Origin: Candidatus Parcubacteria bacterium
GTDB lineage: Bacteria > Patescibacteriota > Microgenomatia > Levybacterales > GWA1-39-11
Assembly: GCA_003599595.1 (NCBI GenBank)
Contig: QZIP01000027.1
Location: forward strand, 1 to 35,696
Reading direction: 5' to 3'
DNA: 35,696 nt
The translations under genes and the position numbers were made by a program. Below, in pieces: positions 1-35,696 of the stretch. Positions within the stretch are counted from its first letter, which is position 1, and every line of letters starts with the position of its first letter. The notes under the pieces are model-generated. The model was not told where the DNA came from and searched no databases. It worked only from the letters and a program-made list of their open reading frames with translations.

Positions 1-1
1 C

Positions 2-886
2 TTGCATAAATCTGTTGAGTGGGTGGCACAAGATATTAAGAATAGACTGAAAAAAGAAATAGGTGAAGTGATTACGTTAAGTGTAGGCGTATCTTTTAAT
101 AAACTTTTGGCAAAACTTGCTTCTGGCACAAATAAGCCGGATGGGTTTGCTGTTATAGACAAAGACAATCTACAGCATTTTTATAGGAATACTGAGCTTA
201 CCGATATTTGCGGGATAGGTGAGAGATTAAAAATAAGACTAAACTGTTTGTCAATTTATACTTTTGAACATTTACAGAAAGCTTCTCTTCTAGTTTTGAA
301 AAAAGAGTTTGGAAATGTAATGGCAGATCATTTGAAAAAACTTGCTTACCTCCGGGATGATTCTTCCGTTATTCCCTATGATCAGCCTCAAATTATTAAG
401 TCTGTGGGTAGAAATTATTGTTTGTCTCAAAATGAATATGACCAAACTAAGATAATGAAGACTGTGTATGAGCTGTGTTGTGAAGTTGGGGTTAAGCTTA
501 GAAAACTTAATAAAAAGGCCCGGACTGTTGGGCTGGCTTTATCTGGAGACAGAAGCGAGTCAAGTGAGAAGACAATTTTAAGATACATAGATCTAGATAA
601 AGATATTTTTGATGTTTGTAAATATATTTATGACAAATGGAAATGGAATTCTATGGTGAGACAGATAAGGGTTTGGACAGTTAATTTGACTGATTACAAT
701 ACTACAACGATTGGCTTGTTTGAAAATAAGCGGTTAGATGGTGTGGTTAAAATAGTAGATAGGATTAATGAAAAATATGGAGGGGAAACCATAAGAAATG
801 GATCTTTGATCTATACAGATAAACTTAAGACTAAGCCAAATGGTTATATGGCAGATAGATATGAAAGAAGTCTGTTTTGGAAATAG
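2..886 (+). CDS. dinB: DNA polymerase IV / Y-family polymerase (DinB), 5' truncated by window edge
   Basis: Translation contains Y-family motifs (SVGVSFNKLLAKLASGTNKPDGFAVI; ICGIGERLKIRLNCLSIYTFEHLQKA; SVGRNYCL little-finger start). N-terminal palm region is missing at the window edge. Confidence 0.9.
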   Translation: MHKSVEWVAQDIKNRLKKEIGEVITLSVGVSFNKLLAKLASGTNKPDGFAVIDKDNLQHFYRNTELTDICGIGERLKIRLNCLSIYTFEHLQKASLLVLKKEFGNVMADHLKKLAYLRDDSSVIPYDQPQIIKSVGRNYCLSQNEYDQTKIMKTVYELCCEVGVKLRKLNKKARTVGLALSGDRSESSEKTILRYIDLDKDIFDVCKYIYDKWKWNSMVRQIRVWTVNLTDYNTTTIGLFENKRLDGVVKIVDRINEKYGGETIRNGSLIYTDKLKTKPNGYMADRYERSLFWK

Positions 887-919
887 AAACAAACTGTTTA
901 ATCTTGAATGTTATTATGC

Positions 920-1693
920 TTAGTGAAAGAGACCAAGCCTCGTATTTACTTCTGCTGCTTCTTCTTCAGAAAATCCGTAACCCTCACTACCTTTAAGCGA
1001 TAAATTATACCAAGTATGAAGAACTTCTTCTTCACTATTTTCTCCTCTAAGGAGTTCCAGTGTTCTGGGATAGCAGGGATAATTATCAACAATATATTTT
1101 GTCAACCCTGATGGTACTCCCCGGAGCTCTAAATATTCCACCGCAATTTCTTTGGGAAGTGGTTTGGGGTGCATTTCATAAATAGTGGATTGTCCGCCTA
1201 TGACTTTTTCAGCCTCTATTAAGGGTTGAATTCTTCTCCCTCTTTGTTCTGTTATGTTGACCGGAATCAAGCCCACTACTCCTTTGTACCCTTGCTTATG
1301 TAATAAATCTAGAACTTTAACCAATGTATCTCCATTAAACATTTGTAATTCATCTAAAATAATAATTCCTACTTTTTGAAAATCTGCTTCGCTTGTTTGC
1401 TTATTAATTCCTTCAATTATTGCTTTAGGCACTTCTTCATTTTTGTATCCTGCTAAACGTTGACAATCGTATCTAGCACACCTATATCCTTTCTCTGTTC
1501 CTACCGATACTATGTTGGGCACCAAGTTAACTGATTTACCAGATCCTCCTGGTGCTGTAACTATTACCAAGCTATTTCCCTGATCAATTAGATCAACCAT
1601 TTTTTCTGCATCTGGTTTCCATAAAGCTTTAATTGCTTCAGAATTAGCCTGTATTCTTGTGTCTAATGTACATACTAGATCTTCAGCACTCAT
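920..1693 (-). CDS. P-loop ATPase (AAA/STAND-like), function unknown
   Basis: Walker A VTAPGGSGKS and Walker B VGIIILDELQ; 257 aa; no other recognisable domain. Confidence 0.6.
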   Translation of the reverse strand: MSAEDLVCTLDTRIQANSEAIKALWKPDAEKMVDLIDQGNSLVIVTAPGGSGKSVNLVPNIVSVGTEKGYRCARYDCQRLAGYKNEEVPKAIIEGINKQTSEADFQKVGIIILDELQMFNGDTLVKVLDLLHKQGYKGVVGLIPVNITEQRGRRIQPLIEAEKVIGGQSTIYEMHPKPLPKEIAVEYLELRGVPSGLTKYIVDNYPCYPRTLELLRGENSEEEVLHTWYNLSLKGSEGYGFSEEEAAEVNTRLGLFH

Positions 1694-1738
1694 AATATGT
1701 CTTAATTATACTATTTTTTTAAATTTAGTGTTTTTTTA

Positions 1739-1771
1739 TGTGATTCCACCTGTGTACCTGTGAGGTGGAAT
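1739..1771. repeat. Palindromic repeat copy A (TGTGATTCCACCTGTGTACCTGTGAGGTGGAAT)
   Basis: Perfect 9-bp inverted repeat ATTCCACCT (1743-1751) / AGGTGGAAT (1763-1771); direct imperfect match (5 mismatches over about 34 nt) to copy B at 2409-2441. Confidence 0.7.
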
Positions 1772-1779
1772 ATTTTGAT

Positions 1780-2406
1780 TTAAACTTTAGTATTTAGTAA
1801 TTCTTTGAACTTTAAGTTTATTTGGTTGTCCGTTATTGAGTTAATGTTGGTCTTTATGTTTTGGGTTATTATTTCTTCTACTTTGTTTGCGTTTTCTAGG
1901 GTTTCTTGATAATTGTCCATACCAACACGGTTTTTTAAGTCATCAAGCCTGTCTTTTAGAGAAAGTATGCCTTTGGGGCCAATTCTCATATCACAATAAA
2001 TAGGGATTAGGGATTCAATGTTTTTATTATTGATTAAGCGAGGAATATAGCTCCATTCTAAATTATTTACGAGTTTAACACTTGTTTTACTTAAGCCAAT
2101 TTTTTCGCAAATTTTAACTGTTGCTAGATGTTCATCTTTTCCATACTTAGATTTTAAGTTCTCCTGATGTTTTCTTAAGTTCTCGATGTCTTCTTCTAAC
2201 ATACCAAACTGCTTCTGTTTTGCAAGATCAAAGGTCATAGACTTTGCGATGTCGTGAAAGAGACACGTTTGGACAATTGAAAGTTTATCAATTTGGAGAT
2301 CTTTCCACTCTTCTACAATAATTTGTGCAAGAGCAGCAACCCTAAGCATATGTTCCTGGAGAGATTGAGGAATTTTATAATCTTTATAAATTTGATGGAT
2401 TTTCAT
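1780..2406 (-). CDS. HD-domain protein (predicted metal-dependent phosphohydrolase)
   Basis: HMLRVAALA...LFHDIAKS motif pattern typical of HD superfamily; 208 aa. Confidence 0.75.
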   Translation of the reverse strand: MKIHQIYKDYKIPQSLQEHMLRVAALAQIIVEEWKDLQIDKLSIVQTCLFHDIAKSMTFDLAKQKQFGMLEEDIENLRKHQENLKSKYGKDEHLATVKICEKIGLSKTSVKLVNNLEWSYIPRLINNKNIESLIPIYCDMRIGPKGILSLKDRLDDLKNRVGMDNYQETLENANKVEEIITQNIKTNINSITDNQINLKFKELLNTKV

Positions 2407-2408
2407 AA

Positions 2409-2458
2409 TGTGATTCTACCTATGCACCTGGGAGGTGAAATAGGTAGTGCACCTAGGG
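2409..2458. repeat. Palindromic repeat copy B with extended nested hairpin
   Basis: Nested inverted repeats CTACCTAT (2416-2423)/ATAGGTAG (2440-2447) enclosing CACCT-GGG-AGGTG (2425-2437); followed by TAGGT-AGTGC-ACCTA. Confidence 0.7.
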
Positions 2459-2466
2459 ATTTTGTG

Positions 2467-2539
2467 TGAGCCGTACGGGTCTCGAACCTGTAACCTGCTG
2501 CTTAAGAGGCAGCTGCTCTACCAATTGAGCTAACGGCCC
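2467..2539 (-). tRNA. tRNA-Lys (anticodon CUU)
   Basis: Reverse complement GGGCCGTTAGCTCAATTGGTAGAGCAGCTGCCTCTTAAGCAGC...GGTTCGAGACCCGTACGGCTCA folds as cloverleaf: 7-bp acceptor, GCTGC/GCAGC anticodon stem, loop CTCTTAA, T-loop TTCGAGA. CCA not encoded. Confidence 0.93.
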
Positions 2540-2731
2540 ATACCCTTGCGGGTAATTTTAAATATCAAATATAAAATTTCAAATAGTCTGGTATTGATTG
2601 TATGCTTTTTTTGAAACTAAATACAAAACTTATTCTATCAGAGACTAGCGACTAATGTCTAATGCATGTCTTATATAGTGTGCTTGGTTGTAATAGAGCC
2701 TGTATTAGCAATTTCAGCCTGTTTGTTAGGG

Positions 2732-2803
2732 CGCCTTCGGAGAGAGTCGAACTCTCACTACTGGTTCCGAAGACCAGCGCTCTATCCATTGAGCTACGAA
2801 GGC
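2732..2803 (-). tRNA. tRNA-Arg (anticodon UCG)
   Basis: Reverse complement GCCTTCGTAGCTCAATGGATAGAGCGCTGGTCTTCGGAACCAGTAGTGAGAGTTCGACTCTCTCCGAAGGCG; acceptor GCCTTCG/CGAAGGC, anticodon loop CTTCGGA. CCA not encoded. Confidence 0.93.
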
Positions 2804-2967
2804 ATAACGGGCATAGTTATAGGCGCGTTTACATACTAATTTTAACAAAAATGGGCCATTATAACAATTGAAGCTAAATTTCAGACAATCAGAATATACT
2901 TTTATATAGTGTGTTTTTTTGTTATACTTGTTAAGATCTTGAACTAGTTTTTTATACTTATTCCAAT

Positions 2968-3897
2968 ATGAATTTTTTGTTTAGTATTGTCATACCTGTA
3001 TGTAATGAAAAGGATAGCTTGAGAGAGTTAACTAAAAAGGTGCAAACCAGATTAAGCTCTTTTAAGAAGCCATATGAAATAATTTTTATAGATGATGGCT
3101 CTACTGATACCTCACTTGATGTCTTAAATGATCTTAAAAGACATTTTGAAAATATAAGCGTTTATTCTTTTAGAAAAAATGTGGGAAAAACATATGCTTT
3201 AATGCTGGGTTTTTCAAAAGCAAAAGGTGAATATATTGTTACTTTAGATGCAGATCTTCAAGATGATCCTCAAAGTATAAAAGAATTATTCAGCAAAATC
3301 AAAAGAGGTAATTATGATTTGGTTACCGGATGGAGAAAAGATAGAAAAGATAGTTTTAAGAAAAAAATATTGTCCAGCTTTTCCAATAAAATTATAAGTA
3401 CTTTGTTTGATTTGAAAATCCATGATTTAAATAGCGGAATAAAGATATACAAATCAAGTGTTGCTAAGGATTTAAAGCTGTATGGAGGAATGCATAGGTT
3501 TATTCCTTTAATAGCAAGTGAAATGGGTTACAAAGTGGGAGAAACTGAAGTTTTACATCTGGAGAGAAGATATGGAGAGTCAAAATACAAAATGACTAAA
3601 TTTATCTCAGATATTCCTGATTTAATTTCTGTTTATTTTTTAACAAGATATACCAGAAGACCACTGCATTTTTTTGGCAAATTTGGAAGTCTTGTATTTC
3701 TTATTGGCTTTATATTTTTTATATATTTAGGATTTTCCTGGCTGGGGGGAAATCCCATTGGGACAAGACCATTGTTTTTATTTGCATTAATATTAATATT
3801 AACCGGAATACAGATTGTATTTACAGGAGTAATAGCTGATCTGATAATCAACAAAGGATTTAGGGATGATGATATTTTCCCCTTGAAGTATGATTGA
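2968..3897 (+). CDS. Glycosyltransferase family 2 (polyprenyl-phosphate sugar transferase-like) with C-terminal TM helices
   Basis: SIVIPVCNEKDSLREL, IIFIDDGSTD, YIVTLDADLQDDP, SGIKIYK motifs; C-terminal hydrophobic helices as in DPM1/GtrB/ArnC-type GT2. Confidence 0.88.
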   Translation: MNFLFSIVIPVCNEKDSLRELTKKVQTRLSSFKKPYEIIFIDDGSTDTSLDVLNDLKRHFENISVYSFRKNVGKTYALMLGFSKAKGEYIVTLDADLQDDPQSIKELFSKIKRGNYDLVTGWRKDRKDSFKKKILSSFSNKIISTLFDLKIHDLNSGIKIYKSSVAKDLKLYGGMHRFIPLIASEMGYKVGETEVLHLERRYGESKYKMTKFISDIPDLISVYFLTRYTRRPLHFFGKFGSLVFLIGFIFFIYLGFSWLGGNPIGTRPLFLFALILILTGIQIVFTGVIADLIINKGFRDDDIFPLKYD

Positions 3898-6277
3898 GAG
3901 GCTTAGTAAATTTAAAAAAGCGGCAGGATTTTTTCTTGGATACCCCTTAACAATATTATCTTTTTACTTTATTTTCAAAGTTATCTTTTCATCGTTTGAC
4001 AAACTTAAATTAGATATAAATTCAGTCAATATTCCTGTTTTTGGGTTGGGAATTATCTGCTTAACCGTTTTTTATTTTATAAGATCATTGATTTGGAAAA
4101 TGATTTTGGAAAAAATGGGATACGGTACGGAGCTGGTATCCTCTATTTATTTGTTTTCCTTTACAGAAATTAGGAAATATATTCCTGGTAATATTTTTTC
4201 TTTTGCTTCCCGGGTGGATGTATTTAATAAAAGGTTTAATATTCCTCATAAAACATTGATTAAGTTAATATTTGTAGATTTTTTAATTATGGTGGTAAGC
4301 AGTGCCTTTATAAGCATTCCAGGTTTTATGTATGTGAAGAATATCTTATTTAAACAAGGTTCTTTAAATTACTTTAACTCTTCAATTTTGTTATTTGGTT
4401 TGTTTTTAGGCTTTGTCCTTGTTTTTTTCTATTTATTTAAGAAATACAGATTTTTGGGATTAAAAAAAACCTTTTTAAAATACGTACCGTTTTTTGACAT
4501 CTTTTTAGTTTCTTGTCTAATGTGGGTATTTTTTGGTATTGGGAGTTATTTTATTTCTGCCTCACTTGCCTATATTGATTTGCAGCTTTTTATATATATT
4601 TGTTCATTTTTGGTTTTAACATGGTTTATTGGGTATATTTCATTAATTACCCCTGCAGGACTGGGTGTGAGAGAGGCTATTCTTATTGCAGGACTATCAA
4701 ATATTTTGCCTTTATATGTTACATCTTTAATAGCTGTTGTATCAAGAATCTCAATGATTGTTGCTGAAATTTTAAATTTGTCTTTATTGTATTTCATACA
4801 GAGAGTTTCATTTGCCAAGCAAATATTTAACTGGATAATTGTAAATAAGCACGCGGTAATTCTTCTATTTTTAGCAATAATTTATAGCGCTTATTTTAAT
4901 TATGTTGCCTTTGAGAAGCACCTTAATTTTTTTACGGGAAGATTTGATTTGGGAAATATGGATCAGACAGTCTGGAATACGTTAAATGGTAGGATATTTA
5001 CGCTTACAAATCCAGATGGTCTTAACATTGTTTCAAGACTAGGAATTCATGCTGATTTTATACTGATTCTGCTTGCTCCGTTCTATGTTTTATGGCAGGA
5101 TCCAAGAATGTTGTTATTTATCCAGACCATTGTTTTGTCATTTGGTGCTATTTTTGTATACTTAATTAGCAAGGAGGTAATTAATGGCACTGGCCGCAAA
5201 ATCCATGAAGTTAAAAATCTTTCTCTTGTTTTTGCAGTTTCCTACTTATTAAACCCCCTTTTACAAAAACAAAATTTATTTGATTTTCATCCCAATACGC
5301 TTGCTACTACATTTCTGCTTGCAGCATTCTTTTTCTATATCAAAAAGAAAGTTTTGTATTTTATTTTATTCTTGGTTTTGTCTGTTCTTACAAAGGAAAA
5401 TGTTTATTTAATCTCTGCAGTATTTGGTTTGCATATGCTTATTAAGGGTAAGCGGTTATACGGTGCTATTATGGTTGTTTCATCTCTACTTTTGTTTTAT
5501 TTGCTTGTTGCAGTTTTCATCCCCCAAGCAAGAGGACAGGATCATTTTGCTATTTCATATTATCAACAATTTGGTGATTCTCCCGCTCAAATAATAAAAA
5601 ATATTGTTTTATATCCTGATAAAAGCATTCTGTCATTAATTACTGTTGACAGCCTTAAATATTTTTCAACATTAATGGTGTCAACCGGTTTCATACAGCT
5701 TTTTAATCCTTGGTATTTGATTTTTGCAGGCCCTACCCTTTTTATTAATTTGCTCTCCGGAAATCAAAATATGATGTCAATTAATTTTCATTATGCAGCA
5801 ACAATAATTCCATTTATGTATATTTCTTCTGTATATGGGGCAAAATTTATTCTTACAAAATGTAACAAGGTAAATATTAAAATTCTAACTTGCTATATTC
5901 TCTTTTTTTCCTTGTTGTCCTCCTGGATGTTTGGTGTTCTGCCAGGTTCGCAGCATCCTTCTGTTGAGGTTTTTAATAGTAGAACTGCGAATAATAAAGA
6001 GATAAAGAGGTTTCTTTCCCAGGTTCCTTCTGATATTAGCGTTGCGGCAACTAATAATCTGGGTGCGCATTTGACTCATAGGGAAAAAATCTACACTGTT
6101 CCAAATGGCGTTTATGAGGCAGATATGACTGTGTTTTTGTTAAATGATGTTTTTGCAAAACCTTCTCCAGATGAACAAGCTAAGATGGTTGAGAACTTAA
6201 AACTAAACAGGGACTATAGACTAGTTAAAGAGATAGGCGGTGTGTTTTGGGTCTTTGAGAAAATTCGAACGTACTAG
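3890..6277 (+). CDS. Large membrane protein: N-terminal LPG-synthase-TM/UPF0104-like region fused to C-terminal DUF2079-like region
   Basis: N-terminal half has many TM helices and PAGLGVREAILIAG signature; C-terminal half has FTGRFDLGNMDQTVWNTLNGRIF, RLGIHADFILILLAPFY and HLTHREKIYTVPNG, typical of DUF2079. Overlaps upstream GT2 by 8 nt. Confidence 0.75.
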   Translation: MIERLSKFKKAAGFFLGYPLTILSFYFIFKVIFSSFDKLKLDINSVNIPVFGLGIICLTVFYFIRSLIWKMILEKMGYGTELVSSIYLFSFTEIRKYIPGNIFSFASRVDVFNKRFNIPHKTLIKLIFVDFLIMVVSSAFISIPGFMYVKNILFKQGSLNYFNSSILLFGLFLGFVLVFFYLFKKYRFLGLKKTFLKYVPFFDIFLVSCLMWVFFGIGSYFISASLAYIDLQLFIYICSFLVLTWFIGYISLITPAGLGVREAILIAGLSNILPLYVTSLIAVVSRISMIVAEILNLSLLYFIQRVSFAKQIFNWIIVNKHAVILLFLAIIYSAYFNYVAFEKHLNFFTGRFDLGNMDQTVWNTLNGRIFTLTNPDGLNIVSRLGIHADFILILLAPFYVLWQDPRMLLFIQTIVLSFGAIFVYLISKEVINGTGRKIHEVKNLSLVFAVSYLLNPLLQKQNLFDFHPNTLATTFLLAAFFFYIKKKVLYFILFLVLSVLTKENVYLISAVFGLHMLIKGKRLYGAIMVVSSLLLFYLLVAVFIPQARGQDHFAISYYQQFGDSPAQIIKNIVLYPDKSILSLITVDSLKYFSTLMVSTGFIQLFNPWYLIFAGPTLFINLLSGNQNMMSINFHYAATIIPFMYISSVYGAKFILTKCNKVNIKILTCYILFFSLLSSWMFGVLPGSQHPSVEVFNSRTANNKEIKRFLSQVPSDISVAATNNLGAHLTHREKIYTVPNGVYEADMTVFLLNDVFAKPSPDEQAKMVENLKLNRDYRLVKEIGGVFWVFEKIRTY

Positions 6278-6339
6278 ATATACCATTTGCAAATGAATTT
6301 GCTGCTTACAGATTTCACTGATAATCGATATTGTGGGGT

Positions 6340-7686
6340 TTATTTTTTATATATATTGTATTCGTAAGGGAAGTAAAGAAAAGATGCAGGTACGTCATCA
6401 ATAAGGTATTTTTGAAAATCAGCGTAAATATCAACTCTTTTATTTATGTCCGATATTGACCTTCCGTCTTCTAATAGTTTGTCTATTCTAAGATTTCTAT
6501 AATGGGTAATATTGTTAACCTGATTTGAGTGCCATATTGTGTATTGGTCCGGATCTTTTCTTACTTTAAAAGAGTAAAGAAGGATTTGAAAACTGGAAGG
6601 TATTTCATTTACAACTTTAATTTTTGTTTTGACTCCTAAAGATTTCCACCTTTGCTGAATAATCTTTGCAACGTCTTTATATTCCTCTGTTGTTGTAAGC
6701 TCTAATTCTTTGTCAACTTCATTATTCTCCAGTAGTGTTTTTGCTATAGAAATGTCTGATATTTGGTAATTAGGGGTTTGAGAATAATAAATTGAGTTTG
6801 GAGGTATGGGGGAATATGCTCTTTCTCCCTGATTAAATTCTTCAGGTAGTGCATAATTTAAGGCTTGGCGGAGTTTTTTATCCTGGAGATGCTGGTCATT
6901 ATTGTTATAAAAAATAGTTATCAGCTGATTGTAGTTGATGTATTTTTCTATTTTTACATTTTTCCATTCCTTGAAACTTTTATCTTTAATAGATAAATTT
7001 TTAACTCCAGTAATTTTATCTACTTCTCCTAACAAAAATGCCAACTTTAATGATTCCTGTGTTGAATAAAAATTAATTATCTTTTTACTACTTTTGTCTT
7101 TTGTGTTTTGAATAGTGAGCGATTTTACGAATCCAGCGTTAAAATCAATTTTATTTAATTTGTATGCTCCCACTCCTGAAAGATTATCTATAAATATAGG
7201 CTTTGAAACCTGCGAAAGAAAAGGAGAGTAAGGGTTTTTTAAGTCATATTCAACTTTATACTTATCTAAAACTTTTTTTTGGACATCTTTAAAATTTAGG
7301 TTTAATGTTTCTGCTGTAAATTCTTTTCCATTATGAAAATTAATATTTTTTTTGAGGTAAAAAATGTATTTTTTGCCCTGATCTTTAATCTCCCATTTAT
7401 AAGCAAGGGATGGTTTTATTTCTCCAGTTTGATCAATTTTTGTTAAGCCTTCGCTTAGATCATATACTTTTTCTTCCGGCAGATTTTTTAAATCATACAC
7501 TCCTGCGTAGCCAATTTTTTCAACCTTTCTTTCCAATAGTGGTGACAGATAAAACTGTAAGAGCAAATATCCTGCAAAGAATGCAAATACACCTAGAATT
7601 AGAGATGTTAATATTGTTTTCTTTAACTTCTTAAAATATGCTTTCAGAAGCCAGATATGGTATCTTTTTCTTGCAATTAAAACCAT
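6340..7686 (-). CDS. ABC-type oligopeptide/nickel substrate-binding protein (SBP family 5), N-terminally TM-anchored
   Basis: EGLTKIDQTGEIKPSLAYKWEIKDQGKKYIFYLKKNINFHNGKEFTAETLNLNFKDV is an SBP_bac_5 pattern; N-terminal TM helix. Confidence 0.8.
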   Translation of the reverse strand: MVLIARKRYHIWLLKAYFKKLKKTILTSLILGVFAFFAGYLLLQFYLSPLLERKVEKIGYAGVYDLKNLPEEKVYDLSEGLTKIDQTGEIKPSLAYKWEIKDQGKKYIFYLKKNINFHNGKEFTAETLNLNFKDVQKKVLDKYKVEYDLKNPYSPFLSQVSKPIFIDNLSGVGAYKLNKIDFNAGFVKSLTIQNTKDKSSKKIINFYSTQESLKLAFLLGEVDKITGVKNLSIKDKSFKEWKNVKIEKYINYNQLITIFYNNNDQHLQDKKLRQALNYALPEEFNQGERAYSPIPPNSIYYSQTPNYQISDISIAKTLLENNEVDKELELTTTEEYKDVAKIIQQRWKSLGVKTKIKVVNEIPSSFQILLYSFKVRKDPDQYTIWHSNQVNNITHYRNLRIDKLLEDGRSISDINKRVDIYADFQKYLIDDVPASFLYFPYEYNIYKK

Positions 7687-7756
7687 AAGCTTTTATTTCT
7701 GATAAAAGAATAGTACAAATTTCAAATTATTCATTTGAGCAAGTAAATTGCCAAAC

Positions 7757-7972
7757 CTATCTCACAAGAAGCAGGAGAATTGATAATGAAGCAAATATGA
7801 CACTTAGAATGATTGTGACATAATAAAGAAATCTTTCTAGCCCCCTTTTACTTCTATATGTTTCTCCTGTTCCGCCAAATGCAATACCAACCTGAGAGCC
7901 TCTAGACTGCAGGATTATAGACACAATTAGCAAGGTAGAAACAATTATTTGCAAAAAAAGCAGTGTATTCAT
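7757..7972 (-). CDS. secG: Preprotein translocase subunit SecG
   Basis: 71 aa, two TM helices, ILQSRGSQVGIAFGGTGETYRSKRGLERFLYY typical SecG loop. Confidence 0.88.
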   Translation of the reverse strand: MNTLLFLQIIVSTLLIVSIILQSRGSQVGIAFGGTGETYRSKRGLERFLYYVTIILSVIFASLSILLLLVR

Positions 7973-8379
7973 TATCTTTCATCAAACAACCAAAAAAATA
8001 GTTTTATTACAGAGTATATTGTAACAGATATTATCACATATGACAAAATCTCATTTGAATAAAAACTTGGAATTGCGAAGCCTGAATAAGATATCCCTGG
8101 AAATTGAAATGAGCCTATTGATAGTTTTGGGTATATTAGAGTAATTATATAAAGCAATATTGCATTTACAACTACTTGAAATAATCCAAATGTTATAGCG
8201 TTGAAAGGAAGAGTTATTATTGAAATGACTGGCCTAATTACATAGTCTGCAAAAGTTATAAAAACCCCAGCAATTAGATAATTCTCATATCCTCCTTGTA
8301 TTTTTAATCCTGTAAGAAGAAGTGAAGCAATGTAAACAGCAATACTTGAAACAAAGATTTTTCTTATCAGCTGTTTCAT
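7972..8379 (-). CDS. Small membrane protein, phage-holin-family-4-like (four TM)
   Basis: LLTGLKIQGGYENYLIAGVFITFADYVIRPVISIITLPFNAITFGLFQVVVNAILLYI resembles the conserved holin-4-superfamily membrane family; one-nt overlap with secG. Confidence 0.65.
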   Translation of the reverse strand: MKQLIRKIFVSSIAVYIASLLLTGLKIQGGYENYLIAGVFITFADYVIRPVISIITLPFNAITFGLFQVVVNAILLYIITLIYPKLSIGSFQFPGISYSGFAIPSFYSNEILSYVIISVTIYSVIKLFFWLFDER

Positions 8380-8491
8380 AAGTTGATCTTATCAAACTTT
8401 CTTTAATTTTGTCAATTTTAGTTATCGTGAATGAGCTAATGTGAGGGCGATTAGTATTCCGGGTGAGTTTTTGATAAGAAAGCAAATATGT

Positions 8492-9790
8492 TTAAATAAG
8501 AGAGAGCCATTTGCGTCTTAGGATTTTATGGTAAGAGATGGCAAACCTATGTGCTTCATCCCTAATTCTTCTGATCAAATTTAACCCAGGATTGTTTAGT
8601 GGCAGCTTTATTTCTATAAACCCGGCCTTTTTAATATTTTTAATAGCTATTATTTTTTCTTCTTTTTTGGCGATTCCTATTAAGGGAATGTTAAGATTTG
8701 ATTTTGTGATTTCTTCATAAACTGCATTTACCTGCCCTTTCCCTCCGTCTACTATTATGAGATCCGGGGTGTTCCATTCTTTATGTTTTAGTCTTCTTCT
8801 TATCACTTCTTTCATCATTTCATAATCATTTGGTTTGGTATGATATTGAATCTTAAATCTTCTGTAGCTTGATTTATCTGCTTCTCCTTGAATGAATACG
8901 ACCATTGAGCCTGTTGCGTATTGTCCTTGGATATTTGATATATCATAGCATTCTATCCTATTCATTTTTTTTAGGTTTGGATAATGTCCGCAAAGATGTA
9001 ACTTGAGCGATTCAAGTTCAAGGTTTACTTTTTTTTGGTAGAATTGTGGGTCGTCTTCATAGGAGAATGGACTATAAGAGGGGTTTGTTACATAATTTAT
9101 CATGTCTATCTTTTTTTGTATGCCTTGGGCCAATTCAAACTCTTCAGTTTTTATATAACCTGTCTTTTCTTTTTCTAATTCATTTATTACTGTTTCTTTT
9201 TTACCGTTTAAGAATGTTTCTATCTTTCTAATGTTTTTTTTATATTCTTGAATTGTTGCAGGATATACTGATGAACATGGACAAAGACCAATGTGTCCAA
9301 ATAAGCATTTTCTGTTTGGATGATTTTTGACAGACTGATAGGGAAATAGTTTTCTTAATATTTTTAATACTTTTTTTGTTGATATTAAGTCTGGATAGGG
9401 ACCAAAGTATGTAGAGTTATCTTTGTTTAATCTTCTTGTTACTGAAATATACGGTACTTCTGTTTTACAAATCTTAATGTATGGATATGATTTATCATCT
9501 GAAAATTTGAAATTGTATATAGGTTTATGTTTTTTGATTAGATTTGCTTCTAGTAAAAATGCTTCAATCTCTGAAGATACTGAAATATGGTCTATTGAGT
9601 ATATATTTTTCACCAATACGCCTACCTTTGGATCTTTAGAGGAGTTTTTAACAAAATATGAAGCAACTCTTTTTTTAAGATTCTTGGCTTTTCCTATGTA
9701 AATTATCTTTTTTTTATTGTTTTTGAATAAATAGACGCCTGGATTTGAGGGCAAAAGCAAGCGCTGCTGTAATAGTAACAAAAATAGCAC
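8492..9790 (-). CDS. uvrC: UvrABC system protein C, C-terminally short (no HhH2)
   Basis: GVYLFKNNKKKIIYIGKAKNLKKRVASYF (GIY-YIG), UVR-like segment, RNase H-like catalytic motifs ECYDISNIQG, DLIIVDGGKGQ, RDEAHRFAISYHKILRRK; ends at RKWLSLI before the usual PGIG region. Confidence 0.92.
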   Translation of the reverse strand: MLFLLLLQQRLLLPSNPGVYLFKNNKKKIIYIGKAKNLKKRVASYFVKNSSKDPKVGVLVKNIYSIDHISVSSEIEAFLLEANLIKKHKPIYNFKFSDDKSYPYIKICKTEVPYISVTRRLNKDNSTYFGPYPDLISTKKVLKILRKLFPYQSVKNHPNRKCLFGHIGLCPCSSVYPATIQEYKKNIRKIETFLNGKKETVINELEKEKTGYIKTEEFELAQGIQKKIDMINYVTNPSYSPFSYEDDPQFYQKKVNLELESLKLHLCGHYPNLKKMNRIECYDISNIQGQYATGSMVVFIQGEADKSSYRRFKIQYHTKPNDYEMMKEVIRRRLKHKEWNTPDLIIVDGGKGQVNAVYEEITKSNLNIPLIGIAKKEEKIIAIKNIKKAGFIEIKLPLNNPGLNLIRRIRDEAHRFAISYHKILRRKWLSLI

Positions 9791-11537
9791 CTCCTATATA
9801 TATCCGCAAATTATTGGGAACAATGCCAACTTTAAATGATTTATCAAGTACATTTTGTGCGTAAATTATTTTAACTGTATATTCTTGATTTGTCAAAAAC
9901 GGTGTGTTTTTATATGAAAGCTTGTAATTTTTTGTTCCATAGGGAGGGATATCTCCTGTAAGCAAGGATTGAATCTTTGGTTCAAGCTTTGAATATATAT
10001 CTATTTTCTTGTCTTTTAAAATAGAATTTCCGGTATTTGTGACCTTTATGTTTCCTTCTATAGGAAAACCTGATAAATAGAAGTTTTGAAGGTCATTTTT
10101 TACTTCATAAATTTCTTTTATAGAAAAATCTTGTTCTCTTGCAAAAGATATCTCAATGTCTTTTGAATCTGGATTAGTTTTATATCCTCCAGCAGGAACT
10201 GGATAAGAACTGTCTTTACCTTTTATTACAAAAACTATATGTTCTAGATCTAGATCTTCAAAGTAATCCATATTCCCTGTTGTGTTGCCCCATGTCGGAT
10301 CAATCATTATCCATGTTTGTTTTACGTCGTCATAATATTCAGGCCAGGCATGTAGGACATCTTTTATAAGAGAGAGGGGTCTGAGCTTGCTGTTTTGGGT
10401 GTAGGCATACCCCTCTATTGCCCTTGTGGGAATACCTGCGGCTCTTGCAATAGCTACAAAAAGATCTGTAAATTCAAGACAAACAGCATCATTTGTGTTT
10501 TGTAATGATTTTATTGCTCCAAGCCTTTCATTTTCACCGATTGCTTTTTCATAATTATAATTTAGCTTACCAACCACATATTCATATATTTTTTTAGGTG
10601 TTTTTAATTCTTTTGCCAGCTTTTGGATTTGCGGATCTTGTACTTCCCAATATTTATCCTGCTTTGTGTATTGAACTCTTTGCTTGAGCGTTATCTCTTG
10701 TTTTTGAGGATGTGCATTTGTTTTGATTGTTCCTGTCACCTCTATGTCTTTTTTTTCTTGAGGAGAAAGAGAGTATGTTGCTAACCAGTTGCCATCCTCA
10801 TCCTGATAAACATTTTTTGGTGAGTGAGAAATATTATTTATTGTTATATCCTGGTAATTTGTTGTAGGTGGAAGTGCAATTTCTGTTTTTATGGGAAAGA
10901 GGTTAGGGTTTGATATGTGATATGAGATATTGAACTTGTAAAACTGTTTATCTCCAAATGTAATATACGCTCCTGACTCACCAATTTCTTCTTTTGTGAA
11001 TTTATATATAGAGTTTTTCTCATTTAATTTTTTATTTGGCTTTATAAAAGATGGGTTTCCAAAACTATTTGGGGTTATGAGGCTTATATTGTAATCTGTA
11101 AATTCTTCAGGTTTTGAAATACCAGGAATATTTACCTCCCAAATGTTCCCAATTTTTTTAGATATAGAATCTGTATCAAATTTAAAGTAAAAACTATTTA
11201 TGTTGTCTAATCCTACTATTCTTTTTTTGAAGTTAATCTCTACGCTTGTTAAGTCCTCATCTTTTGTAATACTGTATGGAATATCTTCATTGCCGTTGTA
11301 TACTTTGATATTTTTGATGTCTTTTATGCTTAAGCTTATGGTATAGGTGGGGGTGTAATAAAATTGTGTTTTGTTTGTAATTTTTATGTGCTGGGCTACT
11401 TGGGTTTCTCCGTTTTTTAGAACTGTATAAGTAGAATCTGTGCTTATGTCAAATTTTTCATCTGCATAGGCTTTAGTTTGAAAATAAAAAGATATGGAAA
11501 GAAAGAAGGATAAAATTAGGATTTTCTTCATAAACAA
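9714..11537 (-). CDS. Secreted/membrane-anchored transglutaminase-like protein
   Basis: N-terminal signal sequence; Cys-His-Asp triad context NDAVCLEFTDLFVAIARAAGIPTRAIEGYAY / VLHAWPEYYDD / IDPTWGNTTG; C-terminal TM helix. Confidence 0.85.
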   Translation of the reverse strand: MFMKKILILSFFLSISFYFQTKAYADEKFDISTDSTYTVLKNGETQVAQHIKITNKTQFYYTPTYTISLSIKDIKNIKVYNGNEDIPYSITKDEDLTSVEINFKKRIVGLDNINSFYFKFDTDSISKKIGNIWEVNIPGISKPEEFTDYNISLITPNSFGNPSFIKPNKKLNEKNSIYKFTKEEIGESGAYITFGDKQFYKFNISYHISNPNLFPIKTEIALPPTTNYQDITINNISHSPKNVYQDEDGNWLATYSLSPQEKKDIEVTGTIKTNAHPQKQEITLKQRVQYTKQDKYWEVQDPQIQKLAKELKTPKKIYEYVVGKLNYNYEKAIGENERLGAIKSLQNTNDAVCLEFTDLFVAIARAAGIPTRAIEGYAYTQNSKLRPLSLIKDVLHAWPEYYDDVKQTWIMIDPTWGNTTGNMDYFEDLDLEHIVFVIKGKDSSYPVPAGGYKTNPDSKDIEISFAREQDFSIKEIYEVKNDLQNFYLSGFPIEGNIKVTNTGNSILKDKKIDIYSKLEPKIQSLLTGDIPPYGTKNYKLSYKNTPFLTNQEYTVKIIYAQNVLDKSFKVGIVPNNLRIYIGGAIFVTITAALAFALKSRRLFIQKQ

Positions 11538-11596
11538 TTTATGTTATTCCACATAAGGAGTATCCTTGTGGACATGGTATTGAAAATATAATAATT

Positions 11597-14494
11597 CTAG
11601 AGTTCTTTATTTAAGTATACACCAGTGTAGGAGCTTTTATTACTAGAAATCTTTTTTGGTGATCCTTCTGCAATTACGTAGCCGCCTTCTTCTCCGCCTT
11701 CCGGACCTAAATCTATTATGTGGTCAGAATTTTTTATTACATCAAGGTTGTGCTCAATGACTATAACTGTATTGCCTTTATTAACAAGCTGTCTTAAAAC
11801 TATGATAAGTTTTTCAAGGTCCGCAAAATGGAGACCGGTTGTTGGTTCATCTAATAGATATAGGCTTTGACCATTTCCTCTTTTTGATAGTTCTGCTGCG
11901 AGTTTTATTCTTTGAGCTTCTCCACCTGAAAGAGTTAGTGCTGATTGTCCAAGTTTGATGTATGATAATCCTACTTCTTTTAGAGTAAGCAATTTGTTTG
12001 ATAATCCCTCATGAAATGAAAAGAAATCATAGGCCTCATCTACGCTCATGTTTAAAACTTCAGAAATATTTTTTCCTTCAAACTCAATCTCCAAAGCTTC
12101 TCCTGTATATCTTCTTCCCAAACAGCTTTCACAATCAATGTAAACGTCAGGTAAAAACTGCATTTCAATCTTTAGTTGTCCCTCTCCTTCACAGACCTCA
12201 CATCTTCCACCTTTAACATTGAAGGAAAATTTTCCGGGTCCATATCCTTTAAGTCTTGCCTCACGTGTATTGGCAAAAATATCCCTAATATATGTAAATG
12301 CTCCAGTGTAGGTTGCGGGATTACTTCTTGGAGTTCTACCAATTGGTGACTGGTCAATCATAAAGACTTTTCTTAGGTTTTCATCCCCTTTAATATATGC
12401 AAATTTTCCTGGTTTTTCTTTATGGTATGGATTTTTTCTTTGTGCAATTGCGTGGTATAAAACGTCATTAACAAGAGTTGATTTACCGCTTCCTGAAACT
12501 CCTGTGATGCAAACTAATTGTTTTAAAGGAAAATTAACGGTTAGTTTTTTGAGGTTATGCTCAATAACCCCTGCAAGAGTTATGTATTCTTGTTTTCCTA
12601 TAAGTTCTATTTTTTTTGATGCAATTTTTATTTTCTTTTCTCCAGAAAGAAATGGACCTGTGATGGAGTTTATATCTTTTTTAATTTCTTCTACTGTTCC
12701 TTGAGAGATAATTTTTCCCCCGTGCTCACCTGCTTTCGGCCCAAAATCAAAAATATAATCTGATTCTTCCATCATTTCCTTGTCATGCTCAACAACAATT
12801 ACGCTATTTCCAATATCCCTAAGTCTTTTTAGGGTATTGATAAGTTTTGTATTGTCTCTTGGATGAAGACCAATTGAAGGTTCATCCAAAACGTAAAGAA
12901 CGCCTGATAATCCGCTCCCTATTTGTGAAGCCAGTCTTATTCTTTGAGCTTCTCCTCCTGCGAGCGAATTTGCTTTTCTGGAAAGTGTAAGATAATTTAA
13001 TCCTACGTCTAATAAAAACTTTAGTCTTACCGATATCTCTTTGAGGATAATTTTTGATATTTCTTTTTCTTTGGAACTTAACACCTTTTCAAGATTTTGT
13101 ATAAAATTCAGCAGGTTTAAAATACTAAGATCAGATACTTCAACTATTGATTTGTTGTCAATAGTGACTGACAAAGCTTCTTTTCTGAGTCTTGCACCAA
13201 GACAGCTTTCACAGGTTTTTGGATACATAAATCTTTCAATTTCTTTTTTTATAATTTCAGAGTCTGTCTCTTTGTATCTGCTTGTTAAATCATTTATTAC
13301 TCCTCCAAATGATTCATGTATTTTTGTATTTTCGCCAAATCTGTTTACCCCTGCTACTTCATATCTTTTCTCTCCTGTTCCATACAGTATTATTTCAATT
13401 TGTTCTTTGGATAAATTTTTAATTAGTGCGTCTACTGGAATTTTATTTTCTTTAAAAACTTTTCTTACAGTCCTTGCATACCATGTGTCTCTAAAATATA
13501 TATCTGAATAAGCAAGTATTCCACCTTCTGAAATAGTGAGTTCCGGGTTTAGAACCTGTGATTCATCAATTGTATAAATTATGCCAAGGCCATGACATGT
13601 TTGACAGGCGCCGTATGGGGAGTTGAAGGAAAATAGTCTTGGTTCAATTTCAGACATTGAAATCTTACATTCAGGACATGCAAATTTTTCAGAATATAGA
13701 GTATCTTCAAGTTCTTTTGGTTTGTCAGGAAACTCAAATTCTTTGTCTTTAATTTTTGAAATTATAATTTCCGCATTGCCAAATCCTAGAGCCTGCTCCA
13801 CACTATCTGACAGTCTTTGTTTGTCAAGATTTTTGTCTATTGTTATTCTATCCACAACCAAATCTATTGAGTGTTTGTTTGTTTTTATTAACACAAAGTC
13901 TTCATCTAGGGAAAATATTCTTCCGTCAATTCTAATTCTTTGAAATCCTCTTTTTTTGAGATCTTTGAAAAGATCTGAGTATTCACCCTTTCTTCCCTTA
14001 ACAATTGGTGCAAGAACCATGACTCTTGTAGGTGTAATGCCTGTATATTTTTGAATAATTTCCTGAACAATTTTTTCTTTTGTTGTCTTACTGATTTCTT
14101 TTGTACAGTTTGGGCAATGAGGATGTCCAATTCTTGCAAATAACAGTCTTAAATAGTCATAAATTTCCGTCACTGTCCCGACAGTTGAGCGCGGATTGTG
14201 CGAGGTGCTTTTTTGGTCAATTGAAATAGATGGTGAAAGTCCTTCTATAAAATCTACATCCGGTTTTTTCATCATACCCAAAAACTGACGTGCATATGAT
14301 GAAAGACTTTCTACATAGCGTCTTTGACCTTCTGCGTATATTGTGTCAAAAGCCAATGAACTTTTACCACTGCCTGAAACTCCTGTGAAAACAACAAGCT
14401 TGTTCTTTTGGATTTCAATATCAACGTTTTTTAAATTGTGTTCTCTTGCTCCTTTAACGATAATTTTATCCATAGTTATCTGGTTGTTGGACAC
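11597..14494 (-). CDS. uvrA: UvrABC system protein A
   Basis: GAREHNLKNVDIEIQKNKLVVFTGVSGSGKSSLAFDTIYAEGQRRYVESLSSYARQFLG; zinc-finger CxxC pairs; two ABC signature regions. Start may be the internal Met (MDKIIVKG). Confidence 0.98.
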   Translation of the reverse strand: MSNNQITMDKIIVKGAREHNLKNVDIEIQKNKLVVFTGVSGSGKSSLAFDTIYAEGQRRYVESLSSYARQFLGMMKKPDVDFIEGLSPSISIDQKSTSHNPRSTVGTVTEIYDYLRLLFARIGHPHCPNCTKEISKTTKEKIVQEIIQKYTGITPTRVMVLAPIVKGRKGEYSDLFKDLKKRGFQRIRIDGRIFSLDEDFVLIKTNKHSIDLVVDRITIDKNLDKQRLSDSVEQALGFGNAEIIISKIKDKEFEFPDKPKELEDTLYSEKFACPECKISMSEIEPRLFSFNSPYGACQTCHGLGIIYTIDESQVLNPELTISEGGILAYSDIYFRDTWYARTVRKVFKENKIPVDALIKNLSKEQIEIILYGTGEKRYEVAGVNRFGENTKIHESFGGVINDLTSRYKETDSEIIKKEIERFMYPKTCESCLGARLRKEALSVTIDNKSIVEVSDLSILNLLNFIQNLEKVLSSKEKEISKIILKEISVRLKFLLDVGLNYLTLSRKANSLAGGEAQRIRLASQIGSGLSGVLYVLDEPSIGLHPRDNTKLINTLKRLRDIGNSVIVVEHDKEMMEESDYIFDFGPKAGEHGGKIISQGTVEEIKKDINSITGPFLSGEKKIKIASKKIELIGKQEYITLAGVIEHNLKKLTVNFPLKQLVCITGVSGSGKSTLVNDVLYHAIAQRKNPYHKEKPGKFAYIKGDENLRKVFMIDQSPIGRTPRSNPATYTGAFTYIRDIFANTREARLKGYGPGKFSFNVKGGRCEVCEGEGQLKIEMQFLPDVYIDCESCLGRRYTGEALEIEFEGKNISEVLNMSVDEAYDFFSFHEGLSNKLLTLKEVGLSYIKLGQSALTLSGGEAQRIKLAAELSKRGNGQSLYLLDEPTTGLHFADLEKLIIVLRQLVNKGNTVIVIEHNLDVIKNSDHIIDLGPEGGEEGGYVIAEGSPKKISSNKSSYTGVYLNKEL

Positions 14495-14658
14495 TATTAG
14501 TTTTTTTGATTACACTGGTTTTTTAGTTTTTTGACCTTTAAGGCTATATCTTCGATTTATGAGGATACCGGTAATTTTGCCATCAAAAAATAGTGGCCGA
14601 ATCTATTATTATAGCTTAAATATGAAGCTAAAACAATCACCACGGATGAGTGGATGAT

Positions 14659-16635
14659 TTAGTTTCCTTGAACGTATCTAATTTTGTCCCGGAGGAGTGC
14701 GGCGGTTTCAAAGTCTAATAATTTTGCCGCATTTATCATTTCTTTTTTCAGTGTTTTAACAAGCTTTTCTTTTTCATCTGGCAGCAGGATTTCTTTTTCC
14801 ATCAAAGGTTTTATATCATCTATGATTTCATGTTTTTCTATAAGTCTTGCCTTGATTTCTTTTTCTACTGACTGAGGTTTAATATTGTGTTTTTTGTTAT
14901 ACTCTGTCTGCTTTATTCTTCTTCTTTCAACTTCTGCAACCGCTTCTTTGATAGAGCGCGTTATGGTATCTGCATAGAGAATAACTTTTGAGTCTACCCT
15001 TCTTGCAGCACGCCCCATGATTTGGATTAGTGAAGTTCTACTTCTTAAAAAACCTTCTTTGTCTGCATCAAGAATTGCTACAAGGGATACCTCCGGAAGA
15101 TCAAGCCCTTCTCTTAAAAGATTTATCCCAACAATAACATCATATTCACCATTTCTTAATGAATCTAAAATATCCTGTCTTTGCAATGTATCAATTTCTG
15201 AGTGAAGATATGTTACTTTTATTTCCTGTTCTTCAAGATATATAGCAAGATCTTCTGCCATTCTTTTAGTAAGAGTTGTAACTAAAATTCTTTGTTTCTT
15301 TTCAACTGCTTGCCTTATTTCCTCAATTAGGTCTTTAACCTGTCCTTCTGTTTTTCTGATAAAAACCTCCGGGTCTATAATCCCTGTAGGTCTTATGAGT
15401 TGTTCTGCAACATTTTCCTTACCTGATATTTTTATTTCCCATTCATCCGGTGTTGCACTCATATAGATTATTTTGTGAGTTTTTTTATAAAACTCATCAA
15501 ACATTAATGGACGGTTATCATACGCTGAAGGTAGCCGGAAACCAAAATCTATTAACATTTTTTTCCTGGCTTTATCGCCGTTATACATTCCTCTTATTTG
15601 TGGAATTGTCATATGAGACTCGTCCACTATAAGAAGCCAATCCTTAGAAACTGCTTCAAAGTATTCAAGCAAGGAATGAGGTGATTCTCCTGGCTTCCTA
15701 CCATCAAAATACCTTGAGTAATTTTCTATTCCATTAACATATCCAAGCTCTTTAATCATTTTTAGGTCATATTCTGTTCTTTTCATTAATCTTTCTGCTT
15801 CCAGAGGATTTCCAGTTTTTTTTAATTCTTGATATCTTTCTCTCAACTCTTGTCTTATAGCCTTAAAAACATCTTCATAATATGTTTTTTGGGTTATGTA
15901 GTGCTTTGCGGGGTAAATAATGATTGTTTCCAATTGGCTAATTAACTCTCCTGATATTGGGTGAACTTTTTCAATTCTTCTTATTGTTTCTTGGTCAAAT
16001 ACGAGCCTTACTACTGTATCTTCATATGATGGAGAGATTTCTATTATTTCACCTTTAACCCTAAATGTTCCTCTTTTGAAGTTATAATCGCTTCTTAGAT
16101 ACATTAGATCCAGAAGTCTGTCAAATAGATCGTTTCTTTGAATTTTTTCTCCAGGTTTTAATGGCAAGATAATTTTTCCATACTCTTGAGGAGACCCCAG
16201 ATTGTAAATGGCAGAAACTGATGCAACAACAATGGTGTCTGACCGGGTTAAAATATTTGTAGTTGCTGCCAGTCTAAGCTTGTCTATTTCTTCATTAATT
16301 TCAGTTTCTTTTGAAATATAAGTATCTGTTTGAGGAATATATGCTTCGGGCTGATAATAGTCATAGTAAGATACAAAGTATGAAACGGCATTGTTGGGGA
16401 AAAAGTCCCTTAATTCCTGGTAAAGCTGAGCAGCAAGAGTTTTATTGTGGGAAATAACAAGAGTTGGACGGTTGATGTTCTCTATAACGTTTGCAGCGGT
16501 AAATGTTTTTCCACTACCTGTAACACCAAGCAGTACCTGATTTTTAACTCCTTTCTTTATTCCGCGGATCAGTTTTTCTATTGCATGCGGTTGGTCGCCG
16601 GTTGGCTTGTATTTTGAGCTCAACTTAAAATCCAT
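14659..16635 (-). CDS. uvrB: UvrABC system protein B
   Basis: FKLSSKYKPTGDQPHAIEKLIRGI, LLGVTGSGKTFTAANVI, YYDYYQPEAYIPQTDTYI beta-hairpin, C-terminal UVR motif. Confidence 0.98.
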   Translation of the reverse strand: MDFKLSSKYKPTGDQPHAIEKLIRGIKKGVKNQVLLGVTGSGKTFTAANVIENINRPTLVISHNKTLAAQLYQELRDFFPNNAVSYFVSYYDYYQPEAYIPQTDTYISKETEINEEIDKLRLAATTNILTRSDTIVVASVSAIYNLGSPQEYGKIILPLKPGEKIQRNDLFDRLLDLMYLRSDYNFKRGTFRVKGEIIEISPSYEDTVVRLVFDQETIRRIEKVHPISGELISQLETIIIYPAKHYITQKTYYEDVFKAIRQELRERYQELKKTGNPLEAERLMKRTEYDLKMIKELGYVNGIENYSRYFDGRKPGESPHSLLEYFEAVSKDWLLIVDESHMTIPQIRGMYNGDKARKKMLIDFGFRLPSAYDNRPLMFDEFYKKTHKIIYMSATPDEWEIKISGKENVAEQLIRPTGIIDPEVFIRKTEGQVKDLIEEIRQAVEKKQRILVTTLTKRMAEDLAIYLEEQEIKVTYLHSEIDTLQRQDILDSLRNGEYDVIVGINLLREGLDLPEVSLVAILDADKEGFLRSRTSLIQIMGRAARRVDSKVILYADTITRSIKEAVAEVERRRIKQTEYNKKHNIKPQSVEKEIKARLIEKHEIIDDIKPLMEKEILLPDEKEKLVKTLKKEMINAAKLLDFETAALLRDKIRYVQGN

Positions 16636-16712
16636 ATTGATATTTTATCAGATTTATGCCTAATTTGTTTAAATTTGTATATTTGTATATTCTTTGATCG
16701 CTTTTGTCCCTC

Positions 16713-16741
16713 TTGAAAATTATTAGTTATTTTCGTATAAA
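16713..16741 (+). promoter_or_regulatory. Candidate sigma70-type promoter for lexA (TTGAAA - 17 nt - TATAAA)
   Basis: TTGAAA at 16713-16718 and TATAAA at 16736-16741 with exactly 17-nt spacing; 41 nt upstream of lexA ATG. Confidence 0.5.
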
Positions 16742-16782
16742 TTTTATATATCTTTATTCTAGTAAAATTTAGATAAAATTAT

Positions 16783-17433
16783 ATGCCAGCAGTACTTTAC
16801 AGAAAAGAAAGAGAATTACTAAATTTTATTATCCAGTTTCAAGAACAAAATGGATATTCACCAACTCTGCGGGAGATGGCAGATGCTTTAGGGAAAAGAA
16901 GTGTTTCTACAATTCATGCAATCATAAGATCATTAGTTGACAAAGAATACATTCAGAAGGTTGATGGAAATAACAGAATTCTCAAAGTATTAAAAAAAGA
17001 AACTCTTGGAACACTTGTGGGTTCTTTCCCAAAATCACAGGGGCCATCAATATCGCTTCCTCTAATGGGATATATTGCGGCCGGAAAACCATTGGAACCA
17101 TATACTGATCCTGAAGCGACTTTTTCTGTAGCATCATCTATGATTTCAGGCAAAAAAACTGCTTATGTTTTGCAGGTAAAAGGAAATTCAATGATAGAAG
17201 ACGGAATTTTTGATGGGGATTATGTTGTTATTGAAAAAACGGAAGTTGCCAATAACGGTGATATAGTAGTTGCTTTGGTAGATGAAAGTCTTAATACTCT
17301 TAAAAGGTTTTATAAAGAAGGAGATAGGGTGGTTTTAAAACCTGCGAATTCCACTATGGAACCTATTTACCCTAGGCATGTTACCGTGCAAGGGATTGTT
17401 GTTGGACTGTTCCGTAAATTTAATTATTCATAA
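16783..17433 (+). CDS. lexA: LexA repressor (S24 autoprotease)
   Basis: N-terminal winged helix (QEQNGYSPTLREMADALGKRSVSTIHAIIRSLV); cleavage context YIAAGKP; catalytic Ser GNSMIEDGI and Lys NTLKRFY. Confidence 0.96.
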   Translation: MPAVLYRKERELLNFIIQFQEQNGYSPTLREMADALGKRSVSTIHAIIRSLVDKEYIQKVDGNNRILKVLKKETLGTLVGSFPKSQGPSISLPLMGYIAAGKPLEPYTDPEATFSVASSMISGKKTAYVLQVKGNSMIEDGIFDGDYVVIEKTEVANNGDIVVALVDESLNTLKRFYKEGDRVVLKPANSTMEPIYPRHVTVQGIVVGLFRKFNYS

Positions 17434-17502
17434 CAATGCTTACTCCTATAAAGTCATTCAAGTATTCTTGTAATGAGCTACAAGAAATGATAGTATAATT
17501 AA

Positions 17503-18138
17503 GTGGACGGAAATACTATTAGAAGGCAGATTAAAAGCGTTATACTAATACCTAGTCAAACTATTAAAAAAGCATATGACTGGACTATTAGATGGAGTAA
17601 GACAAAGTATGCTAAGGTTGCATTATTTTTTCTTGCTTTGAGTGAAAGTTCTTTTTTTCCTATCCCCCCAGATGTTCTTCTGATTGCCATGACAGTTGCA
17701 GATAGATATAAATGGTGGATTTTTGCATTAATCACCACTACCGGTTCTGTAATTGGTGGAATAGTTGGATATTATATTGGATATACTGTTTATGAGTCTG
17801 TTGGGAAATCCATAGTGGATTTATATCATTTAGATAAGTATTTTGAATTTGTACAGATAAGATATGAACAAAATGCCTTTTTAGCTGTTTTTACCGCTGC
17901 CTTTACGCCAATTCCTTATAAAGTATTTACAATTGCCGGAGGACTTTTTCAGATACCTTTGCCCTCTTTGATTCTTGGCTCAATTTTAGGTAGAGGGGGA
18001 AGATTTTTCATAGTGGCCTTGATGATAAGAATTTTTGGCAAGAAAATTTCCGATACCCTTGAAAGATATTTTGATATCTTTTCCCTATTATTTATGGCGC
18101 TTTTAATAGGTGGATTTATTTTACTTAAATACTTATAA
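17503..18138 (+). CDS. YqaA/DedA-type VTT-domain membrane protein (GTG start)
   Basis: FFLALSESSFFPIPPDVLLIAM, GSVIGGIVGYYIGY, TPIPYKVFTIAGGLF motifs. Confidence 0.85.
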   Translation: MDGNTIRRQIKSVILIPSQTIKKAYDWTIRWSKTKYAKVALFFLALSESSFFPIPPDVLLIAMTVADRYKWWIFALITTTGSVIGGIVGYYIGYTVYESVGKSIVDLYHLDKYFEFVQIRYEQNAFLAVFTAAFTPIPYKVFTIAGGLFQIPLPSLILGSILGRGGRFFIVALMIRIFGKKISDTLERYFDIFSLLFMALLIGGFILLKYL

Positions 18139-18191
18139 TAAGTCTGTTGCTCCTAGATATTTTCCCTGGATAAAATTTAATATAATTAATT

Positions 18192-18938
18192 ATGGGAAAT
18201 TTATACGTTGTTGCCACACCAATCGGCAATATGCAAGACATCACTTTTAGAGCAGTAAAAATCCTTTTTGAGGTTGACTTTATTTTGGCTGAAAACTCTT
18301 CAAAAACATCGCAGTTTTTAACAGGCTTGATACAAATGTTCCCAAATCTAACATCAAACTCTAAGCCTGAATTAATAGTATTTAATGAATATGAGGAAAT
18401 AAACAAGATTCCAAAGGTTATTGCTTTGCTTGAACAAGGAAAAAATATTGCGCTGGTTTCTTCTGCGGGCACGCCATTAATTTCAGACCCAGGATTTAAA
18501 TTGGTTAGAGAAGCATACAAAAGAAGAATAAAGGTCATATCTATCCCTGGTCCGTCTTCTATAATTGCTGCTTTGTCTTCTTCACCCTTGCCGACTGATA
18601 AATTTCTGTTTTTAGGTTTTCTACCCAGGTCTAGTTCAAAAATGAAAACAAGCCTTAGGTCTTTAAATGAGGTCTTAAGAGTAATGCAAGATAAAAAAAT
18701 GATTCCTACTGTTGTTATCTTTGAGTCTCCACACCGGTTAAAATTCTTATTAAATGAGCTACTAGATACGATTGGAGATATAAATATAGTTTTGGGTAAA
18801 GAGTTGACTAAAATTTATGAAAATATAGAACTAGAAAAAGTGTCTATATTTGTTGATAGGTTTAAAAGTGCTAAACCAAAGGGTGAATACATAGTGTTAT
18901 TTAACTTAAAAGAGCAAGATTCCTTGCTGCAGGATTGA
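18192..18938 (+). CDS. rsmI: 16S rRNA (cytidine(1402)-2'-O)-methyltransferase
   Basis: GNLYVVATPIGNMQDITFRAVKIL, LVSSAGTPLISDPGFKLVREA, ISIPGPSSIIAALSSSPLPTDKFLFLGFLP. Confidence 0.95.
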   Translation: MGNLYVVATPIGNMQDITFRAVKILFEVDFILAENSSKTSQFLTGLIQMFPNLTSNSKPELIVFNEYEEINKIPKVIALLEQGKNIALVSSAGTPLISDPGFKLVREAYKRRIKVISIPGPSSIIAALSSSPLPTDKFLFLGFLPRSSSKMKTSLRSLNEVLRVMQDKKMIPTVVIFESPHRLKFLLNELLDTIGDINIVLGKELTKIYENIELEKVSIFVDRFKSAKPKGEYIVLFNLKEQDSLLQD

Positions 18939-18971
18939 GATGGATTAAATGTTTTGAAATATTATTTAGAC

Positions 18972-20228
18972 TTAAAATATTTGAATTTCTTTTTCAATTT
19001 CTGACAGACGGTTATATTTAATCATTCTTTCTCTTGCTGGTGCGCCAAATTTAACATAATCTGCTCCCACTGCTACAGCAAAGTCCGCTATGAAATCGTC
19101 AGATGTTTCTCCGCTTCTATGAGAAACAATTATTTTTAACTTTTTATATCTTGCTATTTCAATAACAACTAGAGACTCCGTTATCGTACCAACCTGATTG
19201 GGTTTGACAATAAGACTATTAATTGCGTTGTTTTCCAAAGCAAGCTGAAGTCTATAAGGATTTGTTGTTACCAAATCGTCTCCTACAATCATTGTTTTAC
19301 CACCAAGTGATTGATATATTTTTTTCCAGCTTTCCCAATCATCCTCCCCAAAAGGATCTTCTATGTATATTAATGAATAATCAACAAAAATGTTTTTATA
19401 ATACTCCACAAGTTCATCTGGACTAAACGCTGATGATTTATCTTTCAGCTTGTAGTCATTTTTATCTTTGAACGAATTTGCTGCTACATCTAGTCCCATA
19501 AATACCTCATAAGCAAATTTATACCCTGTTCTGTCAATTGCAAGTTTTAACATATTTAATGCTTCAACATTACTTGCTACCTGTGGTGCAAACCCTCCCT
19601 CATCTGCATTCAACACTGATGACCCTTTTTCAATTAAAAGTGATCTTAAAGATTGATATGCCGCAACACCGATATCTAACGCTTCTTTGTATTTTTTAAA
19701 TGTTGCCGGTATTATCAAAAATTCCTGAAAATCCGGACCCCTATCTGCATGTTTGCCTCCTTCTAAGATATTAAATAGAGGTGTAGGCATTTTTTTCTCA
19801 AATTCTTTGTTTGTTAGAAGACCTCTTAAATATAGTGAGAGAGGGAGAAGAGAGCTTTTGGCAGCTGCCCTAGCTACAGCTTGAGAAACAGGAAGGATTG
19901 CATTTGCTCCAAGCTTGCTTTTGTTTTGTGTACCATCAAGCTCTATCATTGCTTTATCGATTTCTCTTTGTTCAAAAACATCAAAGCCTGAAATTTTCTG
20001 TGATATTATATCATTGATATTGTTAACTGCATTTAGCACGCCAAGTCCTTGGTATCTTTTCAGATCCTGATCTCTCAACTCATAAGCTTCATATAAACCT
20101 TTTGATGCACCTGCGGGAACTGAAGATTTTGACACAATTCCATCACTAAGTACTACTGTTGCTTGTACCGTGGGATTGCCTCTGGAATCTAGTATTTCTT
20201 CTCCATATATTCTTTTAATCTTGGACAT
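18972..20228 (-). CDS. eno: Enolase
   Basis: IYGEEILDSRGNPTVQ, SVPAGASKGLYEA, IEDPFGEDDWESW, VSHRSGETSDDFIADFAVAVGADYVKFGAPARERMIKYN. Confidence 0.97.
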   Translation of the reverse strand: MSKIKRIYGEEILDSRGNPTVQATVVLSDGIVSKSSVPAGASKGLYEAYELRDQDLKRYQGLGVLNAVNNINDIISQKISGFDVFEQREIDKAMIELDGTQNKSKLGANAILPVSQAVARAAAKSSLLPLSLYLRGLLTNKEFEKKMPTPLFNILEGGKHADRGPDFQEFLIIPATFKKYKEALDIGVAAYQSLRSLLIEKGSSVLNADEGGFAPQVASNVEALNMLKLAIDRTGYKFAYEVFMGLDVAANSFKDKNDYKLKDKSSAFSPDELVEYYKNIFVDYSLIYIEDPFGEDDWESWKKIYQSLGGKTMIVGDDLVTTNPYRLQLALENNAINSLIVKPNQVGTITESLVVIEIARYKKLKIIVSHRSGETSDDFIADFAVAVGADYVKFGAPARERMIKYNRLSEIEKEIQIF

Positions 20229-20240
20229 ACTAATCTTTTT

Positions 20241-22502
20241 CTAATGTTTTTTCTCAATTTTGTATATGTTGTTGCGGGTTGTATCTATTGCATCAGGCGA
20301 TACAGAAACACTGGTAATTCCCCAATCTACAAGTTTTTCTACTAGTTCAGGGTATGTGGAAGGGGCCTGTCCGCAAATAGAAGAGGATATATTGTGCTTC
20401 TTACATGCTCTAATAACTTTCTCAAGCGCCCACATTACCGCTTCGTTTCTTTCATCAAATTCCTCTGCAACCGTTTGGTTATCTCTGTCAATTCCAAGGA
20501 TAAGCATGGTTAAGTCATTTGAACCAATTGAGACTCCGTCAATCCCCGCCTCAATAAAGTCATCTATAAGTATTACATTTGATGGAATTTCTACCATCAT
20601 GAAAAGCTTGAAATGGGTGCTTCTTTTTAAATCCGCTGCAGATATTAGCTTTTTTACTTTTTCTAGTTCTTTAACTGTTCTTACAAATGGAATCATGAGG
20701 TTAAGATTGTTTAGGCCCATTTTGTTCCGTATTATTTTAATAGTCTCAAGTTCCAACTCAAATACCCTTGAGTCATTAATATATCTATATGCTCCCCTAA
20801 ATCCAAGCATTGGGTTTGGTTCAATTGGTTCGTAGTGAATTCCTCCTTTGAGATTCCTATATTCATTTGTTTTAAAGTCTGTTGCCCTGTAAAGAACGGG
20901 TCTTGGATAAAAGGCTTTACAAATTGTACTAATTCCTTCTGTAAGCTTTTCTATAAAAATTTTTTCTTTTTTTTCTGCAATAAGCATTCTTGGATGTGTT
21001 CCTATTTCTGCGATCATAAATTCTGCTCTTAAAAGTCCTACACCGTCAACATTTTGTGCAGCTATTTTTTGTGCCAATTCAGGTTCTGCTAGGTTTACGT
21101 AAACTTTGGTTTGGGTTTTTATCATAATTTGGGGATGTACTTTGGAGTTAATTTCCTGTGTCAACACACTTCCTTTATAAATTTCCCCTGTTTTACCGTT
21201 TACACTAATTACATCTCCATCTTTAACTGTCTTTATTGCGTTTGGCACCCCTACAACGGCGGGAATTCCAAATTCCCTAGAAACAATTGCCGCGTGAGAT
21301 GTTCTTCCACCCCTTTCTGTTACTATGGCCGCTGCCTTTTTCATTGCAGGAACGTAGTCGGGGTTAGTGTATGGTGCAACAAGAATATCTCCTTGAAGGA
21401 CCTTATGTATATCTTTGGGACTTGTCAGGATTTTTACAGGTCCAACTCCTATTCCGGGACTTGCAGGATCTCCTATAAGAATTGGATGGCCTAATTTTGA
21501 CGATTGATCTTTTTCTTCTGCTTTTGATTTTATTTGTCCTATTGTTGTTATTGGTCTTGTCTGAACAATGTACATCTTTCCTTTTTCTTTTGCCCACTCA
21601 ATGTCTTGTGGAAAATAATAATGCTTTTCAATTTCTTGACCTATTTTGGCAAGCTCTATAATGCTATTATTTTGAAGTCTTTGTTTCTTTTTCCATCTTC
21701 CTGGAACTTTTACCTCTCTATTTTCTCTTCCTATTTTTTTCAGCATTACATCTTGAATTGCGATTCTAGAATTTGTTATATGATGAGTTTTTTTATCCAC
21801 TTCATAATGATCTGGGTTGACTTTACCTTGAACAATATACTCTCCCAACCCGTAAATTGCTTCAATAATTACTTTTGACTTGTCATTGGTAACAGGATCT
21901 ATGGTAAACATAACTCCTGAAGTTTCTGACTCAATCATCTTTTGAACTACTAAAGCAATTCCTGCTTTAAGAACGTCCATTTTGCTCTCATGTCTATAAA
22001 ATACAGCTCTTGTTTCAAATAATGACGCCCAGGCCTCTCTTATTTTCTCTATAACAGCAGATTCCCCTTTAACGTTTAAGTAGGTTTCTTGCTGTCCGGC
22101 AAATGATGCATCTTTGGAGTCTTCTGCAGTAGCGGAGGATCTAATTGCAACTAGGGGTTCCTTGAAAAAACTTCCCATTTTTTTGTAGTAATCAAAAATA
22201 GGTTTTACAATTTCTTTTGGAACAGGAGAAGTCAGAATAAGCTTTTTAATGGCAATAGATGCTTTCTCAATAGATTTTGAATCATCATAGTTTACCGATC
22301 CCATTAGGTGCTTCATTTTTATGTCCAACTTATTGTCTTCAATGAATTTATAGTAAGCGTTAGATGTAACAACAAAACCTGGAGGAACGGGGAATTTTGC
22401 TTTTATCATCTCACCAAGGTTAGCACCTTTTCCTCCCACGTGAAGAGTATCTTCTTTGTCAACCTCTGATAGCCACACAACATAGTCAGTAGACTTTACC
22501 AT
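20241..22502 (-). CDS. ppsA: Phosphoenolpyruvate synthase
   Basis: GGKGANLGEMIKAKFPVPPGFVVT, RSSATAEDSKDASFAGQQETYLNV, TERGGRTSHAAIVSREFGIPAVVG, C-terminal SICGQAPSTYPE. Confidence 0.97.
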   Translation of the reverse strand: MVKSTDYVVWLSEVDKEDTLHVGGKGANLGEMIKAKFPVPPGFVVTSNAYYKFIEDNKLDIKMKHLMGSVNYDDSKSIEKASIAIKKLILTSPVPKEIVKPIFDYYKKMGSFFKEPLVAIRSSATAEDSKDASFAGQQETYLNVKGESAVIEKIREAWASLFETRAVFYRHESKMDVLKAGIALVVQKMIESETSGVMFTIDPVTNDKSKVIIEAIYGLGEYIVQGKVNPDHYEVDKKTHHITNSRIAIQDVMLKKIGRENREVKVPGRWKKKQRLQNNSIIELAKIGQEIEKHYYFPQDIEWAKEKGKMYIVQTRPITTIGQIKSKAEEKDQSSKLGHPILIGDPASPGIGVGPVKILTSPKDIHKVLQGDILVAPYTNPDYVPAMKKAAAIVTERGGRTSHAAIVSREFGIPAVVGVPNAIKTVKDGDVISVNGKTGEIYKGSVLTQEINSKVHPQIMIKTQTKVYVNLAEPELAQKIAAQNVDGVGLLRAEFMIAEIGTHPRMLIAEKKEKIFIEKLTEGISTICKAFYPRPVLYRATDFKTNEYRNLKGGIHYEPIEPNPMLGFRGAYRYINDSRVFELELETIKIIRNKMGLNNLNLMIPFVRTVKELEKVKKLISAADLKRSTHFKLFMMVEIPSNVILIDDFIEAGIDGVSIGSNDLTMLILGIDRDNQTVAEEFDERNEAVMWALEKVIRACKKHNISSSICGQAPSTYPELVEKLVDWGITSVSVSPDAIDTTRNNIYKIEKKH

Positions 22503-22596
22503 ATTAATAGTATCAAAGATTCTAATTAAAAATGCAAGTCTTAATTATTGATTCAATGTGCAGGGATCAGTCAATTGTATAAACTTGTTAGAGATC

Positions 22597-22642
22597 ATCG
22601 AGGTCTCACCTCGATTCCTTCTTGACGAGGTGAGACCTCGAT
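22597..22642. repeat. REPIN-like palindrome pair upstream of RAYT
   Basis: ATCGAGGTCTCACCTCGAT (22597-22615) plus inverted copy CGAGGTGAGACCTCGAT (22626-22642); outer arms ATCGAGGTCTCACCTCG/CGAGGTGAGACCTCGAT are a perfect 17-bp inverted repeat with 12-nt loop. Confidence 0.88.
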
Positions 22643-22658
22643 ATGATATAGTTTATTT

Positions 22659-23309
22659 ATGCCAGCAAAAAACACTATAAAGATTTATATTCCGAATGGT
22701 TACTATCATATTTATAATCGTGGAGTTGAAAAAAGAGTAATATTTCAAGATGATGCTGATTATAAAATGTTTTTATATTATATGTTTATCTATCTTGCTC
22801 CACCATCTGTAATTCAATCTAGGTATGAAAAGTTAAAAAGCGCTCTTAAACTTGGTAATTTTTACTCTAAAGTTGATTTACTTTGTTATACACTTATGCC
22901 AAACCATTTTCATTTTTTAGTTCATCAGAATAGTGAAAAGCATATAACTGAATTAATGAGGAGGATTACTAATGCCTATACTACTTATTTTAATAAAAGA
23001 TACGATCGAGTTGGACCATTATTTCAAGGTGTATATAAAGCATCACTTATAGATAGAGACGAATATCTTCTTTATTTGACTAGATATATTCACAGAAATT
23101 CATTAGATGTTATTGATTATAAAAATAAGATCGAAAATTATCCTTGGAGTTCTTATAGAGCTTATCTTGGATTTGAAAAATCATCATATATTAATACAAG
23201 CTTTGTTTTGAATTTCTTTTCTCAAAAAAACGAATTTTTATCTTATAAATCTTTTGTTGAATTTGAACAACAATATCAGTTACCACAAAATATCCTTTTT
23301 GATGAATAG
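22659..23309 (+). CDS. REP-associated tyrosine transposase (Y1/HUH, IS200-like, RAYT)
   Basis: YYHIYNRGVEKRVIFQDDADY, CYTLMPNHFHFLVHQ (HUH), NAYTTYFNKRYDRVGPLFQGVYKASLIDRDEYLLYLTRYIHRNSL, YPWSSYRAYLG. Confidence 0.93.
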   Translation: MPAKNTIKIYIPNGYYHIYNRGVEKRVIFQDDADYKMFLYYMFIYLAPPSVIQSRYEKLKSALKLGNFYSKVDLLCYTLMPNHFHFLVHQNSEKHITELMRRITNAYTTYFNKRYDRVGPLFQGVYKASLIDRDEYLLYLTRYIHRNSLDVIDYKNKIENYPWSSYRAYLGFEKSSYINTSFVLNFFSQKNEFLSYKSFVEFEQQYQLPQNILFDE

Positions 23310-23315
23310 CTGCTT

Positions 23316-23361
23316 ATCGAGGTCTGACCTATCCTTGAGCCTATCGAGGTGAGACCTCGAT
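23316..23361. repeat. REPIN-like palindrome pair downstream of RAYT (first arm degenerate)
   Basis: ATCGAGGTCTGACCT (23316-23330, decayed) and perfect ATCGAGGTGAGACCTCGAT (23343-23361), reverse complement of the upstream copy at 22597-22615. Confidence 0.85.
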
Positions 23362-23378
23362 GTATTTGGTGTAATAAA

Positions 23379-24305
23379 CTAAATCTTTTTAGTTCCTGGA
23401 ACTATGAGGTCGAAGGGTTTATTTGACCCATATGCTTTTGGACCATAATCATTTACGTAAGTTGATATATTTTCTTTGAAGTATTGTGGTTTAGCATTTT
23501 GAATTTTGCCTACAATATAGTATGTAATTGCCATAACTCTTGCAAAATTAATATTATCTGGAAGGGCAATATCCCACCTATGCTCTATATCACCAAAGTA
23601 TTCATTTTTTTCACCAAGAGATATCACCAATTCATCTTTTGACCTAATAACAAATTTAGCGTGTCTTGCATGTCCTTGACTAAATGCTCTTATTGATAAA
23701 TTAGGACCAAACAATTCGCTTTTTTTAATGTCAAGCATTGGACAAATGTTCATATATTTATTAGGTAAAACAAATGAATAACTATTGTAATTATCAAAAT
23801 TTTCAGGAAACTTAAAAGAACTAATGTAATTTTTTATATCTTCTGGATTTTCTTTAGTTGCCGACAATATCATACCCATGTAAGTGGAAACGTTATAAGT
23901 ATATGGTTCATCAATGGAATCAAAAACGTAAACCTTGTCGGCAATCTTTGCAGCATCTGATTCTCCTTTTGTAGTTAAAAGTGTTGTGTGAAGCGAGTAT
24001 TTTTTTGCAAGTTCTATTTCCCAGACGGAATCTTTACCACCAGATGCAGATACAATAACTGCTTGATTTATTAATCCACTATTTATTGCTTTCTCAAAAG
24101 CAGATATAAGTTTTTTGAAATTACTTTCATCTGCAAATATCGCAGCTTTCTCGGAGAATAAAATAAGTCCAGTATTGTACGCGTTTCCAGATCCAACAAC
24201 AAAAGGAAGATTGAAATCATCAATATTTAATAATGGGGGTGGGTTTTTAGAAAAAAAATCTAAGGTTAACAAAACATCTTGATCCAAACTTATAATATTG
24301 TCCAT
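23379..24305 (-). CDS. SIS-like (phosphosugar isomerase family) protein, divergent; ORF call extends to 24389 but internal Met preferred
   Basis: LPFVVGSGNAYNTGLILF, VIVSASGGKDSVWEIELAKKYSLHTTLLTTKGESDAAKIADKVYVFDS pattern resembles SIS fold. Internal start MDNIISLDQD avoids a 71-nt overlap with the cupin ORF. Confidence 0.5.
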   Translation of the reverse strand: MDNIISLDQDVLLTLDFFSKNPPPLLNIDDFNLPFVVGSGNAYNTGLILFSEKAAIFADESNFKKLISAFEKAINSGLINQAVIVSASGGKDSVWEIELAKKYSLHTTLLTTKGESDAAKIADKVYVFDSIDEPYTYNVSTYMGMILSATKENPEDIKNYISSFKFPENFDNYNSYSFVLPNKYMNICPMLDIKKSELFGPNLSIRAFSQGHARHAKFVIRSKDELVISLGEKNEYFGDIEHRWDIALPDNINFARVMAITYYIVGKIQNAKPQYFKENISTYVNDYGPKAYGSNKPFDLIVPGTKKI

Positions 24306-24318
24306 TTGTTTGATTTTA

Positions 24319-24759
24319 TTATATCTTTTTGCCTCTTTCAATCTTTCTTTGCTTAGGAGTTTCGTCCGGCCTTTTATAATCATCTTCAAGTCTTAGTGTT
24401 GTACCCATTTCAGGAGTTGATACCTCAATAATATCGCAATCTGTAATTCCAGCCAGTCTATGTCTTTGTCCAATCTGGCAACTATACCCTTTTTCTTTTT
24501 CAAGTTCTGTTTCCGTAAGATTTCCTTGATCATCATCCCAAATAACCTTGCCTCTACCGTTTACAAGAAACCATGTTTCTTCTTTTTGGTCATGTATTTG
24601 AAGACTTAATCTTTTACCCGCATCTATATGCAATAGTTTTCCCATATAGGGCTTATCTTCTGAAACCCAGTGTAATTCATAACCCCATGGTTTATCTATT
24701 TTCTTTACGTAGGAATGGTTAATAAACTTTGATTTGTCAATTTTGTTTAGGTATATCAT
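24319..24759 (-). CDS. Cupin, mannose-6-phosphate isomerase type II-like
   Basis: DKPWGYELHWVSEDKPYMGKLLHIDAGKRLSLQIHDQKEETWFLVNGRGKVIWDD...GQRHRLAGITDCDIIEVSTPE. Confidence 0.8.
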   Translation of the reverse strand: MIYLNKIDKSKFINHSYVKKIDKPWGYELHWVSEDKPYMGKLLHIDAGKRLSLQIHDQKEETWFLVNGRGKVIWDDDQGNLTETELEKEKGYSCQIGQRHRLAGITDCDIIEVSTPEMGTTLRLEDDYKRPDETPKQRKIERGKKI

Positions 24760-24763
24760 GGAG

Positions 24764-26158
24764 TTAATGGCCAGTCATGTCCCATTCTTTACTCACAATT
24801 TCATATTTATCAAGTTTTGCCTTAAACAAAGATTTTATTCTCTCTAATTCTTCTTGTGTTTTTGCTTCAAATCTGAGCACTAAGGTAGGGGTATTGGAAG
24901 AAGCCCGAACTAATCCCCAACCTCCATCAAAATAAACTCTTGCTCCATTTATATCCACAACTTTATAATTTTCTTTTTTGAATTCGTTGGTTAATTCTTC
25001 TACTACTTTATATTTATCTTCGTCTGTTGTTTTAACTTGTATGGTGGGAGTAGAGATATAATAAGGAGTTTTAGAAACTATTTGTGACAATGTGCTGTTT
25101 TGAGTAGACAAATACTCAAGTAATTTTAATGCAGCGAAAAAGGCGTCGTCAAACCCATAAAAATCATCTACAAAGAAGATGTGACCACTCATTTCACCTG
25201 CCATCGCTGCTTTCTCCTCTGTCAATTTTGCTTTTATATATGAGTGCCCTGTCTTCCACATAATTGGCACACCTCCGTGCGCTTTTATGTCTTCTGGAAG
25301 GGCTTCAGACACTTTTACATCAAACACGATTTTTGCTCCGGGATGTTTTGAAAGAACAAGCCTTGAAAGTAGGATAATATATCTATCTGGCCACACAATA
25401 CTTCCTTTTTCATCAACTAAACCAAGTCTGTCCCCATCTCCGTCTATTGCAAGTCCAAAGTCACACTTATTTAAAACTGTTTGTTTACCTGTGTCTTCCA
25501 TCATAGCTGTTCCGTCAGGATTAGGAGTATAATTAGGGTAAGCAGGATCAACATTAGTAAAGTGTTCAATAACTTCACAACCTGCACGTTTTAAAACTTC
25601 TGGAGCATACAACCCTGCAGTTCCATTGCCGGTATTTATCAAAACTTTAAATTTTTTTGTTATTTTAGCACGAGCAAGAAGATCTTTTATATAATCCTCA
25701 TATATGTTTTGCTTCTTTACTATTCCTTTCCCATTTACAAACTCTTCTTTAGCAATAATGTCGTAAACCTCTCTTAGCTCATCAGTCAAAAGAGTGTATG
25801 AAAAATCTGATCCTAGCTTAACTCCATTCCATCCTGCAGGATTGTGACTTGCTGTTACCATAGCAAGCCCTTTTACCTTTAAAAAATATTGAGACCAATA
25901 ACTCATGGGCGTAGTTACTGTTCCAATATCTACTACATCTATCCCACATTCGGTAATTCCCTTAATAATATTTGCGTGAAAGCTTTCAGAAGTTCCTCTT
26001 GCATCATGACCAACTATTGTTTTTGAAATACCCCTTTTTTTTAAAAATGTACCGAATCCCCGACCGATGTAATACATTGAGATATCATTAAGTTCATCTT
26101 CCGATTCTCTTCCTCTAAGGTCATATTCCCGGAACATAGTTTTTTTAAGTATTGGCAT
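24764..26158 (-). CDS. manB: Phosphomannomutase/phosphoglucomutase
   Basis: FREYDLRG, VTASHNPAGWNGVKLG (catalytic Ser), DGDGDRLG metal site, AGEMSGHIFF. Confidence 0.93.
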   Translation of the reverse strand: MPILKKTMFREYDLRGRESEDELNDISMYYIGRGFGTFLKKRGISKTIVGHDARGTSESFHANIIKGITECGIDVVDIGTVTTPMSYWSQYFLKVKGLAMVTASHNPAGWNGVKLGSDFSYTLLTDELREVYDIIAKEEFVNGKGIVKKQNIYEDYIKDLLARAKITKKFKVLINTGNGTAGLYAPEVLKRAGCEVIEHFTNVDPAYPNYTPNPDGTAMMEDTGKQTVLNKCDFGLAIDGDGDRLGLVDEKGSIVWPDRYIILLSRLVLSKHPGAKIVFDVKVSEALPEDIKAHGGVPIMWKTGHSYIKAKLTEEKAAMAGEMSGHIFFVDDFYGFDDAFFAALKLLEYLSTQNSTLSQIVSKTPYYISTPTIQVKTTDEDKYKVVEELTNEFKKENYKVVDINGARVYFDGGWGLVRASSNTPTLVLRFEAKTQEELERIKSLFKAKLDKYEIVSKEWDMTGH

Positions 26159-26213
26159 ACTTTTTAATTTAATAGATTTTTTTCGTTAAAAATATAACTT
26201 ATTTGAGTAAGAA

Positions 26214-26909
26214 TCATTTTAATTCTTGTAAGAGTAAAATGTCAATATGGTTTATTAATGACATAGGTAATTGGCTTGTTTTTAATCTCATTTCTATATC
26301 AAATAATTTTTGATAAAAATCTACCAGTTTGTCTTTCTGCCAACCGCTTGCTTGCTTCTTTAATATTCCTATTTGCCAAGGAGCCATTTTTTTTGTATCC
26401 TCAAACTCTTCTAGGATCCCGGTTTTTATGATAAGAAGAATACGGACTCTTTTAATAATTGAGTAAAATATTTGTTCTGCCGCAATTTGAGGATAAATAT
26501 TGTACAATAGTCTTCTAACAGCCTCACAATTACCAAGAGTTATTGAATCTAAAAACTTGTAATAAAGCTTTGGGAGGGAAAAAACTAGAGGTTTTGCATT
26601 TTTGAACCATTTGACTTGTGCAGCCGTTAAGTTATCATTATGCCAAATCAGAATGTCTGTTCCGTCTAATTGGTTTTTGTTAATAATTTCAATTAGTTTT
26701 TTAATGCTTTCACCGCCAAAACCTAATACATTCTCAATTACTATAGTTTTTTTGTCATTAAATAATTCTTGAGCCTCAATTGCGTTTAACACTTCTGAAA
26801 GATTATTGTTTTTTCCATCCAATCTTATAACCCAGGGAGAATTTTGAGTTAACTCCTCTAGCTTTTTTCGGGATTCAATAATATCGTCACCGTGGATAAG
26901 ATAAACCAT
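26214..26909 (-). CDS. holA: DNA polymerase III delta subunit (HolA-like); ORF call extends to 26966 but internal Met preferred
   Basis: MVYLIHGDDIIESRKKLEEL, IEAQELFNDKKTIVIENVL, WQIGILKKQASGWQKDKLVDFYQKLFDIEMRLKTS pattern. The first 19 residues of the ORF translate AT-rich intergenic repeat. Confidence 0.7.
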   Translation of the reverse strand: MVYLIHGDDIIESRKKLEELTQNSPWVIRLDGKNNNLSEVLNAIEAQELFNDKKTIVIENVLGFGGESIKKLIEIINKNQLDGTDILIWHNDNLTAAQVKWFKNAKPLVFSLPKLYYKFLDSITLGNCEAVRRLLYNIYPQIAAEQIFYSIIKRVRILLIIKTGILEEFEDTKKMAPWQIGILKKQASGWQKDKLVDFYQKLFDIEMRLKTSQLPMSLINHIDILLLQELK

Positions 26910-26914
26910 AATTT

Positions 26915-27085
26915 TAAATTTTAAGTCAAATCTCTTAAAATCCAAATGCCAAAACTCAAATGTCAAATCAAATCCAAATTCCCAAGTCCAAATATTTTAA
27001 ACATTTGAGCTTTGAGCTTCACTTGACATCCCTCGATCTAATCTCAGGACTATAGTTTGTCATTTTGAACTTTGGATTTACAAAA
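26915..27085. repeat. AT-rich intergenic word-repeat island
   Basis: Repeated TCCAAAT/TCAAAT-type words; 9-bp inverted repeat CTCAAATGT (26955-26963)/ACATTTGAG (27001-27009). Confidence 0.55.
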
Positions 27086-27463
27086 TTAATCTTTTATTAA
27101 TTTGTAAAGTTTTTCTACTTCTTTGTTTATTCTTATTTTTCCATACTTATGAGGGAGGAGACTGCCCGAAAAATTTTTGGGGATATGAAGAAGTTCATGG
27201 ATTATAACCCTGGTTTTATTTTCATCTGATAATTTATCAAAACGTTCAGAGAGGACCTCTATAATGTATGCCGCTTCCACATTGAGTACGCTCTGAAATA
27301 TCTTTGGAAAAGACCAAATTCTTGCGTAGGCCCTGGCTTTTGAACCCGTAGTTCTGAAACAATGAATCCTTTTTGTTTTTAGGTGATCCATTTTAAGCTT
27401 GGAAACTATTTCTTCTAATTTTTCTTTTAATTCAGGAGCTTCTTGCCAATCCATATTATGCAA
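27086..27463 (-). CDS. Putative small zinc metallopeptidase
   Basis: VIIHELLHIPKNFSGSLLPHKY contains HExxH plus downstream His, resembling the putative phage-type metallopeptidase family. Confidence 0.65.
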   Translation of the reverse strand: MHNMDWQEAPELKEKLEEIVSKLKMDHLKTKRIHCFRTTGSKARAYARIWSFPKIFQSVLNVEAAYIIEVLSERFDKLSDENKTRVIIHELLHIPKNFSGSLLPHKYGKIRINKEVEKLYKLIKD

Positions 27464-27488
27464 ATTTGAAATTATATTTTAGCACAAT

Positions 27489-28697
27489 TTAATAATTTAG
27501 GCCAAAGATGGTTTTGAAATATAATCTAATAAAATCTGATGTAATTTCTCCATAAACATCTTCCTGATCTAAATCCTGATTAAAGTTTTTTACACCAAGC
27601 ACAGATTTATCAGGTATTTTTTTGGGTGTTTTTACTACGTTTGTGATAGGTTCTCCTTTAATCTTGGGTAATGACTCAAGTGTTTTTAAATATTCTGTTT
27701 TTGATCCCCTTTTGTAAAATGAAAATTTATCAAATTGTCCATCTTGAGATTCAAGAAGAAATGGAGTAATTGCTACTATTTTATCTTTGTCTTTTCCCCA
27801 AATATTTTCAAATGTGTATTTATAGTATGAAGAAACATCACTTTCTGAAATAGAGTCACTGCTCCAACCTGCCTCAGTTATAAAAACAGGTTTCTTGTTT
27901 TGAGTAAATTTGTTTATAAATTCATATTCATATCTATAAGTTGACACGCCCATTTTGCTAAGTGATGGAGGCTGGGAGAATCCCGGATTTGGATAGGAAT
28001 GACTTGCAAAGCCATCTATTTTATTAAATACTTCAGGATTTATTTCCGCAAGCTTGTTTAGATATTCAAACTCCTGCATGTATCTTAATCCGTCACTTGG
28101 GGCGGCGTTATCAAGTCCTGCCATAATTATGAAAAAATCATCACTTCTTCTTTTGAAAGTGTCGGTTGTGAAGTTAAGAATATGTAAATATTCATTGGGA
28201 TTTGGTACTTCTCCACCCCACTCATCAAATCTGTTTACCTCATTAAAAACTAATATGTACTTGTTTTTTACCGGCCAACTTAGAGAATTAAGAAAATTTG
28301 CGAAGTCTATAATGTCATACTCATTTGGTTTTCTCCAAACGCTTGTATTTTTGTAATAAGGTTCTGTTGCAAGTCTTACAATTGGAATTATGTGTAGATC
28401 CCTTGCATCATCCATAAATTTTTGCCACTTTTCTATGTCCCTATCTCCTGCTTGAATTGGAACAGTAACATAACCCCAGTCCCCTCCATTTGAATTAACA
28501 AATTTACTAGCTTTTTCAGCTTCTTCTAAAAAAAGGATGTGGATACCAAAAAAATTATTTTTTTTTGAAAGAGGATCATAAACTGCCTTCACATTTTGTA
28601 AAAAAAAGAATTGAAAACTGGTTAATAGTAAAATTAAGGTAACAAACTTAAAAAATATTTTATTTACCCTTTTTTTTATGAAATATTGATTTATCAT
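27489..28697 (-). CDS. Secreted clan GH-A-like glycoside hydrolase (TIM barrel)
   Basis: Signal peptide; KYILVFNEVNRFDEWGG (acid/base Glu context), FITEAGWSSDS (nucleophile Glu context), IDGFASHSYPN. Confidence 0.7.
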   Translation of the reverse strand: MINQYFIKKRVNKIFFKFVTLILLLTSFQFFFLQNVKAVYDPLSKKNNFFGIHILFLEEAEKASKFVNSNGGDWGYVTVPIQAGDRDIEKWQKFMDDARDLHIIPIVRLATEPYYKNTSVWRKPNEYDIIDFANFLNSLSWPVKNKYILVFNEVNRFDEWGGEVPNPNEYLHILNFTTDTFKRRSDDFFIIMAGLDNAAPSDGLRYMQEFEYLNKLAEINPEVFNKIDGFASHSYPNPGFSQPPSLSKMGVSTYRYEYEFINKFTQNKKPVFITEAGWSSDSISESDVSSYYKYTFENIWGKDKDKIVAITPFLLESQDGQFDKFSFYKRGSKTEYLKTLESLPKIKGEPITNVVKTPKKIPDKSVLGVKNFNQDLDQEDVYGEITSDFIRLYFKTIFGLNY

Positions 28698-28808
28698 ATA
28701 TTCCTTTATTATACCTTATGCTGGATTAAACAAAATCACCTGCTCAGTAGCTGAAACGGAGATTTGTTGGAAACTACTAAATGAAACCAGTTAGTCAAAA
28801 AATATTAA

Positions 28809-29795
28809 TTATTTGCCTTTTTTAAAACTATCAAAAACAACAAGCAGTAAAGAAATAAATGGAATTGATAAAAGTGATCCTATTATGCCAAACAGTTTTC
28901 CTCCAATAAGTATTCCCAAAATAATTACAACAGGATTTAGTCCTACTGTTCTTTGCATAATCTTGGGTACAAGAACATTGTTTTCAAGAACTTGAATACC
29001 TACATAAATGCCAGTTATTATTATGGTCATTGCAAGAGAGCTGTTTAGTGCAATTATAACCGCAGGTATTGCGGCTATTATAGGTCCTATTGTGGGTACA
29101 ATTTCCAATATTCCAGCAAGAAGCGCAAGAGGAAGTGCAAACTCCAGACCTGCTATAGTTAAGACTATCCAAGTGATAGAACCAACAAAGAAAGAAAGAA
29201 GTATTTGTCCTCTTACCCAGGCTCCAAGCTTTTCCTCAACTCTTTTAAATGTTGTATATACCTTATTTTGTGATCTTTGGGGAAACAAACCAACTATATT
29301 TTTTCTAATTCTTTCAATATCAAGCAGTAAATAAAAACTAACAACAAAGATAGTGACAACGGAAAATAGTCCTCCAAACAATCTGCTGGTAACACTCAGT
29401 GCATTTTTACTAACAACATCTAACTCTGATCCTATTAAAGAACTAATATCAGGTATTGCTAGATTAAGTCCAAGAATCCTTGAGGTTTGGTCAAGATAGC
29501 GGGGAAACATTTTAAATAATGATTGAAATTGGGAGGCAAAAAAAGGAATAAGAGGTAATATAATCAAGAATAAAAGCGCAAGCACCCCAATGTATGAAAC
29601 AATAACTGCGAGAACATTTGGAATTCTTTTATTCTTAAGAAATGAAACAAGAGGAATAAGCCCAACAGCAATAATATATGAAATAAATATTCCCAAAATT
29701 ATATCCCTTATTCCATAAACAAACCAAAAGAACAAAAGAAATATTACTGCATGTATAATCTGATTATTTGCAAACTTTTTTATAATCTCAACCAT
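28809..29795 (-). CDS. AI-2E family transporter/permease
   Basis: Hydrophobic; GLFPQRSQNKVYTTFKRVEEKLGAWVRGQILLSFFVG, LEIVPTIGPIIAAIPAVIIAL, VLENNVLVPKIMQRTVGLNPVVIIL. Confidence 0.92.
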   Translation of the reverse strand: MVEIIKKFANNQIIHAVIFLLFFWFVYGIRDIILGIFISYIIAVGLIPLVSFLKNKRIPNVLAVIVSYIGVLALLFLIILPLIPFFASQFQSLFKMFPRYLDQTSRILGLNLAIPDISSLIGSELDVVSKNALSVTSRLFGGLFSVVTIFVVSFYLLLDIERIRKNIVGLFPQRSQNKVYTTFKRVEEKLGAWVRGQILLSFFVGSITWIVLTIAGLEFALPLALLAGILEIVPTIGPIIAAIPAVIIALNSSLAMTIIITGIYVGIQVLENNVLVPKIMQRTVGLNPVVIILGILIGGKLFGIIGSLLSIPFISLLLVVFDSFKKGK

Positions 29796-29903
29796 TCTAT
29801 ATATTATACCCTTATTAAATTATTATTCCAAGGCCTTACAGATTATGAAGATAAGTTAATAAGCAATTGTAATATAAAGTTCATTTAGTATATTATTACA
29901 AAT

Positions 29904-30455
29904 ATGATGTTGTCTCTTTTGGTTGCCACAAGTCTGTCTATAGATTGTTTTGCGGCCTCAGTCTGCATTGGAATGAATAAATCCAGAAAAATGGTTCAAA
30001 CGGGTTTAAAATTAGCTTTTGTTTTTGCTGTTTTTCACTTTTTAATGCCTGGTCTTGGGTGGCTTGCCGGACAAGAAATAAGTATTTTCTTTTCTAATTT
30101 TGACCATTGGCTTGTATTTTTTCTTTTATCTTTTGTTGGGTATAGGATGATTAAAAATTCTTATGTCAAGAAAGGAGTTGATGAACCCTCTAACTTTAAT
30201 AGTTTAAATTTATTACTGCTTTCACTTGCCACAAGTATTGACGCTTTTATTGTCGGCATGAGCCTTGCATTTTTAGAGGTTGATATTCTAAACTTTATGA
30301 TAGTAATAAGCTTAACGGCTTTTACACTTTCTCTTGTAGGCCTGTTTATCGGAGACAGGCTTAGTATATTTTTTAGACAGAGAGCAGAAATAGTTGCTGG
30401 GTTGGTATTAATAATGATAGGATTAAAAACCTTAATTGATCATTTAATTAGATAG
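29904..30455 (+). CDS. mntP: MntP-like putative manganese efflux pump
   Basis: ATSLSIDCFAASVCIGM and ATSIDAFIVGMSLAFLEVD duplicated motifs; six TM helices. Confidence 0.85.
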   Translation: MMLSLLVATSLSIDCFAASVCIGMNKSRKMVQTGLKLAFVFAVFHFLMPGLGWLAGQEISIFFSNFDHWLVFFLLSFVGYRMIKNSYVKKGVDEPSNFNSLNLLLLSLATSIDAFIVGMSLAFLEVDILNFMIVISLTAFTLSLVGLFIGDRLSIFFRQRAEIVAGLVLIMIGLKTLIDHLIR

Positions 30456-31083
30456 CATCCTCTAAATCAAGAACCATATTAATCTCTTCATCATATTCGC
30501 CTTTGTAGATTAAGCCTTTGGGCATCCTGCCCACTTCTTTAAAACCTAGCTTTTTATACAAACTTTGGGCAATGTGGTTTTGACCATATACATTAAGTAG
30601 TAACATTGTTAAACCTGGAATATGTCTTTTTGCTTCTTCAATAATTATTCTTGACATTTTTTCTCCTATTCCTTCTCCTCTATATTTTTGAGCAAGAGTT
30701 ATTCCAAAAAGCCCAATATGTCTTCTTCTCCTTCTTCCGGTCAAAACCCTATCTATACTTGCTGTTCCCACTAATTCACTTCCTGCAAAACAACATAAAT
30801 AGACCCTATTAAGATATTCAATTCCCCTAAACAGATTTAGCACGTGCTCTACCTCTTCTTCTTTTGTAACCTTTTCCCCTGAAAATGTTATGTAAGTATC
30901 TTCCTTGGATACTTCATTAATAAAGCTAGTTAGTGAATCCAGATCTTCCCATTTGGGGTATCTTATCACTATACTATTACCCTTTTTTGTTTCAAAGATT
31001 TCAATGATTTTACCGGGAATAAAATTTGTCACACCATAATTATACCAAATCTCAAAGATCAATCCCGATTTAACCGGGGTCAA
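30448..31083 (-). CDS. GNAT family N-acetyltransferase (true start probably internal, about 31032 GTG)
   Basis: YRGEGIGEKMSRIIIEEAKR (acetyl-CoA loop), LNVYGQNHIAQSLYKKLGFKEVGR. Confidence 0.88.
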   Translation of the reverse strand: MTPVKSGLIFEIWYNYGVTNFIPGKIIEIFETKKGNSIVIRYPKWEDLDSLTSFINEVSKEDTYITFSGEKVTKEEEVEHVLNLFRGIEYLNRVYLCCFAGSELVGTASIDRVLTGRRRRRHIGLFGITLAQKYRGEGIGEKMSRIIIEEAKRHIPGLTMLLLNVYGQNHIAQSLYKKLGFKEVGRMPKGLIYKGEYDEEINMVLDLEDAI

Positions 31084-31310
31084 ATATCAAATACAAGTTT
31101 CGTCCAGAGGACGATCATCCTTTGGCTGACAAAAATGATTAAAGAATAAAGATTAATGAATAACGAATAATGATTGATGAATAATGAATACAAAAACAAA
31201 ATCATCAATCATAAATCATCAATCATTAATCAAAGCAATTGATTTTTACTTTGATCTAGATTTTGATTTTTGCACTTTGATTTTTGATCCTTATTTCTTA
31301 CTGCTTTCAT
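31084..31310. repeat. Intergenic palindrome/AT-word island
   Basis: CGTCC-AGA-GGACG hairpin (31101-31113); perfect 13-bp inverted repeat TAATGATTGATGA (31168-31180)/TCATCAATCATTA (31216-31228); reiterated TTTGATTTTTG words. Confidence 0.65.
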
Positions 31311-31361
31311 ACGCTTTTTTTCCCCACGTTTTGAGTAACCGGTATAGAATCTAAAAATAAT

Positions 31362-31883
31362 ATGAATAGTACTGAGGAGAATCAAGAGAATAATTCCACG
31401 TCAGTGAAAAATGGTAATCTTGATAATGAGAAAAAATCATCTCCAAGTCCATTGGGTTGGTTATTTATTGCAGTTGGACTTGCGTTGTTTATTTCATATG
31501 TTGTTATTCCACTTTTTAATAACTTTATCTCTCCCGGCCCCCAAACAGGAGTAGGAGGAGGTCCGCCAAACTCTCAAGAACAACAAGTAAATGAAAGGGG
31601 ATTAACATTGTCTGACGTTCCAATACAAAGCATAATTAATGACAGAGTGTTTTGGGTGGGACCAGATGATCAAAACAGAGTCCTTGTTGTTGCTGAAGAT
31701 ACTATTTCAGCAGAGAAAATTAGCAATTTAGAAATAGGACAAACAGTAAATCTTGATGTTGTGGTCAAGGAATTACCAAGTAAAGAAAATATGATTGAAA
31801 ATTGGGGACTTACTGATTCACAAGTTTCTTCTATTCAATCCCAACCGGGGTATCTATCCTTAAGAGACATAAGCATAATGTAG
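31362..31883 (+). CDS. Hypothetical single-TM protein
   Basis: 173 aa; polar N-terminus, one TM (WLFIAVGLALFISYVVIPLF), G/P/Q-rich linker, C-terminal small beta-rich looking domain. Confidence 0.65.
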   Translation: MNSTEENQENNSTSVKNGNLDNEKKSSPSPLGWLFIAVGLALFISYVVIPLFNNFISPGPQTGVGGGPPNSQEQQVNERGLTLSDVPIQSIINDRVFWVGPDDQNRVLVVAEDTISAEKISNLEIGQTVNLDVVVKELPSKENMIENWGLTDSQVSSIQSQPGYLSLRDISIM

Positions 31884-31928
31884 TATGAATCTTTCATTAT
31901 TAAGGCAAAAGTGGTAAAATATACATAG

Positions 31929-31954
31929 ATCTGCTGATAATTAGCAGATTTTTT
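31929..31954 (+). terminator. Rho-independent terminator
   Basis: ATCTGCT-GATAATT-AGCAGAT followed by T-run (ATTTTTTG), 46 nt after the stop of the 31362-31883 gene. Confidence 0.85.
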
Positions 31955-32118
31955 GTGAGTATTTGATTGGGAAACTATTGCAATGATTTTGATCAATAAG
32001 GATTTAAAAATATTATCCTGAGGTCTTAGTTATTTACTATCTGTATAGATTCAAACAGATAATTATAATCTGATATAAGCGGTTTTAGTTCCCCAATCAT
32101 AATTTTTCAGTAAATTAT

Positions 32119-33942
32119 ATGAGTGAAATAAGAAATATTGCCATTATTGCTCATGTTGACCATGGAAAAACTACTTTGGTTGATGCGCTTTTAAGGCAAT
32201 CTAAAACAAAATTAAACAAAGACATTGAGTCATCCGATCTAATAATGGACAGTAATGAGCTTGAGAAAGAAAGAGGCATTACTATCTTTTCAAAGAACGC
32301 TAGTGTTAAATGGAATGAGATCAAAATTAACATTATTGATACTCCGGGACATGCGGACTTTGGGGGAGAGGTGGAGCGTGTTCTTAAAATGGCAGATGGA
32401 TGTTTGCTTTTGGTTGATGCCAAAGAAGGTCCAATGCCTCAAACCAGATTTGTCTTAAAACAGGCACTTAAGATGAAACATAAAATAATTGTAGTGGTAA
32501 ACAAGATTGATAAGTCAGATGCAAGAATTAACTATGTTATTAATAAAACGTTTGATCTTTTTATGGAGCTTGGTGCAGATGATGAAACAGCTGATTTTCC
32601 AATTTTATATGCCTCTGCCAAAGAAGGTAAGGCTGGATTATCTCCAGAATTAGAAAATATGACTGATATCTCTCCGGTATTTAATGAGATAGTTAAATAT
32701 ATTAATCCTCCAACCGGATCAAATGATTCTCCTTTGCAAATGCTTGTAACAACGCTTTCAACAGATCCACATAGAGGAAGAATCGGAATTGGTAGAATTC
32801 ATAGCGGAAAAATTAAGTCCAATCAAGATATTGTTCATATAAATAGAGAAGGTATTCAAAAGCAATGCAGACTAACTTCTCTTATGACTTTTGAAGGATT
32901 GGGGAAAGCTGAAGCATCTGAAGCTATTGTTGGTGATATTGTGGCAATTTCTGGAATACCTGACATAAATATTGGAGAGACAATTGCTGATCCCATTACT
33001 CCAGTTGCGCTTCCTTTGCTAGATATAGAAGAGCCAACGGTTAAAATGAATTTCAAGGTGAATGATTCTCCTTTTGCAGGACGTGAAGGCGAATTTAAAA
33101 CTTCCAGACAGATACAGGAAAGATTATTTAAAGAGCTTGAGACAGATATGGCATTAAGGATTGAAAATGATCCTAAAGGCGGATGGATTGTTTGTGGACG
33201 CGGAGAATTGCATCTTGCAATATTAATTGAAAGACTTAGACGTGAGGGGTATGAGTTTCAAGTAAGTAGGCCGCAAGTAATTGAAAAGATAATTGACGGT
33301 AAAAAAATGACGCCGTTTGAGCAGGTATTTATTGAGGTTCCTCAGGATTATAGTGGAGCGGTGATGCAAAAGATGGGAGCAAGACATGGGGCACTACAAG
33401 AAATGAATATTGAAGATGGTATTACCTATATGGAGTTTATAATTGCAACCAAAGAGCTTTTTGGTTATAGAGCAGAATTTTTATCTGACACAAGAGGTCT
33501 TGGAATTATTAATACGATATTTTATAAATATCAACCTGATCCAGGCACATCTTACGCAAGAGAGAGAGGATCACTTGTTTCTTTTGAAGGTGGAGAAACA
33601 AATTCATATGGTCTTGTTAATGCACAGGATAGAGGTGTTTTATTTGTTGGACCCGCACAATCGGTTTATAAAGGACAGGTTATTGGGCAAAATTCAAGGT
33701 CTGATGATCTAAGAATTAACATTTGCAAAACAAAACAACTTAGTAATATGAGGTCAAAGGGAGAAGGTGTTGGTGTTGCAGTTAAGACACCAAGAACGAT
33801 GGGACTTGAAGACGCACTGGAATACATAGATGATACAGAATTGGTTGAAGTAACTCCAAAAAATGTTAGGATAAGAAAGAAGATATTAGATGAAGCTGAA
33901 GAACGCCGCCTTAGATCTCAGGGGTTACTACAAACAATCTAA
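32119..33942 (+). CDS. typA: TypA/BipA translational GTPase
   Basis: NIAIIAHVDHGKTTLVDALLRQ, ERGITIFSKN, DTPGHADFGGEVERVL, C-terminal TPKNVRIRKKIL. Confidence 0.96.
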   Translation: MSEIRNIAIIAHVDHGKTTLVDALLRQSKTKLNKDIESSDLIMDSNELEKERGITIFSKNASVKWNEIKINIIDTPGHADFGGEVERVLKMADGCLLLVDAKEGPMPQTRFVLKQALKMKHKIIVVVNKIDKSDARINYVINKTFDLFMELGADDETADFPILYASAKEGKAGLSPELENMTDISPVFNEIVKYINPPTGSNDSPLQMLVTTLSTDPHRGRIGIGRIHSGKIKSNQDIVHINREGIQKQCRLTSLMTFEGLGKAEASEAIVGDIVAISGIPDINIGETIADPITPVALPLLDIEEPTVKMNFKVNDSPFAGREGEFKTSRQIQERLFKELETDMALRIENDPKGGWIVCGRGELHLAILIERLRREGYEFQVSRPQVIEKIIDGKKMTPFEQVFIEVPQDYSGAVMQKMGARHGALQEMNIEDGITYMEFIIATKELFGYRAEFLSDTRGLGIINTIFYKYQPDPGTSYARERGSLVSFEGGETNSYGLVNAQDRGVLFVGPAQSVYKGQVIGQNSRSDDLRINICKTKQLSNMRSKGEGVGVAVKTPRTMGLEDALEYIDDTELVEVTPKNVRIRKKILDEAEERRLRSQGLLQTI

Positions 33943-34028
33943 TAGGTCTCTTATGTAACTATACCCTTCTTACTGTATTTTGCAACTTTTCCGCAAGAAA
34001 AATGTTGCTAAATCAGTCTAGAAGGAGT

Positions 34029-34062
34029 TATACCCTACACATTCTCAACTGTGAAGGGTATA
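34029..34062. other. Strong stem-loop in typA-greA intergenic region
   Basis: TATACCCT (34029-34036)/AGGGTATA (34055-34062), inner CACA (34038-34041)/TGTG (34050-34053), 8-nt loop; no clear T tract. Confidence 0.7.
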
Positions 34063-34102
34063 TTTACTGTCTGTTTTTCAATACTGATATAATATATATG
34101 AT

Positions 34103-34561
34103 ATGAGAAAACTTAGAAGAATTCCATTTACAAAAGAGGGCCTTGAAAACCTAAAAATAGAATACCAAAAAATTCTTGACGAAAGACCAAATGCGGTTAA
34201 GACCTTGGCGGATGCACGGGAACTTGGAGACTTGAGTGAGAATGGGCTTTATAAAGCGGCACGTGCAAGACTTAGTTCAATTGATGCAAATTTAAGAAGG
34301 ATTGATATAACTATCAAACTTGCAGAGGTGGAAGAGCCGGAAAAGGGAATTGTGGGAGTTGGAAGTAAAGTTTTTGTAAATGATGGAGAAAAGAACCGGG
34401 ATTTTTCTGTTGTTGGAAAATATGAAACAGACCCTCTAAGGAGTAAAGTTTCTGATGAATCGCCTATTGGAAGAGCCTTGATGAATAAAAAAGTAGGGGA
34501 TGTAGTTAACATACATACACCCAAGGGCAAAATTAGCTTTAAAATATTAAAAATTGAATAG
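34103..34561 (+). CDS. greA: Transcription elongation factor GreA
   Basis: PFTKEGLENLKIEYQKILDERPNAVKTLADARELGDLSENGLYKAARARLSSIDANLRRID; C-terminal GRALMNKKVGDVVNIHTPKGKISFKILKIE. Confidence 0.93.
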   Translation: MRKLRRIPFTKEGLENLKIEYQKILDERPNAVKTLADARELGDLSENGLYKAARARLSSIDANLRRIDITIKLAEVEEPEKGIVGVGSKVFVNDGEKNRDFSVVGKYETDPLRSKVSDESPIGRALMNKKVGDVVNIHTPKGKISFKILKIE

Positions 34562-34566
34562 ATTTG

Positions 34567-35610
34567 TTACAGAAGTTTTTGCTGTGCGCTATTTTCATTT
34601 TTTTCAAGGTAAACAATTCCCAGATGATCATAGGCAGCTTTTGTAGCCACTCTACCTCTTGGAGTCCGCTTAACATATCCAATCTGCATTAAGTATGGCT
34701 CAACCACTTCTTCTATTGTCCCAATATCTTCTGAAAGTGAAGAGGCAAGTGTCTCAACACCTACAGGACCTCCAGAATGCATTTCTATAATTGCTTTTAA
34801 AAATCTTGTATCAGAATTATCAAGTCCCTTGTGGTCAATTTCAAGCATTTTCAGTGCTTTATGTATAAGATTTGTTGATATGACACCTGCACCTTTCACC
34901 TGAACAAAGTCACGGACTCTTTTTAGCAACTTCAGCGCAATTCTGGGAGTACCTCTTGCGCGCCTGGCAATTTCTTCTACACTGTCCTGGTCAATGTTAA
35001 CCTGTAGTTTTTCAGCTGCCTTTTTTATGATTATCTCAAGCTCTTTTGGCATATAAAACTGAAGTCTGTGAATAACTCCAAACCTATCCCTGAGAGGGGC
35101 TGACAGTAGACCAATTCTTGTTGTTGCACCTATGATCGTAAACTGAGGAAGCTCCAATCTGAGAGTACGTGCGGAGGGTCCTTTGCCGATTATAATATCC
35201 AGACAATAGTCTTCCATGGCAGGATATAGTGTTTCCTCTACTACTTTGTTTAACCTGTGGATTTCATCAATAAATAAAATATCTCCTTTTTCCAGATTTG
35301 TTAATATTGAAGCTAAGTCTCCTGCCCGCTCAATTGCAGGACCTGATGTGATTCTAATATTTGCGCCCATTTCCCTTGCTATTAAATGAGATAGCGTTGT
35401 CTTGCCTAGGCCGGGCGGACCATATAAGAGAATGTGCTCTATTGCTTCTTTTCTCTTTTTTGCCGCTTTAATTACTATCTGCAGTGATTCTTTAACGTTT
35501 TCCTGACCAAAAAAATCATCCCAATTACCTGCCCTTAAAGAAGTAAGCAATACCTCTTCTTCAGGATTTGACGTGTCAATATTGTTGTTTTTTTTAGCCT
35601 TGTCTACCAT
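34567..35610 (-). CDS. ruvB: Holliday junction branch migration helicase RuvB
   Basis: [67 protein letters not shown]. Confidence 0.98.
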
Positions 35611-35618
35611 ATTATAAA

Positions 35619-35646
35619 TTTTAAATTTTTAATTTTAAATTTTTAA
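35619..35646. repeat. Perfect 14-nt tandem duplication TTTTAAATTTTTAA x2
   Basis: Read directly: 35619-35632 and 35633-35646 are identical; lies just upstream of ruvB. Confidence 0.8.
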
Positions 35647-35696
35647 TCAATTTTTAATATCTTAATTATTAATGTTTTAAAATTCAATCATTTAGA

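Follow-up and report, generated by a model that had tools for sequence, protein, structure and literature searches.

Does a small Y1/HUH transposase gene that is bracketed on both sides by inverted palindromes constitute a mobile element in its own right, or does it belong with those systems in which a stationary gene is accompanied by a dispersed family of its own hairpins? This question is raised by a locus in the genome of a Candidatus Parcubacteria bacterium, where such a cassette occupies positions 22,597 to 23,361 of a contig analysed here over a stretch of 35,696 nucleotides, referred to as the window. The original prediction described the locus as an unusual RAYT and REPIN cassette that could be autonomous.

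Anatomy of the cassette and its protein

The cassette comprises a single Y1/HUH gene between two REPIN-like units, each composed of a pair of inverted palindromes. The coordinates first proposed for this arrangement, including those of the upstream hairpin and of the partly decayed downstream pair, are reproduced almost to the base. The features are as follows:

20241-22502, minus strand: ppsA, neighbour of the Y1 gene
22597-22642, no strand assigned: upstream REPIN-like unit, 46 bp, two inverted hairpins within a 17-bp inverted repeat
22597-22615, plus strand: palindrome copy 1, ATCGAGGT-CTC-ACCTCGAT, 8-bp stem and 3-nt loop
22624-22642, minus strand: palindrome copy 2, GACGAGGT-GAG-ACCTCGAT, loop orientation inverted, 6-bp perfect stem
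22659-23309, plus strand: Y1/HUH transposase gene (TnpA-Y1, RAYT/TIRYT type), 216 aa, recognised by PF01797, invariant residues and AF2 fold
23316-23361, no strand assigned: downstream REPIN-like unit, 46 bp
23316-23334, plus strand: palindrome copy 3, decayed, ATCGAGGTCTGACCTATCC
23343-23361, minus strand: palindrome copy 4, perfect, ATCGAGGT-GAG-ACCTCGAT
23379-24389, minus strand: sugar-isomerase-like gene, the other neighbour, without a Pfam match and named from a reading of its sequence

Both units contain two inverted 19-nt hairpins set 27 nt apart, with loops in the order CTC then GAG in the upstream unit and CTG then GAG in the downstream unit. In the upstream unit, a perfect 17-bp inverted repeat is made up of arms at 22597-22613 and 22626-22642, which are separated by 12 nt; it ends 16 nt before the ATG of the Y1 gene. 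The downstream unit begins at 23316, with 6 nt between it and the stop codon. As single-stranded DNA of the plus strand, the two units fold with z-scores of -8.1 and -5.4, and none of 200 shuffled sequences does as well. Elsewhere in the window, a palindrome of a different style (CACCTGGGAGGTG then TGCACCTAGGG) is situated at 2414-2460 beside a putative tRNA gene, and its core occurs twice on contig C26 of the same genome.

The encoded protein matches the Pfam family Y1_Tnp (PF01797) at 37.1 bits, above the cut-off of 23 (E = 3.9e-9). It carries an HUH motif (H83-F84-H85), a catalytic-type Tyr143 within the sequence YIHRN, and the motifs LFQG and YPWSSY; H83, H85 and Y143 are invariant across 61 homologues. 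The Y1/HUH (IS200-like) superfamily is marked by an HUH motif together with one catalytic Tyr within a Y1 fold, and the protein has both. Although a single-protein search of PDB sequences gave no match, profile and fold searches did. The best PDB fold match of the AlphaFold2 model (pLDDT 90) is the E. coli RAYT bound to a REP hairpin (4ER8, E = 1.1e-6), and matches to IS200/IS605 transposases rank behind it (TMt about 0.5-0.6). The Pfam match and the modelled fold support a place on the RAYT side of the family. The protein scores 38.4 bits against the NCBI equivalog model for REP-associated tyrosine transposases (NF047646), below its cut-off of 80.

Comparison of motifs with Table 1 of Quentin et al. 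(2018, PMC6006769) suggests a protein of the subclass 2.1 kind (Bertels group 1, or TIRYT) and not a classic gammaproteobacterial RAYT. Subclass 2.1 is characterised there by the HuH motif NH[YF]H, the W-motif FQ and the Y-motif Y[IV]HLNP. The homologue consensus (PNHFHF, LFQG and RYIHLNP) agrees with all three, and the window protein has YIHRNS in place of the last.

Dispersed hairpins and cognate pairs

Within the window, and with up to one mismatch allowed, no further copy of the palindrome is present bar one chance-like site at 24414, as had been reported. This absence does not extend to the genome, in which pattern searches locate four further complete 46-bp units (C3:23075, C9:35325, C35:5095 and C35:7091), none of the four adjoining a Y1 gene. 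Dispersed copies therefore exist, and the objection that the palindrome might have no other copies falls away. The exact core CGAGGT[CG][AT][CG]ACCTCG has eight matches in this genome, none in the reversed control and none across 13 related genomes, and so the family looks private to the genome that carries it. With a draft assembly of 52 contigs and 85% completeness, the total of six units is a lower bound.

Dispersal as inverted pairs between genes is present, with one of the four dispersed units overlapping the end of an ORF. The units are of fixed length with a variable spacer, and the aligned copies give a consensus of approximately ATCGAGGTCTCACCTCGAY-N8-RTCGAGGTGAGACCTCGAT with inverted loops. 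Compensated changes among the six units affect three base pairs within single 19-nt hairpins and one across the long hairpin, which, in this small set, favours the single hairpin over the long one as the conserved entity. The two units on contig C35 (locus L011, 5095-5140 and 7091-7136) flank a Pif1-like helicase gene, and the second lies within the ORF end of that gene and provides its final codons.

Palindromes of the other style are likewise dispersed in this genome, with 33 matches against 8 in the control. The palindrome CACCTTCCAGGTG occurs about eight times, on contigs C2, C5, C20, C23, C35 and C43, yet it is not a flank of any of the six Y1 genes identified in the genome; it is either an orphan family or one whose cognate gene lies in the missing part of the assembly. 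The five other Y1 genes are 35-41% identical to that of the window, and each of the six has a different palindrome of its own.

The same arrangement recurs well beyond this genome. Matching palindromes bracket 91 of 103 homologue loci, nearly all from named or sampled Patescibacteria and a few of them the same place seen twice, as compared to 1 of 95 controls; two 150-nt flanks were required to match at p <= 0.01 against dinucleotide shuffles, and the controls were taken 600 nt further out. That a CPR genome holds a RAYT-side protein and REPIN-like palindromes cognate to it is upheld, but not the description as an unusual one-off, since bracketing is the rule among the homologues found. Homologues are present in 142 of 381 genomes sampled across the phylum, some of which hold several gene-palindrome pairs in about 1 Mb. 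Since most of the relatives examined show this arrangement, with a hairpin proper to each gene, the RAYT/REPIN lifestyle is common in Patescibacteria.

Among 11 genomes selected for the presence of such Y1 loci, 10 have 2-17 copies each of GCAAGGN5CCTTGC (control 0-1), and GACAAGGN5CCTTGTC has 25, 26 and 9 copies in three single-contig genomes of the same genus (control 0). When palindrome styles, called automatically and roughly, are placed on a protein tree that includes five plasmid relatives and the E. coli RayT, 8 changes are required, as compared to a shuffled mean of 31.6 (0 of 500 as low). The pairing of gene and palindrome is cognate, and palindrome style tracks the protein tree. Plasmids hold 20 distant relatives, some of which were taken as outgroups, and those of R. 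rubrum and Iodobacter are associated with GGGGTCAG-type repeats; a search of phages gave one distant match only.

The hairpins lack the GT[AG]G tetranucleotide at their foot, and no flank is conserved among the six window-family units. Similarly, nothing is conserved beyond the 21-nt palindrome TGACAAGGACGGACCTTGTCA in 35 copies of the GACAAGG (g12) family. In S. maltophilia, binding largely tolerates mutation of the GTAG motif, whereas cleavage is reduced by it (PMC8266576, PMC3116915). By analogy with this tolerance, a system that reads the hairpin alone, without GT[AG]G, is plausible.

Stationary genes, scattered hairpins and their interpretation

Three single-contig genomes of one genus (G045, G148 and G023; completeness 100, 100 and 99%) have an orthologous Y1 locus in common, with hairpins at the same places. 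In these Y1 genes (L169, L170 and L166, respectively) a palindrome lies in frame directly after the Tyr motif, where it encodes LTRTD(L/I)VT or VTRTDLVT; the downstream hairpin in G148 is related yet different in sequence. The GACAAGG copies of these genomes, those of the Y1 locus included, lie mostly at unshared sites where comparable, the comparison covering a block of 78-80 kb with many copies lacking usable anchors. The Y1 gene and most of its hairpins are conserved across the three genomes, whereas the scattered hairpins are mostly species-specific, a pattern that can also come from loss. One clean empty site is provided by the hairpin at G045:70951, between a stop and the next ATG, for which G148 has a short, hairpin-free junction. 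Between 11 and 71 kb of contig 1 of G045, nine exact GACAAGG palindromes share one loop orientation; orientations are mixed elsewhere.

The window family itself offers a comparable case. The map-infA spacer that holds one of its REPINs measures 618 bp (L010, 4249-4866), and the same spacer in four genomes of the same taxonomic family (G002, G003, G004 and G006) measures about 55-110 nt and is without any window-family unit. At least four palindromes of other families lie beside the unit in this long spacer, which appears like an insertion hot spot.

Since the Y1 gene is single-copy, its cognate hairpins are stationary and the scattered hairpins turn over, a REPtron is the expected kind of system, and we interpret the window cassette, with considerable confidence, as a REPtron-like element of Patescibacteria. 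As in REPtrons, the gene is flanked by its own palindrome family and is present as one copy per gene type, with low identity between paralogues. The lack of a GT[AG]G foot and the low copy number count against this interpretation, the window family having six units; many Proteobacteria harbour more than 100 REPs. The single-copy Y1 protein probably mobilises its cognate hairpins and is probably not part of a self-copying IS. The HUH residues and fold, the structure of the hairpins, their cognate pairing with the gene, their dispersal and the empty sites in relatives are observed; from the known chemistry of the family we infer cleavage, and movement of the hairpins by this protein through a single-strand route. 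The Y1 HUH endonuclease would recognise its hairpin in single-stranded DNA, for instance during replication, and would cut beside it through Tyr143, and the hairpin unit would occasionally be copied or moved to other intergenic sites. The Y1 gene would remain single-copy and be inherited mostly vertically, with the paired hairpins around it acting as reference copies and the scattered 46-bp units as non-autonomous offspring. A broader proposal, for and against which the balance is roughly even, is that of a phylum-wide Y1 branch that mobilises bare palindromes without a GT[AG]G guide, in which gene and palindrome co-diversify, in two styles (AGG..CCT and ACC..GGT) and with several pairs per reduced genome.

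Alternatively, the palindromes could serve in regulation or transcription termination, with a Y1 protein domesticated for ssDNA processing or autoregulation and no mobility at present, which we consider unlikely. Two of the window's hairpins are terminator-like by score, and the hairpins of orthologous Y1 loci are conserved. Moreover, of 44 C-style loci, 28 have TTGAC within 100 nt upstream (in 19 together with a -10-like box), as against 3 on the mirrored downstream strand; a promoter may thus overlap with some of the upstream palindromes. However, no sigma-70 promoter above chance is found in the window unit, and a regulatory role leaves unexplained the scattered cognate copies, their species-specific occupancy, the empty sites and the matching palindromes downstream of the gene.

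It is quite improbable that gene and terminal hairpins travel jointly as an autonomous, IS200/IS605-like unit. Matching palindromes do stand at both ends, and most of the Y1 loci compared in genus g4 sit at different sites. The cassette is also missing from the junction between ppsA and the isomerase-like gene in G001, of the same taxonomic family; the order of these two genes is kept there, but what separates them is a small unrelated gene and not a Y1 gene. The suspicion of a locus fixed in all relatives is thereby removed. Against joint travel, the Y1 gene is single-copy, without the multiple near-identical copies per genome typical of IS200/IS605, several Y1 loci are orthologous in same-genus comparisons, and no tnpB-like gene is found among the genes adjacent to that of the window. 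Recent copying of whole cassettes is unlikely because the paralogues are so divergent and each has a different palindrome; the autonomy first suggested is not supported. One orthologous cassette in two same-genus genomes (L160, 4384-5194; L163, 4266-5077) is 82% identical, and the longest neighbouring aligned block is 72% identical.

Chance hairpins or an assembly artefact, to which an incomplete and fragmented draft might lend some colour, have a negligible likelihood, this reading being refuted by controls near zero and by the same anatomy in many independent assemblies, single-contig ones included.

To our knowledge, work on RAYT/REPIN biology has been confined almost entirely to Proteobacteria and a few further phyla, and our search of open-licence papers found none joining it with CPR. 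With their natural series of cognate pairs, the Patescibacteria allow one to ask by what means a Y1 protein recognises a hairpin that has no guide tetranucleotide, and why reduced genomes retain such elements.

Comparison with known systems

With the TnpA of IS200/IS605, the window protein is expected to share the Y1 HUH chemistry and the recognition of hairpins; it differs in its weaker fold match, in the lack of near-identical multiple copies and in palindromes that are dispersed alone. The RAYT/TnpA-REP systems of E. coli, Stenotrophomonas and Pseudomonas resemble it in the HUH fold, the single-copy gene and a cognate palindrome family dispersed between genes as inverted pairs (PMC3116915, PMC8266576). 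The REP of S. maltophilia even has an 8-bp stem and 3-nt loop, as does the window hairpin (PMC3116915, PMC8266576). Unlike these systems, the window family is without GT[AG]G, its protein falls below the NF047646 cut-off, and palindromes number tens of copies at most in the genomes searched. The subclass 2.1 motifs of the protein and the repeats without a GT[AG]G foot set the window element apart from textbook RAYTs.

The TIRtrons and their TIRYT proteins (Di Nocera et al. 2013, PMC3733652), which are largely subclass 2.1 TnpA-Y1 (Quentin et al. 2018, PMC6006769) and equivalent to Bertels group 1, share with the Patescibacteria loci the motifs NH[YF]H, FQ and Y[IV]H-N(P), as well as dispersed flanking repeats of a non-GTAG type. 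Their repeats are unrelated to GTAG REPs, are in some cases self-complementary, and occur as moderately abundant dispersed copies and dimers (PMC3733652); thus, the idea of a Y1 gene with non-GTAG repeats is not new. Hairpin-flanked Y1 genes of Patescibacteria do not feature in the TIRtron and subclass 2.1 accounts (PMC3733652, PMC6006769), and REP-like flanking sequences were not found for subclass 2.1 by Quentin et al. (PMC6006769). In contrast to the terminal inverted repeats of TIRtrons, the flanks in Patescibacteria are compact hairpins. Most homologues have them on either side; they are specific to each gene and frequently form REPIN-like pairs.
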